Assembly (NCBI RefSeq): GCF_000970285.1 | Contig: NZ_CP009516.1 | Location: 1,281,036-1,345,035 of the forward strand | Origin: Methanosarcina horonobensis HB-1 = JCM 15518 | Lineage (GTDB): Archaea; Halobacteriota; Methanosarcinia; Methanosarcinales; Methanosarcinaceae | Direction of reading: 5' to 3' | DNA length: 64,000 nucleotides | Part shown: positions 1 to 64,000 of the stretch, one piece after another | How the letters are laid out: each line of letters opens with the position of its first letter | Numbering within the stretch: the first letter of the stretch is position 1 | The notes under the pieces: model-generated | Told to the model about the DNA's origin: nothing | The model's input: the letters and a program-made list of their open reading frames with translations, nothing else | Database searches by the model: none | Program-made: the position numbers and the translations under genes

Positions 1-608
1 ATAACAGAAACTTCAGGAAAGCAGGACATTTTCTCTTCAATTTCATTCAGGATGCGGCAGAAGCCTTCAGAACATACAGAGCAGAGAGAGGCAGCATCAG
101 GATCTCTTGCGGGTATTTTTCCATTAGTTATTTCCCTAAGCTTCAGCCTGGCTTTTAGAGGATCAGTTTCCACGATTTCGGCAAGAGAAGCAATTACTCC
201 TTTTCTTTCAAGCTCACACTTTCTTTTCTCCTGCCGGGTGCATGCTTCGGGAGTAACTTCAATGCTCCTGTACGCTGCAATAGTGCCCTTAAAGCTTGCC
301 AGAGCATAAAGCAGGGACAGGGATTTTCCTTCGTAATCCCGTTCATAAAGCTTTGAGAGTACAAGACAGTCGGCATGAATCTCTTTTTGCAGGATGCCGA
401 AGATGTTTTTTCTGCAGTGTGAATCGTTTAGCGAAGATTCTGCTTCACATTCCCTGCAGTTGATTACAATTGTTTTCCTATTTTTTGTCTGCTTTATCCT
501 GTGAGGACAGTTTCCCTCTTCCTCTTTCTTTTTCCCCTGAAGTATGCTCGGATTGAAGTTTCTAACCGTTTCCTGCAGGCTGCTGGCTGTTTCCTGAAGT
601 TTAAGCAT
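1..608 (-). CDS. Probable type II/IV secretion ATPase, N-terminal part (partial)
   Basis: The reading frame is open from an ATG at 608 to the left edge, about 202 residues, so only the N-terminus is present. It is rich in paired cysteines: CPHRI near residue 35, CREC near 52, a further Cys near 63, and CSVC plus FC near 185-192. These alternate with charged helical stretches. I recognise this cysteine-rich leader from archaeal GspE/FlaI-like secretion ATPases, where it precedes the Walker domain, but the ATPase core lies outside the window. The assignment therefore rests on a remembered family pattern. The gene has no neighbour within 1.3 kb on its 5' side. A zinc-binding protein of unknown role is the main alternative. 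Confidence 0.5.
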   Translation of the reverse strand, partial: MLKLQETASSLQETVRNFNPSILQGKKKEEEGNCPHRIKQTKNRKTIVINCRECEAESSLNDSHCRKNIFGILQKEIHADCLVLSKLYERDYEGKSLSLLYALASFKGTIAAYRSIEVTPEACTRQEKRKCELERKGVIASLAEIVETDPLKARLKLREITNGKIPARDPDAASLCSVCSEGFCRILNEIEEKMSCFPEVSV

Positions 609-1977
609 AATATCCAGAATTCAAACCCCCATTTCTCCGGATACTTTATAGCTTAACTTTAAATGTATTAAAGATTTTCTATCAATATTTATCAATGAAT
701 TTTTAAGTTTAATCTTGATTATCTATAGAAATATAACTTCCAGTTAGCCCTTATCCATGTTCTAATATTCGAGTTCAAGAAACACGATATGACAAAAAGT
801 GGACATTTCAATACTCTACATGCCCGAAAACACTTCTCTTCTCCGGAAAAACCATTCTTTTAATTCACAACTAATTGGGCACCTCCATAAGTTGTCTACG
901 TCCTTTCAAAAAAGAAGTCAATCTTAAGCGGAAGAAATGTCTTGAGAAAATTTGAGAAAATATCCTTATATGTTAGAAAAACATATTATAGAAATACGGA
1001 AAGTGAAAAAGGAAAAGTTGTACCAGTAATTTTGAACAGTCTCATAAAAACAGTCTTATAAAAAAGTGATTGAAATCAGAATAAGGAAAGTAATTAAGTA
1101 ATAGCGTTTTTTGGAAAGAACTGGAAGTCCTTTCCAGTTCTCTCCTTTTACCTTTCCGAAATTTATTCGTTTTTTGGAAAGGTTTATTGTACCGCCGTTT
1201 TTTCGTTTTTGTTTACTCCAGGGATGGAGTTGTTGGTGTCTTGATGTTATTTCTTCAAATTGTTCTGGCTTCACTATCTGTTGGGTGTCGTTTTTAAGTA
1301 TGTTTTTTGAAGACAGACTTGAAGACATTTTTGGAAAGACTTATTTATCTTGAATATTCCTGAATACGCTCTTTTTACTTCCTGTTTTGCCGTTTTTCTT
1401 TTTTGAAGGTGTCGACTTTGAGGTGTTGTCTAGAGATCTATACAGGCTATTTTTTATTTAAGGCGTGCTTATTAGGAGATTTATTGGAAATTGTATTTTT
1501 TCCTATTGTCAGGATTAATTCAGGCTAACTTTGGATTTTCTTGTTTTTATTCTGCCAATTGGTTGAGATCGATGGCGTTTTTCGCTGGAGGAAATTTATT
1601 TCGGTCTGTAAATGTATCCGCCTTCCGAATCGTTTTTCATTTCAGCCCCTGATCACAGGACACAGTCCTCCCTGCACTCAGGCCTTCGCTAGTTTATGCT
1701 TCCTGTGTTGAAATAAGCCCGAAGAGTTTCAGGACTTTAGACTTCGAAGACGGGGCAAATTTGCGGTCTCTGAGAAGGAATCCGTGAAGAACCGGTTCAA
1801 GAGGCTTTTGCGGAACTGTTTCTTTCATTCTGGCTCACCTTTGATCGAATTTCCGTTTTTTGGTTTTTGCCGGCAGACGGTAACTTATTACCTACTTATA
1901 ATATATAAATATTTGGATCACAATGCTTTGACTGTTTCTCCAAAACATTTTCTCAAAAAATTATCCAAAAAATTTAT
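609..1977. other. Long intergenic region, no gene recognised
   Basis: This 1.37 kb stretch lies between the partial gene on the left and the first MATE gene. It is mostly AT-rich with short ORFs that look random. One strong hairpin lies at 1113-1145. A more GC-rich island at about 1600-1850 stands out, but none of its frames gives a convincing protein. I could not identify it as a known RNA. Confidence 0.6.
1113..1145. repeat. Strong inverted repeat (hairpin)
   Basis: A perfect 9-bp stem (GAACTGGAA at 1118-1126, TTCCAGTTC at 1132-1140) encloses a 5-nt loop. The stem extends outward to about 14 bp with one mismatch. A T-run follows at 1146. It could end a plus-strand transcript, but no gene ends nearby. 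Confidence 0.6.
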
Positions 1978-3414
1978 TCAAATTCCCTGCTCAAGAGGTT
2001 TAGTCAGGGACCCTGTTTTTAGAATCGTACTTAAGTAAAGCCTTGCCCAGACAAAAGTTATTCCGGCCCCGATTGCATTGCCTGCTACAATTCCCCACCA
2101 GGCGCCTACCTGACCCATATCCAGATTGAAGGCGAAAAAAGCTGCAAAGAGTGGAGTAAAAACTATGGTCCTCAGGAGATTTGCAGTAAGTGCGCTCACA
2201 CCTTTTCCCGCTCCCTGGAAGAAAGATGTTGAGAGCATTCCGAAAGAAACTGACGGGTAGAATATACAGATCACACGCAGGAAGTGGATAAGGTCCGGAG
2301 CTATGTGAGCGGCTTCTCCTGTCTGCGTGAAAACAGCCGCGATCTGAGGGGCAAAAATGAAAGTAAATGCTGCAACTCCGCCTTCTATGAGAAGTCCCAG
2401 TTTTACTGCATAGGTATGGGCTGTTTTTGCCTTTTCGAAGTTTTTCGCCCCAAAAGCGGCTCCTGAAACCGAAACTACTGCGGTTGCAATTCCAATGAGG
2501 GGAGCAATTGCAATTGTTGCAACCCGCCAGCCAGTGGAGTAGACTGCAACTCCGTCGGTATTGCTGACGTTCACAATAATAAGGTTGAGGATGAGCATGG
2601 ATAACGACATTGAAAGCTGCTGGGCGGAAGCAGGGATTGTTATCCTGAAAATATCGTTTACAATATCTTTTTCAAAGCTGAAGTCTTTAAAATCAAAAGA
2701 AACGAAAGTGTCCTTTCTGAAAAAGAGCCAGTTCAGCATCATGATCGAAGAAACTGTAAGAGACAGGATAGTTGCCCAGGCTGCACCTGCAATTCCCATT
2801 TTAAAGGTGTATATGAAAATAGGGTCAAGGACAATATTCAGGACTGCGCCAAGGATCATTGCGTTCATCGCCCGCTTTGAATCGCCTTCGGCTCTGAGGA
2901 TGGAGTTTGCTACGTTAGTAAAAAAGATTACTATACTTCCCAGAAATATCACTCTAGCATAAGCTACTGCAAGCCCGGTTGTTTTCCCTGCTCCAGCAAG
3001 AGAGAAGATCTGAGGAGCAAAAACATAGGAGGGTATGGTAAATACAAGAACGAGCAGCAGCATCATTATAACTGTGTGTACGGCTACGTTGTCTGCTCCC
3101 GATTTATCCCGTGCTCCGATCTTCCGGGATATGGCTGCTCCTCCGCCTATGCCCAGCCCATTGGATAAAGCCATGCTTATGAAATAAAAAGGAAATACAA
3201 AACCCATTGCAGCAAGTGCGTCCGCTCCAAGTCCCGAGACCCAGAAGGTATCTACGAGCTGGTAAATAGTCTGGACCGACATTGCAACAATCATAGGGAC
3301 TGCGAGTTTGATAATTGCTTTTTTCGGATCTCCCTCAAGGATCTTTACGCCTTTTGTTTCCTGACTTTCTTCGTGTTTGCAAGAGTTTGAGTCTCCTGCT
3401 GTTCTTAACTCCAT
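1978..3414 (-). CDS. MATE family efflux transporter (copy 1)
   Basis: This 478-residue polytopic membrane protein has the length and repeated-half layout of MATE (MOP superfamily) exporters, which move drugs, cations or metabolites out of the cell using a Na+ or H+ gradient. A soluble leader of about 30 residues ends in the family-like GDPKKAIIKLAVPMIVAMS entry into TM1, and QTIYQLVDTFWVSGLG follows. The second half contains SGAAFGAKNF and SFFQGAGKG, the equivalents of first-half motifs. It begins 4 nt after the TrmB-like gene at 3419, so the two are probably co-transcribed with the MarR gene farther upstream. It is very similar to the copy at 10318-11751, sharing identical blocks such as LNIVLDPIFIYTFKMGIAGA. 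The substrate is unknown. Confidence 0.93.
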   Translation of the reverse strand: MELRTAGDSNSCKHEESQETKGVKILEGDPKKAIIKLAVPMIVAMSVQTIYQLVDTFWVSGLGADALAAMGFVFPFYFISMALSNGLGIGGGAAISRKIGARDKSGADNVAVHTVIMMLLLVLVFTIPSYVFAPQIFSLAGAGKTTGLAVAYARVIFLGSIVIFFTNVANSILRAEGDSKRAMNAMILGAVLNIVLDPIFIYTFKMGIAGAAWATILSLTVSSIMMLNWLFFRKDTFVSFDFKDFSFEKDIVNDIFRITIPASAQQLSMSLSMLILNLIIVNVSNTDGVAVYSTGWRVATIAIAPLIGIATAVVSVSGAAFGAKNFEKAKTAHTYAVKLGLLIEGGVAAFTFIFAPQIAAVFTQTGEAAHIAPDLIHFLRVICIFYPSVSFGMLSTSFFQGAGKGVSALTANLLRTIVFTPLFAAFFAFNLDMGQVGAWWGIVAGNAIGAGITFVWARLYLSTILKTGSLTKPLEQGI

Positions 3415-3418
3415 TTAA

Positions 3419-3829
3419 CTATCTTCCTTTCAGTATATTTTCTTCCCTTTTCTCCTCATTAAATTCTTTTTTGAGGCTCAGGGGGAAGGCATACCTAGAA
3501 TTAACGCATCTGTTTTTCATCCCGTAGCCCGCAGAATTAAGTTCCTTCAATGTCTCATTAAGCGAGAAAAGGAACTCGTTTCTCAACCTTTCGGTCAGCT
3601 GTTCCGGATCAATGCTCCTGAAATATGCTGGAGTTCCTTCTATGACTTCTATATATTTCTTTTTTGACATTCTCTCCAGAGTAGCATAAATCTTTGGTCT
3701 CGGAACGTGCGTAAATTCATGGATCTCCCTGGCTGTTGCCTCGCCCAGACTCAGGAGCCCTATATAGATCTTCGCCTCATTTTCGGTAAATCCCAGCTTC
3801 TGGAGTTTGCCTACCAGCTCAGGATACAT
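3419..3829 (-). CDS. Short TrmB-like HTH regulator
   Basis: The 136-residue protein opens with a TrmB-type winged helix (LQKLGFTENEAKIYIGLLS, then AREIHEFTHVPRPKIYATLE) within residues 8-55, and IEVIEGTPAYFRSIDPEQL follows as in TrmB proteins. The family usually has a C-terminal sugar- or effector-binding domain, giving about 250 or more residues. Here the protein ends after a short basic tail, so it is effectively only the DNA-binding part. The start is supported by GAGGT 7 nt upstream. It sits between the MarR gene (44 nt upstream) and the MATE gene (4 nt downstream), which suggests control of the transporter. The short tail may be natural or a truncation. Confidence 0.85.
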   Translation of the reverse strand: MYPELVGKLQKLGFTENEAKIYIGLLSLGEATAREIHEFTHVPRPKIYATLERMSKKKYIEVIEGTPAYFRSIDPEQLTERLRNEFLFSLNETLKELNSAGYGMKNRCVNSRYAFPLSLKKEFNEEKREENILKGR

Positions 3830-3873
3830 TGAAGACCTCTAAAATTATTTTCCAGGTGCCCGACTTTTCCTTT

Positions 3874-4332
3874 TCAGGTACTTCCGTCCAGTTTCTTCAA
3901 TATGTCCAGCATTATTTTCAGACCTTCCTGATAGGCTGAAATATCTTCTTCAGCAAGCCTGCTAAAAACCTCAGAGTAACTTTTTTCAAGCTCTTCTGTG
4001 AACCAGTTCCTGTAATTCTTTCCTTTTTCAGTAAGTGAAATCAGGATCTTTCTCCGGTCTGCAGGATCTCCTCTCCTGCACACAAGTCCCTCTTTTTCCA
4101 GGGCATCAATCATGCTGGTCAGGCTTCCTTTCTGAAGGTCCAGGCATTTTCCCAGAGTTGTAGGCATAATCTCACCCACTCCTCCTATAATCAGGATAGC
4201 CTTATTCTGGTTTTTGTTCAGGTTATAACGACCGGTACCAGTCTGATGAAAAGCTTTTGCAAAATTTTTATGGAAAAGATGGATCATATCAAACTGGAGT
4301 TTTACCGTTTCTCTTATTCTTTCTTCTTTCAT
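3874..4332 (-). CDS. MarR family transcriptional regulator
   Basis: A 152-residue MarR-type winged-helix protein. The recognition region TTLGKCLDLQKGSLTSMIDA is followed by the wing VCRRGDPADRRKILISLTEK, which carries the diagnostic D-x-R-D/R-R pattern. MarR proteins are usually dimeric repressors relieved by small phenolic or drug-like ligands, which suits a MATE exporter downstream. I place the start at ATG 4332 because GTGATC, complementary to the archaeal 16S 3' end, lies just before it. The frame is open further, to an ATG at 4395, but that start has no SD. It is the probable first gene of the MarR-TrmB-MATE operon. Confidence 0.88.
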   Translation of the reverse strand: MKEERIRETVKLQFDMIHLFHKNFAKAFHQTGTGRYNLNKNQNKAILIIGGVGEIMPTTLGKCLDLQKGSLTSMIDALEKEGLVCRRGDPADRRKILISLTEKGKNYRNWFTEELEKSYSEVFSRLAEEDISAYQEGLKIMLDILKKLDGST

Positions 4333-5160
4333 CGGGATCACAATGAGGCAATTTTTACCAGTCCTGATCCGGATGATAAAGCCAGGGGCGGCCATCAGAG
4401 ATCTTTTTGAGAGGCGTTTCTATTCCAGTAGATCTGTTTACGAGGCGTTTCTTGGTTCAATCTGACTGGTTCTGACGGGTTTTTACTGGTTTTATAGGGT
4501 TTGACTGGTTTTAATTTACGTTTTTATCATCCGAATCTGGCTGTTGTATTTAATCTTACTATTCATTTTTCGTACTGTTTGATTCCAAACTAAAATGGAA
4601 CACGTTTTATTTATATTTTATGATTCTATAATTAAGGAAAGGCGAGTTTCAGGTTTCCTGGCACGATCTTCCACAAAGCTTGCAGCTTTGCTAACCTTTA
4701 AGGCGACAGTACCCTTCTGAGCCTTGTGGGAATTATAATTCACCTGGATTCTGTAAAAATGGATTTTGAAATTGAGAATCCTGAACTGTTGCTCTCACAG
4801 CAGCTTAATACAACAGCTCAATATTGTGCATTTAGATGCCCGGTGAGAGTTATATCTTTCTTTTCACTCCTGGTCGAAAATGATGTTATTACCGTCTTTT
4901 GCAACGAAGTGCCAGTTGCCTTCATTTCGTTTTATACTGTATTTTACAATTCACAGCAACATTATTAAATTATTTATATCCTTTGGTACATAACACTTCA
5001 CAACATTATATTATTGTCCATGATCAACAACCATAGTGAAAGCGAAGCATCTCAGAAAAGTAAAAAAAGTGTCTGGTTTTGAATGAGTACATTGTATGTG
5101 CATAGTACATTGTATATGAGTAATACATCGTACATGGAGTGGTGGTAAGACTTTGATTTT
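4333..5160. other. Intergenic region with a possible transposon-end relic
   Basis: No gene is recognised in these 830 bp. A 6-bp hairpin (CAAAGC/GCTTTG) lies at 4674-4690. From about 4697 the sequence CTTTAAGGCG followed by AGTACCCTTCT resembles the left end of the TnpB elements at 50556 and 62130, so it may be a relic. A tandem repeat at 5086-5139 is listed separately. Confidence 0.4.
5086..5139. repeat. Three tandem 18-bp repeats
   Basis: Three consecutive 18-bp units (5086-5103, 5104-5121, 5122-5139) read agtacattgtatgtgcat, agtacattgtatatgagt and a more diverged aatacatcgtacatggag. They begin 21 bp beyond the stop codon of the second MATE gene. The function is unknown. They are too short, too few and without spacers to be a CRISPR. 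Confidence 0.8.
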
Positions 5161-6633
5161 TCAGCACTTTTCTCCTGTATCTCCAGCCTTTATTATACAC
5201 CTCAAGTACACTTGCGCCCATGCAAAAGTAACCAGTGATCCGATAACCGTCCCTGTAACGAGCCCCCACCAGACTCCTAGCAGCCCCCAGTCGAATGTAT
5301 AGGCAAAGAGCAGGGCAAATACAGGTGTCAGGATCAAGCTTCTCAGGAGTGTGGCAATAAGTGCGCTTGTGCCCTTTCCTGCGCCCTGGAAAAGAGAAGC
5401 TGAGAGCATTCCGAAAGCAACAGCCGGATAGAACACAGTCATAATTTTAAGTAACCTTATCAGTTCCGGAGCGATCTGAGCCGTATTTTCTGCCTGCGTA
5501 AAAGCGGCAGCAATATCCTGAGCAAAGACATATACTGCAACTGCAATTGCGGCTTCTACCAGAAAGCCGGTTCTTGTTGCATAAATAAGGGCACTCCTTG
5601 CCTTTTTATAGTTTTTCTCCCCAAAAGCGGCTCCTGATATTGAAACCACTGAGATTGCAATTCCTATAAGGGGGGCAACTGCAATGCTTGTGATTCTCCA
5701 TGCCGTAGCATAAACCGCAACCCCGTCGGTGCTGCTTACAGTCACAATAATACGATTCATTATCAGGGCAGTAAGCGCCAGAGCAACCTGTTCTACAGAA
5801 GAAGGTATCCCTACTCTGAATATATCTTTGACAATAGCCCTATCGAATTTGAAGGAGTGAAAAACAAAAGAAACGTAGGTATTTCTCTTAACAAAAAACC
5901 AGTAAAACATAAGCATCCCGGAGCTGGCGAAGGAAACCACTGTCGCAAGTGCCGCTCCTGCTACTCCCAGTCCCAGGACGTATATAAAAATCGGATCTAG
6001 AATAATATTCAGGACAGATCCGAGAACCATTGACTGCATAGCTCTTTTTGAATCTCCTTCACTCCTGAGTATGGAGTTTGCAACATTTGTAAAGAAGAAC
6101 ACAAAGCTGCCTGCAAAAATAACCCTTGCATATGCAACCCCGAGTGGGGTAGTTTCTCCCGCGCCGCTGTACATGAATAAATCCCTTACAACGGCAAGCC
6201 CTATTACTGTAAGGGCAACTGTGAGTATGAGCATGATTATAAAAGTATGCACTGCAACATTATCCACTCCGGTTTTGTCCCTGGCTCCTATCCTGCGCGA
6301 TATCGCAGCCCCTCCCCCTACCCCCAGCCCGCTTGTAAGCGCCATCTGGATTACAAAAAAAGGAAAAGCAAATCCTACAGCAGCCAGGGCATCCGCACCC
6401 AGACCTGCAACCCAGAAGGTATCGGTCAGGCTGTAGATAGTTTGTACGGACATTGCAACTATAATAGGAATTGAGAGCTTGATAACGGCCTTTTCAGGGT
6501 CTCCGAGGAGAATGCCCACGCCTTTTGTAACTTTTTGAGGTGGAAAACTTTCTTCCTTTTCCGTTTCTGTCCCTATTTCTTCGGACTCTTTCTCTCCTTT
6601 TTTTCCTTTTTCTTCTGCCGTTTCCCTGCTCAT
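5161..6633 (-). CDS. MATE family efflux transporter (copy 2)
   Basis: A 490-residue MATE transporter with an unusually long, highly charged cytoplasmic leader of about 45 residues rich in Glu and Lys before GDPEKAVIKLSIPIIVAMS. The hallmarks SGLGVGGGAAISRRIGARDK and SLFQGAGKG are present, and about 12 TM segments are predictable by eye. It is clearly more diverged than copies 1 and 3 are from each other: VLGLGVAGAALAT stands where they have TFKMGIAGAAWAT. The start is supported by a GGGG run 6-7 nt upstream of the ATG. It has no co-directional partner, so it appears monocistronic. The substrate is not predictable. Confidence 0.92.
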   Translation of the reverse strand: MSRETAEEKGKKGEKESEEIGTETEKEESFPPQKVTKGVGILLGDPEKAVIKLSIPIIVAMSVQTIYSLTDTFWVAGLGADALAAVGFAFPFFVIQMALTSGLGVGGGAAISRRIGARDKTGVDNVAVHTFIIMLILTVALTVIGLAVVRDLFMYSGAGETTPLGVAYARVIFAGSFVFFFTNVANSILRSEGDSKRAMQSMVLGSVLNIILDPIFIYVLGLGVAGAALATVVSFASSGMLMFYWFFVKRNTYVSFVFHSFKFDRAIVKDIFRVGIPSSVEQVALALTALIMNRIIVTVSSTDGVAVYATAWRITSIAVAPLIGIAISVVSISGAAFGEKNYKKARSALIYATRTGFLVEAAIAVAVYVFAQDIAAAFTQAENTAQIAPELIRLLKIMTVFYPAVAFGMLSASLFQGAGKGTSALIATLLRSLILTPVFALLFAYTFDWGLLGVWWGLVTGTVIGSLVTFAWAQVYLRCIIKAGDTGEKC

Positions 6634-6894
6634 TTTTCCCCGCCGTTTTTAGATTTTCCCTTCTTTAAATTTCAAATATTTTATCCTACTCTTTTTCGGT
6701 CTCTTTTGCCTTTAACGTTTTCTTTTTTAAGGGCTCCTCTACTTTCAGATAACTGGATTGAAATTTATCTATCCGTTCTCTTGATTACCGGGACCAGTAA
6801 ACCAGATAAAATGAAAAATCGTCTTCAGTCACGCTAAGGCAGTATAGCTTTCATTAACTGCCATCGAAATTTAATTCATCTAAGCTGCCTATTT

Positions 6895-7080
6895 ATGGGA
6901 AGTCTGTTAAAACAGGAAATAAACTGGATAATATATAATAATCCACCTGGAGAATCTGTATTGTCCGATGGAGAGCTATTAAAGAACAGACTGGATGAGT
7001 TGTCCGGTGATAATAATATAAATATACTTGTTTATTGTGAATCCAATGAATTCTTCTTGATATCTGATTTCCTAATTTAA
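6895..7080 (+). CDS. Small hypothetical ORF
   Basis: A 61-codon frame whose product has protein-like composition: a charged amphipathic first half (LKQEINWIIYNNP, LLKNRLDELSGD) and a beta-rich end (INILVYCESNEFFLISDFL). There is no SD motif before the ATG and no recognised family. It could be the end of a decayed regulator or chance coding. Confidence 0.2.
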   Translation: MGSLLKQEINWIIYNNPPGESVLSDGELLKNRLDELSGDNNINILVYCESNEFFLISDFLI

Positions 7081-7120
7081 AAGCCCTTATTAATAAAAAA
7101 TTTGGAGAAAGAAGTTCGCA

Positions 7121-7170
7121 GACTGAACAGGGGTTTGAAAGAACTGACTGAACAGGGGTTTGAAAGAACT
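7121..7170. repeat. Perfect 25-bp tandem duplication
   Basis: Positions 7121-7145 and 7146-7170 are identical (each starts gactgaacaggggtttgaaa). It lies downstream of the exported-protein gene that ends at 7243. No function is suggested, and replication slippage is the simplest source. Confidence 0.85.
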
Positions 7171-7242
7171 ATATGACAGGATTGCCGACAATCATTTCTC
7201 CTTCTTCTCCTGGCAGTACTTTCAATGAGGAGTATGCTTTCT

Positions 7243-8232
7243 TCAATCTCTTTTCAACAGATATACAGTCAGCAGTCCGAACACCGTCAGTCCTGCTGCA
7301 CCGAATCCTGGCATTGCGCTCTCTATAGGTTCGGATTTCTCTTTTACCTTGATGGGCAGGTCAAGAGTATAGTCCTCTGCATTTTCAATATCATCTCCGA
7401 AATAATAAACGACCCGTCCTTTAACGTTGAAATCTCCTACCTGGGCCGACTCTATCCTTACTTCAATATCCCTGCCTTTTCCAGGTTCCAGTTCATATGT
7501 TGTGGTATACTGCCCTGCTCCGGACTGGACGAACTCGGAAGACGAGACAGTTGTTCCCGAAGGCGGGATAAGAATAACCTGAACGTTCATGGTAGGCTTT
7601 GTGATAAGGTTGACTGCCGAGAGTTTGAGCAGTATATCTTCTCCCAGAATAACCTCGGTCTTTTCTCCATGAAGGTCCACGCTTGCCGAAGGCGGGGCCT
7701 GCTGCGCGCTTTTGGATGAACCGGTTTTCTCCTGAGTGTCAGGTTGTGTATACCTGGAGTCCTCTACCCGCCTGTATTCGGTACGTTCGACTCTTATGTG
7801 TTTTGAATACCCTTTTTTTCTGTCCCCAGAAGACTCTGTCTGCGTAAAGTCTGAAGACCCTTCATCCTCCGAAGATTCCGTTTCATTGCTTTCAGCAACT
7901 TCTGCTTCCTGTTCTGTTTCCTTATACTCTGAAGATCCTGTTTCTGTGTACTCAGGATTATCTTTATCTGAAGGCTCGTTTTGCGCATTTCCTGAAGTGT
8001 CTGCTTCTTTATATTTATCTTCAGAAGTTCCTGTTCCAGTATCCTCTGGAACTTCTGCCTCCTTGATTTCCGTATAGTCAGAGATTTCTGTCCTGTTACC
8101 GGAGGAATAATCCAAATCTGTTGAGGTTTCGGATGAGGCATATGCGTTTATAATATTGCCTGCTAACAAGCAGCCTACTAAAACACATGCTATTAAAATT
8201 CTTAAAATTCTTAAAACACCCTTCTCAGGCAT
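7243..8232 (-). CDS. Exported Ser/Thr/Glu-rich protein with PGF-CTERM anchor
   Basis: The 329-residue protein has a basic, hydrophobic N-terminal signal (about residues 8-32, ending near NAYASS). A very acidic Ser/Thr/Glu-rich linker covers residues 35-175. A beta-rich globular domain follows (VDLHGEKTEVILGEDILLKL onward) and the C-terminus has PGFG, a hydrophobic helix and KR. This C-terminal pattern is that of PGF-CTERM proteins, which archaeosortase A processes and anchors at the cell surface. The linker probably spans the S-layer and carries O-glycans. SD GGTGG lies before the ATG. Its last domain resembles that of the gene at 8371, so the two are paralogs. The ligand or partner is unknown. 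Confidence 0.85.
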   Translation of the reverse strand: MPEKGVLRILRILIACVLVGCLLAGNIINAYASSETSTDLDYSSGNRTEISDYTEIKEAEVPEDTGTGTSEDKYKEADTSGNAQNEPSDKDNPEYTETGSSEYKETEQEAEVAESNETESSEDEGSSDFTQTESSGDRKKGYSKHIRVERTEYRRVEDSRYTQPDTQEKTGSSKSAQQAPPSASVDLHGEKTEVILGEDILLKLSAVNLITKPTMNVQVILIPPSGTTVSSSEFVQSGAGQYTTTYELEPGKGRDIEVRIESAQVGDFNVKGRVVYYFGDDIENAEDYTLDLPIKVKEKSEPIESAMPGFGAAGLTVFGLLTVYLLKRD

Positions 8233-8370
8233 TCTACCACCTTTTTTAGCTGCTATTTACAGTTATCTTCGATTACAGTACCCAGTTAGAGCCTGCTAAA
8301 ACAAATAAAAAAACGGGAAATCATGAATTTCCCTCTTAAAAGTTCTATTTAAGCTCTTTTCGCAGCTGGT

Positions 8371-9099
8371 TTATTTTCTTCTGACCATATATACGCCCAA
8401 CAGCCCGATTCCCGCTATTATCGCGCCAAAGCCTGGAGCACTGAATGAACCCGAGCCTTCGGCATTTACCCCTGAGGTTTCTTCAAGCTCTGGAGCTTCT
8501 GTGGGATTTTTGGAGGGTTCCTCGACTGTAAAGGGATGAGTAAGTGAAATAGGGTTGTAATCGTCCTTGTTATCCCCGGGCCAGTAGAGACCTGCGAAAT
8601 GTACGGTAGATGTACCTACCTTTTCTCCTTTTACGTCAATGTATATTGTCCTGGCATTTCCGGGAGGTACTGAAAATATGCCATAGACCGTACCTGCTGC
8701 ACCTGCCTGCCCAAAACCCTGTCCGTATACGTGGATTCCGGAGGGTACGCTGATTCTTGCATCCACATTCAGGGTAACTTCATTGAGGGATGGGTTTTCT
8801 ATATAAAGTTCAACAAGGCCATCTTCGTTTTCAGTAATGACGTCATTAACCGGTCGGAGGACTACAGTCGGGCCCACCCTGAATTTCTGTTCAGCTGCAG
8901 AAGTTGCATTTGTTTCATTTACAGCTTCGGTTACATTGACCAGACATGATTCGTTTACAGATGCTGATCCGTTGGTAGTCGAGACCTTTGATACAGATTT
9001 ATTTGCTGTTGTGTTATTTCCTGCTGCTGCGGTAACGCACGGGAGTACAGCCCCAAAAATAAGGACTGAGAGTAACAGTATTGACAGATATTTTTTCAT
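8371..9099 (-). CDS. Exported beta-domain protein with PGF-CTERM anchor
   Basis: The 242-residue protein has a clear signal peptide (MKKYLSILLLSVLIFGAVLP, ending near TAAAG), then an Asn/Thr/Ser-rich stretch with several N-glycosylation sequons (NNTT, NES, NVT, NET, NAT). An immunoglobulin-like beta domain spans about residues 70-190. A short linker leads to APGFGAIIAGIGLLGVYM and RRK, a canonical PGF-CTERM tail. The domain parallels that of the downstream gene at 7243: both have VG..x..V, a YxFGD/YWPGD element and a terminal V-K/E-E strand. Together they form a same-strand pair 138 nt apart that is probably co-expressed. The role is unknown beyond a cell-surface location. Confidence 0.85.
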   Translation of the reverse strand: MKKYLSILLLSVLIFGAVLPCVTAAAGNNTTANKSVSKVSTTNGSASVNESCLVNVTEAVNETNATSAAEQKFRVGPTVVLRPVNDVITENEDGLVELYIENPSLNEVTLNVDARISVPSGIHVYGQGFGQAGAAGTVYGIFSVPPGNARTIYIDVKGEKVGTSTVHFAGLYWPGDNKDDYNPISLTHPFTVEEPSKNPTEAPELEETSGVNAEGSGSFSAPGFGAIIAGIGLLGVYMVRRK

Positions 9100-9479
9100 C
9101 CTCTACACCTCTTCCCAGGGGTATTACATCTGGAATTTTTTGGTGAATATGTTTTTCAAAAATTGACTGTGGTCTCTCCAGGAACTATTTCTTTCTCCAA
9201 TAAGTACCTCCTTGGTTTATTGAGCCTATAGTTTAATTCACTTTCGGCTGTCACATTACAGTCTACCTGTGTGAATTCTGCCTTCCATTTACGGTATTTA
9301 TAAAAACCGGATGATAACTCCTGTATTTATTCCGGTTTTTCCTGTGAGCCATTTGTTGAAACTTGTTAAAAAAATATATCTTGAGGTTGGAAGTATGGAT
9401 GACAGTTTATTAAGAGTTGAGAACCACTACTTTTCCTGACTATTTCTCAGGTCTGCCGCTTACCTTAAAACGTTTTTTT
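9100..9479. other. Intergenic region, nothing recognised
   Basis: AT-rich sequence between the divergent exported-protein gene and the hydrolase pseudogene. It presumably holds the promoter of the minus-strand pair. I see no defined motif. Confidence 0.5.
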
Positions 9480-10204
9480 TGTATGAAAATGAGAATTATG
9501 CAAACCTAGACTATCGATGAATACATTAACAAAGGTATCAATGCATCAAACAAAGGTATCAATGCATCAAGAAACCATACTTCTCTCTTAAGCGAAAAAT
9601 CTGCAGAAAATATAGAGTACGGCAATCGGCCACAGTCACGGAGCATTACTTCTTACAGCTTACGAAGCAAGCGAGTATGATGACCTGTCCGCAGGTTCTG
9701 TTGACAGAATAGTGCCTGTTGATATTATTATTGCATATAATCCCTATAGTTCCGAGTTAATTTAGAATCAGAAGCAGGAATTTGATGCTATTTCGGAAAA
9801 GTATTGAAGACAGAGTTTCTAATGATAGTAGTATGGCAAGTATGATGTTCATTGCCTACCTCGCCTCTACTGAACCTGACTCCAGTTTTTATCTCCAGCC
9901 CGAACTTACAAACAGGCAGTTCTTCAGGCTCATGGCCAGCCACACATATAGTTTTTTCATGTATCCTTACATTTCTGACTATCACTACTGGAGCGGAGAT
10001 TTTAGCGGTCTTTATTATGTTGATGAAAATTGGCTGCTTAATTTGACTCTGACCGGAGGAGCTGCCCCTCATACCCCTAAATACCTTGACCAGTATAATC
10101 AGGGGCATGGTAGTTTGTTAATCGATCACAATTCTCCTGAATTATGGACTCTTATAAATAAATGGATAAAAGATAATAAGAACCTGAAAAAGAAAAGTAA
10201 ATAA
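9480..10204 (+). pseudogene. Alpha/beta-hydrolase pseudogene
   Basis: Translated piecewise, this segment reads like one hydrolase. The nucleophile elbow AIGHSHGALLLTAYEASEYD (G-x-S-x-G) lies at about 9620-9680, then VDIIIAYNPYSSEL, then a long C-terminal part that is still open from 9782 to 10204 (MMFIAYLASTEPDSSFYLQP, ending TLINKWIKDN). The pieces are interrupted by a TAG just before the elbow, another TAG at about 9763, and a frame change near 9810. A 21-bp in-frame duplication (9528-9569) lies in the N-terminal part. No start codon or SD is identifiable. The gene is therefore dead, and the 140-codon ORF is only its 3' remnant. Confidence 0.7.
9528..9569. repeat. Perfect 21-bp tandem duplication within the pseudogene
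   Basis: Positions 9528-9548 and 9549-9569 are identical. Each encodes NKGINAS in the presumed original frame, so the duplication added seven codons without a frameshift. Confidence 0.85.
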
Positions 10205-10317
10205 GAAGAATTAAACAAATAAGTCCGGACAAAAAATGTTCTAATTATACTGTATTGACAACTCCTCAATTTCAGGAAACAAAAAAATTTAATAGAAGAG
10301 CTATGGATTCTGACCTC

Positions 10318-11751
10318 TCAGGTTGCAAGCCGTTCTGCTCTTCCGATACGTTCTGTTCTCAAAAGACCTCTCAGGAAATACCTTGCCCATAAAAAGAGCA
10401 ATGTGGACCCTATTGCATTTCCTGCGATCATTCCCCACCAGACTCCTACCTGTCCGAGATCCAGGACAAAGGCAAAGAGGGCTGCAAAGAGCGGGGTAAA
10501 TACCATGGTTCTCAACAGGGTTGCTGTCAGAGCATTTACTCCTCTGCCGGCTCCCTGGAAGAAAGAGGAGGAGAATATTCCGAGTGCAACAATAGGGTAG
10601 AAAAGACACATTACATGCAGGAAATGTGCGAGGTCTGCTGTGATATGTGCTCCTCCTTCAGCCTGAGTAAAGATCGAAGCTATCTGCGTGGCGAAAGTAA
10701 ATATAAGGATGCCAGCTCCGCATTCCGTAAGGAAACCTAGTTTCGTTGAATAAGATAGAGCGGTTTTTGCTTTTATATAATCCCTTGACCCTATGGCAGC
10801 TCCTGACACCGAAACTACGGCTGTCGCTATCCCCATCAGGGGAGATATTGCGATTGTCGCTATTCTCCAGCCTGTGGAGTAAACTGCAACACCATCCGTA
10901 CTGCTGACGCTGACAATAATAAAGTTCATAAAAAGCATTGACAGAGACATTGAAAGCTGCTCGGCAGAAGCAGGGATTGAAACGTTCAGTATATCTCTTA
11001 TAATCCTTTTATCAAAGTGAAGGTCTTTGAAATTAAAACTGACATAGGTATCTTTTCTTAAAAATAGCCAGTTAGCCATTAAAAGAGCTGATACTGTGAT
11101 AGAGATCACCGTAGCCCAGGCTGCACCTGCAATTCCCATTTTAAAGGTGTATATGAAAATAGGGTCAAGGACTATGTTCAGGACTGCACCAAGAATCATT
11201 GCCCTCATTGCCCGCTTTGAATCGCCTTCGGCTCTGAGGATGGAGTTTGCCACATTGGAAAAGAAAATGATGACACTTCCCAGGAATATAACACGGGCAT
11301 ACGCTACTGCAAGTTCTGTTGTTTTTCCTGCACCTGCAAGGGTAAAGAGCTGTGGGGCAAACATGTAGAAGGGAAGTGTAAAAACCAGCGCAAGCAAAAA
11401 GATTATAATCATTGTGTGAACGGCTACGTTATCTGCGCCTGCTTTATCTTTTGCCCCTATCCTGCGGGAGATTGCAGACCCTCCGCCTATCCCTATTCCG
11501 TTGGATAGAGCCATGCTAATAAAGAAAAACGGAAACACAAAACCCATTGCAGCAAGAGCATCCGCTCCGAGTCCTGAAACCCAGTAAGTATCGACAAGGC
11601 TGTAGATTGTCTGTACAAACATAGCCACAATCATAGGGATTGCCAATTTCACGATAGCTTTTTTCGGGTCTCCTTGGAGGGCTTTCACGCCGTCTGTTAC
11701 TCTCCCCGAGTGCCCGGAAGCAATTTCATTTTTATAATGGTTATCTGTCAT
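10318..11751 (-). CDS. MATE family efflux transporter (copy 3)
   Basis: The 477-residue transporter has the same architecture as copy 1: GDPKKAIVKLAIPMIVAM, QTIYSLVDTYWVSGLGADAL, SISRRIGAKDK-type loop, SSFFQGAGRG and about 12 TM segments. Large blocks are identical to copy 1 at the protein level, and long DNA stretches match as well, for example around 2783-2830 and 11117-11164. A fairly recent duplication is likely, with copy 2 as an older branch. The N-terminal leader is shorter than in copy 2. No regulator gene adjoins it, so it may be controlled separately or in trans by the MarR/TrmB pair near copy 1. The substrate is unknown. Confidence 0.93.
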   Translation of the reverse strand: MTDNHYKNEIASGHSGRVTDGVKALQGDPKKAIVKLAIPMIVAMFVQTIYSLVDTYWVSGLGADALAAMGFVFPFFFISMALSNGIGIGGGSAISRRIGAKDKAGADNVAVHTMIIIFLLALVFTLPFYMFAPQLFTLAGAGKTTELAVAYARVIFLGSVIIFFSNVANSILRAEGDSKRAMRAMILGAVLNIVLDPIFIYTFKMGIAGAAWATVISITVSALLMANWLFLRKDTYVSFNFKDLHFDKRIIRDILNVSIPASAEQLSMSLSMLFMNFIIVSVSSTDGVAVYSTGWRIATIAISPLMGIATAVVSVSGAAIGSRDYIKAKTALSYSTKLGFLTECGAGILIFTFATQIASIFTQAEGGAHITADLAHFLHVMCLFYPIVALGIFSSSFFQGAGRGVNALTATLLRTMVFTPLFAALFAFVLDLGQVGVWWGMIAGNAIGSTLLFLWARYFLRGLLRTERIGRAERLAT

Positions 11752-12484
11752 TTATTATAGCTTCCTTAAAGACTTCATCTTCCAGAATCACTCTTTAGCC
11801 TGTTTCATCACCTTTTTTCTAATCTGGTTTTTTCGCTTCCTTGTTGTCAATACCGGCTTTCTATGTACTGGCTTCTATGGACGGATCAATTTCCTGATTA
11901 AAAGTTTATAGTTCTAAGGATTCAAGAGTTTAAATTACCAATTCTTTGAAATTTCAGTGTTTCTGTTAACAGAGCTACCAACTACTGGAAAACTAAAAGA
12001 TTCTGGGTCAACAAGTCTATAGGTTGGTTAGATTATTTGATTTTATATTGTTAGATTTCTAACTAATAGTTATATTTATAACTTTTCATGATTTCTCCGA
12101 TTTTCCAGAATAAATCTGTTGTAGAGTTATCTGTCATTGCTCAAGACGTAGAGGTTGTCAAAAGGTAAGAAAAGTATCAAATAAGCAGTAATTTAAAAAA
12201 TTTATAATGTTGGAGTCATGTATATTTATTAAATATCTTCTCTTAGTTCAGAATTTTTATCAGCACAGACAGTACAGGATGTTCCCGCCAGAAAAGCTGG
12301 CGGCATCTCTGCAAAAATAAAAAAGAACGCTAAAGAGAAGTCTCAATGAAGTATTTTTTTAGATCTTTCAGACCTTTAGCTCATCTTTTTATAACAATTT
12401 ATACTCAAAATCCAGCTTATAGTTGTCACAGCCTTATAATTGCAAATAACCAGACTTTTATTTGATTGGAGTGCTAAAATTGTT
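11752..12484. other. Intergenic region with one hairpin
   Basis: 730 bp of AT-rich sequence without a credible ORF. A 7-bp perfect hairpin, CCGCCAG/CTGGCGG with a 5-nt loop, lies at 12285-12303. No T-tract follows it on either strand, so it is not an obvious terminator. Confidence 0.5.
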
Positions 12485-13204
12485 TCAGGCAATTTTTGAG
12501 AGTATGGCATGGTATCTGTACTCATAGTACATTGATTTCACACACTCCATCTGGAAACCGTTTCTATGGGCAATTTTTCCAACCAGATGGGGGCTGTGTG
12601 AATTTCCTATTATATCACCTGGCTGGTTTCTCAAAAAAGCAAGTATTCTTCTTACGCAGCCGACATATGCTCTGACAAATATGTTCCAGGACATGAAATT
12701 ATGTGAAAACCATCCGATTTTCCATAAATAATAAAGCTTAGGATCAATTATATCAAATAATACTATTTTCCCGTCTTTATTCAGATACTCGGAAGCATTG
12801 TGAATAAAATCTTCTAACTGTTCAGGTGTAAAGTACTGGACAACTTCGGTTGCTGTTATTCTGTCAAACTTCAGGTTTAATTCATCCCATATTGTCTTAT
12901 CGTCAGCAAGGATTAAATCCACATTTCCATACTTCTGTTCCAGGATTTTTTTTTCCGCTTCAAATAGCATGGATCTGGAAAAATCAGATCCTATAACTTT
13001 TTCATACTTTGGTACATAGTGTATAAGAAGTTCTCCTGCCCCGCATCCAAAATCAAGGAGAGTTTTTCCTCCATTCAAGTGGAATAGCTTTTCGTTTGCC
13101 TCTTTAGTAAGAAATTCTTCAGTTGAAAACCTGTGTCCACCTTTCTTTTTATCTGAAAAGTACTCTTCCCAGGAGAACTCTGATCTTTTAAGTACTGACC
13201 CCAT
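12485..13204 (-). CDS. Class I SAM-dependent methyltransferase
   Basis: A Rossmann-fold methyltransferase of about 239 residues. Motif I is LLDFGCGAGELL, the acidic end of beta 2 is VIGSDFSRSM, and FDRITATEVVQYFTPEQLED followed by GKIVLFDIIDP corresponds to the later strands. The C-terminal third has an aromatic, basic helix (WFSHNFMSWNIFVRAYVG) that may contact membranes or substrate. Arrangement and length resemble methyltransferase-11/25 proteins acting on small molecules or lipids. The substrate cannot be told. I prefer ATG 13204. A GTG at 13228 is possible and adds eight residues. It has no operon partner. Confidence 0.85.
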   Translation of the reverse strand: MGSVLKRSEFSWEEYFSDKKKGGHRFSTEEFLTKEANEKLFHLNGGKTLLDFGCGAGELLIHYVPKYEKVIGSDFSRSMLFEAEKKILEQKYGNVDLILADDKTIWDELNLKFDRITATEVVQYFTPEQLEDFIHNASEYLNKDGKIVLFDIIDPKLYYLWKIGWFSHNFMSWNIFVRAYVGCVRRILAFLRNQPGDIIGNSHSPHLVGKIAHRNGFQMECVKSMYYEYRYHAILSKIA

Positions 13205-13651
13205 ACTATCATCCCGTTCTTTACCCACCCTTCACATTTCCCGGTGATCCCCCGAAGAAACCAGGAAATTAAAGTTAAAGCTGGATATGATTACGAAGAT
13301 TACGTCTTTTTAAAGCTTATAAAGGAAAATATAATTGTACTATTAATAATGTAGAATCTTATATAGGCTTTGAAATAATTGTTCTGAGAAGAATTCCTGT
13401 TCTATTCTATTGCCCGGTTTATGAGTACCGGTTATATAAAAAAACTCAAATTCAGAGCTTAAGAACTTCTGAATGGAAAGATATAACAATTAAAAGGAGA
13501 AATCTAAATCGTTTATTACCTTTGCTCATTTTTTCTACTATAAGAATTACAAATGCTTCAGCTTAAAACTACTTGAAATTAGTTTTTATTAGTTTTTATC
13601 TAGTTTTATCGTTTTTGGACTTAATCTGACCTTATCAAAACAGACTTCGTA
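13205..13651. other. Intergenic region, nothing recognised
   Basis: AT-rich sequence between two minus-strand genes with no convincing ORF, repeat or RNA. It presumably carries the methyltransferase promoter. Confidence 0.5.
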
Positions 13652-15019
13652 TTACTTTTTTCCGCCACACAGCACTGCTGCAGCCCTTACTGCACTCTCA
13701 GGTGTGAAAAAGACTGGCATTCCGGTTTTTGTAAATGCCGAAGCAAGTTCCCGGCTGAATTTCCCGCCTGGAGAGCTGATAAGAATGGGTTTTCCGCAGC
13801 TGTCAGCAAAGTCCCTGATTTTTCCAGCAACTCCTCCAGTAAGAAGAGGCGGACCCCAGAGCAAGCTGACAATTGCAAGGTCGTATTCTTCTGCAGGAGT
13901 CTCCTGCAAGGCAGCAACGTAATGTTCATTCCGTACACTGCCTGTCAGGTCCACAGGGTTTCTTACGGAAGCAAAAGCCGGAAGTTTTTCCTTCAATTTC
14001 TTTACTGCGGTTTCGGAAAGCTCAGGGACCCTGAGCCCTGCCTCTTCACAGGCATCGGCAATAGAAATTCCTATTCCTCCTCCATCAGTTATTATCAGGA
14101 CCCTTTTTCCTTCTACAGGGGAATATCTGTTGAGGACTTTACAGGCATCTTTCAGCTCTTCGTAACTGGCAGCCTCAATTATGCCCGTTTTCCGAAAAGC
14201 GGCTTCATAGGCTTCATACATTCCGCTGATAGCACCTGTGTGAGAACTGGCTGCCCTTGCCCCCGGCTCCCTCTTCCCGACCTTGAGAGCTACTATAGGT
14301 TTCTTTTTTGCACAGCTGGAAGCGACTTCAAGAAATCTCCGCCCGTTTGCTACGGATTCAATGTAAAGGGCAACGGCTTTTGTGGCTTCGTCCCGTGCAA
14401 GGAATTCAAGGCAGTCGCTTTCGTCAACATCAACTTTATTTCCGTAACTTACGACCCTTGCAATGCCTGCTCCTTCATTTGCAAGTTCGTCCATAATCAT
14501 AGCCGCAAAAGACCCGCTCTGCGTAAGTACGGAAACTCCGTCTCTGACAGGTCTTTCTATCTTTTCCCGTTCTATGAAAAAGGTGTCCACGTTTGAGACA
14601 GTATCATATATACCCAGGCAGTTAGGGCCCATAGCCCTGATGCCTTTTTCTTTTAAAAGAGCCTTCAGCTCATCTTCCATCTTTTTCCCGCCAAGTCCCG
14701 TTTCCCGAAATCCTGAGCTCACAATTATAGCTCCTTTTATGTTTTCCACATGGCCTCTCAGGACCTCAAGGACAGCTTTAGCCGGGACTGCAAAAATAGC
14801 AATATCAATTTTGTTTTCAATCTCTCCTGGAGTCGAATAACATTTGAGCCCCTCAATTTCTCTGTAACCGGGGTTTACAGGATAGATCTTTCCTTTAAAT
14901 TTCATTTTCCTGAGGCTTTCCAGGATCGTATGGGAGAGTTTCTCAGGATTTGGAGACGCTCCTATCAGGGCTATGCTTTCAGGCTTGAAGAAAAAGTCAA
15001 TACATTCTTCGGAACTCAT
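13652..15019 (-). CDS. Acyl-CoA synthetase (ADP-forming), alpha-type subunit
   Basis: The 455-residue protein has the alpha-subunit layout of NDP-forming acetate/acyl-CoA ligases, which make or use acyl-CoA with ATP and a phosphohistidine intermediate. The CoA-binding domain begins FFKPESIALIGASPNPEKLS and contains AMGPNCLGIYD. A succinyl-CoA-ligase-like domain follows with SVLTQSGSFA and the phosphorylatable His in AASSHTGAISG. A third ligase-like domain begins RVLIITDGGGIGI. The beta subunit (ATP-grasp) is not fused and not adjacent, so it must lie elsewhere. The start at ATG 15019 has GGAGG 6 nt upstream. The frame stays open upstream to 15145, but those residues do not resemble the family. 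Confidence 0.88.
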   Translation of the reverse strand: MSSEECIDFFFKPESIALIGASPNPEKLSHTILESLRKMKFKGKIYPVNPGYREIEGLKCYSTPGEIENKIDIAIFAVPAKAVLEVLRGHVENIKGAIIVSSGFRETGLGGKKMEDELKALLKEKGIRAMGPNCLGIYDTVSNVDTFFIEREKIERPVRDGVSVLTQSGSFAAMIMDELANEGAGIARVVSYGNKVDVDESDCLEFLARDEATKAVALYIESVANGRRFLEVASSCAKKKPIVALKVGKREPGARAASSHTGAISGMYEAYEAAFRKTGIIEAASYEELKDACKVLNRYSPVEGKRVLIITDGGGIGISIADACEEAGLRVPELSETAVKKLKEKLPAFASVRNPVDLTGSVRNEHYVAALQETPAEEYDLAIVSLLWGPPLLTGGVAGKIRDFADSCGKPILISSPGGKFSRELASAFTKTGMPVFFTPESAVRAAAVLCGGKK

Positions 15020-15271
15020 TGATGCCTCCATGACAGTACAGATCCGTGCAGACCAATTGAGGCTGTTTTTGATACTTTTTTCTTTGGACCAGCAGGCTGG
15101 TGGCTCTATTTCCTGAAGTACATGCCTTGAAACATTACTCTGCAATCTATCTCGAGCCCTTCCCCTGCGTAATATTAGCTAGGGCTCGCTTGTATAAAAC
15201 AGTTTCAATGTAAGGTAACCATGATTTCAGTCGGGAACTAGCAGTCTTTCCTTCGTGAACTCTTCCAGCGT

Positions 15272-15628
15272 TTAGTGATCACAGTACATACATATGGCTT
15301 TTTCGCACTCTTCGTTCTGGAACTTCCACTTTAGTCCCCAGCGTTTTATTGCCTGTATTATTTTTACGAAATCTGTCCCGCTTTCAGTAAGGTAATATTC
15401 GGATCTGGGTGGGTTTGAGGAGTCATCAATTCTTTTTGCGATCAAGCCTTCATTTTCAAGCTCCGTAAGCCTTTCCGAAAGGATTTTTGGGGTTATGTAT
15501 CCGAGTTTTCTTTTCAGCTCATTGAAGCGCTTTTCCTTTTTCTCCCCTTTGTGAAGCTCAAGCAGGATATGGATAGTCCACCTTTTCCCAATGATATTCA
15601 TTGTCTTATAGACTGTACAGTCTTTCAT
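15272..15628 (-). CDS. HxlR family transcriptional regulator
   Basis: A 118-residue winged-helix protein typical of HxlR. The conserved N-terminal Cys is in MKDCTVYKTMNIIGKRWTIH, with RFNELKRKLGYITPKILSER as the recognition region and a wing NPPRSEYYLTESG. The C-terminus holds three further Cys (CEKAICMYCDH), which could sense redox state or metal. HxlR proteins respond to aldehydes, quinones or redox signals. It is divergent from the siroheme-protein operon starting at 15909, and paired dyads lie between them. It is a plausible regulator of that operon. Confidence 0.9.
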   Translation of the reverse strand: MKDCTVYKTMNIIGKRWTIHILLELHKGEKKEKRFNELKRKLGYITPKILSERLTELENEGLIAKRIDDSSNPPRSEYYLTESGTDFVKIIQAIKRWGLKWKFQNEECEKAICMYCDH

Positions 15629-15662
15629 GGTATAAACATAGAAACTGTCTGATATATAAATT

Positions 15663-15695
15663 AGTATCTCTAATATACTGGTATCAAAAGGATAC
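15663..15695. promoter_or_regulatory. Paired dyad operator candidates in a divergent promoter
   Basis: Two short inverted repeats sit side by side: AGTAT at 15663-15667 with ATACT at 15675-15679, and GTATC at 15681-15685 with GATAC at 15691-15695. The shared GTATC/AGTAT core suggests two binding sites for one dimeric regulator. They lie 35-67 bp upstream of the HxlR start and about 215 bp upstream of the redox operon. This is inferred from sequence only. Confidence 0.4.
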
Positions 15696-15908
15696 TATTA
15701 TAAAATACAATTTTATAATAAAATCTTTTTAAATGATATGCCTCTATACATGATACAGTCCAGGCATGGTTTCATGAACTCCGGCTGTATGTATGAATTG
15801 TTTCTCAAAAATAAGCCGGAAGACTTTGCCTGCTCTGCTATGCAGCTGTCTGGCAGTCTGGGCATACCATAAAACTCCAGCTATAAAGATTAGGAGAAAG
15901 GATCAACC

Positions 15909-16571
15909 GTGAAAGATAATCTACCGGAAAAAGGCGCAATCGTTCAGAGAGACCGTGAGACATACGCAATAGCCCCGCACCTCCCGGGTGGAATCGTGGA
16001 TCCCGATACTCTTATAAAAATCGGTGAAGTTGCGAAAAAGTACGGGGCAGTTGCCCTGAAAGCGACCTCTGCTCAGAGAATTGCCATCGTGGGTCTTAAA
16101 GAAGAAGACCTTGACAATGTCTGGGCTGACCTGGACATGAAACCCGGAGCAGCAATAGGTCTTTGCGTTAGAAGCGTTAAATTCTGTCCGGGGACTACTT
16201 TCTGCAAGCAGGGTAAACAGGATGCTGTAAGCCTGGGTCGCAAACTGGACGAGAAATATCACGGAATGCCGATGCCTTCCAAACTTAAAATCGGAGTTAG
16301 CGGTTGTCCAAATTCATGCGCCGAACCTGCTATCAAGGACATAGGAGTAATGGGCACAGCAAAAGGATACAACCTCATGGTTGGCGGCTCTGCTGCTGCA
16401 ATGCCAAGGCTTGCCCAGGTTGTAGCAAAGGACCTTTCCGAAGCCGAGGTTCTTGAAGTCGTGGATAGAATCCTTAACTTCTATAAAAACTCCGGCACAA
16501 AAAAGAGGCTTGGAAAGTTTATTGAAGATATGGGTCTGGATGAGTTTAAAAAACAGATAGGATTAGTTTAA
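15909..16571 (+). CDS. Small siroheme/[4Fe-4S] sulfite-reductase-like protein
   Basis: The 220-residue protein has one ferredoxin-like substrate-entry half (YAIAPHLPGGIVDP, KATSAQRIAIVG) followed by one siroheme/FeS half. The cluster ligands are CVRSVKFCPGTTFC-type cysteines near residue 96-108 and the SGCPNSC motif near residue 136. These resemble the small dissimilatory-sulfite-reductase-like proteins of methanogens rather than full-length reductases, which have about twice this length. It probably reduces sulfite, nitrite or another small oxyanion, or transfers electrons. It starts at GTG 15909 with AGGAG about 11 nt upstream. It heads a run of small redox genes that includes a ferredoxin (18657), its most likely electron donor. 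Confidence 0.85.
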   Translation: MKDNLPEKGAIVQRDRETYAIAPHLPGGIVDPDTLIKIGEVAKKYGAVALKATSAQRIAIVGLKEEDLDNVWADLDMKPGAAIGLCVRSVKFCPGTTFCKQGKQDAVSLGRKLDEKYHGMPMPSKLKIGVSGCPNSCAEPAIKDIGVMGTAKGYNLMVGGSAAAMPRLAQVVAKDLSEAEVLEVVDRILNFYKNSGTKKRLGKFIEDMGLDEFKKQIGLV

Positions 16572-16824
16572 AAAACAGGTAGGGTTGTAACTTACACGTT
16601 AAGTTACATATCTTTTGCCTTACGGATGTTTTATTAAGACACTGGCATCTGTTATTTAACCGCAAATCTGTGTGGTGTGTTTCCTCTGTAAATCTCGAGC
16701 TTTATTTCCTTTCAGGGCTTGAGGTTAGGACTCTCAAGGCTCGGGCAGAGGAAATTCAGCAAGAAAACGGCTGGTTTAGAGACTGATTTAATAAGTTCAT
16801 AGCAGTCAGAAAGGGGAAAGTTGA

Positions 16825-17163
16825 ATGAAAGTTATTGAGATGAAATCCTCACCGGAAAAGCCTAACCCTCACAATGTGAGCGTACGGATGCTCTATGATA
16901 CAGAACATGCCCAGGTGGTACATATCGAACTCAAACCAGGGGAAACTTTGAAAAAGCACATTACACCTGTAGATGTATTTTTCTATATTCTTGAGGGAAA
17001 AGGTATAGTTGAGATAGGGGATGAGCAGGAAGAAGTAAGCAGAGACATGTTGATCGAAAGCCCTGCAAAGGTTCCCCATCGGCTTCTGAATCCCGGAGAT
17101 AGAATTTTCAGAGTACTTGTTGTAAAAGTCCCGAGGCAGACTGAGCCCACCCGCCTGCTGTAA
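16825..17163 (+). CDS. Cupin domain protein
   Basis: A 112-residue single-domain cupin. Motif 1 is LKPGETLKKHITPVDVFFYILEGKG and motif 2 is LIESPAKVPHRLLNPGD. The usual metal ligands are only partly kept: one His in motif 1 (KKHITP) and one in motif 2 (PHRLL), while the second motif-1 His is replaced within VDVFF. Metal binding is therefore uncertain. It lies 250 nt after the siroheme gene and 17 nt before the CGGC gene. Its position suggests a role in the same redox or sulfur process, but the function is not known. SD GGGG precedes the ATG. Confidence 0.85.
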   Translation: MKVIEMKSSPEKPNPHNVSVRMLYDTEHAQVVHIELKPGETLKKHITPVDVFFYILEGKGIVEIGDEQEEVSRDMLIESPAKVPHRLLNPGDRIFRVLVVKVPRQTEPTRLL

Positions 17164-17179
17164 AATTGAGTTCATAAAG

Positions 17180-17545
17180 TTGTTAAAGGACTGTCAAACA
17201 TTGACCGAGAAGACAAAACCAGCAAAAATCGCGGTTATACGCTGCGATATAGTCTCTGAGGCCTGTCCTGGAGTGGGCTGTTTCAAAGCTTTCAATGAGA
17301 GGAAGTTCCACTTTAAGGAATACGATGGAGAAGCGCAGATAATTGCTTTCTTTACATGCGGTGGCTGCTCTGGCAGAAGGGTTTACCGCCTGCTGAATGC
17401 TCTGAAGAAACATGACCTCGATGTCGTGCACCTGAGCTCCTGCATGCTCATGGAAGACAGTTATCCGAAATGTCCCAATATTGATACTATCAAAAAGACG
17501 ATTCAGGATGCGGGTATAAAAGTGGTGGAAGGAACGCACCACTGA
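17180..17545 (+). CDS. CGGC domain protein
   Basis: The 121-residue protein carries the family signature FFTCGGCSGRR near residue 60. Other conserved cysteines lie at VIRCDIVSEACPGVGCFKAF and SSCMLMEDSYPKCPN. CGGC-domain proteins are small Cys-rich proteins presumed to bind metal or an FeS cluster, and their biochemistry is not settled. The start appears to be TTG 17180, as no ATG occurs before the conserved region, and the SD is weak. It is closely spaced to the cupin gene, so the two are probably co-transcribed. Confidence 0.82.
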   Translation: MLKDCQTLTEKTKPAKIAVIRCDIVSEACPGVGCFKAFNERKFHFKEYDGEAQIIAFFTCGGCSGRRVYRLLNALKKHDLDVVHLSSCMLMEDSYPKCPNIDTIKKTIQDAGIKVVEGTHH

Positions 17546-17620
17546 ATATATTTTAAAAAAGATGCTTATTGCAACAAATAAATCAAAAACCAAGATAAGT
17601 AAAAAACAAGTGAGGGAAAC

Positions 17621-18049
17621 ATGTCTACAGAAGAGAACAAAGCAATAGTTCACCGATTCTTTGAAGAAGGCCCTTCTAAAGGAAATCTGAGTATTGCTGA
17701 TGAATTGTTGTCACCTGATTTCACTTTACATGTTCCTCTTCCTGCTTCTCCAGGGATCGAGGGAATTAATGAAGTAATTACTGCATGCAGGGCAGCCTTC
17801 GAGCACCTTAAAGTTACAATTGAGGACATGGTTGCCGAGGGTAACAATGTGACTGCTCGTTTCACAGCTCGCGGTATACATAAAGGGAATTTTATGGGGT
17901 TACCGGCTACAGGAAAGCCAATAACTCTGACCGGTATAGAGATTTTTCGCATTAAAGATGGTAAAATTGCTGAGTTATGGGGTGAGGCTAACCTCCTTGG
18001 TCTGATGCAACAGCTCGGGATTATTCCTGTGCCTGTGAACCAGGGTTAA
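17621..18049 (+). CDS. SnoaL-like / ester cyclase family protein
   Basis: The 142-residue protein has the NTF2-like fold pattern of SnoaL-type proteins: an opening helix ENKAIVHRFFEEGPSKGNLS, then DELLSPDFTLHVP, TARFTARGIHKGNFMGLPAT and a final EIFRIKDGKIAELWGEANLL. Such proteins are often uncharacterised hydrolases or isomerases. It is a single domain of normal family length. SD GAGGG is 7-8 nt upstream of the ATG. It follows the CGGC gene in the same direction by 75 nt. No ligand or reaction can be assigned. Confidence 0.85.
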   Translation: MSTEENKAIVHRFFEEGPSKGNLSIADELLSPDFTLHVPLPASPGIEGINEVITACRAAFEHLKVTIEDMVAEGNNVTARFTARGIHKGNFMGLPATGKPITLTGIEIFRIKDGKIAELWGEANLLGLMQQLGIIPVPVNQG

Positions 18050-18140
18050 GTTTCATCAGATGCGCCTATCTTCTTAAATTATTTTATTCATCTGAAAATC
18101 CGTGGTAAAACACAACTTACGAATAAGCCAGGGTAGTAAT

Positions 18141-18596
18141 ATGAGTAATGATACAACTCGGGACCGGAATACAGAAGAAGATGAAAATTACGAAGGTGCA
18201 AATCCTGAGCTTCAGGACCTTCCTCTTCCCAAAACAGATAGTATGCTGTATTTGATTCTGAACTCTTTAAATCAGAATATAGCAAACTTTAATGCATATT
18301 TAAAATTTAAGAACTATATCTCTGAAGACAGCTTAAATGCCGAGCTCTTGAAAAGAAGCATGGGTATCCACAGAGATTTCTCTGCTCTTTTTTTGCACAC
18401 CAAAGAAGAACTGGTATTCATTTATCCGGAACTTCTGGAGAAAGCAGAAAGAATACTATTCAAAGGGGAAGCAGGCACTGACTTCATAAAGTATACCTGC
18501 AAAATGAGCAAAATAATAGATGATTACAAAACCGTGCTGTACAGGGAAGGTTATTTACCGGATTTTAAACGGCAGTTAATGTTAACAGATACTTGA
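18141..18596 (+). CDS. Hypothetical acidic helical protein
   Basis: I do not recognise the family. The protein of about 151 residues is acidic at its N-terminus (TTRDRNTEEDENYEGANPEL) and then appears all helical (MLYLILNSLNQNIANFNAYL, LLEKAERILFKGEAGTDF). There are no TM segments or metal motifs, and only one Cys. I place the start at ATG 18141 with AGGG upstream. A GTG at 18102 would add 13 residues. It lies in the redox gene run between the SnoaL-like protein and the ferredoxin. Confidence 0.7.
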   Translation: MSNDTTRDRNTEEDENYEGANPELQDLPLPKTDSMLYLILNSLNQNIANFNAYLKFKNYISEDSLNAELLKRSMGIHRDFSALFLHTKEELVFIYPELLEKAERILFKGEAGTDFIKYTCKMSKIIDDYKTVLYREGYLPDFKRQLMLTDT

Positions 18597-18656
18597 TTCG
18601 CTATGTATCTCAACAATTTTTTTATAAAAAGCTAAACAAGAAGGGGGTCAATTTTC

Positions 18657-19025
18657 ATGGTAAAACGAACAATTATTAAAATTGATGAGGAAAAATGCAC
18701 AGGCTGTGGAAAATGTGTTGCACCCTGTGCTGAAGGCGCCATTCAAATAATCAATGGAAAAGCAAAAGTCGTATCCGAGGAACTCTGCGACGGTATGGGG
18801 TACTGCATCGGTATCTGTCCCGAGGGCGCTCTTTCTATTGAAGAAAGGCATACAGTTGAATTCAACAGGGAAAAAGCCGAGTCCCAGCCTAAAAAGCAAG
18901 ATATCTCAATTCGCTGCTTCCAGTGCGGAGCCGGAGAAGATACCCACTATCTCATGCCCCTCAGGCACAATATGGAGAGCATCTGGGTCTGTACTCGCTG
19001 CCTGCCTAAGTTGATTCACGGCTAA
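18657..19025 (+). CDS. Two-cluster ferredoxin with C-terminal zinc-ribbon-like tail
   Basis: Residues 1-65 are a 2[4Fe-4S] ferredoxin: CTGCGKCVAPCAEG for one cluster and CDGMGYCIGICPEG for the other. The second is unusual in having C-x5-C (CDGMGYC) where canonical domains have C-x2-C-x2-C, so cluster II may be altered. The extra C-terminal part (to residue 122) holds CFQCG and CTRC, spaced like a zinc ribbon. It may dock the protein to a partner such as the siroheme protein. The SD is GGGGG 8-9 nt upstream of ATG 18657. Its 3' end is duplicated downstream (see 19098). Confidence 0.88.
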   Translation: MVKRTIIKIDEEKCTGCGKCVAPCAEGAIQIINGKAKVVSEELCDGMGYCIGICPEGALSIEERHTVEFNREKAESQPKKQDISIRCFQCGAGEDTHYLMPLRHNMESIWVCTRCLPKLIHG

Positions 19026-19097
19026 CACTTTACCTTTTATCCGTAGTCCTCTTGAGCGCAGCGAAAAGGACCTCGTTCTCCCAAAGCGAAATTCGGG

Positions 19098-19151
19098 ATG
19101 GAGAGCATCTGGGTCTGTACTCGCTGCCTGCCCAGATTAATCCATGGTTAA
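19098..19151 (+). pseudogene. Duplicated 3' end of the ferredoxin gene
   Basis: Positions 19098-19132 repeat 18972-19006 exactly (35 nt). The following codons to the stop encode LPRLIHG compared with LPKLIHG in the real gene. Only this terminal fragment of the second copy remains. The conservative Lys/Arg change with intact frame and stop suggests remains of a once complete paralog rather than a recent slippage. Confidence 0.75.
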
Positions 19152-19283
19152 TCTATTTCCTTAAAAAGCTCCAATTTTTTCTTTTCCCGTCCTTCACCTT
19201 TGTGAACTCGAATCCGAAGCTCAGGAATAGATAAATAATATGCACATAGATTCTAATGTAACTTCAAATGGGGGTTAACCAAT

Positions 19284-19646
19284 ATGGAAGAGCATAAAGA
19301 CCTGGAACACGAAGAATTACTGGAAAGTATGAGTGAAAAACTGGGTTTTACTCCGCATATCCTCGAAATTCTCGGAGACCTTGACGGTGAATCATTAAAA
19401 AAATATAACAGATGCAACAAAAAACTGCTGTCAGACGGTGCCCTGCCTGCAAAGGTAAAAATTTTGGTAGCTCTTGCAGTCGTCGCATCCAAACAATGTG
19501 AAAGATGTACTGTTGTACAGATGCAGAGTGCCCTCAAGAACGGTGCTACCAAAGAAGAAATAATGGAACTTATGGATGTCATATTCATAACCTCGGGGGC
19601 TCCTGCCGTAGCAGCTTGTAGAGATGCGCTAAAACTACTCAAATAA
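19284..19646 (+). CDS. Carboxymuconolactone decarboxylase / AhpD-like protein
   Basis: A 120-residue all-alpha protein of the CMD/AhpD family. The signature region is [20 protein letters not shown], in which CERC is the redox-active C-x2-C and the family's proton-relay His position three residues after the second Cys is changed to Gln/Met. The helix [20 protein letters not shown] follows. AhpD-like proteins act as disulfide reductants for peroxidases or as decarboxylases. With C-x2-C present, a thiol-disulfide role fits the surrounding redox genes better. The plus-strand run probably ends here. Confidence 0.85.
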
Positions 19647-19830
19647 AAATCAAATAAAACTGAAAAACTGAGAAAATTGAAATATAGATTTAATCTCCTC
19701 AGTTCGGAAACACTTTTCTGGAATTTTCCAATAACAGAAACATTTCTTGCATAAGGCGCAGGTCTTTCTCTGCATCTTATGCATGTCTTTTTTCGAAACT
19801 GTTTTAAGATATTAGAGCCCAGATTTCCCC

Positions 19831-20685
19831 ATGCAGAATGAACGACTCCTGCAGGAAGTTGGTCTTAATGCTTATGAAGCAGCTGCCTATCTTTCTTTGT
19901 TGAAACTCGGTGTTTCCGAAGCAAGTGCCATATACAGGGATTCAGAGGTACCCTATGGGAAAATCTACACTGTCCTTGAGTCTCTGGCCGGAAAAGGCTT
20001 TGTGGAAGTCCAGGCTTCAAGGCCAAAAAAGTTCAGAGCAGTCGACCCCGAGCTTTCTCTGGACACTATTTTTGAGAGGAAAAAAGCTGAAATCGAAAGG
20101 GAGATGGCGGTTTTAAAAGCCTCTATAGAAGAAGCAAAACAGGCCCTGAAAGCTGTTCCTAATCAAAAACGAAAGGATGAGATCTTCTGGACTACAGCTA
20201 TCACCGAATCCGAAATTAAAAAATTTGCTGTTTCTATTTATGGAGAAGTAAAAAAATCAATTTGCATCATTCCCCCTATCTTCGGAATCCCAATTGTTTT
20301 CTACCTGCTTCCGGAAATAACAAAGGCTATTGACAAGGGAGTCAGGATCAGGCTGATGGTTTCTCCGCGTTTCAGGGCTCTCACCTCCATGCTTTCCAAC
20401 CAGGAGGGAGAAATTCTTGAAAAACTGAAAAAAGGTCTTGATATCAGGCTGGTCCAGAATTTCAACTCCTGTTTCGGGATTGCCGATGACAGCATAGTTG
20501 TTCTTTTCCAGCCCCATCCGGCAGACCGTGACAGGGTACTTTCGGTAGTGAAAATCCGGGACGCAGGGCTTGCAAAAAACCTGAAAGATGAGTTTGAACT
20601 TCTCTGGAGTGCAGGAGAGAAGCTTGACCTTCAGGAGGAACTGGAAGAGCCGCAGAGACTGAGGAAGAAAAATCCGAAAAACTAA
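19831..20685 (+). CDS. TrmB-like transcriptional regulator
   Basis: The 284-residue protein has the complete TrmB layout. A winged helix covers residues 1-70 (LQEVGLNAYEAAAYLSLLKL, then YGKIYTVLESLAGKGFVEVQ), with a coiled-coil region (FERKKAEIEREMAVLKASIE) and a PLD-like effector-binding domain from about residue 110 (EIFWTTAITESEIKKFAV to DEFELLWSAG). TrmB proteins control sugar, energy or methanogenesis genes. It starts leaderless or nearly so: no SD precedes ATG 19831. It is followed by pheA 82 nt later on the same strand, but functional linkage is not clear. Confidence 0.88.
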   Translation: MQNERLLQEVGLNAYEAAAYLSLLKLGVSEASAIYRDSEVPYGKIYTVLESLAGKGFVEVQASRPKKFRAVDPELSLDTIFERKKAEIEREMAVLKASIEEAKQALKAVPNQKRKDEIFWTTAITESEIKKFAVSIYGEVKKSICIIPPIFGIPIVFYLLPEITKAIDKGVRIRLMVSPRFRALTSMLSNQEGEILEKLKKGLDIRLVQNFNSCFGIADDSIVVLFQPHPADRDRVLSVVKIRDAGLAKNLKDEFELLWSAGEKLDLQEELEEPQRLRKKNPKN

Positions 20686-20767
20686 AAATTCAGATTTTTC
20701 AGATTTTCAAACTTTCAGATTGGTTAATCAAAAAATTATTATTACCATCCCCCCAATTAACCTTCAG

Positions 20768-21766
20768 ATGATTATAGGCATGATGGGGCCGGAAGGCTCA
20801 TATTCGGAAAGGGCTGCAAAACTATGGGCTCTGAAAAATGGCCTGAGGGATGTAGAGTTTCGTTACTTTGCAGATATCGAAGATGCTTTCCTGGCTGCGG
20901 TTAAAGGAAAAGCAGATATCTCCGTAATCCCTGTAGAAAACTCCATAGAGGGTTCGGTAGGGGTTACCCTCGATCTCCTTCTTGAAAACGGGGCTGTGAT
21001 TATTGGAGAAATAGTCGTCAAAATCGAGCACTGCCTTCTCTCAAAAGGCGGGCCCGAGAAGATCAGGGTCATTCTTTCTCATCCCCAGGGGCTTGCCCAG
21101 TGCAGGCATTTCCTGAAAAAACATTTTCCCGAAGCTGAACTTCGGAGTACGGGCAGCACTTCCCATGCAGCCAGGCTGGCAGGGGAATTTGAGGAAATGG
21201 CAGCAATTGCGTCCCCTGAGGCTGCAGAGCGCTATGGGCTCAAAATCCTGCTCTCAAATGTCCAGGACAGGAAAGAAAACTATACCCGTTTTCTTGTTAT
21301 TCGGAGTGAAAAAAAGATTCCATCGGACCGGACTCAGGGAGGTGCGGGAGTTGATATGGAGTCATACTCTGACTCCTGCATGAGTTCAGGACACAGGCTG
21401 CATTCCGAATCCGGAGCCGGGATAGAAAGGACAGGTCTTTCTGCCTGCAAAACATCTCTCATCGTATATCTGGAAAAAGACAGGCCAGGAGCATTATATG
21501 AACTTCTGGGAGCTTTTGCAAAAAGAGGAATTAATCTTACAAAAATAGAGTCCAGGCCTTCTAAAAAAGAGCTCGGAGACTACTACTTCTATATCGATTT
21601 TGAAGGTCATACGGGCGATGCACTTATAAAAGATGCCCTGGAAGATATAAAATCAAAAGCCGGCACAAAATCAAAATCCAACGCCTTAAAAGTGCTGGGT
21701 TCCTACCCGGCTTTTAAAAACTCAGGCTCGGCAAGCGTAAATACAGAGACACAGGAGACACAATAA
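20768..21766 (+). CDS. pheA: Prephenate dehydratase
   Basis: Converts prephenate to phenylpyruvate in phenylalanine synthesis, in the cytoplasm. The catalytic domain begins MGPEGSYSERAAKLWAL and includes IPVENSIEGSVG and the essential T-R-F motif in ENYTRFLVI. An ACT regulatory domain follows an insertion of about 45 residues and reads RPGALYELLGAFAKRGINLT with ESRPSKKELGDYYFYIDFEG. The ESRP motif is the Phe-binding, feedback-inhibition signature. I use ATG 20768. The frame is open back to TTG 20720. No mutase domain is fused. The 3' end contains a short duplication at 21751-21795. Confidence 0.92.
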   Translation: MIIGMMGPEGSYSERAAKLWALKNGLRDVEFRYFADIEDAFLAAVKGKADISVIPVENSIEGSVGVTLDLLLENGAVIIGEIVVKIEHCLLSKGGPEKIRVILSHPQGLAQCRHFLKKHFPEAELRSTGSTSHAARLAGEFEEMAAIASPEAAERYGLKILLSNVQDRKENYTRFLVIRSEKKIPSDRTQGGAGVDMESYSDSCMSSGHRLHSESGAGIERTGLSACKTSLIVYLEKDRPGALYELLGAFAKRGINLTKIESRPSKKELGDYYFYIDFEGHTGDALIKDALEDIKSKAGTKSKSNALKVLGSYPAFKNSGSASVNTETQETQ

Positions 21767-21795
21767 AAGTGCTACAGGAGACACAATAAAGTGCT
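21751..21795. repeat. Near-perfect 22-23 bp tandem duplication at the pheA stop
   Basis: The unit acaggagacacaataaaagt plus gct occurs at 21751-21773 and again, one A shorter, at 21774-21795. The first copy contains the pheA stop codon, so the duplication extends beyond the gene without changing the protein. Confidence 0.8.
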
Positions 21796-22083
21796 TTCTG
21801 GCGGTAGAGTTACTCAGCATCAGACTTCCGGATAACCAGGAAGCCTTCCAGGTTCATAAATGAGTTTCCGGTTCAGAAAAAGGAGTCTGGCACGGATACA
21901 TTGCAGGAAGATACTTATGAAGGGAACCTGCTTACGGAATGTATACCTTACATTTATATAGTATCTTTATATAGTATCTTTTTGTAATATCTTCCTACAG
22001 TATCTTTATATGTCTTTATCTATCTTTATATAACAGTCTTAAGTATAATAACGCCGGAATATTCGGTTGCGGAAGGGAGCAAA
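21796..22083. other. Intergenic region with TATA-rich microrepeats
   Basis: At about 21950-22045 the motif tttatatagtatct recurs in part or whole about five times before the membrane-protein gene at 22084. It offers several TATA-like boxes, so the start point for the vWA operon may be multiple. The SD for 22084 is GAAGGGAG. Confidence 0.5.
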
Positions 22084-22974
22084 ATGGCTCTGGAGATTGA
22101 AAATATTGTAAACAAATATGAATCGGTTCTGAAAAAATATAGAGGACTCTATGTTTTCGCAGACCTTCTTGCAACGTTTCTGGTTCTCTACGCCCTTTTT
22201 GTGCTCCTGAACATGAGAGATATTTTTTTGATGTTTACCACCTTCGAGCCCTATACAGGTGCAAAATACGGCATTCTTGGTTTTGAGATTGTCTTTGAGA
22301 CCCTGGGGCTGATTATTCTTGACTTTGTCCTTTCTCTCATACTCACAGCAATCAGATATTACAGGTCTGAAAAGAAAGACGCGATTTCCCTGATTGAAGA
22401 AAAATACCCCGTGCTCAAGGAGAGAATGAGGACAGCATATGATAACCGGGATACGGATAACATTATTGTGCGCGACCTGATAGGCGGCGTCATAATAGAC
22501 TCCAAGCCCGTGAAATCCTCTGCCTTCCTTAACAGAAAAAAACTTAAAAAAGATGTTCTGGTAACCTTCTTTGCTGTCGCGGTTCTGGCATATGTTGCCC
22601 TGACCGGGTATCAGACAACTCTCAGCCCTACAGACTTCAGTGAAGTTATCGAGAGCATTCCCTTCCCTGGTTCGGGTTCGGATCTCGTTTCTGTAGAGGA
22701 AAACGGTGGTACTTCCGCAGACCCTGGCAATGAAGAGCTTTTTGGAGAACCTGCCGTTATAGTAGTTGAGGGCAGGGATATAGACTTAAAGATACCTCCG
22801 GGTGTGGGACAGGGATTTACGAGCCAGGAAGAAGGAGAACAGAATAACGGATCATTTGTTCAGTCGGATATCTACAACCCGGAAGCCATTGCTTCTCAGA
22901 CTTATTATGAGAACCTTCCCGAGGGGTACAGGAGTGTTATCCGGAGTTACTTTGAACAGCTTGCAGAAGAATGA
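22084..22974 (+). CDS. Membrane protein of the MoxR/vWA operon
   Basis: The 296-residue protein has two N-terminal TM segments (about residues 22-42 and 65-88), a cytoplasmic charged segment (RYYRSEKKDAISLIEEKYP), a third TM segment near residue 160-180 and an extracytoplasmic acidic tail with IPFPGSGSD and ENLPEGYRSVIRSYF. I recognise no named function. It is the first gene of a five-gene plus-strand set with MoxR, DUF58 and two vWA proteins. In related Bat-type systems comparable membrane proteins take part in an envelope-associated complex. The tail may interact with the vWA domains of its neighbours. Confidence 0.8.
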   Translation: MALEIENIVNKYESVLKKYRGLYVFADLLATFLVLYALFVLLNMRDIFLMFTTFEPYTGAKYGILGFEIVFETLGLIILDFVLSLILTAIRYYRSEKKDAISLIEEKYPVLKERMRTAYDNRDTDNIIVRDLIGGVIIDSKPVKSSAFLNRKKLKKDVLVTFFAVAVLAYVALTGYQTTLSPTDFSEVIESIPFPGSGSDLVSVEENGGTSADPGNEELFGEPAVIVVEGRDIDLKIPPGVGQGFTSQEEGEQNNGSFVQSDIYNPEAIASQTYYENLPEGYRSVIRSYFEQLAEE

Positions 22975-23241
22975 TATGAAAATCGCCTTAAGTTAGACTT
23001 ACCGGCAGTTTTAGACTTACCTCTATTCAGTTTAATTGAAACTTACCTGTATTCATTTACCTGTATTCATTTAATTGAAAGTTATCGGAAAGCAGTTTTT
23101 GAATAACAGACTGTATAAATCAACAGCTGTATCTGAAGTAACAGTCAGGCTGTTTTTAAAAACACTCTGTTGCAGGAAAGGATATGGTTCAGTAGAGCGG
23201 GCGTCGCCGCAAAAAACAGCAATTCAAAGGGTGAAGCAGAT

Positions 23242-24216
23242 ATGAATGAGAATAGTACCGATTCGGGGCAGGCCTCCACGACCTACCAGAACGCAGGCAG
23301 GATTTTTAAAAGTTTCTTTGAAGAGATCGGAAATGTCATAGTGGGTCAGAACAGGGTAGTGGAACAGATCATAATCTCAATCCTCTGTGAAGGGCACGCC
23401 CTTGTGGAAAGCAATCCCGGGCTTGGAAAGACCCTGATGATCTCCACGATTTCAAAGGCAATGAACCTCAAGTTCAGCAGAATTCAGTGTACCCCTGACC
23501 TGATGCCTTCGGATATCACAGGAACCAATGTGATTCTGGAGACAGATCACAAAAAAGAGTTCAAATTTGAACCCGGACCTGTTTTTGCAAACATTGTACT
23601 TGCAGATGAGGTCAACCGTGCTTCCCCGAAAACCCAGTCTGCCCTGCTCGAAGCCATGCAGGAAAAACAGGTAACTGTCGGAAACGATACCTTCCTGCTT
23701 GACCGCCCTTTCTTCATTCTTGCTACCCAGAACCCCATAGAAATGGAGGGAACCTACCCCCTTCCCGAAGCCCAGTTAGACCGTTTCCTCCTGAAGATCC
23801 TTGTAGACTATCCTTCCTTTGAAGAAGAAATGGAGATCATAAACCGTTACACAAAGTCAGAAACCCCGAGGATTACCAAGGGCCTTGACAAATCCACACT
23901 TCTCGATCTGCAGAAACTTACCAGGCAGGTCCCTATCTCGGAAGAGCTCAAGGAGCGCGTCCTTAATATTGTGGCAATGACCCGTAAAGACAAAGAGCAT
24001 ATTGAGTATGGAGCTTCTCCTCGCGCCTCAATTGGCCTTATTCTTGCAGCAAAAGCGAGAGCCCTTATACAGGGCAGGAACTTTGTGAGCAAAGAGGACA
24101 TTGATTACATGGCTTACCCTGTCCTCCGCCACAGGCTTATCCTTACCTTCGAAGCCGAAAGAAGCGGAATGACCCCTGATCAGGCGATTGAAGAAATTTT
24201 AAAGAAGGTTAAATGA
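23242..24216 (+). CDS. MoxR-type AAA ATPase
   Basis: An AAA_3 ATPase of 324 residues. The Walker A region is VESNPGLGKT, where the usual first Gly is Ser. Walker B is VLADEVNRA, sensor 1 is FILATQNPIE, and the arginine-bearing QLDRFLLKI follows. A C-terminal lid contains SPRASIGLILAAKARALIQG. MoxR ATPases act as chaperones that mature or activate complexes, usually together with vWA partner proteins encoded beside them, as here. I prefer ATG 23242 (GGGTGAAG upstream). The frame is open to TTG 23170. A 180-nt gap with hairpins separates it from the DUF58 gene. Confidence 0.92.
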   Translation: MNENSTDSGQASTTYQNAGRIFKSFFEEIGNVIVGQNRVVEQIIISILCEGHALVESNPGLGKTLMISTISKAMNLKFSRIQCTPDLMPSDITGTNVILETDHKKEFKFEPGPVFANIVLADEVNRASPKTQSALLEAMQEKQVTVGNDTFLLDRPFFILATQNPIEMEGTYPLPEAQLDRFLLKILVDYPSFEEEMEIINRYTKSETPRITKGLDKSTLLDLQKLTRQVPISEELKERVLNIVAMTRKDKEHIEYGASPRASIGLILAAKARALIQGRNFVSKEDIDYMAYPVLRHRLILTFEAERSGMTPDQAIEEILKKVK

Positions 24217-24340
24217 AACAGGTAAAAATGAAACAGGTAAATATCCGAAGTGAGAGCTGACAGACACGTTGGAGTCTGAAAGACCTGTAATTGAGCAGGT
24301 TCTTAGAACAAAGCCGTAAAGGATAACAAGAAAAAAACTA

Positions 24341-24376
24341 AAACCCCCCGGGTTTTTCAGGTCCGGTAGAACCGGG
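24341..24376 (+). terminator. Two small hairpins between moxR and the DUF58 gene
   Basis: AAACCC/GGGTTT with a CCC loop (24341-24355) runs into a T-stretch. A second hairpin, CCGGT/ACCGG, follows at 24363-24375. This could attenuate read-through from moxR or be an RNA processing site. The following gene starts only 22 nt later, so full termination seems unlikely. Confidence 0.35.
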
Positions 24377-24397
24377 CTTTTCGGTTGACGATCCAGA

Positions 24398-25279
24398 ATG
24401 ACTCGCACAAAACAAAAAATCGAAACGGACTTTTTCAAGCAGCTTGACCGATTTACCTTTTCTGTCAGGAAGAGGGTGTCTACTGTCTATGCCGGGAACC
24501 GTCCGTCAACCCGAAGCGGACACGGTATTGATACTATCGGGTTCAGAGAATACGACTCAAGCGACGCTTTGAAAGATATAGACTGGAAGGCTTATGCGAG
24601 GACTGAAAAGCTCTATGTAAGGCAGTTTGAAGAAGAAAAAACCCTTACAACCCATATCCTTCTGGATGCCAGCAAAAGCATGGATTACCCTGAAAAAGGG
24701 ACTTCAAAATTCGAGTATTCTGCCATGCTCGCTGCAGGTTTTGCTTATATGGTTACCAAATATAATGATAGGTTTGCCATATCCACTTTTACGGAAGAGA
24801 TTGACATCAATAAACCCGGCAGAGGTAAGAAGAACCTTTTGAGGGCAATCGACCGGCTCAGTGAACTTGAACTTTCAGGCGGAACTTCCATCGGGGAAGC
24901 CGTTATGAAGTACAGCCGGGAGATCAAGTCCAGATCCCTTGTAATCCTTATTTCGGACTTCATGCAGGACCCTGAAGCAATAGACACTGCTCTGTACAGG
25001 CTTTCCGACCATGACCTTATAGTTATTCAGGTGCTCGACCCCACGGAAAAAGTGCTTCCCCTTCAGGGAAACAGCAAGCTCATAGACCTTGAAACAGGAG
25101 AAGACATAAGGACTTACATAAGTGATAAGTTCAAGGAACGCTATACGCAGAAGCTTGACGACCACAGTGCAAGGATCAAGAAGACTTGCATGAAGGTCGG
25201 AGCCGAGTTTTACACCTTTACAACCGACACTCCTGTTTTTAATGCTTTCTACCATACAATCAGGAGAAGGAGACGCTAA
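24398..25279 (+). CDS. DUF58 domain protein
   Basis: The 293-residue soluble protein starts with the DUF58 core (RSGHGIDTIGFREYDSSDAL, then KDIDWKAYART, about residues 40-70). A vWA-like fold continues, with LLDASKSM near residue 92 as a MIDAS-like D-x-S-x-S element and LVILISDFMQDPEAI later. DUF58 proteins occur next to MoxR ATPases and are thought to be their targets or adaptors. It ends 2 nt before the next gene, so translation is probably coupled. No membrane segment is visible, so it should be cytoplasmic. Confidence 0.9.
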   Translation: MTRTKQKIETDFFKQLDRFTFSVRKRVSTVYAGNRPSTRSGHGIDTIGFREYDSSDALKDIDWKAYARTEKLYVRQFEEEKTLTTHILLDASKSMDYPEKGTSKFEYSAMLAAGFAYMVTKYNDRFAISTFTEEIDINKPGRGKKNLLRAIDRLSELELSGGTSIGEAVMKYSREIKSRSLVILISDFMQDPEAIDTALYRLSDHDLIVIQVLDPTEKVLPLQGNSKLIDLETGEDIRTYISDKFKERYTQKLDDHSARIKKTCMKVGAEFYTFTTDTPVFNAFYHTIRRRRR

Positions 25280-25281
25280 AA

Positions 25282-27159
25282 ATGCCTTTTCAAAACCCCC
25301 TTGCTCTTGCCGCTCTCCTGAGTGTCATCCCGCTTATAATCATTTATATGCTCCGGCCGAAACCAGCCGTGCTTTCTATTCCCTCGTTGATGTTTATCCT
25401 CAAGCTTGAAAGGGAACGAAAAAGGGTTTATGCTTCTCTCACGAAAATCGTGCGTGACCCTCTCTTCCTGATCCAGCTCCTTATGCTGATCCTTCTTTCC
25501 ATAGGTGCTGCAGGTTACTATTATACTTCAGAAGAGCCTCTCAGCGGAGAGCATACTGTGCTTATCCTGGACACTTCGGCAAGCATGCAGGTTGACTCCC
25601 GTTTTGAAGATGCAGTTGGAATTGCCAGCGGCTATGTAAGCAAGAAAAACAGCATAATCCTTGCTTCCAGTACTCCTCAGCTTGTCCTTGAAGGCGGAAG
25701 CGCTTCCGCTGCCGGGGAGATCTTTGATAAGGTCAGACCCGGAGCCGGCGTTGCCGATCTGTCCGCAGCCATTACTACGGGGATGCGTCTCTTATCTAAT
25801 GAAGGGGGCAGGATCATTGTCATTTCAGATTTTACTAACTGGGAAGGAGATGACCCTGTGGCTTCCAAGAACCTGGCTGAATCCTACGGGCTTGAGGTTA
25901 ATTTCGTAAAGGTCGGAAAACCTGCAGAGAATATAGGAATAATTAACGGATGGGTTGAAGCCGTAGATGGAGAATACAGCTATACAGGTGTGGTCAAAAA
26001 TTACAGAAGCGAAAGCCAGAACGTTCAAATCGAAACCGGAAGAGGGACTTCAGGGAATGCCTCCAAGTCCTTTACTCTGAATGTCCCTGCAGGCGGCACA
26101 AATCAGTTTACGCTTGCAAATCTGGGGCCAGGTGTTACTACAGTCAGCCTGAATGTCAATGATGACCTGGCTGTTGACAATAAGGCTTATATCTCCATTC
26201 CGGACACCTCGGGACAGCACATCCTCTACGTTACGGATAACGGAAAGCTGCCTTCAAAGACAGCACTCTCTCTACTCCCGAACATTGACCTGGAGATCAG
26301 GAAGTCTGTGCCTTCTTCCCTTGACAATTATACCCTTGTTGTACTTGCCCAGAAAGAAAACCCCATTGCCAACGGCTCTGTAAGTAGTATCGAATCTTAC
26401 GTGCGGAACGGAGGTAATGCTGTCTTTATTGCAAGTGAAGCCCTTTCCCCTGAGAAAACCGAGGTCGACCTTGTTAAACTCCTGCCTGTAAAGCCTATAG
26501 GAGTTGAAGAGGCAGAAAACGGGCTTGAGGTTAAAGAAACGCTCAAGAACAGTATCACAGAGGATATGAAAAGTGAAGAAATCTCTGTCCGCAAATACAT
26601 GAACGCAACTGAAAGAACGGGTTCTACAACCCTCGTAGCTACGGAAAACGGTATTCCTGTGCTGAGTTACTGGCAGTCAGGTAGAGGAACTATCTTCTAT
26701 ATGGGGCTTAATGACGAACTAGGGGAAGGGGCCTGGAACAATTTCCATAACCTGCCCGAGTATCCGGTATTCTGGATAAAACTTGTTGAATGGCTCGGAG
26801 GCATTGGTGACATCTCAGAGTACAACCTCGAAACAGGTACCCTGACATCCCTTTCAAAAACCGAGGAAATCCGCACGCCTACAAAGACCCTGACAGCAAA
26901 CACTTTGCTTTATGACGAGGTAGGAATATACGAGGTTTCAGGCAAGAGGATTGCAGTCAATCTGTATGATGACAGGGAATCAAACACTACAATAGACTCC
27001 TCTGACCTTATCAGCCGCGCAGTTGAAAAAGACGAACCCAGGCTTGTCAAGTCAGACTCCTATACTGCAAGAAACGATATTACCGATTATATTATAGGAA
27101 TTCTTTTCCTGCTTATGCTGCTTGAAATCCTGATAGTCCGCGGGAGGGGTGAACTGTGA
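25282..27159 (+). CDS. BatA-like membrane protein with vWA domain
   Basis: The 625-residue protein opens with the BatA N-terminal pattern: FQNPLALAALLSVIPLIIIY as TM1, LRPKPAVLSIPSLMF, and TM2 near residue 60-80. The vWA domain follows with a complete MIDAS start, LILDTSASMQ, and IIVISDFTNW. Later are a beta-rich extracytoplasmic region and a GATase-like segment with YVRNGGNAVFIASE. A C-terminal TM helix (DYIIGILFLLMLLEILIV) lies before RGRGEL. It overlaps the next gene by 4 nt (GTGA). It should sit in the membrane with its large middle part outside. Confidence 0.87.
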   Translation: MPFQNPLALAALLSVIPLIIIYMLRPKPAVLSIPSLMFILKLERERKRVYASLTKIVRDPLFLIQLLMLILLSIGAAGYYYTSEEPLSGEHTVLILDTSASMQVDSRFEDAVGIASGYVSKKNSIILASSTPQLVLEGGSASAAGEIFDKVRPGAGVADLSAAITTGMRLLSNEGGRIIVISDFTNWEGDDPVASKNLAESYGLEVNFVKVGKPAENIGIINGWVEAVDGEYSYTGVVKNYRSESQNVQIETGRGTSGNASKSFTLNVPAGGTNQFTLANLGPGVTTVSLNVNDDLAVDNKAYISIPDTSGQHILYVTDNGKLPSKTALSLLPNIDLEIRKSVPSSLDNYTLVVLAQKENPIANGSVSSIESYVRNGGNAVFIASEALSPEKTEVDLVKLLPVKPIGVEEAENGLEVKETLKNSITEDMKSEEISVRKYMNATERTGSTTLVATENGIPVLSYWQSGRGTIFYMGLNDELGEGAWNNFHNLPEYPVFWIKLVEWLGGIGDISEYNLETGTLTSLSKTEEIRTPTKTLTANTLLYDEVGIYEVSGKRIAVNLYDDRESNTTIDSSDLISRAVEKDEPRLVKSDSYTARNDITDYIIGILFLLMLLEILIVRGRGEL

Positions 27160-29651
27160 ACATGTCACTTGAAAGCCCTGAGATGCTTCTACTCATAGTT
27201 CCCTTGATTATTGCGGGTTTTTATCTCCTGCGGAAGACAAAAACGAAACTTATGGAATGGAGAATGCTTGTTGCCCTCCTCCTTGTCCTTGCTCTGGCTT
27301 CGCCCTATACAACGGTTACCCGGACAATCAATGAAGAAGAGCCTTCACTTGTGCTTGTTCAGGACCAGACAGCAAGTATGGGTATTTTTCCTGAAGAAGC
27401 AGGTACAGACCTGTATGAATCTCTTACGGCAAATACCCCAACTACTCTCGTGCAGCTGACTGGGGAAAAGACCACTCTCGGAGATGCCGTTACCCAATAT
27501 TCCGGGCTAGGAAACCAGATAGTGCTTGTTACCGATGGAAACAGCAACTCTGGAAAGGACCTGACAGAAGCTCTGGAGTTTGCAAGGGACACAGATACTC
27601 CGGTCTATCTTGTCCGGCCCGAGCTAGAAACAAATGACCTCAGCGTTGAGGTACTCGGTGATAAGACAGTGGTTGTGGACAACCAGAATGAGTTTGAGAT
27701 AGTTGTCCGCCAGGCATCAGAACAGAGTGTCAGCTATTTCCTTGAAGTGTTTGTGGATGGAGAACTTTCCCAGAGCAGGCAGTTTACGCAGGATGCCAGG
27801 AATAATACCATTCCGATCAATCAGGCTTTTACCACCCTTGGAGCTCACAATATAAGCGTAAAAATCACTCCTTCCGGAGAGGATTTAAACGAAATTAACA
27901 ATGAGTTCTTTAAGTCTCTTTACGTAATCCCCAAACCTAAAATCACACTTATTACAGGTGAGACCGGTTCTCCTCTGGCTAAAGTCCTGAGCAGCCTTTA
28001 CGAGGTTTCGGTTGTAAACGGTTATTCGGGGGCAGAAAATGTTACGGATAGCAAGGCTCTGGTGCTTGACAACCAGTATATAGACTCATTTTCCGAGTCT
28101 GAGATTAAAGAAATCAAAAACTACGTCAGCAACGGAGGCGGACTCATTGTCGTCGGAGGGGATACGGCTTACAACTACGGAAACTACCTTAATTCTTCCC
28201 TCGAGGAAGTCCTGCCTGTAATTTCAAAACCTTCCGAATTCAGGGGAGGGAGAAATCTAATCCTGATCCTTGATGTTTCTCCAAGTACGGTTGCTCACAA
28301 AACTCAGGGAGATATCCTGTCAAATGCTGTTAATATCCTTGAGAACGACAACCTGAAAGATGCAAATGTTGCTGTTGTAGCATTCGGCAACGCGGCGTAT
28401 GATGTTTCCGGTGGGTTCGTGTTCATGGGGCTTCCTCATGAGCTCGCCCTTCTTAAAGAGAAAGTCTCGAAGCTGACCCCTACTAACGAGACTGAGACTT
28501 CCCTCGACCAGGGGCTCGGTGTAGCTAAACAGATGTTTGAAGGTGAAGACGGTGAGCTTGATGCTATTATAATCTCTGACGGAGGAATTGAAGACTCATA
28601 CGACCAGAGCGTTCAGGTTGCACAGGAGCTGAAAGATATGGGTGTAAACCTGTATTTTATCCATATCCGTTCTTCTGCTCCCTCTCAGGCCGACAGGACC
28701 CGAAACTACTATGCTGAGAAGCTGATGCAGGAACTCGGGCTTGGTGACGCTCAACACTATCAACATATCGAAATGGGTGATAGAGCAAATATCGTATTTG
28801 AAGAGACCTCTGAAGCTCCCGAGGACAGTGAAGAAGAGGAAATCGAAGATACAGGTTCCTACCTGCTCCTTGAGTACTCCCCCGACCATTTCATTACTAA
28901 GGGTGTGAACCTTACCAGCACGACTATCACAGGATATAACCAGGTTACTCCAAAAGCCGGAGCTGAACGCCTGGTCATTACGGTTACAGGGCAGCCTGTG
29001 CTCACCACATGGCGGTTTGGACTCGGGCGCGTCGCAGCCTTTACCACGGATAACGGAGAAGGTGAAGGCACTCGCTGGGCTTCTGCTCTGTACAACGGAT
29101 CAAACAGCAAACTGATTTCAGGCACGGCTAACTGGGCAATAGGAAACCCTCAGGCAGAAGAAGGAGCTGTTGTTGAAGCTCCCGACACATGGCTTGGCAC
29201 CCCTTCCGACCTTACCCTGATTATGTACGATGAGGGAATCCCGCAGCTTAAACTGAACGGAGCCCAGCTTGACCTTGCCCTTACAGGCAGAAACACTTAT
29301 GAAACAAGTGTCAACCCGGTAAATATCGGGATTCATGACATTTCAGGTTACCCGCTTGCAGTAAATTACGCGCTTGAGTACCTTGAAGTCGGGCATAATA
29401 AGGATATTGAACCTCTTATCCTTGCAACCGGAGGGAAGATTTATACTGAAAAGGAGGCAAGAGCCTCTCTCCTGAAAGACGCGAGACAGAACTCGGAAAG
29501 GGAGTCAGATGAGCCTGTTAGCCTGAAAATGTATGTACTTCTTGCAGCCCTTGTCCTTTATCTTGGAGAAGTCATAGTCAGGCGCATAAGGGAAATGAGA
29601 AGGCTCAGGCAGGCACAGGGTGAGACAGGAGCAGGAGAGACGGCTGCCTGA
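27156..29651 (+). CDS. Large membrane vWA protein with two vWA domains
   Basis: The 831-residue protein has two N-terminal TM segments (about residues 8-24 and 35-52). A first, degenerate vWA domain shows QDQTASMGIF, in which the first MIDAS Asp is displaced. A beta domain and a GATase-like domain (NGGGLIVVGGDTAYNYGNY) follow. A second vWA domain has an intact LILDVSPST MIDAS and AIIISDGGIED. A C-terminal TM helix (LKMYVLLAALVLYLGEVIV) ends in a charged tail. The operon position and domain set indicate a partner of MoxR at the cell envelope. GTG 27156 overlaps the previous stop. ATG 27162 fits the SD GGTGA spacing better, so it may be the real start. Confidence 0.87.
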   Translation: MNMSLESPEMLLLIVPLIIAGFYLLRKTKTKLMEWRMLVALLLVLALASPYTTVTRTINEEEPSLVLVQDQTASMGIFPEEAGTDLYESLTANTPTTLVQLTGEKTTLGDAVTQYSGLGNQIVLVTDGNSNSGKDLTEALEFARDTDTPVYLVRPELETNDLSVEVLGDKTVVVDNQNEFEIVVRQASEQSVSYFLEVFVDGELSQSRQFTQDARNNTIPINQAFTTLGAHNISVKITPSGEDLNEINNEFFKSLYVIPKPKITLITGETGSPLAKVLSSLYEVSVVNGYSGAENVTDSKALVLDNQYIDSFSESEIKEIKNYVSNGGGLIVVGGDTAYNYGNYLNSSLEEVLPVISKPSEFRGGRNLILILDVSPSTVAHKTQGDILSNAVNILENDNLKDANVAVVAFGNAAYDVSGGFVFMGLPHELALLKEKVSKLTPTNETETSLDQGLGVAKQMFEGEDGELDAIIISDGGIEDSYDQSVQVAQELKDMGVNLYFIHIRSSAPSQADRTRNYYAEKLMQELGLGDAQHYQHIEMGDRANIVFEETSEAPEDSEEEEIEDTGSYLLLEYSPDHFITKGVNLTSTTITGYNQVTPKAGAERLVITVTGQPVLTTWRFGLGRVAAFTTDNGEGEGTRWASALYNGSNSKLISGTANWAIGNPQAEEGAVVEAPDTWLGTPSDLTLIMYDEGIPQLKLNGAQLDLALTGRNTYETSVNPVNIGIHDISGYPLAVNYALEYLEVGHNKDIEPLILATGGKIYTEKEARASLLKDARQNSERESDEPVSLKMYVLLAALVLYLGEVIVRRIREMRRLRQAQGETGAGETAA

Positions 29652-29678
29652 GCTTCTTCCCTGCTTCCCTTTCTTTTT

Positions 29679-29725
29679 TAAATTACTTCTCTTTTATTTC
29701 TTTCTCATTTCGTTTTTTTCTTTTA
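29679..29725 (+). terminator. T-rich terminator region after the vWA operon
   Basis: Several T-runs of 5-7 (29683-29689, 29713-29719 and others) begin about 30 nt after the last gene. Archaeal RNA polymerase ends transcription at such tracts without needing a hairpin. Confidence 0.6.
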
Positions 29726-29922
29726 AGAACTGATCTCCAGAAGAACTGGAGGAGACGTTTGTTTATCTGTAAGTTGAAAAACGGAGCCTGGGTCAAGAAA
29801 TTCATTTCTCAGGCAGGCGGAAGGCTATAACCTGTGCAGCATGAAGATAAGATTCAAATGTTCCACTTCTTGATTTCCCGGAATAGACAACTAGATTTTT
29901 CAGACGTTGACTCTTCTACCGG

Positions 29923-30519
29923 TTAGAAGTACATCAACAGAAGCAGGGTTATCTGCCCGAAAAAGCCGGAAAAAATTGGGACCACAAGGTTGTCATCTAT
30001 TTTGTTTACTGCGGTCTCCGTGAGGGTTGCAAAAAAAGCCATTACCAGGGACACAACCGGGTTTCCGGTTATAGCGAGCCCTACTACCAGATCGGTTATG
30101 AACTCGGAAGCTGAGCCTTCAAGAGATTTGTCATTTTTAAAAATTTCTCTGAAAACTCTTCTTTTTCCGTAAAACTTTCCTATCAGGGCTGCAGCTAGGT
30201 CTCCGAAGGTTGTCATAAGAACTGCAGCATAAGCGATTTCCCTGTTGAAGAGGGAGATTGCTGCAATTGCACCCAGGGCAAAGTAGATGTGTCCCCCAAG
30301 ACTTTCGGCTTCGTGTTCCCTGTACATCATATAAAAAAAAGGAATTTTCAGATTTTCTTCGAGCCTGAGATATTCCAGGAAAAGGACGGTTACAAGGAAG
30401 AGCATGAGAACCCAGAGAATGGCTTCTTTCCCGAAAAACTCGTAAATAAACACTATAAAAATTGAGACCAGATGCACACTTTTTCTCAGGACTTCAAGAA
30501 CGACTTCTCTGGATGACAT
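29923..30519 (-). CDS. Dolichol/phytol kinase family CTP-dependent lipid kinase
   Basis: The 198-residue membrane protein has about six TM segments. The family signature GDLAAALIGKFYGKRR is followed by KSLEGSASEFITD, which matches CTP-binding residues of dolichol, phytol and related lipid kinases. RKSVHLVSIFIVFIYEF at the N-terminus is also typical. In archaea such enzymes phosphorylate isoprenoid or diether lipids. The precise substrate cannot be told. No SD precedes the ATG. A TATA-like TTTATATT 30 nt upstream suggests a leaderless or very short-leader transcript. It is monocistronic. Confidence 0.85.
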   Translation of the reverse strand: MSSREVVLEVLRKSVHLVSIFIVFIYEFFGKEAILWVLMLFLVTVLFLEYLRLEENLKIPFFYMMYREHEAESLGGHIYFALGAIAAISLFNREIAYAAVLMTTFGDLAAALIGKFYGKRRVFREIFKNDKSLEGSASEFITDLVVGLAITGNPVVSLVMAFFATLTETAVNKIDDNLVVPIFSGFFGQITLLLLMYF

Positions 30520-30623
30520 AGCATAAAGGGTTTGTGAGAATTGAATATAAATTTATACTGGTCTAGGGCTGAAATTTCCACTGTTTTACAGAGGCTGCTG
30601 TACTGAAGACTCAAAAATATTTC

Positions 30624-31679
30624 TCAGGTGCTGTGCTGAGATTCAACAGAGTCTCCTATCAATTTCTTAATCAGATTTGCATCTTTGATTATTTTCAAAC
30701 TCATAAGCCCTCCTACTAAAAGGTTCATATGGTATGTCAGAGCTCTCCAGGCAAGAACGGTAATTCCCAGAACAGACGAATCTACGAAAATGGAAAAGAT
30801 AGAAGCTGCTCCTAATTCAGCAACTCCGCTTGCCCCGGGAGTTGCGGGTATTACCATTATAACTGCGAGAAGTACCTGGGCTGCAAAGGCTGTGATAATC
30901 GAATGCGTCTGTGAAAGGCCCATCAGGATCAGGATGAGCAGTGAAAATTCTATGGTCCAGAAAATAAAAGTATAGAGAATTCCCCAGAGCAACCCTTTTC
31001 TTCCTTCCGAGAAAAAGACTCTGACACTGTCATGGAAATGGTCTATTTCCCTGTCTATCTGTTCCATAAAGTGCGAAATTGCAGCATCGGTTTTTTTTCC
31101 AAAAAAGGGGGCAAGTCTGCCTGTCAGCCTGCGTGTTATGTATTTTACTTTTTCGGGTTTCCAGACCCCGTAAATAAAGAAAACGAGAAGTAAGAAAACA
31201 AGGAAGTTTGCTGTGAAGAAGGCTGCATCGAACTTATAGTCCGAAAGGATATCACCAAGAACATAGAATGCAAAGGGCAGACAGGAAAAGATAAATAGTG
31301 CATCAAGCAGTCGTTCTCCTACAACGATTGCAGTAGCTCTCCCAACAGGAATTCTGTTCCTGCTAAGGCTGTGGACTCTCAGGAATTCTCCGCCTGCAGA
31401 AGAAGGAGTAATTCCGGCTACAAAAACACTTGAGATAACTATCTCTGTCACCTTCAGAACACTTATCCTGTGTCCCAGAGCCTTGCAAAGAGCCCGGGTC
31501 CTCAGTCCCCATACGGGGTAAGAGAGAATATGAAGGAGCGCAGCTGCCAGAATGTATTCCAGTCTAATCTTCCTCAGAGCTTCGATCGTCTCCGAGCTAA
31601 AAGTCAGGCATGTAACCAGGGCAATTGATACTGCGCTGATAACCAGCGACCCAATAAGCCATTTTTTATACCTGGTCAT
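30624..31679 (-). CDS. Flippase-like membrane protein (UPF0104/LPG synthase TM family)
   Basis: The 351-residue protein has about eight TM segments. Family motifs are SSVFVAGITPSSAGGEFLRV near residue 90 and VIPATPGASGVAELG near residue 278. The core is that of the lysylphosphatidylglycerol synthase transmembrane/flippase region, without the soluble aminoacyl-transferase domain. Archaeal members are probably lipid or polyprenyl-phosphate flippases, but this is not established for this protein. It is on the same strand as the lipid kinase gene and just upstream of it, consistent with envelope lipid metabolism. Confidence 0.85.
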   Translation of the reverse strand: MTRYKKWLIGSLVISAVSIALVTCLTFSSETIEALRKIRLEYILAAALLHILSYPVWGLRTRALCKALGHRISVLKVTEIVISSVFVAGITPSSAGGEFLRVHSLSRNRIPVGRATAIVVGERLLDALFIFSCLPFAFYVLGDILSDYKFDAAFFTANFLVFLLLVFFIYGVWKPEKVKYITRRLTGRLAPFFGKKTDAAISHFMEQIDREIDHFHDSVRVFFSEGRKGLLWGILYTFIFWTIEFSLLILILMGLSQTHSIITAFAAQVLLAVIMVIPATPGASGVAELGAASIFSIFVDSSVLGITVLAWRALTYHMNLLVGGLMSLKIIKDANLIKKLIGDSVESQHST

Positions 31680-32233
31680 TGAAATCTCTTAATTTTATTT
31701 TTCAGTTGATACATTCCTGTTTAAGGAAACTTCTTTTTACAATATATAATGAACGGCATAAAATAGGTGAGGTCTGCCGGAATAAATCATTTTTCTAACT
31801 ATTAAATGAATATTAACAAGTATTAATTGATATTATAAGAGCTTTACTCATTCTTAAAAGGTTTATGTTTTTTAAGCTTCTTTAAGCTAGTGATTTATTG
31901 AAAGTTCCTGCTTCTTAAGAAGTTTTACTAAAAAATAAGGAATAAATATAATCCGTTTTAAAAGATAAGCCACAATAAGGTGAGGTCCGTTAGAAAGCAC
32001 ATGAAAGATAAAAATAGCAAAATTTAAGTTAGTTATAAAAACTCAAACTGAGTTTTCAAGAAACCTGTATTGTGGAAAAAATATCTATGTTTCCAGATCA
32101 CAAGTAATTACTTGAGCCTCAGTTACTGAATCAGTTACTTAACCAGTAGCTACTTGAGTCTGGAATAGATCCGAAAATATATTCTATTGGAGAATATACA
32201 TCCGATCTGGAACATGAGTTTTAAAAACTGTGT
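31680..32233. other. Intergenic region with a hairpin
   Basis: AT-rich, no ORF recognised. A perfect 8-bp inverted repeat, TATATTCT/AGAATATA with a 5-nt loop, lies at 32178-32198. It is about 35 bp beyond the 3' end of the pyrophosphorylase gene and may mark its transcript end. Imperfect repeats of cagttact occur at 32110-32155. Confidence 0.5.
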
Positions 32234-33412
32234 TTACGACCCTTCCTGTGCGGTATCATATCCTGAATTAACGACAGTTTCTTTTATACTGGAATTCTTG
32301 TCTATTACTACTTCAGGCCAGATCTTAACTCCCGAGTGTACTGTAGAGTGACTTCCGATGGTTGTTCTGTGCCCGATTACTGTTCCATTCTCAATGCTGC
32401 ACTTTTCTCCGATTATTGTTTCGTCGGCAACAACAGCTCCCGAGATATTGGAACCTTTTCCTATGAAGACACCATCAAAAAGATAGGATGAGAGAATTCT
32501 TGCGTTATCTTCGATAGTGCAGTTTGCACCTATCACGCTATAAGGTCCTATAAGGACATTGTCGCCGATTATGGTGTTTTCTCCTATGACAATCGGTCCT
32601 ACAAGGGACGAATTCGAGCCTATGCATACATTGTTTCCTATGGATAAAGGACCACGTATCCTTGCGTTTCTTGTTGTAAAGTTTCCTTCTATAGTGGTTC
32701 CGGGAAGAGCATCAAGCATCCAGCGCTGGGCCTGCCTGTAAGCCGCGGAACTCCCTACATCAGTCCATTTTCCCCGGACAAGCACACCATTAATTTTTTC
32801 ATCTGCTGCAAGCATGGCTGGGAAGAGATCCTTTGCAAAGTCATATTTTTTATTTTCGGGAATCCAGTCAAAGACTTCGGGGCTACATATGTAAATTCCC
32901 GTACTTGCGAGATTGCTGAAAATCTGCCCGGACTTGGGTTTTTCGAGGAAGCGGTGGATCCGGTTGTTTATGTCCATGTCTGCAATCCCGAACTCTCTGG
33001 GATCGTCAATGGAAAGAAGCCCCATGGTCACTATCGCGTCATTTGCCTCATGAAAACGGTACATCTCCCTGAGGTCAAGGTTAAGTACGTGGTCTCCCCC
33101 AAGCACGATAAAAGGCTCATTTTTCAAATACTGTTCTGCATTTTTAACCCCGCCTGCAGTCCCCATCTTTTCTTTTTCATACACATAATCTATGTGTACT
33201 CCGAAAATATGCCCGTCTCCGAGCTGTTCTTCTATGCGTTCTCCCATGTACCCCAGAGTTATAACAATTTCATTGAACCCTTCTCTTGAAAGGTGCTCTA
33301 TCAGGTGCCGGACTGACGGTTTATTGAGAATCGGTATGCTCGGTTTCGGGTGTTTGAAGGTCAGCGGTCTGAGTCTTGTCCCTGTGCCTCCGCACATGAT
33401 ACATGCTTTCAT
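32234..33412 (-). CDS. Sugar-1-phosphate nucleotidyltransferase with beta-helix domain
   Basis: The 392-residue protein makes an NDP-sugar from NTP and a sugar-1-phosphate for glycan or S-layer glycosylation. The nucleotide-binding signature is MCGGTGTRLRPLTFKHPKPS. FIVLGGDHVLNLDL carries the metal-binding Asp, and FLEKPKSG is the family substrate motif. From about residue 240 a left-handed beta-helix of hexapeptide repeats (IGNNVCIGSNSSLVGPIVIG and on) follows. The overall pattern is closest to GDP-mannose or glucose-1-phosphate pyrophosphorylases of archaea. The sugar is uncertain. ATG 33412 is preferred over TTG 33424. It is monocistronic. Confidence 0.9.
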   Translation of the reverse strand: MKACIMCGGTGTRLRPLTFKHPKPSIPILNKPSVRHLIEHLSREGFNEIVITLGYMGERIEEQLGDGHIFGVHIDYVYEKEKMGTAGGVKNAEQYLKNEPFIVLGGDHVLNLDLREMYRFHEANDAIVTMGLLSIDDPREFGIADMDINNRIHRFLEKPKSGQIFSNLASTGIYICSPEVFDWIPENKKYDFAKDLFPAMLAADEKINGVLVRGKWTDVGSSAAYRQAQRWMLDALPGTTIEGNFTTRNARIRGPLSIGNNVCIGSNSSLVGPIVIGENTIIGDNVLIGPYSVIGANCTIEDNARILSSYLFDGVFIGKGSNISGAVVADETIIGEKCSIENGTVIGHRTTIGSHSTVHSGVKIWPEVVIDKNSSIKETVVNSGYDTAQEGS

Positions 33413-33547
33413 ATTTTTTCCCAACGTTGTTCCATGAATATATTGTTAACGATCTGTTCTTCGAATTTTAAGGTTTATTGATGACGATTATTCAGAGTGA
33501 GGTTTCCTTTGCCTGTATTCGGTAATACCTTATTTCAGAGTAATACC

Positions 33548-33946
33548 TTACTTCAGGGTAATATCTTCTTTTCTTTCCACTTTTATCTCTTTTTTTCCCT
33601 CATATTCAGAAATCTTACCTTTTATGCTTATGAAATCCCCCTCATTGATTGAGCCGCTCAGGGCTTCAGCCCCGGCTGTCTTCGGGATAAACACGCTAAG
33701 GACTTCTGAGTCAAAGTCCACTTCTAAAAGCAAGTGATCTCCGGTGTACGTAAATCGCTTACTTAAAACCTCTGCATCAAGAGTTACTTTTTCCCCAACT
33801 TCGGATTCGTGGGTGTACTGCAGGGCTTCTCCCCCCGGACTTTGTCCGGCTCCTGCAAGGTCGGACCCGAAAAATAAGTACGCTGTTGAAAGAGAGGATA
33901 ATGCCATAACAAGCAGAACCACCACGATTTTCTCTTCCTTTTCCAT
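33548..33946 (-). CDS. Membrane-anchored OB-fold protein
   Basis: The 132-residue protein has an N-terminal TM or signal segment (KIVVVLLVMALSSLSTAYLF). A single OB-fold follows: GEKVTLDAEVLSKRFTYTGD, LLLEVDFDSEVLSVFIP and INEGDFISIKGKISEYEGKK. The fold resembles tRNA_anti-type OB domains, but location outside the membrane argues against nucleic-acid binding in the cell. The ligand is unknown. It stands alone between the pyrophosphorylase gene and the FKBP genes. Confidence 0.75.
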   Translation of the reverse strand: MEKEEKIVVVLLVMALSSLSTAYLFFGSDLAGAGQSPGGEALQYTHESEVGEKVTLDAEVLSKRFTYTGDHLLLEVDFDSEVLSVFIPKTAGAEALSGSINEGDFISIKGKISEYEGKKEIKVERKEDITLK

Positions 33947-34106
33947 CTTTCACCACTCCAGTCTGTGAATCCTGAAACTAACCTATATTAGAAGTTTCTG
34001 AAGATAAATCTATTTCAGGAACTGGCATGGATCATTTAGATAAAATATATTTCAGACCGGTCATATTTCTTCAACATAGCTGTGTTTCAAGATAAGAGTC
34101 GAGGCC

Positions 34107-34589
34107 TTATATTTCAGGTTTGCTCACAATGGAGACAAGTTTTATTTCAAGGATCAGGGTTTTGCCTGCAAGCTCATGATTGAAGTCAAGGATTGCGCAG
34201 GTTTCCGTGGAATCAAGTACTTTAACTTCTTTTCCTCCGGGAGTTATGATTCTTTCTCCTGCTTCCGGAGGTTCACTGAGTTCAAGTCTTAAAAGAGGAA
34301 TTTTCTGAACCAGATAATCTTTATATTCTCCGTAGGCTTCTTCAGGTGCGATTTTAAGGATTTTTTCTTCTCCTTCCCGCATTCCAAGAATCCCGGTATC
34401 CATACCTTTTATTACCTGGCGGGCGTCTGTCCTGAAAAAAAAAGGTCTGTATTCTTTTTCCTCGCTGTATATTCCAGCTTCAAGAGCTTTTTCTTTTACG
34501 GTTGTGTCGAATATCGTTCCATCCTCAAATTTCCCAGTATAATCAATAAGGATATAGTCTCCCTTTTTTACGGTACGAGGGTTCTCCAT
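34107..34589 (-). CDS. FKBP-type peptidyl-prolyl isomerase, cytoplasmic (copy 1)
   Basis: A 160-residue long-type FKBP of methanogens. The core starts VKKGDYILIDYTGKFEDGTI and includes GMREGEEKILKIAPEEAYGE. The insert-in-flap (IF) chaperone domain follows, then a terminal ILDFNHELAGKTLILEIKLV. It speeds proline isomerisation and aids folding. It has no signal peptide. It is the most diverged and the last of three paralogs on one strand, 135 nt after the lipoprotein copy. Confidence 0.9.
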   Translation of the reverse strand: MENPRTVKKGDYILIDYTGKFEDGTIFDTTVKEKALEAGIYSEEKEYRPFFFRTDARQVIKGMDTGILGMREGEEKILKIAPEEAYGEYKDYLVQKIPLLRLELSEPPEAGERIITPGGKEVKVLDSTETCAILDFNHELAGKTLILEIKLVSIVSKPEI

Positions 34590-34724
34590 TATCCCTTCTC
34601 CTGTTCATTTTTTTCTTTACAGGTTTTCCGACACGCCTGAATCTTTTCCTGGCTGCCAGAAGGATGCATCTTTTTAAAGAAATGTAAGCCGGATTTTAAA
34701 CCGGTTTAACTTGCCCAGAATTCT

Positions 34725-35279
34725 TCATTCGATTGATACAAGCTTTATATCGAAAACAAGAGTCTTTCCTGCGAGTTCGTGATTAGCATCAAAGGTAACA
34801 TGTGTTTCATTTACGGCAATGACTCTGAACTGGCTCCCGTATATACTACTATATACCTGCCCTACTTCAGGTTTTTCTGACATGTTAAGTTCCTCAAGCG
34901 GAACTGCCTGAACCTGTGCTTCATCGTATTCTCCGTAAGCTTCTTCAGGAGGGAGTGTAACAGTTTTTTCTTCTCCTACTCTCATCCCGATTACAGCTTC
35001 GTCAAAACCGCTAATCATCTGACCTGCACCAACTGTAAAGGTGAGGGGGATGTAATTTCTTTCCTGAACGTATATGCCTTCTTTCTCTGCGGTCTCTTTT
35101 ATTGAAGTGTCAAAGACCATGCCGTTTTCTAACTTTCCCACGTAGTCTACTTTGACTGTATCTCCTGACCTTACAGCCCTGCCTTCTCCGCTTCCGTTAT
35201 CCGTGCATCCGCTTCCAAGGACAATACTCCCCAGAAGCAGTATTGTCAGGAAATAAATCAATCCCTTCCCGACCCTCAT
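34725..35279 (-). CDS. FKBP-type peptidyl-prolyl isomerase, lipoprotein (copy 2)
   Basis: The 184-residue paralog carries an N-terminal signal (GLIYFLTILLLGSIVLGSGC) in which LGSGC is a lipobox, so the mature protein should be anchored outside the membrane at Cys25. The FKBP core VRSGDTVKVDYVGKLENGMV, GMRVGEEKTVTLPPEEAYGE and the IF domain with FDANHELAGKTLVFDIKLV follow. It would assist folding of exported proteins, unlike its two cytoplasmic neighbours. It starts 4 nt after the stop of the upstream copy, so it is co-transcribed with it. Confidence 0.92.
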   Translation of the reverse strand: MRVGKGLIYFLTILLLGSIVLGSGCTDNGSGEGRAVRSGDTVKVDYVGKLENGMVFDTSIKETAEKEGIYVQERNYIPLTFTVGAGQMISGFDEAVIGMRVGEEKTVTLPPEEAYGEYDEAQVQAVPLEELNMSEKPEVGQVYSSIYGSQFRVIAVNETHVTFDANHELAGKTLVFDIKLVSIE

Positions 35280-35283
35280 TTTT

Positions 35284-35766
35284 TCATGCCTCCACTGAAA
35301 CGACCTTTACTTTGAATATAAGAGTCTTGCCTGCAAGTGCATGATTGAAGTCCACAACGAAATTTTCCTCCCCTACTTCCGTAATGGTTCCCCTGAGCCC
35401 GGTCTCCGTTGCCAGCTGCATTCCTACTTCCGGAGTAAAATCAACAGCATCACGCGGGAGTTCCCTTGCATACTCTTCCATATATTCGCCGTATGCGTCC
35501 TCTGGAGGAATTTTTAGAGTTTTTTCTTCTCCAACCTCCATTCCGACTACACCCTCGTCAAAACCTTTAATCATTTGGCCGGCTCCTACGGTAAATACAA
35601 GAGGTTTGTAGTCTCTCATTTCGTTATATATCCCTGCCTCCATGGCTACTTCTTTTTCCGATGTGTCGAATACTGTGCCGTCTTCCAGTTTACCTACATA
35701 ATCAACGGAAACGGCATCTCCTTTTTCGGCTTTTTTATTCGAATTTTTTATTATATCCTCAGTCAT
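35284..35766 (-). CDS. FKBP-type peptidyl-prolyl isomerase, cytoplasmic (copy 3)
   Basis: A 160-residue FKBP without a signal peptide, first in transcription order of the three. The core is AEKGDAVSVDYVGKLEDGTV with VFDTSEKEVAMEAGIY. GMEVGEEKTLKIPPEDAYGE and the IF domain lead to the final VVDFNHALAGKTLIFKVKVV. ATG 35766 is used. TTG 35775 is possible. The trio of cytoplasmic, exported and cytoplasmic members in tandem points to local gene duplication followed by relocation of one product. Confidence 0.9.
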   Translation of the reverse strand: MTEDIIKNSNKKAEKGDAVSVDYVGKLEDGTVFDTSEKEVAMEAGIYNEMRDYKPLVFTVGAGQMIKGFDEGVVGMEVGEEKTLKIPPEDAYGEYMEEYARELPRDAVDFTPEVGMQLATETGLRGTITEVGEENFVVDFNHALAGKTLIFKVKVVSVEA

Positions 35767-35977
35767 ATCAATCAATATGACAAAACGAAAGCATGTTAGA
35801 TAAACGTACTGATAAAAAAGGCACTGGAAATCGGTTAAAAATAGGCTCCCGTAAGTAAGAAATGCAGGAATCCTTAAATCTCACTTTTTAGGTTTTTATT
35901 CCGAATCTCGATTTCTGTCAGTTTTCTCTGTCAGCTATCCTTTCCAAATTCTTTTCTCTTTTCAAACTGCTTTTTTA

Positions 35978-36646
35978 TCATGTTTCATGTCCTTCAGGTC
36001 TTTCCTTACTCTCTTTAAGTTCTTTTTGATATTCAATATATGAGTAAACAACAGTAATCCCGGCTATAGCGATTGCTGGTACGAGAATAAAGTAGATTGC
36101 AAGTTCCGGGAAAAAAGCTCCAAAGACTGCTACTATTCCTGCGATCTTGAACAATTTACCCCCAAGCCGATTAGTCCTTTTCCACACTCTGTCGCTGCTC
36201 AGGGTCCAGGGTGTCCTGATGCCGATGAACCAGTTCCTCTCTGCATTTTCCGTAAGAATCCCTATATAATAGAACAGAAGCCCTATCCCCACAGGAAGTA
36301 TTGCATTGGGGCTGATCTGAACTCCTGCGTTCCAGAGGAGTATCTGGAGATGGACTGCGATCATAAACAGGATCAGTATCACTATAAACCCGTCATAATA
36401 TTTTCTGAATTTTTCTATGTTTTCTTTCTTCGGGTCAATTCTCGGAATTATCAGGAACATAACTGCAAGGCTCGTAATTACCAGAGGCATGAAAAAGAGT
36501 CCCCAGAATTTCGACATATAACCATCTACTTCTCCCTGAGAGTTCCAGTGAGTTGCCATCTGTTCAGGTACCTGCGGGTAAAAGTAGATAGAAAGGAGAA
36601 AGGAAAGAAGGACCAGTCCTGTTATTGCGATTGTAAATTTTCGCAT
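35978..36646 (-). CDS. SdpI/DUF1648 family membrane protein
   Basis: The 222-residue protein has about six TM segments. The N-terminal DUF1648 signature is PQVPEQMATHWNSQGEVDGY. The later SdpI-like part contains NWFIGIRTPWTLSSDRVWKR and TNRLGGKLFKIAG. In Bacillus, SdpI gives immunity to a secreted toxin and senses it. Archaeal members have no defined role. It has a charged C-terminus (KELKESKERPEGHET). No SD is present and a TATA-like box lies about 26 nt upstream, so the transcript may be leaderless. Confidence 0.87.
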   Translation of the reverse strand: MRKFTIAITGLVLLSFLLSIYFYPQVPEQMATHWNSQGEVDGYMSKFWGLFFMPLVITSLAVMFLIIPRIDPKKENIEKFRKYYDGFIVILILFMIAVHLQILLWNAGVQISPNAILPVGIGLLFYYIGILTENAERNWFIGIRTPWTLSSDRVWKRTNRLGGKLFKIAGIVAVFGAFFPELAIYFILVPAIAIAGITVVYSYIEYQKELKESKERPEGHET

Positions 36647-36665
36647 GTAAATTTTTTAGGTTTTT

Positions 36666-36680
36666 CAGATATTTAAAAAC
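36666..36680 (-). promoter_or_regulatory. TATA-like promoter of the SdpI-type gene
   Basis: On the minus strand the sequence TTTTTAAATATC is centred about 26 nt before ATG 36646. This is the usual TATA-to-start distance in archaea, so transcription would begin at or next to the start codon. Confidence 0.4.
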
Positions 36681-36798
36681 GTGGAATGCTTAAAAGTCTG
36701 ACAATGCCTCTGGGGTGGCTACTGATCTTGCTAACCCTTTACTTTATATAAAGCTGGAAATGCCTGTTGACCTTTAGTTCTCTGAAAGTCTCAACCTG

Positions 36799-37359
36799 TT
36801 ATGAGACACTTCTTCCGGACCTCATCCTGAGCCCTCCAACCAGCGCTGCAATTCCGCCTATCACAAGGGAAATCCCATATATCCAGGGCAGGACAACAGC
36901 CCCTGCCAGAGGGTTAATCAGCAGGAGTATTCCGAGAATGATTGTCAGGAGCCCAAGGACTGCCATTCCCAGTCCACCTCCTTTGAGTGCCCATACAACT
37001 CTGATTGCGCCGTATACAATACTCCAGATTCCAAGTATGATTACAAAAAATGCCAGAACAACAAAAGGACTCAGAGGGTATACGAATACCAGAAGTCCAA
37101 TAAGAATGCCCATGATGCCGGAGAGAAGTTTCCATCCAAGATTCTCTCTATCTACCAGCAGTGAGAGGATTGAAAGAGCTCCTCCGAGAAGCCAGAATAT
37201 TCCGAGTATTTGAACCAGGGTTATGGTAGTTTTCACGGGTGAAAATAGCAGAAACAAGCCTATAATAACGGCAAAAATCCCTTCAAGTACAATCAGCCAC
37301 CAGGGGACTTGCAGGATCTCATATTCCACAACAACATGCTCTGCAGCTGTCTGTTCCAT
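36799..37359 (-). CDS. HdeD/DUF308 family membrane protein
   Basis: The 186-residue protein consists of three pairs of TM helices in HdeD-like repeats: WWLIVLEGIFAVIIGLFLLF, ILGIFWLLGGALSILSLLVD, GIWSIVYGAIRVVWALKGGG and IYGISLVIGGIAALVGGLRM. In enterobacteria HdeD contributes to acid resistance. The archaeal function is unknown. ATG 37359 has GGGAGAT 8 nt upstream and is preferred to the upstream start at 37389. Confidence 0.87.
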   Translation of the reverse strand: MEQTAAEHVVVEYEILQVPWWLIVLEGIFAVIIGLFLLFSPVKTTITLVQILGIFWLLGGALSILSLLVDRENLGWKLLSGIMGILIGLLVFVYPLSPFVVLAFFVIILGIWSIVYGAIRVVWALKGGGLGMAVLGLLTIILGILLLINPLAGAVVLPWIYGISLVIGGIAALVGGLRMRSGRSVS

Positions 37360-37992
37360 ACATTTATCTCCCATTGCTTTAAGTAGCAAACTCGGTACTG
37401 TTGACTAGCCCGATGAAAAAGCACAGGTATCAAATACAGTATCGAAAACCCACTTTTACCTTAATTACGAAGCTACCTGACTCTCTATACATGGTGACCG
37501 GATAGAAAGGAAATTTCCCCCCAATACATTATATATCTAACATTATATAAATAAATGAGCATTTATTACTTTTATTATGTTTATGCTGTTGCAGTTTACA
37601 GATGAGCACATCTCATTCTGATCAGTGTTCCTTTTCAAAGTCTTCTGGAATTCTTCACCTTGATTTTCTGTATAGGAAGCCGAATACGCAACTCGAAAGA
37701 TAAGATGAGTGAAAATTTGTTAATAATTTGAAAAGCGATTAACTTACTATTGGCAGATCATCTTAAAAATAACAACATTTCAGTAAAATAGGATAATATA
37801 GTTAATATTATATATTATCATCAATTTTGTAAAATCAATTAATTTTAAAACTCAAAGAGTATAGTTTAAGACGCTTTTATGCCTTTAAAGACGCGTCTCA
37901 GCCATATCAATGCATCTTACAGCATGAAAAAAACGGGAATCTATGACAACTATTGCTGTTGAAATGCTAAAAAATATCCAGGGGTTTTTCTT
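37360..37992. other. Intergenic region between divergent genes
   Basis: AT-rich promoter region for the HdeD-like gene (left) and the surface protein (right). TATA-like TTATATAAATAA is at about 37543-37555. Partial repeats of aagacgc occur at 37867-37900. No ORF or RNA gene is recognised. Confidence 0.5.
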
Positions 37993-39894
37993 GTGTGGCA
38001 AATAAAAAAAGTACTATCAATTTTATTTACAATAGCTTTCGCTCTTCAAGCTCTCGCCGGCAGTGCGGCAGCTACAACGCTTTATGTTGACGGTGCCGGG
38101 ACTGGAAACTACACGACTATCCAGGATGCGTTAAATAGCGCGATTAACGGAGATATTATAATGGTGAATCCCGGAACTTATCCCGGAGACATTACCGTTC
38201 CGGTATCAGATCTGGTTATTGTATCAAGCAGTCAATACAATGCCGTAATCAAAGCTACAGGGAGTGCTTTCAATCTGGATGCCAGTAATACTACAATCAG
38301 GAACTTTGACATAATAGGTCCAGGCAGTTCCTCAGGTTATACGGGCATTATGGACACTTCTTCCTTCTGTACTATCCAAAATAATAAAATTTCTAATTTT
38401 AGCACAGGCATTGGAGTTTCTACAGGTAATGAAGGCGGAAGCAGCTCGATTATTAGTAATGATATATTTGATTGCGGTATAGGAGTCTCACTCCAGTCCA
38501 CTATTGATAATAAGTTAAATGGTAATAGAATTTCAAATTGTAGATTAGGAATAGATATAATTGATTCTTACGGCACTATTGTTTATAATAATAATTTTAA
38601 CAATACCCGAAATGTACAACCTACGGACACCAGTTCCTGGAATACTACGAGAACATCTGGAAAAAACATTATTGGAGGCCCTTATCTTGGTGGAAATTAC
38701 TGGGCAACACCTGCAGGAGATGGTTTTTCCCAGACTCATTCTGATGCTAACGGAGATGGCATAGCCGAGGAACCATTTAATATGAATGAGGCAAACATTG
38801 ATTATCTGCCCCTGGTAACTCCCAGAACGGAGCCTTCACCGTCACTTCCTGTTGCTAATTTTCAGATAAATATCACCCGGGGTCCTGCTCCCCTTTCAGT
38901 CACCTTTACTGACCTTTCACAAAACGCGACATCGAGGAACTGGGACTTTGAAAATGACGGAAGGATTGACTCTACAGGCAAAACAGAGATCCACGTGTAC
39001 ACAGTTCCAGGAACCTATACAGTCAATCTTACTGCAGTAAATGGAAACGGAGCTGACTCAGAACTGGCTACAATAACTGTTACAGAAGCCAGTAACGATA
39101 ATTCCGAGAAGAATGAAACTGAAGACAACGATGCCAGTGGAGACGGTGGAGATAGTGGAAGCAGCAGTGGAGGAAGCAGCCACAAGAGCAGCGGTGGAAG
39201 CAGCGGTGGAGGTGGAGGCGGTGGATCCCCTGAGCCTGCAAGAAACGTTGAAGTAAAAGAACTTTCTCAGGTCTTCATCACAAACGGCAAGGCTGTAAAG
39301 TTTGAATTCTCGAAGAATGCGACCTGCGTTGTGTATGTGGGTTTTGATGCAATCAAAAACGCAGGCAAGACCACAACCATTGTTGAGCAATTAAAAAATA
39401 AGTCTGCACTTGTTTCCGAACTGCCTGCCGGTGAGATTTACAAATCTTTTAATATCTGGGTAGGAAATAGCGGGTATGCAACATCAAAGAATATAGAAAA
39501 CCCGGTAATCGGCTTCAAGGTTGAGAAGTCCTGGCTGAAGGATAAAAATGTAGATGAGGATTCAATCAACCTGAACAGATACGAGGACAAAACCTGGGTG
39601 CAATTGCCAGCCAATCTGACAGGAGAAGATAACATATATCTGTATTTCACGGCTGAAACTCCGGGATTTGCCTCCTTTGCCATAACAGGCAAGGCTATCT
39701 CGCAGGTTCAGGATGAAAATGATCAGATTTCTGCCGAAAATAGGTCTATTGGTGTGATTAATTCCGAAGAGAACGGGACTGAAGGATCCGAGCCCGATGA
39801 GGACAGTATGAACAGCAACACATTATTAAGCCTCGGAATCGTACTCGCGGCTCTGGCAATGGTCGGATTGGTGCTGAAGACTATGAAGAAATGA
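37993..39894 (+). CDS. Surface protein: beta-helix, PKD and PGF-pre-PGF domains
   Basis: The 633-residue exported protein has a signal peptide (ILFTIAFALQALAGSAAATT). A parallel beta-helix domain spans about residues 28-275 (NYTTIQDALNSAINGDIIMV, then repeated IxNN/IxxN turns). A PKD domain covers about 285-365 (PLSVTFTDLSQNATSRNWDF, GTYTVNLTAVN). A Ser/Gly-rich linker precedes a domain of about 160 residues resembling PGF-pre-PGF (VFITNGKAVKFEFSKNATCV, TPGFASFAITG). The C-terminus is a TM helix (LLSLGIVLAALAMVGLVLKT) with MKK but no PGF motif, so archaeosortase processing is not expected. The start is GTG 37993. It probably forms part of the cell surface or an adhesin. Confidence 0.87.
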   Translation: MWQIKKVLSILFTIAFALQALAGSAAATTLYVDGAGTGNYTTIQDALNSAINGDIIMVNPGTYPGDITVPVSDLVIVSSSQYNAVIKATGSAFNLDASNTTIRNFDIIGPGSSSGYTGIMDTSSFCTIQNNKISNFSTGIGVSTGNEGGSSSIISNDIFDCGIGVSLQSTIDNKLNGNRISNCRLGIDIIDSYGTIVYNNNFNNTRNVQPTDTSSWNTTRTSGKNIIGGPYLGGNYWATPAGDGFSQTHSDANGDGIAEEPFNMNEANIDYLPLVTPRTEPSPSLPVANFQINITRGPAPLSVTFTDLSQNATSRNWDFENDGRIDSTGKTEIHVYTVPGTYTVNLTAVNGNGADSELATITVTEASNDNSEKNETEDNDASGDGGDSGSSSGGSSHKSSGGSSGGGGGGGSPEPARNVEVKELSQVFITNGKAVKFEFSKNATCVVYVGFDAIKNAGKTTTIVEQLKNKSALVSELPAGEIYKSFNIWVGNSGYATSKNIENPVIGFKVEKSWLKDKNVDEDSINLNRYEDKTWVQLPANLTGEDNIYLYFTAETPGFASFAITGKAISQVQDENDQISAENRSIGVINSEENGTEGSEPDEDSMNSNTLLSLGIVLAALAMVGLVLKTMKK

Positions 39895-39898
39895 GACT

Positions 39899-39934
39899 GG
39901 AACGCTTCAGAGCGTCCCATTTTACAAATTTTTT
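39899..39934 (+). terminator. Hairpin-plus-T terminator after the surface protein gene
   Basis: GGAACGCT and AGCGTCCC form an 8-bp stem with one mismatch and a TCAG loop (39899-39918). ATTTTACAAATTTTTT follows directly. Confidence 0.6.
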
Positions 39935-40355
39935 GAGTAAATGTGTATATCTTCACGCCAGCCAGTAAATCGGTTTTTAATCCAAAGTCAATATAAATGC
40001 TCACGTGAGTTTATCTGGCAAATGATATAAAAGAAAGAGAACTTAAAAAAGAGATCAAAAACGACTCTTTTTGTAAGTGTTAAGTTTTATTCGGTTTTTA
40101 CCTTTACAAGTGTGAAAAGTTCTTTTTCTTTCCTTTTACGATTCTGGCTTTTTTCTTTTTTTGCCTTAAAGATCTCTCCTTAATCGAATGTCATAAGGAT
40201 CAATTTCCATGGCAAATAATGGCCTTAATGGTCAATTCAGAAGCTGGGATTAAAGGAAATAAAACTTAAGGTTTAGATCGGCCTGTAGAAAATAGTTTTA
40301 AAAAAGACATTGATCTGAAAAAATTGGATAATTCATAAATGTTAATTACTTTAAA
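39935..40355. other. Intergenic region, nothing recognised
   Basis: AT-rich sequence with one 10-bp palindrome CTCACGTGAG at 40000-40009. No ORF or RNA is identified. Confidence 0.5.
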
Positions 40356-40427
40356 TGGACCGGTCGGGAATTGAACCCGAGGCCTCTACCATGCCAAGGT
40401 AGCGATCTTCCCCTGATCTACCGGCCC
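40356..40427 (-). tRNA. tRNA-Ala (GGC)
   Basis: The minus strand folds as a 72-nt tRNA. The acceptor stem is GGGCCGG/CCGGTCC, the anticodon stem is CTACC/GGTAG with loop TTGGCAT (anticodon GGC), and the T arm is CTCGGGTTCAATTCCCGA with a shifted pairing GGG/CCC. The discriminator is A and CCA is not encoded. Confidence 0.93.
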
Positions 40428-40653
40428 ATGTTATGTTTTGCTTTGTCAGCACTCCTTCATACACTCAGTATCGTATATAAAACTGTCGCCATAAAGGCCC
40501 AGCTTCCTGTAAATAAAATTTAGAGTCTTGGAAATCCAGAATATTCGAGCAAAAGTTATAAGTAGTAAATCGAGTATTAGAAGTGTTGTCGGATTGGGAT
40601 GCTTTCCCTAAAAAAGCCTTTCAACTCTGATAATTTGAAAAAACCTGATATCT

Positions 40654-40730
40654 GGGCCCGTAGCTTAGCCTGGTGGAGCGCACGGCTGATAACCGTGAGG
40701 TCCTGCGTTCGAATCGCAGCGGGCCCACCA
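40654..40730 (+). tRNA. tRNA-Ile (GAT), copy 1, CCA encoded
   Basis: The acceptor stem is GGGCCCG/CGGGCCC, the D arm GCTTAGCCTGGTGGAGC, the anticodon stem CACGG/CCGTG with loop CTGATAA (anticodon GAT), and the T arm TGCGTTCGAATCGCA. The discriminator A is followed by genomic CCA at 40728-40730. The second copy lacks this CCA. Confidence 0.95.
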
Positions 40731-40792
40731 CAATTCAATAATCTCTTTTCGGAGAATTTTCAGGTTTTCTAAACTTTATCTGTATTCACTTC

Positions 40793-40866
40793 GGGCCCGT
40801 AGCTTAGCCTGGTGGAGCGCACGGCTGATAACCGTGAGGTCCTGCGTTCGAATCGCAGCGGGCCCA
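40793..40866 (+). tRNA. tRNA-Ile (GAT), copy 2, CCA not encoded
   Basis: Identical in its 74 nt to copy 1 but followed by TATA instead of CCA. The copies are 62 nt apart. Upstream sequences differ, so the duplication is old or limited to the tRNA by gene conversion. Confidence 0.95.
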
Positions 40867-41398
40867 TATACTTTTCTTATTTCTGTTGAACTTCACCTTC
40901 TTTTTGTTTGTTTTTCCCTTCCTTCTTTTTACCCCCTATCTTACTTCTTGTTTTTATCCTTATTTCGCATTCTTCTGCACACTTTCTCTGGTGAACGTAT
41001 CCCAAAATTTCTTTTTTCTGGTAGTTAATGGATTTCAGGATTGATTTCAGATCAAAGCTTCAATTTATTGTTCAAAATATAAGGCTTAAAAGCGAACTTA
41101 AAATTTCTACAAAGTCCAAGTTTAGAATTTTTGAATAATCTCTCGGGAAATTTGGAGTTTTCCGCAGCTGGAATATAATCCGATATATAAATAAAATTGG
41201 TCTGAATAGTTTATTAAAATAAAACCAATTTAATGTAATATGCATTATTCTTGGGGATTATTGGGGGGCATTATTACTTTCAGTTACAGAGGCTTTTCCT
41301 CGAAGAGAGGGTTTGAATTCAGGTCATCTTACTGTCTGTATGAAGGGCACATTTTCTCCAATTTTAGTGCAGTAGATGCAGGTAAAGGAGGTATTTAA
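40867..41398. other. Intergenic region upstream of the subtilisin gene
   Basis: T-rich at first (40875-40960, a probable terminator zone for the tRNA) and then AT-rich with TATA-like TATATAAATAA near 41183. No gene is recognised. Confidence 0.5.
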
Positions 41399-42667
41399 TT
41401 GATAGAAGAAAACCTGGACGGTAAGAAACGATATATTGTTATTTTCAAGAATAAGAATGAAAGAAAGGATAAAGAAAAAGACAAGACAGAGATCCTTCAG
41501 CAGAGTGTGGGTCCACGGTTGCATTTTATAGATGTTGGCGTAAAAACAGCGGGTTTTGCCCCTCCTGATGATCCATATGGTCTGGTAGCTCTTGATATTA
41601 ATGATTTTGAGTTTCCCATGGTATTTGCTGCTCTTAGCGAAGAAGAAGTCAATGCGTTGAAGAAGGATCCTAATGTTGCTTTAGTAGAGCCAGACGGGAA
41701 ATTCTATGCTCAGGGACTCTCTCCTTACTGGCTGCCTTCTGAGGGGAATTTTTTCAGGGGCAGTGAGCTGCTGCCAGACACTCAAACAGTAATTTCAAAT
41801 GGGGTGTCAGCTCAGGCAGATTCAATTCCCTGGGGAGTTTCTAATATAAAGGCGCCAATGTGCTGGGAAGCAACCATGGGTAAAGGCATCCATGTAGCTG
41901 TCCTGGATACGGGAATCTGGCCTCATGAAGATCTTAAGGGAAATCTTCTTGGAGGGATCAGTTTTGTGCCAGGAGAAAGCTGGGTTGACGAAAACGGTCA
42001 TGGAACTCATGTTGCTGGAACAATAGCTGCAAAGCTCAACGGTTCTGGTGTTGTTGGAGTGGCACCCTCAGCATATCTATATGGAATAAAAGTCCTCGGT
42101 AACGACGGTTCAGGTAACTGGAGCTGGCTCATGAGCGGTCTGTACTGGATGAGAAAATACCATGGCTGTACATTTGATATTGCAAACTTGAGCCTTGGAG
42201 GTTCAGGTGCTCCCAGTGCACTGGAAACATATATTAATTATGCATCTGAACAAACACTTCTTGTGACCGCAGCTGGCAACTACCCAGCAGATGCACCTGA
42301 TAAGCCGGTAATGTACCCTGCCAAATATGAACGCTGCCTTGCAGTTAGCGCAATCCAGAGCGACAATACCATTGCAAAATTTAGTGGCAGAGGGCCTGAG
42401 GTCGAGTTATGTGCTCCTGGCGTTAATATAGTATCCACTTTGCCAGGCAATAATTACGGCAGTTTGAGTGGCACAAGCATGGCTGCTCCTCATGTGGCAG
42501 GTGCTGCAGCTTTGTGCAGAGGTACTCATAGATCCCTGAAAATGGATAAAATCAGAGAAATACTCGTGAATACCGCCAATAATCTCGGAGTTCCGGGTAA
42601 GGATGACGAATACGGCTATGGTAAAGTCGACTGTAATGGAGCTACATTCCATAAAAGCTGTGGATAA
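41399..42667 (+). CDS. Subtilisin-like serine protease (S8) without signal peptide
   Basis: The 422-residue protein has the full catalytic set: Asp170 in VAVLDTGIWP, His201 in GHGTHVAGT, Asn294 in VTAAGN and Ser360 in GTSMAAPHVAG. Residues 9-105 look like an I9-type propeptide (YIVIFKNKN at its start, DPNVALVEPDGKFYAQ at its end), with a linker of about 40 residues before the catalytic domain at SIPWGVSNIKAP. There is no signal peptide or TM segment, so it should be intracellular or leave by an unusual route. It starts at TTG 41399 behind an excellent SD (AAAGGAGGT). The convergent gene at 42732 encodes a stand-alone protein with a similar propeptide-like end. Confidence 0.93.
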   Translation: MIEENLDGKKRYIVIFKNKNERKDKEKDKTEILQQSVGPRLHFIDVGVKTAGFAPPDDPYGLVALDINDFEFPMVFAALSEEEVNALKKDPNVALVEPDGKFYAQGLSPYWLPSEGNFFRGSELLPDTQTVISNGVSAQADSIPWGVSNIKAPMCWEATMGKGIHVAVLDTGIWPHEDLKGNLLGGISFVPGESWVDENGHGTHVAGTIAAKLNGSGVVGVAPSAYLYGIKVLGNDGSGNWSWLMSGLYWMRKYHGCTFDIANLSLGGSGAPSALETYINYASEQTLLVTAAGNYPADAPDKPVMYPAKYERCLAVSAIQSDNTIAKFSGRGPEVELCAPGVNIVSTLPGNNYGSLSGTSMAAPHVAGAAALCRGTHRSLKMDKIREILVNTANNLGVPGKDDEYGYGKVDCNGATFHKSCG

Positions 42668-42731
42668 ACCGTACCCGATTTGAATTATTCAATTTATTGA
42701 AAAGAGTTGATGGTTTGGTGATTGGTTACAT

Positions 42732-43013
42732 TCATTGAGCATAAACGCCGCTATCATACTCTATTTTTTCTACTTCGGAAATCTCAGCAAGCTCAGAAAT
42801 ATCTTTTACCGGGACAGTTCCTGCAATAATTACAACAGGACCTTCTATCACGGTTTTAACCATGAGACCTTTTTGTGTCATCTCTTTCTCTACTTTTCCA
42901 ATATTAGCATCTTTTTTCAAGCTAATTACTACATCAACATTTTCCTTAGGTGACATTTTCAGCTTATTTTCGACTATTAAGATCAGTTCTGAAGAAAGTT
43001 TTGATATCGACAT
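42732..43013 (-). CDS. Stand-alone I9 (subtilisin propeptide)-like protein
   Basis: The 93-residue protein has an alpha/beta pattern like I9 propeptides: VDVVISLKKDANIGKVEKEM (strand-helix), then GLMVKTVIEGPVVIIAGTVP and a last helix-strand VKDISELAEISEVEKIEY. It ends DSGVYAQ, close to the DGKFYAQ at the end of the propeptide part of the neighbouring protease. I9-like proteins encoded alone act as protease inhibitors or folding chaperones. The genes converge with a 64-nt gap. SD GGGGATG precedes ATG 43013. Family membership rests on pattern similarity and not on a search. Confidence 0.7.
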   Translation of the reverse strand: MSISKLSSELILIVENKLKMSPKENVDVVISLKKDANIGKVEKEMTQKGLMVKTVIEGPVVIIAGTVPVKDISELAEISEVEKIEYDSGVYAQ

Positions 43014-43304
43014 TTACATCCCCACATTTATGTCCCCTTATACTCATTTTTAATGGTGATCTATAATTTATATCTGCCGATGATAGCTCTTTTCGTTGTC
43101 TGTTGTATAGTTTATTAAGATAAGGACGGTTGTGCTCCGCGTGTGACCGGCACTACAGCTCTATAAGCGGATTTTAACAAGAAAAAGTGTAGGGTAGGGG
43201 GAATCCCCTTCAAGATAGAATAGCGTTGAACAATAAGCTCCAGATCTCTCTTATGTGGGACCTCGTACTGGATTCAAGGGCCATTCCATTCCCTATCATA
43301 AATT
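43014..43304. other. Intergenic region with a possible repeat end
   Basis: No ORF. At 43170-43215 a TTTTAAC is followed by a short hairpin AGGGG/CCCCT. This is faintly like transposon left ends seen elsewhere in the window, but it cannot be assigned. Confidence 0.3.
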
Positions 43305-43718
43305 TCAGGCAATGTGCTTCAGGCGTTCTATGTTCCTCAGCACAAGTCTGCTTTCGGCTATGATTTCTTCTTCGATCTTGCTGACTATGCGGTCCATAGG
43401 GACTGTCAATCTGTACAGCTTGATCGGTCTGCCCTTACCTTTTGATTTCTTTTCTTCCCGGATGTCAATCCAGTTGTTTTCGCGGAGGTACCGCATTGCA
43501 ACACTGACTTCCGGCTGTCTCAGGCCAGATACCATTTCTATACTCTGGGAAGAGATTTCCCTTCCTTTTGCAAGACAGGCGAGGGTAAGAGCAATCGGCC
43601 TGCTGACATTGATCTTTCTAAACAATTCTATCATTTCGTATTCGCTTGATCCCATAGATATGGGAGTCTCACTCATCATGTCAGTAGTTTCTATAGCTAA
43701 ACCACTTTCATCTACCAT
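43305..43718 (-). CDS. Winged-helix transcriptional regulator (paralog A)
   Basis: A 137-residue ArsR-like winged-helix protein. RPIALTLACLAKGREISSQS and VSGLRQPEVSVAMRYLRENN are the HTH, with WIDIREEKKSKGKGRPIKLY as a basic wing. A C-terminal helix (MDRIVSKIEEEIIAESRLVL) probably dimerises. There is no effector domain and only one Cys. It shares most of its HTH and tail with the gene at 45411-45869. The start has a perfect GGTGAT 5 nt upstream. The target genes are unknown. Confidence 0.85.
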   Translation of the reverse strand: MVDESGLAIETTDMMSETPISMGSSEYEMIELFRKINVSRPIALTLACLAKGREISSQSIEMVSGLRQPEVSVAMRYLRENNWIDIREEKKSKGKGRPIKLYRLTVPMDRIVSKIEEEIIAESRLVLRNIERLKHIA

Positions 43719-44234
43719 TTAAATCACCCGAAGAACCATTATAGAGTGAATTAATATAAATATTTACTTATGTTTTATTTTTAATATATGTCAATTTATA
43801 ATTATATTTTATACAGTTTGAGTGGTTGACATTACTATTAATTGGCCAACCGATTACGCTTCTTTTAACTAATAACGGTTAACCTTCCTGGGCCATCTTT
43901 TGAATAATATATTATATGTGCCCTGACTCACGTCTTATTAAAATAATTTACTTTTATATAATAATATCTATGCCTTAAATCTTTCTCTTTAAGCCCTTAA
44001 AAAATTATCTTAGCCTATATCAAGAACTAAAAGTCTTTTTATCATCAAAAAAGTTTATTTATCTCTCTTTTTTTCCAATTGCTGCTTTTCAGTAATGCTT
44101 AATTTAACTAAAATCAAAACTCATTAATTTTTCTATTTAAGTAGAGTTCTGAAATAAATTGTGGTATTCGAATAATGAATAAATAAGATACGAACAGCGT
44201 ATGACTTTTAAGGTATAGATTGAAGGAGTTTTCA
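43719..44234. other. Intergenic AT-rich region
   Basis: Very AT-rich. The first part is the promoter of regulator A. I find no gene, and no clear left end for the dead TnpB element that begins near 44235. Confidence 0.45.
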
Positions 44235-45060
44235 GATTAATGTTGTTCTCTGTATAACCTGACTTTAGCCGAAAGAAAAGATGCATGGAAACTTGAAAGA
44301 AAGAACATCAAGTATGTAGATCAACAAAACAAATTGCCAGATCTCAAGAAAAGAAATCCTGAATATAAAGCGGTTTGTTCAAAGACTTTATAGGGAATTC
44401 TTTTAAAAAAACTTGATGCAAATTATAGATCTTTTTTGTTCTCAGGAAAAACGGAGATCTAAATGCCAGACCTCCAAGTTTCAAAAGCAGGAAATATTTT
44501 CAGACAATTCCTTATAATCAAAGCGGATTTTATCAGAGTGGTAATTTCATTTTTTTCTCTCATAAAATAAATAATACCAAATTTGTTTTTGATACAGAGA
44601 AGAAATTTGAAAATATAATACAAATTTAGATCTATAATGACGACCCTTTCCATGCTAAAGGAGATTTCTATATTTCTGTTACTTATGAAGTCTCTGCACC
44701 TGAATACACTGATAATGGTTTATATCAGGCTAATGATGCAGGGATCACAAAAATAGTAACGGCAGTTAGCCTATAAAGCTGAATTTATAGTTAAAAAGGT
44801 AATAAAAATTGATGAAAGCTATACTTCCAAAACGTGTTATGTCTGTGGGAAAATTCACGATATGCCACTCTGGAAGCGAAATATGGAATGTGATTGTGGA
44901 AACTACATTGATAGAGATCGCAATAGTGCAATCAATATTATGTCAAATTTCCTATCACAGAATGCCCTGTGGACAGGCTATCGGAAATTTTCTGATAATC
45001 TTCGACAAACAGGTTTACCGATGTCGATGAGGTTCTTAGAATCTTACCCACAAATGACGT
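44235..45060 (+). pseudogene. tnpB pseudogene
   Basis: Pieces in different frames match TnpB. They are YNLTLAERKDAWKLERKNIK, then RPPSFKSRKYFQTIPYNQSG, then FHAKGDFYISVTYEV, then ANDAGITKIVTAV (the first RuvC motif with a D-x-G-I-T core), and finally the zinc finger CYVCG...CDCG with DRDRNSAINIM (last RuvC motif). Several stops (near 44390, 44630, 44776) and frame changes separate them. This TnpB is of a different, longer lineage than the two intact copies: it has an extra YQxxDAGITK region and a different N-terminus. Confidence 0.7.
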
Positions 45061-45118
45061 AAACAATCGAAGGAAGCTCCATTCTCGCTTTCGAAGAAAG
45101 CAGGGAGGAGTAGTTCAC
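44235..45118 (+). mobile_element. Dead IS1341-type (TnpB) element
   Basis: Contains a decayed tnpB (44235-45060) followed by a right end with the terminal GGGAGGAGTAGTTCAC at 45103-45118. It matches the GGAGGGGTAGTTCAC ends of the intact elements at 52976 and 63476. A hairpin CTTTC/GAAAG precedes the end, as in those elements. The left boundary is not definable. Confidence 0.65.
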
Positions 45119-45410
45119 GTAGAGCTGAATATTTGAATGAAAAATAATTAGTTACTGAAAGAGCAAGCTATAATATCAATGGGTGTTAAAGACCTTGAAT
45201 AGTTGATAGAATGATTTTTGGAATCTCAAACTTGCACCGAAATAAAAAAAGAGAAGGTAAAAAGAGAATAAGAAAGCTTTAATTTAACTGCTCAGGTTGT
45301 GGAGAGGTATTCCCGACTTGTATGATCAGATTTTTAATTTGAGAATGAACTTTTTATGTATGAGGCTGTAAGGGAAAATTGCTTTGACCTCAAGTTTTTT
45401 CGCTGATTCT
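45119..45410. other. Intergenic region, nothing recognised
   Basis: Sequence between the dead element and regulator B. No ORF or repeat is recognised. Confidence 0.45.
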
Positions 45411-45869
45411 TCAGGACAGATTCTTGAGACGTTCTATGTTCTGGAGAATAGTCTTGCTCTCAGCGATGACGTTTTCTTCTATTGTATTAATAATAGTCTC
45501 CATCTGGACTGTCAGCTTGTAGAGCTTTACCGGCCTGCCTTTGCCATGATTTTTCTTTTCTTCCCTCATATTTACCCAGTCGTTTTCACGAAGGTAGCGC
45601 ATTGCAATGCTGACTTCCGGCTGCCTCAGGCCTGAAACCATTTCTATACACTGGGAAGAAATCTCTTCTCCTTTTGAGAGGCATGCAAGGGTCAAAGCTA
45701 CAGGTCTGTTTATATTGAGCCTCCTTAAAAGCTCGACCATTTCGTACTCTACCTCTCCCATTTTAAAATTATTATCTTCTGTTATCAGTCCATTATCTGC
45801 CACAACTATCATCTGCCGTTTATACCGGTAATATGCCCAGACTCGGTTCCGGTACTCTATTTTATCCAA
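45411..45869 (-). CDS. Winged-helix transcriptional regulator (paralog B)
   Basis: The 152-residue paralog of the gene at 43305 has the same HTH (RPVALTLACLSKGEEISSQC, VSGLRQPEVSIAMRYLREND), basic wing (MREEKKNHGKGRPVKLYKLT) and C-terminal helix ending NIERLKNLS. The N-terminus differs and includes a basic aromatic stretch (RNRVWAYYRYKRQM) if the start at 45869 is right. An ATG at 45812 would give a length closer to paralog A. The pair probably arose by duplication, with the TnpB element entering between them. Confidence 0.83.
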   Translation of the reverse strand: MDKIEYRNRVWAYYRYKRQMIVVADNGLITEDNNFKMGEVEYEMVELLRRLNINRPVALTLACLSKGEEISSQCIEMVSGLRQPEVSIAMRYLRENDWVNMREEKKNHGKGRPVKLYKLTVQMETIINTIEENVIAESKTILQNIERLKNLS

Positions 45870-46442
45870 GTATCATCAGATCATAGAAATATATTGTTTT
45901 AAACGAATGGCTTTAGTAATTGTATTTCTCAAATGTTTCAAATATTCAGTTGAATTTAAACGACGAATTCAGATAACTATTTCTGATTTTTTTGCTTTTT
46001 TGTTAAATATATTTCTATTTACTTAAATTTAAAATCTGAGGAAGTGCCTGATAAATCTGGCATCTCAGTTGGTTTAAATAATAATACTCTCTCCCTATAT
46101 ATAATTATATGCATATAAAAACTTTCTGATAATAAGAGACACTAAATTTGTTTTAAGGACTTATGCATCGACAGAGTAAGGAATAGTTGGGAAATGTGAT
46201 TTTTCGCAGTTTTTCATTCAGGTATATATAGGATTAAAACATTTGGTTATAATTGTTCAATTGATTTATTCGATTCGAGAACGCTGGCCAGGGCATAACA
46301 TCATATATGGACGTTAAACTCGATCTTTTCTCCAAAATCTGTCCTAATCTTGCAACAACTTCTTAAAAAATGTCCTTTTTGGGTCATTTTTTATGCCTTT
46401 TTCGGCAAGCCTTAAATACAAATCCCTGAAAGATTTAGTATA
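45870..46442. other. Intergenic region upstream of hdrA
   Basis: AT-rich divergent promoter region. A TATA-like box for hdrA lies at 46411-46420. No ORF is present. Confidence 0.5.
46411..46420 (+). promoter_or_regulatory. TATA-like box of the hdrACB operon
   Basis: CTTAAATACA is centred about 27 nt before ATG 46443. No SD motif precedes the ATG. Both facts suggest a leaderless or nearly leaderless transcript. Confidence 0.4.
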
Positions 46443-48860
46443 ATGACTGATGGGAAGACTGAAGGGCTGGACAAAGCTGCTGTATTTATCTGCCACTGCA
46501 GCGGGAACATCTCCGAACATGTTGATATCGATACTGTGAAAAAGACCCTTAAGGCAGGAGGGGTCTCGGTTTTTGATTATGAGTACCTGTGTTCAAGCCA
46601 GGGGCAGGCCCTGATCAAGAATAAAATTCTGGAAGGGCATTTGGACAGGATAGTAATAGGTTCGTGTACTCCTTCCAAGCACGGTACTCTTTTTAAAAAG
46701 TGCATACAGGAAACCGGACTAAACAGAGCCGGGCTTGAGATTGCAAACCTGAGGGAACAATGCGCCTGGGTGCACCCTGACAGATCAGGGGCTACGGACA
46801 AAGCCCTTTCTCTTCTTAAAGCCAAGCTGAAACGCCTGGAAAACATCGAGCCGCTTGAAGAAATAAAAGTGGATATTACTCAGCAGGCCCTTGTGATAGG
46901 CGGCGGGATTGCAGGAATCACAGCTGCACTGAATCTTGCAGATAACGGGATTTCCACCTTCCTTGTCGAGAAGGATTCAAGCATAGGCGGGCAGATGGCA
47001 AAAATAGGGAAAATCTTTTCTCCTGATAAACTTGCGGAGGAGTGTGCAATGTGCTCTCTCAGCCCTCTCATGAATGAGGTTGCAGCCCACCCTAAAATCA
47101 CACTTTTGACCTGGACCGAAGTAGAAAACCTCAGCGGGAGTGCAGGAAATTTTACGGTCAGGCTAAAAAAGAAACCGAGATATGTAAAAGATAACTGTAC
47201 CGCATGCGGAAGGTGCAGCCGGGTCTGTCCTGTCCTGGTTGAAGACGAGTTCAACTGCGGCTATATGGATAAAAAGGCAATTTCTCTACGCTTCTCTCAG
47301 TCAGTACCCAAGGTTTTCTGTATCGATTCCGATTACTGCCTGCAATTAAACGGGGAAACCTGCGGAAAATGTGCGTCCACCTGCAAAAACGGGGCGATCG
47401 ATTTCTCTCAGAAGGAAGAGACAATCGAGCTTAATGTAGGTGCAGTTATCGTTGCCACGGGCTTTGAGGAGTATGACGTATCTCAGAAACCTCAGTATGG
47501 ATATGGGATTTTTGAAAATGTGCTTACCCAGATGGAACTTGCAAGAGTCCTGGGCATTAATGGTCCTACAAAAGGAGAACTTCTCAGGATATCGGATTTC
47601 AGCAAAGCTTCCAGCGACCCTGCCCCTGCAACCTGTGATTCAAGGTGCGAAAATTCATCTAATAATTCCTCCGGTGCTGAAACGCCAAAAAGGATAGTCA
47701 TGATCCAGTGTGTTGGTTCAAGAGACGAAAAGGAAGGAGGGAACCGCTACTGTTCGAGGTACTGTTGCATGGCGGCCCTGAAGCATGCAAGCCTGATTAA
47801 GAAAAGGTATCCGGAAACCGAAATTACGATCTGCTATATTGACGTGAGGGCTTTTGGCTTTTACGAAAACTACTATCGTGCGGTTCAGGAAACAGGAGTT
47901 AACTTTGTAAGGGGAAGGCCTGCCGAAGTTATTGAAAAACCGGATAAAAGCCTTGTTGTAAGGGTTGAAGACACCCTTGACCAGAAAATGAGAGAACTTC
48001 CTGCTGACCTGGTTGTACTTTCCGCAGCCATGATTCCCTCCCCGGGGACAAAGAGAATTGCCAGTGTACTGAACCTGAGCCAGGATGAAAACGGGTTTAT
48101 AAAGGAGAGGCATTCCAAGTTGAAGCCTGTTGACAGTTCCCTTGATGGTATCTTTGTCTGCGGCACTGCCCAGAGTCCTAAAGATGTTACTGACACGATT
48201 GCCCAGGCAGGACTTGCAGCTGTAAGGGCAAGGGCTTTCATTACGGACAGTCCGAAAGCTCTGGATAACGAGATTGTAGCCATCAACCAGTTGCTCTGTA
48301 CACGGTGCGAAGAATGTCTTAAATGTCCCTTCGACGCCCTTTCCATAAACGAGAGTGGAAGGGTCGTTCTTGATCCTCTAATCTGCACGGGCTGCGGATA
48401 CTGTACCGAGCTCTGCAAGGAAGGAGCTGTCCAGGTTGCAGGCTTTACGAAACCCCAGATAAAGGCCGAGATGGAAGGCGTGCTTGAAGAAGGGGATGTG
48501 CTTGGCTTTGTAAACAGCGGAATAGCCTCCCTTACCTGTGACAATATCGGTAATAGTGTGCTCACATATCCTTCAAATGTTAAACTGATCAGAGTCCCTA
48601 CCAGTCTCGTAGTTGATAAAGATCTGGTGCTGCATGCATTCAGGTATGGGGCGTCTTCTGTCCTGTTTGTAGAAGACCCGCCAGAAAGTCCGAGAGCTGA
48701 AGTGATATATCCTCTTACTGTGATGCACTTTGAAAAACTTAAAGAAGAACTTGGAGACTTAGGAAGCCGACTTCATTTCAAAAAAGCCTATGTTCCGAAC
48801 ACCAAAGGGCTTGCAGGAACTTTTACCAGCCTTGCCCGGGAAGGAGAGATGATAAAATGA
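46443..48860 (+). CDS. hdrA: Heterodisulfide reductase subunit A (HdrA2-type) with MvhD-like C-terminus
   Basis: The 805-residue cytoplasmic flavoprotein is the electron-bifurcating subunit of soluble Hdr. An N-terminal FeS domain (ICHCSGNISEHVDI, GSCTPSKHG) precedes the FAD-binding QALVIGGGIAGITAALNLAD near residue 147. Cys201 lies in CAMCSLSPLMNEV. Inserted ferredoxin motifs (CTACGRCSRVCP at 252, CGKCASTCKNG) and C-terminal ones (CTRCEECLKCP from 619, CTGCGYCTELC from 648) follow. From about residue 672 an MvhD-like domain is fused, but its cluster cysteines are mostly missing. In M. acetivorans this type links F420H2, ferredoxin and CoM-S-S-CoB. It overlaps hdrC by 4 nt. Confidence 0.93.
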   Translation: MTDGKTEGLDKAAVFICHCSGNISEHVDIDTVKKTLKAGGVSVFDYEYLCSSQGQALIKNKILEGHLDRIVIGSCTPSKHGTLFKKCIQETGLNRAGLEIANLREQCAWVHPDRSGATDKALSLLKAKLKRLENIEPLEEIKVDITQQALVIGGGIAGITAALNLADNGISTFLVEKDSSIGGQMAKIGKIFSPDKLAEECAMCSLSPLMNEVAAHPKITLLTWTEVENLSGSAGNFTVRLKKKPRYVKDNCTACGRCSRVCPVLVEDEFNCGYMDKKAISLRFSQSVPKVFCIDSDYCLQLNGETCGKCASTCKNGAIDFSQKEETIELNVGAVIVATGFEEYDVSQKPQYGYGIFENVLTQMELARVLGINGPTKGELLRISDFSKASSDPAPATCDSRCENSSNNSSGAETPKRIVMIQCVGSRDEKEGGNRYCSRYCCMAALKHASLIKKRYPETEITICYIDVRAFGFYENYYRAVQETGVNFVRGRPAEVIEKPDKSLVVRVEDTLDQKMRELPADLVVLSAAMIPSPGTKRIASVLNLSQDENGFIKERHSKLKPVDSSLDGIFVCGTAQSPKDVTDTIAQAGLAAVRARAFITDSPKALDNEIVAINQLLCTRCEECLKCPFDALSINESGRVVLDPLICTGCGYCTELCKEGAVQVAGFTKPQIKAEMEGVLEEGDVLGFVNSGIASLTCDNIGNSVLTYPSNVKLIRVPTSLVVDKDLVLHAFRYGASSVLFVEDPPESPRAEVIYPLTVMHFEKLKEELGDLGSRLHFKKAYVPNTKGLAGTFTSLAREGEMIK

Positions 48861-49567
48861 TGTCATATGTAAACGAATACGATGCCCCGGAGTGTAAAAC
48901 TCTTGCAGAAACCGCAAAAAAAAGTATCCGAACCCCTGAATCTCTGGGACTGGACCGCTGTATCCAGTGCGGAGCCTGCACTGCTTCCTGTCCTGCAGCC
49001 CGGTTTACGGATTACAGTCCGAGGCAAATCGTAAAAAAAGTGCTGGAAAATGACCGCAGTGTTCTTGAATCAGAAATGATCTGGTCCTGCTTCTACTGCT
49101 ATTCCTGCAATGTCCGCTGTCCCAGGAATAACAGTCCTGTAACAATCGTGCAGGTACTCCGGCAAATGGCTATCAACGAAGGAAATGGCATTGAGAAGCT
49201 TGCTTATTTCCTCGAGATTGGAGAATACCTTGCAGAAAACGGGGCGAGCAAGGTTCCCGGTGCCGGTATTAAGAATATGGAAAAAGATCTTGGGGAGCGC
49301 TGGATCGGGATTAAGAATAATCTGGAACCAATCCGTTCCGAGCTTGGGCTCAGCTCCAGGGATATCAGGAATACCCATGGAGAGGTTCAGGCTATTCTTG
49401 AGAGTACAGGGTATTTTGAAAGAGAAAAATGGATTAAAGCAAAGATACAGGAAAAAAAATTTCGCGGGTTCCTGAAGACAGACTGCACTGAAAACGAAAA
49501 TAACAGCGGAGACTTCGGCTTTGAAAGCGATAGAGAGTATACCGGACAGGAAGCTCTTACTGTTTAA
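48857..49567 (+). CDS. hdrC: Heterodisulfide reductase subunit C
   Basis: The 236-residue FeS protein passes electrons from HdrA to HdrB through two [4Fe-4S] clusters. The motifs are CIQCGACTASCP at residue 35 and CFYCYSCNVRCP at residue 78, each closed by the usual Cys-Pro. Length, including a C-terminal extension of about 60 residues with a charged Asn/Glu/Ser-rich end, is longer than in hydrogen-linked HdrC. Its start overlaps the hdrA stop, and its last 47 nt overlap hdrB, so the three are translationally coupled. Confidence 0.93.
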   Translation: MMSYVNEYDAPECKTLAETAKKSIRTPESLGLDRCIQCGACTASCPAARFTDYSPRQIVKKVLENDRSVLESEMIWSCFYCYSCNVRCPRNNSPVTIVQVLRQMAINEGNGIEKLAYFLEIGEYLAENGASKVPGAGIKNMEKDLGERWIGIKNNLEPIRSELGLSSRDIRNTHGEVQAILESTGYFEREKWIKAKIQEKKFRGFLKTDCTENENNSGDFGFESDREYTGQEALTV

Positions 49568-50465
49568 GAGCTGCATGGTCGGACAGGAATACCCTGGTGT
49601 GGAAACAGCTACACGTTATGTTTTTGACCGGCTCGGGGTAGATTACTGTATAAACGACGAGCAGTCCTGCTGCACAGGGATAGGGCACTATACCGATATC
49701 TTTGAAGGTCTCACAACAACAGCAATTGCAGCCCGAAACTTTGCTGTCGCAAGAAGGTGTGGGTACTCGAACATTACCTGCCTCTGTTCAACCTGCTATG
49801 CCATAAACAAGGAGGCCTGCGAACTCCTTAACACCAATACCGAGGTCCGGGAAAAAGTCAACTCTATTTTCAGAGAAAAGGGTTTTGACGACCTTGTTTA
49901 CGAAAAGGGGGACATGAACCCGCGGACCAACTTCTATCATGCAGTAGAGATCCTTTTAAGTAAAGTCGGAAAGATTCAGGAAGAGAAACAATTCGATTTC
50001 TCAGGCGTTAAAGCAGCCGCCCATCACGCCTGCCATTATTATAAAGTCAAGTACCTTGATGTTGTCGGAAACCCCGAAAATCCCCAGCTTATAGATACGA
50101 TAGCTGCAGCCTGCGGGGCCTCTCCTGTCCGCTGGTACGAAGACCGCACTCTTACCTGCGGGATGGGCTTTTCCCAGCTTCACCTTAACAAAAAAACCTC
50201 TCTCCAGGTCACAAAAACCAAACTCGACAGCCTCCAGAGAGCCGGAGTGGAACTAATGATCCATATGTGTCCGAACTGCCATATCCAGTATGACCGCTAC
50301 CAGCCTGTAATCGAAAAAGAGTTCGGGGTAGAGTACGAAATGGTTCATATGAATATTGCCCAGTTAGTAGCTCTCTCAATGGGAGCAGACCCCTACAAAG
50401 TATGCGGTTTCCAGACTCACTCAGTGCCTCTGGAAGGATTTCTGGAAAAGACCGGCATAATATAA
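49521..50465 (+). CDS. hdrB: Heterodisulfide reductase subunit B
   Basis: The 314-residue catalytic subunit should reduce CoM-S-S-CoB at two non-cubane FeS clusters held by CCG motifs. Motif 1 is complete: Cys18, Cys50-Cys51, Cys89 and Cys92. In motif 2 the ligands are Cys171, then Thr212-Cys213 instead of Cys-Cys, then Cys250 and Cys253, so one cysteine is absent. The rest of the family pattern (TCGMGFSQLHLNKKTS, HMCPNCHIQYDRYQ) is well kept. ATG 49521 lies within hdrC. No later ATG precedes Cys18. Confidence 0.92.
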   Translation: MKAIESIPDRKLLLFKSCMVGQEYPGVETATRYVFDRLGVDYCINDEQSCCTGIGHYTDIFEGLTTTAIAARNFAVARRCGYSNITCLCSTCYAINKEACELLNTNTEVREKVNSIFREKGFDDLVYEKGDMNPRTNFYHAVEILLSKVGKIQEEKQFDFSGVKAAAHHACHYYKVKYLDVVGNPENPQLIDTIAAACGASPVRWYEDRTLTCGMGFSQLHLNKKTSLQVTKTKLDSLQRAGVELMIHMCPNCHIQYDRYQPVIEKEFGVEYEMVHMNIAQLVALSMGADPYKVCGFQTHSVPLEGFLEKTGII

Positions 50466-50506
50466 AAATTCGGACTTAACCCCCATTTTAAGGTTTTAGC
50501 CGGTCA

Positions 50507-50540
50507 TTTTTTTCTTTTGATCTTTTTATTCCGATTTTTT
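50507..50540 (+). terminator. T-tract terminator after hdrACB
   Basis: T-runs at 50507-50513, 50515-50518, 50523-50527 and 50535-50540 begin about 40 nt after the hdrB stop. Confidence 0.55.
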
Positions 50541-50555
50541 AATCTTTTATTTTAA

Positions 50556-50960
50556 CTTTAAGGCGGGAAGTCCCCTTCCTCGGAGCGAAGCGACAGGTGG
50601 GGGATGAAAGCCGTCAACTTCCTCACGTTCTCTTGTTATTGATTCTGCTAACTTACTTGTATTATTAAGGCCATTATATAGTGCTGTATTGTCACCACAA
50701 GCTGAAGCGAGAACCAAGCAAGGCGGTTGGAAACAGGATATGGCAACTCCTGAAGGGATCGGGAGATAACGCCACTGAAAGGTGGAAGCTGTAAAGCATC
50801 TCAAGTATATCACGCTCATAGATTCCAATTCAAATTCCATCACCTGCGGAACGCGGGGAAGAGCCTGTATGACTTGTCGCCATTAGGCGGAGGGGTGACT
50901 CAGGAAGCTCCTCCCTCAAAACTCTGAGCTTCGCGAAGAGTTTAGGGAGGGGTAGTTCAC
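50556..50960 (+). mobile_element. Internally deleted, non-autonomous TnpB element
   Basis: The left end (50556-50620, CTTTAAGGCGGGAAGTCCCC onward) is almost identical to that of the intact element at 62130. The right end (50841-50960) closes with GGAGGGGTAGTTCAC. It is preceded by TTTAA at 50551-50555, as at the other element. The 220 bp between contain only scraps of tnpB: the upstream segment after CAACTTCCTCAC matches the region before tnpB at 51710, and AGCGAGAACCAAGC at 50706-50719 matches 52545 on. No transposase or nuclease remains. Confidence 0.75.
50841..50960 (+). ncRNA. reRNA (omega RNA)-like right end of the deleted element
   Basis: The sequence from CACCTGCGGAACGC to GTAGTTCAC aligns with the 3' regions behind both intact tnpB genes. 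It has an internal hairpin CTCTGAGCTTCGCGAAGAG-like near 50922-50942. In IS1341/IS605 elements this region gives the guide scaffold, with the guide taken from the flanking DNA after 50960. Transcription is not shown here. Confidence 0.55.
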
Positions 50961-50980
50961 TTCACATCACTTCTGAAAAC

Positions 50981-51391
50981 TCAGACCGATTTCTCCCAGC
51001 CCTGTCCCATATCAACGAGAGGTCTCAGCTCAATGATCTCGAAGGTAACCGTTGCATTCATCATCTGCGCAGCCTCCTCCCCGGCCATTTTTGCGATCTG
51101 GCTTTTAATCGTATCAAGCATTTCCCCCGACGTTGCAGATTCCTTCATCTTCATATAAACCCTGATCCCTTTCCATTCCGTATCTTGTTCCATTATCAGG
51201 TATATCGCGTAAGGGTTTTCCTGAAGGTTTGAAAACGTGCGGTTCTTACCTGTTGCAACTACAACGGTCTTTTCATCGATCATATTGGGTGAGCCGAAAA
51301 TAGCTGAATCTACCTTTCCATCTTTACTCGCTGTGCTGAGAACTCCAATTCTCGGTTGCTTGTTAAAGTAGTCCATCAATTTTGATGTCAT
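50981..51391 (-). CDS. Pyridoxamine 5'-phosphate oxidase-family protein (copy A)
   Basis: A split-barrel flavin-binding protein of 136 residues. MDYFNKQPRIGVLSTASKDG leads into SAIFGSPNMIDEKTVVVATG, and NRTFSNLQENPYAIYLIMEQ is the FMN-contact region. The family includes nitroreductase-like and F420-dependent enzymes, and the cofactor cannot be fixed. ATG 51391 has GAGGT 8 nt upstream. The longer frame to 51478 is not needed. It is nearly identical to the gene at 53991-54410 and marks one copy of a duplicated block. Confidence 0.88.
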   Translation of the reverse strand: MTSKLMDYFNKQPRIGVLSTASKDGKVDSAIFGSPNMIDEKTVVVATGKNRTFSNLQENPYAIYLIMEQDTEWKGIRVYMKMKESATSGEMLDTIKSQIAKMAGEEAAQMMNATVTFEIIELRPLVDMGQGWEKSV

Positions 51392-51761
51392 GTCTAAACC
51401 TCTTCTAATAGCCTGTTTTAGCGCTCTTTCCTTTAAGAGTTGAGTTTGCGAAATTGCTTGGTCACAAAATACTGTCATGAAAAGAACTATAATTAATCTG
51501 CAGGCTGCAATAATAATCGTCTTAAGTATGCTTAAAACTTTTTACTCTGCTAATCTGTATACCATAGAGAACTTCGATAATTTATGAATGAAAATATGAC
51601 CAAAATCCATGAAGAATAAGCTAAGGCATTCAATAAAAACAAATTTACGGAAAGAAGGCAGAAAGCCCAATCCCTTTAGGGTTGGGATGAATGCCGTCAA
51701 CTTCCTCACAACTACCTTTGTTATTTTACCAGTAACTTATATGCGGGTAAAACGTAATATC

Positions 51762-52880
51762 ATGCTAATGTTAAATGCCTATAAGTACAGACTAAAACCT
51801 ACAAAAAAACAAGAAACGCTAATAAATAAGCACATTGGTAGCTGTAGGTTTGTCTATAATTGGGCTTTAGAACAGAAAATTAAAACTTATGGACAGACCG
51901 GAAAATGTATAAATCATATGGGCTTAGATAAGCTTCTTCCTGCTCTGAAAACTGAAAAACCTTTTCTGAAAGAAACTAATTCTCAATCTCTTCAGGGAAT
52001 GACTAAACATGTAGACGCTGCCTTTGTTAGATTTTTCAGAGAGAAGAACGGCTTTCCCAGGTTCAAATCAAAGAAAAATCCGGTACAGTCTTTTCCTGTA
52101 CCTCAACACTACTCTGTAGACTTTGAAAAGGGCATAGTCAAGCTTCCTAAAATCGGAGAGGTTGAAGTTATATTCCATAGAACGTTTGAAGGTACTCTGA
52201 GAACAGCAACAATTTCAAAAACATGCACTGGAAAGTACTTCATATCGATTCTTGTAGACAATGGTCAGGAACTTCCTAATAAACAAAAATATTCAGAATT
52301 AACTACTGTAGGTATAGATGTAGGTATAAAAGATTTTGCAGTACTTTCTACTGGAGAAAAAATTGAGAATCCAAAATATCTTAAAAACTCTCTTAAAAGA
52401 CTTAAATGCCTTCAAAAAAGAGTAAGTAGAAAGGTTAAAGATTCAAAACGCAGAGAGAAAACGAGACAGCTACTTTCTAAAATCCATGAGAAAATAAGCA
52501 ATCAGAGAAACAATTTCCAGCATCAAATCTCTTCTAAATTAATAAGCGAGAACCAAGCTATTGCACTGGAAACTCTGAATGTTAAAGGTATGGTCAAGAA
52601 TCACCATTTAGCACAGTCTATAAGTGATTCTGCATGGAGTAGTTTTGTAACAAAGTTAGAGTATAAAGCTGAATGGTTTGGTAAAACTGTCCTTAGAATA
52701 GGGCAATTTGAACCATCCTCTAAACTTTGTAACGTTTGCGGATACCACAATTCAGAACTAACATTAAAGGATAGAGAATGGGTCTGCCCCATTTGTAAGA
52801 CTCCGCATGATAGGGATATTAATGCTGCAATAAATATCAAAAAATTCTCTCTCCTTGACCAAAATCTCATAACCACTTGA
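51762..52880 (+). CDS. tnpB: TnpB RNA-guided endonuclease (copy 1)
   Basis: The full-length TnpB of 372 residues is a presumed RNA-guided DNA nuclease and the ancestor type of Cas12. The N-terminal domain begins AYKYRLKPTKKQETLINKHI. The RuvC motifs are Asp186 in GIDVGIKDFAVL, Glu270 in ALETLNVKGM and the Asp pair 350/352 in HDRDINAAINI. The zinc finger CNVCGYHN...CPICK lies between them. All catalytic residues are present. I start at ATG 51762, as ATG 51768 aligns with the second copy and the upstream residues to 51609 are part of the left end. The stop codon overlaps the beginning of the reRNA region. Confidence 0.93.
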   Translation: MLMLNAYKYRLKPTKKQETLINKHIGSCRFVYNWALEQKIKTYGQTGKCINHMGLDKLLPALKTEKPFLKETNSQSLQGMTKHVDAAFVRFFREKNGFPRFKSKKNPVQSFPVPQHYSVDFEKGIVKLPKIGEVEVIFHRTFEGTLRTATISKTCTGKYFISILVDNGQELPNKQKYSELTTVGIDVGIKDFAVLSTGEKIENPKYLKNSLKRLKCLQKRVSRKVKDSKRREKTRQLLSKIHEKISNQRNNFQHQISSKLISENQAIALETLNVKGMVKNHHLAQSISDSAWSSFVTKLEYKAEWFGKTVLRIGQFEPSSKLCNVCGYHNSELTLKDREWVCPICKTPHDRDINAAINIKKFSLLDQNLITT

Positions 52881-52976
52881 CACCTGCGGAACGCAGGGAA
52901 GAGCCTAGGGACTTGCTCTCAAAAGAGAGAGGGATGAACTAGGAAGCCACACAGCTCTAGCGTCGGGGTAGTTCAC
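52881..52976 (+). ncRNA. reRNA (omega RNA) region of TnpB copy 1
   Basis: Directly follows the tnpB stop. It has the shared CACCTGCGGAACGC start, a hairpin CTCTC/GAGAG near 52914-52931 and the terminal CGGGGTAGTTCAC. The predicted guide is the flanking sequence after 52976. The role follows from the established TnpB mechanism, and expression is inferred. Confidence 0.55.
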
Positions 52977-53056
52977 AAATATGCAAGAAAAGAATATATT
53001 TCTTTTATGTTGATTGTGGTTCCAGTTGTTAAAAGTAAATGTTACAGGAGTAAAGA

Positions 53057-53482
53057 ATGAAAGGTATTGAATACAAAACGAGTCCTCCTACCTGGCAAGA
53101 GTATTTTCAATTGTTCACAAGCACAGGTTGGATGTCGGTTCTGAAGATCTCCGAGGACGACTTAAAGAGGGTTTTTGATAACACATGGTATTGGATAACA
53201 GCATATCAAAATGAGAATATTGTCGGTTGTGGACGTTTACTTTCGGATAGAGTTTTGTATGCATTAATTTGTGATATAATAGTAACGCCAGATCATCAAA
53301 ATAAAGGGATAGGAAGCACGATCTTAAAACGACTGGTTAGTAAGTGCCAGGAGACCAATATTAAAAGGGTCTGGTTATTTGCAGCTCCCGGAAAAGCCGG
53401 ATTTTACGAAAAGTATGGTTTTTCAGTTCGTCCAAACGAGGCACCGGGAATGCAACTTATAGAATTTGAATTCCAGCAATGA
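53057..53482 (+). CDS. GNAT family N-acetyltransferase (A1)
   Basis: The 141-residue protein is an intact GNAT. SVLKISEDDLKRVFDNTWYW and GCGRLLSDRVLYALICDIIV form the first strands. The acetyl-CoA loop is VTPDHQNKGIGSTIL (Q/R-x-x-G-x-G/A), and FAAPGKAGFYEKYGFSVRPN closes the fold. It probably acetylates a small molecule or a protein N-terminus. The substrate is unknown. SD AGGAG lies 6 nt upstream. Its paralog at 55822 has lost the acetyl-CoA segment. Confidence 0.9.
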   Translation: MKGIEYKTSPPTWQEYFQLFTSTGWMSVLKISEDDLKRVFDNTWYWITAYQNENIVGCGRLLSDRVLYALICDIIVTPDHQNKGIGSTILKRLVSKCQETNIKRVWLFAAPGKAGFYEKYGFSVRPNEAPGMQLIEFEFQQ

Positions 53483-53549
53483 AATTATGTTATTTTATCA
53501 TCAACTTGGAACTATCGAATCGCGGTATTTTTTGGACAAAAAGTAGCTT

Positions 53550-53790
53550 GCAGAACAGATAGAAATTTTTCGGGCCAGCTTTGAAGATGCGATTGAAATC
53601 TTGATCCTTCAGAAACTGGCATACCTGAATGAAGCTCAGATCTACGATGAGTTGTCCATCCCTCTATGCTCCAAATTGTTGAAGAGATCAGAGATGAGTT
53701 CAGTACCATTGTGTTCCTCAAAGCCGTCAGCGAGCACTTGATTATAGGTTAACTTGTATATTTGGAAAAGATAGTGATTGAAAAAGCGCA
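53550..53790 (+). pseudogene. GNAT acetyltransferase pseudogene (A2)
   Basis: DNA from about 53550 matches the start of the intact gene at 56346 (for example AGATGCGATTGAAATCTT and GAAGCTCAGAT). It then jumps, at about 53748, to the last codons (AACTTGTATAT, GGAAAAGAT). Roughly 250 bp including the acetyl-CoA-binding region are missing. Small indels and stops are present in the remaining part. It is the second GNAT of duplicated block A. Confidence 0.7.
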
Positions 53791-53990
53791 CATGAAATTC
53801 TCTGAATAACAGGCACAAATAATGAAAGTACCTGAGAGCACTCCATGCCAAAAGAAAAATATCGGATATAAAAATTCTTGATTTTTAATAGCCACTATAA
53901 CCAGAGCGGTGGCGTGATACCCGTTACTTGCAGTCGGGCGCGCCACAACGACTTTGGTTTGTTATTTTTATCTCTATGACTTTTGAAAAC

Positions 53991-54410
53991 TCAGATCGAT
54001 TTCTCCCAGCTCTGCCCCATATCAACGAGAGGTCTCAGCTCAATAATCTCGAAAGTGACAGTTGCATATATCATCTTTCCCGCTTCCTCGCCAGCCATTT
54101 TTGCGATCTGGCTCCTGATCATATCAAGCATCTCCCCCGATGTTGCAGACTCTTTCATCTTCATATAAACCCTGACCCCTTTCCAGCTCATAATATCTGC
54201 CCCCGGCTCCATTATCAGGAACATTGCATAAGGGTTTTCCTGAAGGTTTGTGAACGTGCGGTTCTTACCTGTTGCGACTACAACGGTCTTTTCATCGATC
54301 ATCTGGGGTGAACCGAAAACAGCCGAATCTGCCTTTCCGTCCTTACTCGATGTGCTGAGTACACCTATTCTTGGTTGCTTGTTAAAGTAGTCCATCAATT
54401 TTGACGTCAT
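53991..54410 (-). CDS. Pyridoxamine 5'-phosphate oxidase-family protein (copy B)
   Basis: The 139-residue paralog of copy A starts with the same MTSKLMDYFNKQPRIGVLST and ends ELRPLVDMGQSWEKSI. Differences are few and mostly conservative. One local change is EPGADIMSWKG in place of EQDTEWKG. High DNA similarity continues for about 20 nt beyond the stop codons of both genes. It marks the second copy of the duplicated flavoprotein-GNAT block. Confidence 0.88.
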   Translation of the reverse strand: MTSKLMDYFNKQPRIGVLSTSSKDGKADSAVFGSPQMIDEKTVVVATGKNRTFTNLQENPYAMFLIMEPGADIMSWKGVRVYMKMKESATSGEMLDMIRSQIAKMAGEEAGKMIYATVTFEIIELRPLVDMGQSWEKSI

Positions 54411-54781
54411 ATTAAATCCCCTATCACAAACTTATTTTCTTGCTCTTTCCCTGAAATGAATAAACAGGCCGCTTTGTTCCTAAAGTACTGCCTGGAAAAG
54501 AGCTTTATTGTGATGCAAGCTGCGATAAATATGAGTCGTGAGTATTTTTAAAACTTCGCTTGATTAGTGAGAATTCCATTCTAAATTCAGTGAGAATTTT
54601 TTATCTCAAAACACTCATTTGAGATTTCCTAATTTTCTTATAAAATAAATTGATTCGGACTAATGTTTAAAAGGTCAACAATTCTATCAAATGAGTCCAA
54701 GTTTTTATGTTGATAGAGTCTCAATCTCTTCAGGGTCTGATTTTAACCGTCTGGAGTCTTCATTCCACTATTTCCATAGAT
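54411..54781. other. Intergenic region with a hairpin
   Basis: ATCTCAAA/TTTGAGAT, a perfect 8-bp inverted repeat with a 7-nt loop, lies at 54603-54625. It may be a transcript end for the relic gene upstream or an operator of copy B. No ORF is recognised. Confidence 0.45.
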
Positions 54782-55234
54782 TTACCAGTAGATCGTGTAT
54801 TTTTCTACAGTTCCCATATCTTTCCAGTTAGTATTTTCTTTTATAAGACCTTTGAATTTTAAAGTTCCACCTTCTTCACAGGTAGCGATTACGTCCCAGG
54901 TCTGACTGCCAGTATATATCATACCATAATCTGTAGTCTCAAAGCAATTCAGTACATAATAATCGCCTTTAAGATCAACACGTACTACACCACATCTAAT
55001 TCTCTTGCCATTTGCATTCTTTTGTACCTGTTCGGCATATTCCCAACAGTCGGTAAGTTTTTCTTTATCCGTCGTATCACTGTTGATGAGAGATATTACC
55101 TCTCGTTTTGTTACATCCCTTACCCGAACAGTATTTTCATAAGATTTTTCAACGGTTTGGTTTGTATCCTGGTCTACTTTTTGATTTAAAGTTGCGTTGT
55201 TTACTGAAGCAGGTTCATTTATAACAATTTGGCA
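54782..55234 (-). pseudogene. 5'-truncated gene for an unknown, probably exported protein
   Basis: One frame is open for 150 codons from just after a TAA at 55235-55237 to TAA 54782-54784, but has no usable start until near its end. The reading is protein-like: INEPASVNNATLNQKVDQD, then KREVISLINSDTTDKEKLTD, RCGVVRVDLKGDYYVLNCFE, SQTWDVIATCEEGGTLKFKG. It has several N-glycosylation sequons and pairs of Cys, as in exported proteins, and the missing part would be its signal peptide. It is not recognised as any family. It begins within 25 nt of the gene at 55259, possibly at a deletion point. Confidence 0.55.
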
Positions 55235-55258
55235 TTAGTTAATACTGCTACTTTCTGG

Positions 55259-55654
55259 TTATGATGCCAGGCGGTGCTTCCATGCATACCATACAACCAG
55301 TGACGAAGCTACGGCTGCTGAGAGTGTCATTAGTGCTCCTCCCCAGTATGCAGACTGTATAGCTTCAATTACGCTAACGAACCACAGGACAGAAAAGGCT
55401 GCGCCCACGATTATATTTAACTGGCGATTAAGCGAATCTTTCAAGGTCAGGGAAAGGAAAGCCATTATCATTGGAACCAGCATTAAGACTGCAAAGAACA
55501 GTATCATACCAGGGCTTATTTTCTGACCTTCTGCTATTCCTGCCATTAATTGTGCTATAACACCAGGTTCCATAAGCATTATTATCTGATGAGCCAGAAA
55601 GGCAATTGATGCAAAGAGCCAGAGCACCGAAATCTTTATCCTCCAATCTTCCAA
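55259..55654 (-). CDS. Small four-TM membrane protein
   Basis: The 131-residue protein has four TM helices: VLWLFASIAFLAHQIIMLME, MILFFAVLMLVPMIMAFLSL, IIVGAAFSVLWFVSVIEAIQ and LMTLSAAVASSLVVWYAW. The N-terminus MEDWRIKI and the KDSLNRQLN loop are short. It resembles the small uncharacterised DUF6326-like family of archaea and bacteria. No catalytic or metal motif is seen. It sits in duplicated block B between the flavoprotein and GNAT genes. No counterpart remains in block A. Confidence 0.8.
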   Translation of the reverse strand: MEDWRIKISVLWLFASIAFLAHQIIMLMEPGVIAQLMAGIAEGQKISPGMILFFAVLMLVPMIMAFLSLTLKDSLNRQLNIIVGAAFSVLWFVSVIEAIQSAYWGGALMTLSAAVASSLVVWYAWKHRLAS

Positions 55655-55821
55655 AACTTCTGCCTCCTGAGAAATATCTTAAAGCAATTTTACTGTTTAC
55701 CATTCTTAAAGCCATCGCTGATGATTTCAATCTCATTTTCATCTATTCACTTATCCGTTTTTATTTATACAATCTCTACTATTATGAGTCGATTTTAAGA
55801 ATAAAGATTCCAGGGATAAAA

Positions 55822-56133
55822 ATGACAGATATTGAATACAAATCTGACCCTCTTACCTGGCAGGATTATTTTCAATTATTCTCAAGTACAGGCTGGATAC
55901 TCATTTTGAAGGTTTCTGAAAGTGATTTAAAAAAGGTCTTTAGCAATATCTGGTACTGGATAACTGTCTATCAAGATCGGAATATTATCGGTGCCGGACG
56001 TCTAATTTCAGACGGATCCCTGTATGCATTGATTTGTGATATAAAACCGGATTCTATGAAAAGTACGGTTTTTCAGTTCGTCCAGAAGAGGCATCGGGAA
56101 TGCAACTGGGAAAATTCGAGTACAAAAAAATGA
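55822..56133 (+). pseudogene. GNAT acetyltransferase pseudogene (B1)
   Basis: Residues 1-74 follow the intact paralog at 53057 closely (WQDYFQLFSSTGWILILKVS, IIGAGRLISDGSLYALICDI). The next 100 or so nucleotides, encoding the acetyl-CoA-binding loop, are deleted. The original C-terminal sequence (GFYEKYGFSVRPEEASGMQL) survives but in another frame, so the ORF ends in an unrelated tail. It cannot bind acetyl-CoA in the normal way. Confidence 0.8.
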
Positions 56134-56345
56134 GAGCACGGCTCTTTTCTTCGCAGGTAGATTTTTCTCTGCATAATCTTGAATGTTTTTGGATACTTTG
56201 GATGCTTTTGGACTCCTAGCGTTTTCATTAGGCAAAAAATGACTTATAGGTTTGTATGTTTAGTAGTCGTGCAGTTCTCAAAAACTCGCAGCATACTAAG
56301 TCTTCTAGTCTTGCACTAAATTTGTTAACTTAAGAAGTGAGGCGG

Positions 56346-56834
56346 ATGAAAAATATGGCGGAACAAATTGAAATTCTCTGGGCCACTCTTGAGGATGCAA
56401 TCGAAATCTTAGCTCTCCAGAAGCTGGCATACCAGAGTGAAGCTCAGATTTACAGTGATTGGACAATACCTCCTCTACTTCAGACTGCCGAAGAGATCCG
56501 AAACGAGTTCGGTACTTATACATTCCTTAAAGCCATCAGCGGGCACTCAATTGTAGGATCTGTAAGAACTCGCACGACGGAAACTACTTGTTATATAGGC
56601 AGGCTGATTGTGCACCCGAAATGGCAGAACAGAGGGATGGGTACTCGCTTGATGACGGAGGTTGAGGTTATGCATCGGGATGTGGCTCGGTTTGAACTCT
56701 TCACAGGATCGGATAGCATCAAAAACCTTCATCTCTATCACAAATTGGGATATCAGGAGTTCAGGCGAGAGCCACTGAGCAACAAAGTTGAACTTGTATA
56801 TCTGGAAAAGATTACAATTGACAAGCAGGCGTAA
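56346..56834 (+). CDS. GNAT family N-acetyltransferase (B2)
   Basis: An intact GNAT of 162 residues. LWATLEDAIEILALQKLAYQ is the opening helix region, SIVGSVRTRTTETTCYIGRL carries the strands, VHPKWQNRGMGTRLM is the acetyl-CoA loop, and HLYHKLGYQEFRREPLS closes the fold. It looks like a small-molecule acetyltransferase. ATG 56346 is preferred (GTGAGG upstream). ATG 56355 is also possible. It is the intact counterpart of the A2 pseudogene. Confidence 0.9.
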   Translation: MKNMAEQIEILWATLEDAIEILALQKLAYQSEAQIYSDWTIPPLLQTAEEIRNEFGTYTFLKAISGHSIVGSVRTRTTETTCYIGRLIVHPKWQNRGMGTRLMTEVEVMHRDVARFELFTGSDSIKNLHLYHKLGYQEFRREPLSNKVELVYLEKITIDKQA

Positions 56835-57183
56835 ATATTGGCCAGGAGTGAGTATTGAGAAAATTCCTACTTTGATGCTGTTTTCATCTTATATGTTAAC
56901 TTAATTTTAAAAAAGATGTAGAATTCTATTCATTGCTTTCTCAATCTTATGTTCTGGTTTACTATCGCGTTTTGAGGTTATTTCAGTTGAATACCCCGCT
57001 AGCTTGCTGCGGGATGGAAAACTTCCCTGGTAACCGTTGATGATAGTCTCCTGAATCAATTCCATTTCTCAGAAATCTATGCATGAGGAAAAAGTAATAA
57101 TATATTTGTTCTTTCCGTTTGTGATGTGACCCCCTTACACGAAGTTTTGGAATAGGCTCATAAAAAATTTAATGTTCTTGTGC
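56835..57183. other. Intergenic region with a GC-rich hairpin
   Basis: At 56995-57013 CCCGC pairs with GCGGG around TAGCTTGCT, in otherwise AT-rich sequence, followed by GATGGAAAACTTCC. This looks like a transposon-end hairpin, but no ORF accompanies it. Confidence 0.4.
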
Positions 57184-57672
57184 TTAACAGCGTGCCGTTT
57201 TGAGATTGTTTCTATATGGGTATTTATCCTTTCCTTCTGCCTCCCACCACTGTTTCGGAGAATTTATGTTTATAGATAGAATCATATCTTGAAGCAGCTC
57301 TGGAATTGCAATGCTTACTAAAGATTTCATCAGGCCGTATTCCATGACTAAGGAGGTAGTTAGAGCCCCTATTCCTGAAGTGGTCTTGTTCTTCTTAACT
57401 AAATTCTTCTCAAGCCCTTCTCTAAAATTGAGGATTGCTTTTCCGTTTTCATGTACCCAAGGCTGGTAATAGCCTTTTGTGGACTCTATGTTTATTGTAA
57501 ATGAATAATCTCTGTATTTTTCGGGAACGGAAATTTTTACGATACAATTCATCTGTCCTAATTTGATATATTTAGTAGTTGTAAGGACTTTTGTTCCGTT
57601 TTTTGCAGTTATCTGAGAGATATTTTTGTTTCTTTCGTTATCCAATTCGATAGTTTCACATACTTGAGTCAT
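57184..57672 (-). CDS. Hypothetical protein with a strong upstream operator
   Basis: I do not recognise the family. The 162-residue product is soluble and mixed alpha/beta, with the beta-like segments KVLTTTKYIKLGQMNCIVKI and YSFTINIESTKGYYQPWV. An amphipathic middle (ILNFREGLEKNLVKKNKTTS) and LVSIAIPELLQDMILSININ follow. ATG 57672 has GGAAGGGGT just upstream. The frame runs to GTG 57687. A nearly perfect long dyad lies at 57728-57763, 56 bp before the start, so the gene is probably under tight control. It has no operon partner. Confidence 0.65.
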   Translation of the reverse strand: MTQVCETIELDNERNKNISQITAKNGTKVLTTTKYIKLGQMNCIVKISVPEKYRDYSFTINIESTKGYYQPWVHENGKAILNFREGLEKNLVKKNKTTSGIGALTTSLVMEYGLMKSLVSIAIPELLQDMILSININSPKQWWEAEGKDKYPYRNNLKTARC

Positions 57673-57727
57673 TTTACCCCTTCCCACTTATATTGATGGA
57701 TATATGATACTATAATTAATTATATGG

Positions 57728-57763
57728 TTATACCAATGTATAAATATTATACTATTGGTATAA
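57728..57763. promoter_or_regulatory. Long dyad operator/promoter
   Basis: TTATACCAAT (57728-57737) and ATTGGTATAA (57754-57763) form a perfect 10-bp inverted repeat. Between them GTATAA-ATA-TTATAC is itself a palindrome that contains TATA-like sequence. The half-site spacing of 26 bp centre to centre equals about 2.5 turns. It fits a repressor covering the TATA box of the gene at 57672. Confidence 0.6.
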
Positions 57764-58300
57764 TATACCTCATAGAGTTATAAAAATAGCAATAGAACAG
57801 TCTGTAAGCTTGAGGCCTCAAAGCAAAGTGATTTATTCTTTATTCTTTTGAGTATGATCCAATATTAGTTCTTAACATTTAATTAACAGTACAAATTTAA
57901 TTTGGCATTTGACCTCATTTTTTTGTCAAAGATTGTTTGACAGCTTTCAATATTCGATAAAAAATACTCATTATCTAATAATGAATACTTTAACTGCCGT
58001 ATACTTGACTCGAAATTGTTCCTGCACGCAAGTGGACTACTGGAAACATCTTGTTTCAAAAACTTATGCTCCAGGGTTCAGATGAAGAAGGAAAGGAAAA
58101 AAAGGAGGTAGGGGTCGGGAAAAAGGAAGGGGGAGAGGAGGAGAAAGGGTATAAGGGACGGAAGGGCTTGCGAGCTTTTTCTTGGCCGGCCTGGCATGAG
58201 AAATATCGGTTTTCCAGGCTCCATAGGGTACGTTTAAAAAAGCAATAAAAAAGGATTAAACTGATCAGCGGCTGCTAAAAAAATGAAAAAATAGTTAAGC
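57764..58300. other. Intergenic region, no gene recognised
   Basis: AT-rich, then a purine-rich stretch at 58080-58170 (GAAGGAAAGG-type). Its plus-strand ORF (58051-58248) has low-complexity Gly/Glu/Lys composition and is unlikely to be real. Confidence 0.5.
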
Positions 58301-58534
58301 TTAGGCGGGGACCCCCATGTAAATTATGTGAAGTTCCTCAGCGACATCCTCAGCGCTATTGTATTGCCTGTCCGAAAGCATGCCAAGTCCCCGAAGTATG
58401 TCCGGGATTGCTCCGCTCTTCCTTGCTTGCCCAATAATGTCGTTCCTGTTTACGGGATAGGCTATGTTGTTCAATATCTTCTGAATTTCCACAGGAAGTT
58501 CTCTAATAAATCTGCTTTTACTCTCGGTTTCCAT
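58301..58534 (-). CDS. DUF2795 family small protein
   Basis: The 77-residue protein fits DUF2795: LPVEIQKILNNIAYPVNRND, then IIGQARKSGAIPDILRGLGM and LSDRQYNSAEDVAEELHIIY. Members are small helical proteins, possibly related to DNA-binding or anti-sigma-like domains, with no proven role. SD GGGGG lies shortly before the ATG at 58534. It is 32 nt downstream of the small ORF at 58567 on the same strand. Confidence 0.8.
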   Translation of the reverse strand: METESKSRFIRELPVEIQKILNNIAYPVNRNDIIGQARKSGAIPDILRGLGMLSDRQYNSAEDVAEELHIIYMGVPA

Positions 58535-58566
58535 GATATTCCCCCTTTACTTTTGTTCAGTCTCCT

Positions 58567-58752
58567 TTAGATTTCCTGGTGGCATCTGCAGCATTTGTCT
58601 ACTCGTTTTCCGGAGACTACTTCTATTTCGCAGATGTCGTCCCTGGTGTTACTATCCTTCTCGCTTAACAGCATTTCCTTCTTTGCAGGAAAATCGATAC
58701 CTGCTAAAGCTTTATGAAGGAAACCTAACTCTTTTGTTAGTATTAGTATCAA
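58567..58752 (-). CDS. Small Cys-containing hypothetical protein
   Basis: The 61-codon frame reads FLHKALAGIDFPAKKEMLLS then NTRDDICEIEVVSGKRVDKC with a final CRCH. The GIDFPAKKEMLL segment is faintly like the start of DUF2795 domains, so it may be a diverged partner of the gene at 58301. The start is only TTG 58752 without an SD, so the true 5' end is uncertain. It may be a truncated gene. Confidence 0.4.
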   Translation of the reverse strand: MILILTKELGFLHKALAGIDFPAKKEMLLSEKDSNTRDDICEIEVVSGKRVDKCCRCHQEI

Positions 58753-59552
58753 TGGTAATCTACTATTTAAATGTTAACATGTTAATGCACTGATATATTA
58801 AATATTAAGATCTTTCTATCAATTGGTGTTAATACATAACTTCTTATTAATGATACTGCAGGATAAAATTAACACGAACAAAACTAATAGTAACTCTTTA
58901 TTTTTATAGATAGACAAATAGAATAAAGCCGTTTAGTGTCTCTGATCACTAATCTATTGCGGCGGCTTCGTTAGTCTAAGATTTCAAAAACTTACATTCG
59001 GGAGCTCAGGGGAGAAGAATAGAAAAAAGGAGGTAGAAAACCACGTTCTTTCCAACCCTATGGAAGATTACCTAAATCTAAATTGAAGTTTTTTGACACC
59101 GTTTCTTAAAATTCGGCAGGCTCAACTGAGAATATTTACAGACAGTGGTAGACATTAACAGACGGACAGGTTAAGTATATCGATTCATTTTTGCACCACG
59201 TTCATTTATTATAGTACTGGTCAAATGTCTACACTCAATTCTGGAAATAACCCAAAAATGTGTTAAATAATGTTGAGCAGCCCCTCTCAGTTTTGAGTGT
59301 ATTTTTACGCGAATAACTAAAATAGAGCATTAAATGTTGTTCCGGGAAAATGGTAAATATAGAATTCCATACTAATTTTGAAATTTTTAACCTCAACATT
59401 TTTTTTGCTTTGAAACAATTTTTCGCTTAAGTAATTTAATATAAGTGTGAAAAAGTATTTTATTTTATAATCAACTACAACTTCTGGAAATTATCTTAGA
59501 GTTGATGTCGGCACACAATAAATATTGATTTTGGCTGCAAGGAGAATCCCCC
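58753..59552. other. Long intergenic region, nothing recognised
   Basis: 800 bp of AT-rich sequence without credible ORFs, RNA genes or long repeats. It presumably holds the promoter of the response-regulator gene. Confidence 0.5.
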
Positions 59553-59978
59553 ATGAAAGTATTGATTGTAGATGACGATCCTTCATTTTTAGAGTTATCA
59601 AAGACATTCTTAGAAGTTTTCCACGATATACCCTCCGATACTGTGGATTCTGCAAGAGAAGCTCTCAATATGTTAGAGAAAGACTCCTATGATGTGATAG
59701 TCTCGGATTATGACATGCCTGTTATGAATGGTATTACATTCCTGAAGACTATCCGTGATAAAAGAATCAACGTTCCTTTTATTCTATTTACGGGAGTCGG
59801 AGAAGAACTTATGCACCAAGCAATAAAAAATGGTGCAGATTCTTTCATTCTCAAAAATAATGACCCAAAAACCCAGTATTTAGAGTTGTCAAAGCGAATA
59901 TGGAAGATTGTAAACGGCGATACAAACCTTAATCCAAATCCTAATACTGCGATTCCAGAGTACATTCACAAAACCTGA
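59553..59978 (+). CDS. Single-domain response regulator (REC)
   Basis: A 141-residue CheY-like receiver. The acidic pocket is IVDDDPSF (Asp7-9), the phospho-acceptor Asp is in VIVSDYDMPVMNG near residue 52, ILFTGVGEE holds the conserved Thr, and FILKNND the conserved Lys. There is no output domain, only a short Asn/Pro tail. It therefore acts by protein-protein contact or in a phosphorelay. It has SD GGAG. It faces the histidine kinase gene tail to tail with a 148-nt gap, so the two may form a pair. Confidence 0.92.
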   Translation: MKVLIVDDDPSFLELSKTFLEVFHDIPSDTVDSAREALNMLEKDSYDVIVSDYDMPVMNGITFLKTIRDKRINVPFILFTGVGEELMHQAIKNGADSFILKNNDPKTQYLELSKRIWKIVNGDTNLNPNPNTAIPEYIHKT

Positions 59979-60126
59979 CTTTTAAATTATTTATGGGATG
60001 GGCTCTGTATTGAAATTCTTTTCAAGAGGATAGTATATTCAAGCCAAAAGTTTCAAAGCAGGCATAAGTTCTATGTTTACGTTTTTGCTGGAGCACTCTG
60101 TTCTTATGTATTATTAATGAGTGTTA

Positions 60127-61431
60127 TCAGCTTATCTCGACGTTGTTAAACCATATAGTGAATTTCGTTCCTTGATCTCTTCTAAGCTCTATACAGCCAT
60201 CTACTTGTTTCACAAGAGTATCCACAAGTTGAAGCCCAAGAGAATTAGCAGTTTGGAGATCTATTTTTTCTGGAATGCCTTTTCCGTTGTCTGCTACTGT
60301 AAGTTTATACTGGAGATCTTTTCCTTGATTATATTCACTATTTGTCTTAAAATTCTCTCTGTTTACATTGGATTCTTTCGTTTTCTTCAAGCTTATACTG
60401 ATTTCACCTTTTCTGCCCGAAGGGAAAGCATGTTTTAAGGAGTTTGAGACCAGTTCATTGACGATGATACCAAGAGGGATTGCAGTATCCATGCCAAGAT
60501 AAGCCTCTTCAAGATTCAATTTTAAGTTGACATCTTCGTTTCTAAGATTATATGAGCTGAAAAGTTTTTTAGTGAGTGTCTGGATATATGCTGCAAAATT
60601 CAGATTATCTGTTCCTTTGCCTTTGTAAAGTTCTTGATGAATTAGAACCATTGAAACTATTCGGTTCTGGCTATCCTTGAAGGCATCTATAACTTCCGAA
60701 GCGTTACAAGTCTTAAGGTGAGAGAAGGTCTCTGCTTGAAGGTCAAGCAATGATGAAATCACTTGCAGATTGTTCTTGATTCTGTGATGAATTTCTTTTA
60801 TTCGAGTCTCTTCAATTTTTGCCAGAGCTTCTTCAGCCCTTTTTCGTCCGGAATTTTCTATTATCTGCCATTTCCCTTTCTTTTTGGCTAGAGCGAACTG
60901 ATGGTTGGAGACCATCTCAGCAATTTCAACTATCTTGCACATCTCAAGATAATAGGTACATAGAACTATCATACGGTATTTGCCAATGATAGTATCCAGA
61001 GCGTCTTCGTAGTATACGAAGTCCTGCCAATGTGTTTCCAGCCAAAAAGAATGTCCGCTCAATCTCAAACCATCGTAACCACATTCGAGGCTCTGATCGG
61101 TTTTCTTAACCCAGTTCTTTAAGACCTTCTCAGGATCCAAACCACCGTCTTCTACGTATCCGAGAGTGTAGGGGACAATTTCGATTTGCCCTTTATCCAG
61201 ATAAATATCAAAACCAGGAACAACTCTTCTCAGGGATTCTTCTGCATCCTCTACAGTCAGCTCTTGTGGTATGACCCATATACAGAATTCATTATTTTCC
61301 AGTCCTGTTTTAAAATAAGGAACAAGTATATCTAACAGATCCTCTTTAGTCTGGTAAAACTGACAGAAGTGCGTTCCCCATGGCAGATCTCCAATAATAC
61401 CAATGCCAGAATTTCTCAGTTTTTCTTCCAT
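60127..61431 (-). CDS. MEDS-domain sensor histidine kinase
   Basis: The 434-residue cytoplasmic kinase starts with a MEDS sensory domain (GDLPWGTHFCQFYQTKEDLL to about residue 185), typical of methanogen and methylotroph sensors. A HisKA_2-type dimerisation domain follows (IKEIHHRIKNNLQVISSLLD, phospho-His in EIHHR), then a HATPase domain: NELVSNSLKHAFP (N box), VADNGKGIPE (G1) and SLGLQLVDTLVKQ (G2). There are no TM segments. ATG 61431 has AAGGGG 9 nt upstream and is preferred to ATG 61461. The signal is unknown, but MEDS domains are linked to methylated or C1 compounds. The convergent REC protein is the likely target. Confidence 0.92.
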   Translation of the reverse strand: MEEKLRNSGIGIIGDLPWGTHFCQFYQTKEDLLDILVPYFKTGLENNEFCIWVIPQELTVEDAEESLRRVVPGFDIYLDKGQIEIVPYTLGYVEDGGLDPEKVLKNWVKKTDQSLECGYDGLRLSGHSFWLETHWQDFVYYEDALDTIIGKYRMIVLCTYYLEMCKIVEIAEMVSNHQFALAKKKGKWQIIENSGRKRAEEALAKIEETRIKEIHHRIKNNLQVISSLLDLQAETFSHLKTCNASEVIDAFKDSQNRIVSMVLIHQELYKGKGTDNLNFAAYIQTLTKKLFSSYNLRNEDVNLKLNLEEAYLGMDTAIPLGIIVNELVSNSLKHAFPSGRKGEISISLKKTKESNVNRENFKTNSEYNQGKDLQYKLTVADNGKGIPEKIDLQTANSLGLQLVDTLVKQVDGCIELRRDQGTKFTIWFNNVEIS

Positions 61432-61461
61432 CCCATATGTCCCCTTCGCAACACGACTCAT

Positions 61462-61879
61462 TCAAACTGTTTTTCCACTCAGGAAAAATCCAAATACATT
61501 TTCTCTAAAATTAAGTATGGACTATAAAATGTAGAAACTTAATAAATATCAAATTATTATTCTATCATTTAATTTCATCGACTATTTAATAATTTAATAT
61601 GAAATAGCCAATCTAATTTTTACTTATTATTAGATAAGTTTATTTTTTTACAAATAAACACTTCTAAATTTAGAAGCATTTCTAAATTTTGATATAATTC
61701 ATATTCGTCATCAGAAGGCGTATATTAGAAAAAAGTAAAGTTGATATAAAATTCATTAACGATTTGAGGTATTAACATTCACCATTGCGATATTTGAGAA
61801 ACACGTATATTAAGCAAGAATCTATGCCTTTTTTGCTAAGGAAAGAGACCAATTTAAAAAATCAGTGCTTTTCAAGAGG
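61462..61879. other. Intergenic AT-rich region, nothing recognised
   Basis: Very AT-rich promoter region of the histidine kinase. The lost part of the integrase may once have extended here, but I cannot trace it. Confidence 0.45.
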
Positions 61880-62129
61880 GCGGAAAACTTTCAAAACTTT
61901 TTGACCCCTGCAAGCTTCGTCTTTATAGTATTATCTGAGAGCTCCCTATTCTGCAAATATTTTCTAAAGCTGATGAGATAACCTTTTATCTTCCTACATC
62001 TCATAAGATGCCTGCTTTAATCTCGGCTTCGGCTTCGGTTAGTAACTCATCAGGAGATTTATTTACCCAATCATTATAATCTTGCATACCTTGGAGATAG
62101 ATTTTCTTTGTGTTATCAGACCGGTTTAA
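61880..62129 (-). pseudogene. Integrase (tyrosine recombinase) pseudogene, fragment 2
   Basis: On the minus strand this continues the integrase N-terminus after the TnpB insertion. It reads LNRSDNTKKIYLQGMQDYND, then WVNKSPDELLTEAEAEIKAG, then, after a frame change near 61990, MRCRKIKGYLISFRKYLQNR and ELSDNTIKTKLAGVKKF. This is the SAM-like core-binding domain of phage-type integrases. The catalytic domain with its Arg-His-Arg-Tyr residues is absent, so the gene was dead apart from the insertion. Confidence 0.72.
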
Positions 62130-62241
62130 CTTTAAGGCGGGAAGTCCCCTTCCTCGGAGCGAAGCGACAGTTGGGGGATGAAAGCCGTCAACTTCACTAT
62201 ATTAAGTTTAACAAAACCTATATATTTCTTTAAAACGCATA

Positions 62242-63366
62242 ATGTATAGTATGTTAAAAGCCTACAAATATCGAATCTACCCTAGCAAAAAACAAAAGGA
62301 AATGATACAAGTTCATTTTGGTGCATGTAGATTTGTCTATAACTGGGCTTTAGAACAAAAGATAAAAACTTATGAACAAACTGGGAAATCAATATCGAGG
62401 TTTGATTTACAGCACATTTTAGTCCATGAAGTAAAACCTTCTAACGAATGGTTAAAAGAAGCTAATTCACAGGCTCTACTTGCCTCTTTAGTAAATGTAG
62501 AATCAGCATTTACTAAATTCTTTAGAGAGAAATCCGGATTTCCCAAGTTCAAGTCTAAGAAAAATCCGGTTCAATCATATCAAATGCCTCAACATTATGC
62601 GGTAGATTTTGAGAAGCAGATAATTAAGCTTCCTAAAATAGGTGAAGTTAAAACCATACTTCATAGAAGGTTTGAAGGCAAACTTAAAACCGCAACAATT
62701 TCAAGATCAAGTACAGGAAAATATTATATCAGTATCCTTGTAGATAACGAAAAAGATATTCCTGAAAAGCAGAACTTTTCAGAATCAACTACAATAGGTA
62801 TTGATGCAGGCATCAAAGATTTTGCAGTTCTATCAAATGGAGAAAAGGTTGAAAATCCAAAATACCTTAAAAATTCTCTAAAAAGAATGAAAGCTCTCCA
62901 AAAAAGAGTATCGAGAAAAGTTAAAGGCTCTAAGAATAGGAATAAGGCTAGACAGCATCTTTCAAAAATCCATGAAACTATTAGCAATCAGAGAAATAAT
63001 TTCCAGCATCAACTCTCTTTTAGACTGATTAGCGAGAACCAAGCTATTGCGCTGGAAACTCTGAATGTTAAAGGTATGGTAAAAAATCATTGTCTGGCTC
63101 AATCTATTTCAGATGCTTCGTTGAGTAGTTTTGTAACAAAATTAGAGTATAAAGCTGAATGGTTGGGAAAAACCATTTTACGAATAGGAAGATTTGAGCC
63201 ATCTTCTAAATTATGCAATGTTTGTGGGCATCACAATTCCAATCTAACTCTTGATGTTAGAGAGTGGACGTGTCCTGGTTGCAAAACAAAGCATGACAGA
63301 GACGTAAATGCTGCAATCAATATCAAAAAGTTCTCTCTTCAAGATCAAAATCTTATAGTTATCTGA
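62242..63366 (+). CDS. tnpB: TnpB RNA-guided endonuclease (copy 2)
   Basis: The full-length TnpB of 374 residues is closely related to the copy at 51762. The N-terminus is AYKYRIYPSKKQKEMIQVHF, and FKSKKNPVQSYQMPQHYAVD is shared. RuvC motifs are Asp188 in GIDAGIKDFAVL, Glu in ALETLNVKGM and the Asp pair in HDRDVNAAINI. The zinc finger is CNVCGHHN...CPGCK. All catalytic residues are in place. ATG 62242 and ATG 62251 are both possible starts. It is inserted in an integrase pseudogene and reads opposite to it. Confidence 0.93.
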   Translation: MYSMLKAYKYRIYPSKKQKEMIQVHFGACRFVYNWALEQKIKTYEQTGKSISRFDLQHILVHEVKPSNEWLKEANSQALLASLVNVESAFTKFFREKSGFPKFKSKKNPVQSYQMPQHYAVDFEKQIIKLPKIGEVKTILHRRFEGKLKTATISRSSTGKYYISILVDNEKDIPEKQNFSESTTIGIDAGIKDFAVLSNGEKVENPKYLKNSLKRMKALQKRVSRKVKGSKNRNKARQHLSKIHETISNQRNNFQHQLSFRLISENQAIALETLNVKGMVKNHCLAQSISDASLSSFVTKLEYKAEWLGKTILRIGRFEPSSKLCNVCGHHNSNLTLDVREWTCPGCKTKHDRDVNAAINIKKFSLQDQNLIVI

Positions 63367-63476
63367 CACCTACGGAACGCAGGGGATGAGCTTGTGGACT
63401 TGCGAACGGTAGTTCGAGGGATGAAGCAAGAAGCCACTTCCTCGCTTTCATCAGAAAGCAGGGAGGGGTAGTTCAC
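63367..63476 (+). ncRNA. reRNA (omega RNA) region of TnpB copy 2
   Basis: Starts right after the tnpB stop with CACCTACGGAACGCAGGGGA. Hairpins GAAC/GTTC (63405-63416) and GCTTTC/GAAAGC (about 63444-63459) lead to the terminal GGTAGTTCAC. The flank after 63476 (TGTATTAAGTCACTCG) is the predicted guide and corresponds to integrase DNA. Function is inferred from the TnpB family. Confidence 0.55.
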
Positions 63477-63539
63477 TGTATTAAGTCACTCGATTATGAA
63501 CGGATCGTTACTAAGGTCTCGGGCTCTCATGAAATTCAT
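63477..63539 (-). pseudogene. Integrase pseudogene, fragment 1 (N-terminus)
   Basis: On the minus strand ATG 63539 opens MNFMRARDLSNDPFIIE, then a TGA, then LNT up to the element boundary. When joined to fragment 2 through TTTAA the reading phase continues as NTLNRSDNTKK. The TGA stands where integrases of this type have Trp. It may be an inactivating mutation that came before or after the insertion. Confidence 0.7.
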
Positions 63540-63679
63540 CAATTGATAGATATATGCCGTTAGACATAATAGACATTTCATTATAGTGAGTTCTGAAACC
63601 TTAATTTCTTCACAATACTCATTCATTATTATTTGGTTATCGTAAATTATCATTTGATTATCGGAAAGGAGGTTTACTT

Positions 63680-64000
63680 TTGGGAACAATAAGCGAAAAA
63701 ATCTTTTCCCGGGCAGCAGGAAAAGAGGCAAAAGCTAATGATTTTGTGCTGGCAGATGTAGATTACGCAATGGCGCATGACGGCACGTCAGTACTTGCAG
63801 TAAATGCTTTTAAGGAAATGGAGATGGAAAAGGTCTGGGATCCTTCAAAGATTGTAATTCCTTTTGACCATATTGCCCCCGCAAACACCGAGACTTCAGC
63901 TATCCTGCAAAAAGAGATCAGGGAATGGGTGCAGGAGCAGGGAATACCCAACTTTTATGAGGTTGGAGAAGGGATCTGCCACCAGGTGCTTCCGGAAAAC
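63680..64000 (+). CDS. leuC: 3-isopropylmalate dehydratase / homoaconitase large subunit (partial)
   Basis: The first 107 residues of an aconitase-superfamily large subunit run off the right edge. [40 protein letters not shown] and [20 protein letters not shown] are characteristic, with the DH of FDHIAPAN in the active-site region. The enzyme isomerises isopropylmalate (leucine) or homocitrate-type substrates (coenzyme B). N-termini alone do not separate these. The start is TTG 63680 with AAAGGAGG 8 nt upstream. The cluster cysteines lie beyond the window. Confidence 0.9.

Follow-up and report, generated by a model that had tools for sequence, protein, structure and literature searches.

Stand-alone inhibitors with the I9 fold of subtilisin propeptides have been characterized in several organisms, including POIA1 from Pleurotus, yeast proteinase B inhibitor 2, SPI-1 of Arabidopsis, TgMIC5 and SUB1-ProM of Plasmodium, all of them eukaryotic, and SUB1-ProM is encoded beside subtilisin genes (PMC6993865). 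In such proteins inhibitory potency is determined by the C-terminal tail, which binds like a reaction product (PMC10580911). In addition, the prodomain of CspB, when provided in trans, obstructs the active site, and this block is lost when the P3-P1 residues are missing (PMC3567191). In bacteria, the PopC/PopD system of Myxococcus xanthus comprises a subtilisin without signal peptide that is complexed by its partner, whereby secretion is prevented until starvation (PMC6434023).

Herein, a convergent gene pair of Methanosarcina horonobensis (genome size 5.02 Mb) is compared with these systems; positions are those of the window, the whole stretch of 64,000 nucleotides at G000:C1:1281036-1345035 that was analysed. 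One gene encodes a signal-less subtilisin and the other a protein of 93 residues. The small protein resembles the eukaryotic I9 inhibitors in having a small separate gene, a propeptide fold (here predicted) and a sequence with little or no resemblance to propeptides; it differs from them in being archaeal, in carrying an N-terminal helix like that of the subtilisin Tk-SP and in lying convergent with a signal-less subtilisin gene, and its inhibitor role is a predicted one. With PopC/PopD the gene pair shares a signal-less subtilisin accompanied by a partner, a layout similar in kind as judged from the published description; the N-terminal part of PopC has been described as lacking a recognizable domain, whereas that of the window protease is I9-like. 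The locus may thus represent a known principle in prokaryotic form, the characterized stand-alone cases being so far mostly eukaryotic. A prokaryotic pair of this type was not found described in the open-access literature searched, which is weak evidence of absence. The original prediction had called such a two-gene system little described; this is a fair statement for prokaryotes, although PopC/PopD provides a functional precedent in bacteria, and does not hold for eukaryotes, whose stand-alone I9 inhibitors are well established.

The protease gene (41399..42667, plus strand) starts with TTG and encodes 422 residues with a complete Peptidase_S8 domain (PF00082, E-value 6.1e-60). Alignment with subtilisin BPN' begins at residue 140 and delimits a catalytic domain (41816..42664) in which the triad D170, H201 and S360 and the oxyanion residue N294 all have their counterparts. 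A GGAGGT motif lies six bases 5' of the start codon and an in-frame TAA immediately precedes it, so that a longer reading frame, and with it a signal peptide, is impossible. The N-terminus is also hydrophilic, with a hydrophobicity maximum over 15-residue windows of 0.13, compared with 2.2-3.0 at the N-terminus of 12 of the 13 Methanosarcinaceae subtilases compared. The protease carries its own I9-type propeptide domain (approximately residues 11-105; 41429..41713), which ends in DGKFYAQ at residues 99-105. Residues 11-102 match PF05922 at 20.7 bits, a marginal score given the cut-off of 21.2, and residues 75-103 are weakly alignable with the BPN' prosegment. A linker of residues 106-139 (41714..41815) connects this domain to the counterpart of the first residue of mature BPN', and processing is possible at Q105|G106 or at Q139|A140. 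The catalytic residues, the I9-like N-terminal part and the missing signal peptide had all been read from the DNA in the original prediction, and each was borne out by these comparisons.

Unlike the precursor of an extracellular subtilisin, in which a signal peptide stands before the I9 propeptide, the window protease begins directly with its I9-like part. The intracellular subtilisins (ISP) of Bacillus are likewise signal-less and possess only a short inhibitory N-terminal extension without an I9 domain. Assignment of the window protease to the ISP type was ruled out by the I9-like domain of about 105 residues and the linker preceding its catalytic domain. Upstream of the protease gene, some 1.5 kb (39895-41398) contain no convincing gene and follow a NosD/PKD surface protein; this gene-poor stretch could be the edge of an acquired segment.

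The gene of the small protein (42732..43013, minus strand) is convergent with the protease gene and separated from it by 64 bp (42668..42731), in which no unusual RNA structure was found (z -0.95). Its product has no export signal. A search with PF05922, which the original prediction had proposed as a check, gave no match over the cut-off for the 93-residue protein or for ten relatives, and the protein was therefore not filed as a PF05922 member; no other Pfam or PDB sequence match was obtained for it either. Comparison of the profile of the small family with a propeptide profile gave a P value of 0.0086 over the last 32 columns only, in a register that superposes the YAQ tails of the small protein and the protease.

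At the level of predicted structure the relationship is considerably clearer. With an input of five sequences, the best AlphaFold model of the small protein reached a pLDDT of 86.2, the other four models scoring 64-72 (one of five above 75). This model consists of an N-terminal helix followed by a β-α-β-β-α-β arrangement, in agreement with the alpha/beta pattern that had been proposed from the sequence. In VIA-align its top match is the N-propeptide of Tk-SP from Thermococcus kodakarensis (ProN-Tk-SP, 3afg), with Z 12.3, 1.8 Å and 87 of the 93 residues aligned; in Tk-SP the propeptide belongs to the same chain as the enzyme, whereas the window protein is encoded by a separate gene. The second-best entry scores Z 8.5, nine of the ten entries after the top one are subtilase propeptides or pro-enzymes, and comparison with the chains of BPN', Tk-subtilisin and POIA1 gives Z 7-8.5. 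Furthermore, subtilisin propeptides and POIA1 were among the best structural matches of a model built from the single sequence. The β-α-β-β-α-β ferredoxin-like fold is common and widespread and a match to it alone is unspecific; weight is therefore placed on the drop of nearly four Z units below the top match and on the inclusion of the extra helix. Judged by the predicted structure, the fold of the small protein is the I9 fold of subtilisin propeptides, though it is not demonstrable from the sequence.

The C-terminus of the small protein is exactly DSGVYAQ, D87 to Gln93, as had been noted originally (codons 42735..42755, minus strand). In BPN' the propeptide is cleaved after the sixth residue past the Asp of an E-x-D motif, and the alignments made here are consistent with this register. 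Applied to the pair, it places P1 at Gln105 in the protease and at Gln93, the final residue, in the small protein, and Tyr-Ala-Gln occupies Asp+4 to Asp+6, or P3-P1, in both DGKFYAQ and DSGVYAQ. The tail of the small protein thus stops precisely at P1 (Asp87 + 6 = Gln93), and POIA1, a proven stand-alone inhibitor, ends in IEEDGIVTTQ, likewise at Asp+6 with Gln. Given the composition, the chance of finding YAQ at the last three positions is 6.6e-5, and that of at least three identities among the six tail positions is 2.7e-3; the latter figure is to be read with caution, as the tail of another subtilase, SIVYIT, is also identical to that of the small protein at three of six positions. The tail, although in register with DGKFYAQ in the profile alignment, is the least certain part of the AlphaFold model (pLDDT 54).

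Among 21 distinct propeptide tails, Gln at Asp+6 was found in the window protease only and in none of the 20 others. This singles out the neighbour among the propeptides examined and makes it highly improbable that the small protein is directed at another subtilase of the same cell, or at those of competitors. Such targets would be offered by the four further S8 matches of the genome, and members of the small-protein family are also present where the S8 genes of the genome sit elsewhere; yet two other full S8 genes encode hydrophobic N-termini and their products are presumably exported, while the small protein carries no export signal.

The strongest new evidence comes from Rhizobium jaguaris. 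Among 72,556 plasmids searched with tblastn, a single relative including the shared N-terminal part was found, on pRCCGE525a, a conjugative plasmid of this bacterium. Its protease (WP_120709339.1) aligns over 97% of the window protease at 45.6% identity (3e-88), has no signal peptide and shares the N-terminal segment RxDKEKDKxEI; the two form one clade (support 98/95) apart from the secreted methanosarcinal subtilases. The adjacent gene, convergent and 81 bp away, encodes a stand-alone I9 protein of 86 residues (WP_162950470.1), which matches PF05922 over the cut-off at 26.3 bits. A like protease with a like partner, placed alike, therefore occurs in two domains of life, the second being represented by one Rhizobium locus. 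The partners themselves show no detectable sequence homology (profile P 0.0056), and the tail of the Rhizobium protein, DTEANALRKP, extends beyond P1, whereas that of the window protein stops there.

The pairing of such a protease with a stand-alone I9 neighbour was seen in no other genome. For eight more distantly related subtilases on plasmids, neither annotation nor Pfam revealed an I9 protein next door, and in 393 Halobacteriota genomes no protease relative aligning from the N-terminal part was found. Stand-alone PF05922 genes were not established in these 393 genomes either, the shortest matching frames (127 and 151 residues) lying at contig ends. Searches of the plasmids with the small protein gave no match, and the Rhizobium I9 protein matched only itself. 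Viral contigs gave no match to an alignment of the two proteases and phage records only distant S8 domains; an anti-phage role of the pair is not favoured, as the matches bearing on it are generic subtilase matches only.

The distribution of the small protein itself tells a different story from the simple one of a dedicated partner. Its family, with identities of 37-44%, is present in 11 of 112 Methanosarcinaceae genomes, and no convincing member was found elsewhere among the 393 Halobacteriota genomes sampled. Weak matches of the family profile in two of these (G033 and G286) were judged to be due to chance, one being a 172-residue ACT-like protein and the other a long surface-type protein. 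Of the ten solitary relatives checked, not one lies within about 6 kb of a subtilisin gene; an additional member is a broken fragment. One of the solitary relatives is a 44% identical paralog in the M. horonobensis genome itself. This paralog (G000:C1:744341-744604; locus L051, 8324-8614, the other relatives being loci L052-L060) sits between sensor histidine kinases. Nine Methanosarcina relatives end three residues past the Asp, in DHVL, DHAL, DHPL, DRSS or DRRS, and are thus without an active-site arm, while the relative from another genus (G023) has a longer tail, DGKIHALTN. The G023 gene (L172, 6621-7804) adjoins a Peptidase_M23-like gene and a calcineurin-like phosphoesterase gene, and the only S8 match in that genome lies elsewhere, within a frame of 2035 residues.

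These results point to a small family (about 90 residues) of solitary I9-fold proteins in Methanosarcina. The original prediction inferred that the small protein is a dedicated inhibitor or trans-acting folding factor protecting the cell from a cytoplasmic protease, and named homologs without a nearby subtilisin as evidence to the contrary. Such homologs were found, so that for the family as a whole the claim of a dedicated partner fails and at most the window copy is one; the I9 fold, the in-register tail and the Rhizobium pair speak in favour of this copy. The window copy is alone in the family in both adjoining a subtilisin and ending at P1 with YAQ. It could still be argued that the small protein is one member of a family resident in Methanosarcina and serving another role, that its adjacency to the protease is accidental and that the YAQ match is due to chance. 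The solitary state of the ten relatives, the absence of the tail in nine of them, the sensor kinases beside the same-genome paralog and the lack of I9 evidence at the sequence level are all in line with this. The explanation is nevertheless rather unlikely, as the structural match is specifically to a subtilisin propeptide (Z 12.3, the runner-up scoring 8.5), the only tail in the family that ends at P1 does so with the neighbour's residues, and the two genes are arranged alike in Rhizobium.

Altogether, the gene structure, the protease family, the absent signal peptide, the fold of the predicted model, the tail register and the recurrence in Rhizobium support the reading of the two genes as a protease and trans-inhibitor pair, in which a product-like inhibitor would maintain the latency of a subtilisin that is cytoplasmic or exported by a non-classical route; its probability is estimated at roughly two in three. 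Binding, inhibition, the site of action and the trigger of release are proposed as follows. The subtilisin, made without a signal peptide, would fold with the aid of the I9 domain at its own N-terminus and could process itself. The 93-residue protein, resembling a ready-made cleaved propeptide, would then dock on the same side of the catalytic domain, with its C-terminal GVYAQ laid into the S subsites as a product and Gln93 at P1. In this way the mature enzyme may stay inactive in the cytoplasm, to be released from latency by removal of the inhibitor or by its own exit from the cell.

Alternatively, the small protein could serve mainly as a trans-acting folding factor, that is, a stand-alone intramolecular chaperone for which inhibition would be secondary. 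Propeptides in trans can restore the folding of subtilases, as in the case of CspB (PMC3567191), the small protein shares the propeptide fold, and the protease's own I9 domain stays below the Pfam threshold. The protease, however, already has an I9-like domain in cis, one common to its Rhizobium relative, which leaves a folding role possible but less needed; the known stand-alone I9 proteins are inhibitors, and convergent genes offer no benefit of co-translation. Folding assistance as the main function thus appears improbable.

Returning to the protease and trans-inhibitor pair, the locus looks like a mobile protease-and-brake pair. A more far-reaching scenario, offered as speculation of low probability, is that a mobile module of two genes, protease and inhibitor, passed between the bacterial and archaeal domains, that its inhibitor slot was refilled in the archaeon from the resident tail-less I9-fold family, and that the tail was subsequently adapted to the new protease; such a module may act in a toxin/antitoxin-like manner, with the subtilisin as a latent toxin. 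Occurring both in an archaeon and on a conjugative plasmid of a bacterium, such a prokaryotic pair would provide a simple two-gene system in which to ask how cells keep a broad-specificity protease in their own cytoplasm, and how a propeptide acting in cis turns into an inhibitor acting in trans.

Downstream of the pair, the minus strand encodes two similar putative winged-helix proteins of 137 and 152 residues (43305-43718 and 45411-45869), apparent paralogs with no Pfam family over the cut-off. They are followed at 46443-49567 by heterodisulfide reductase-like genes, the first of which encodes an FlpD domain fused to an HdrA-like protein.
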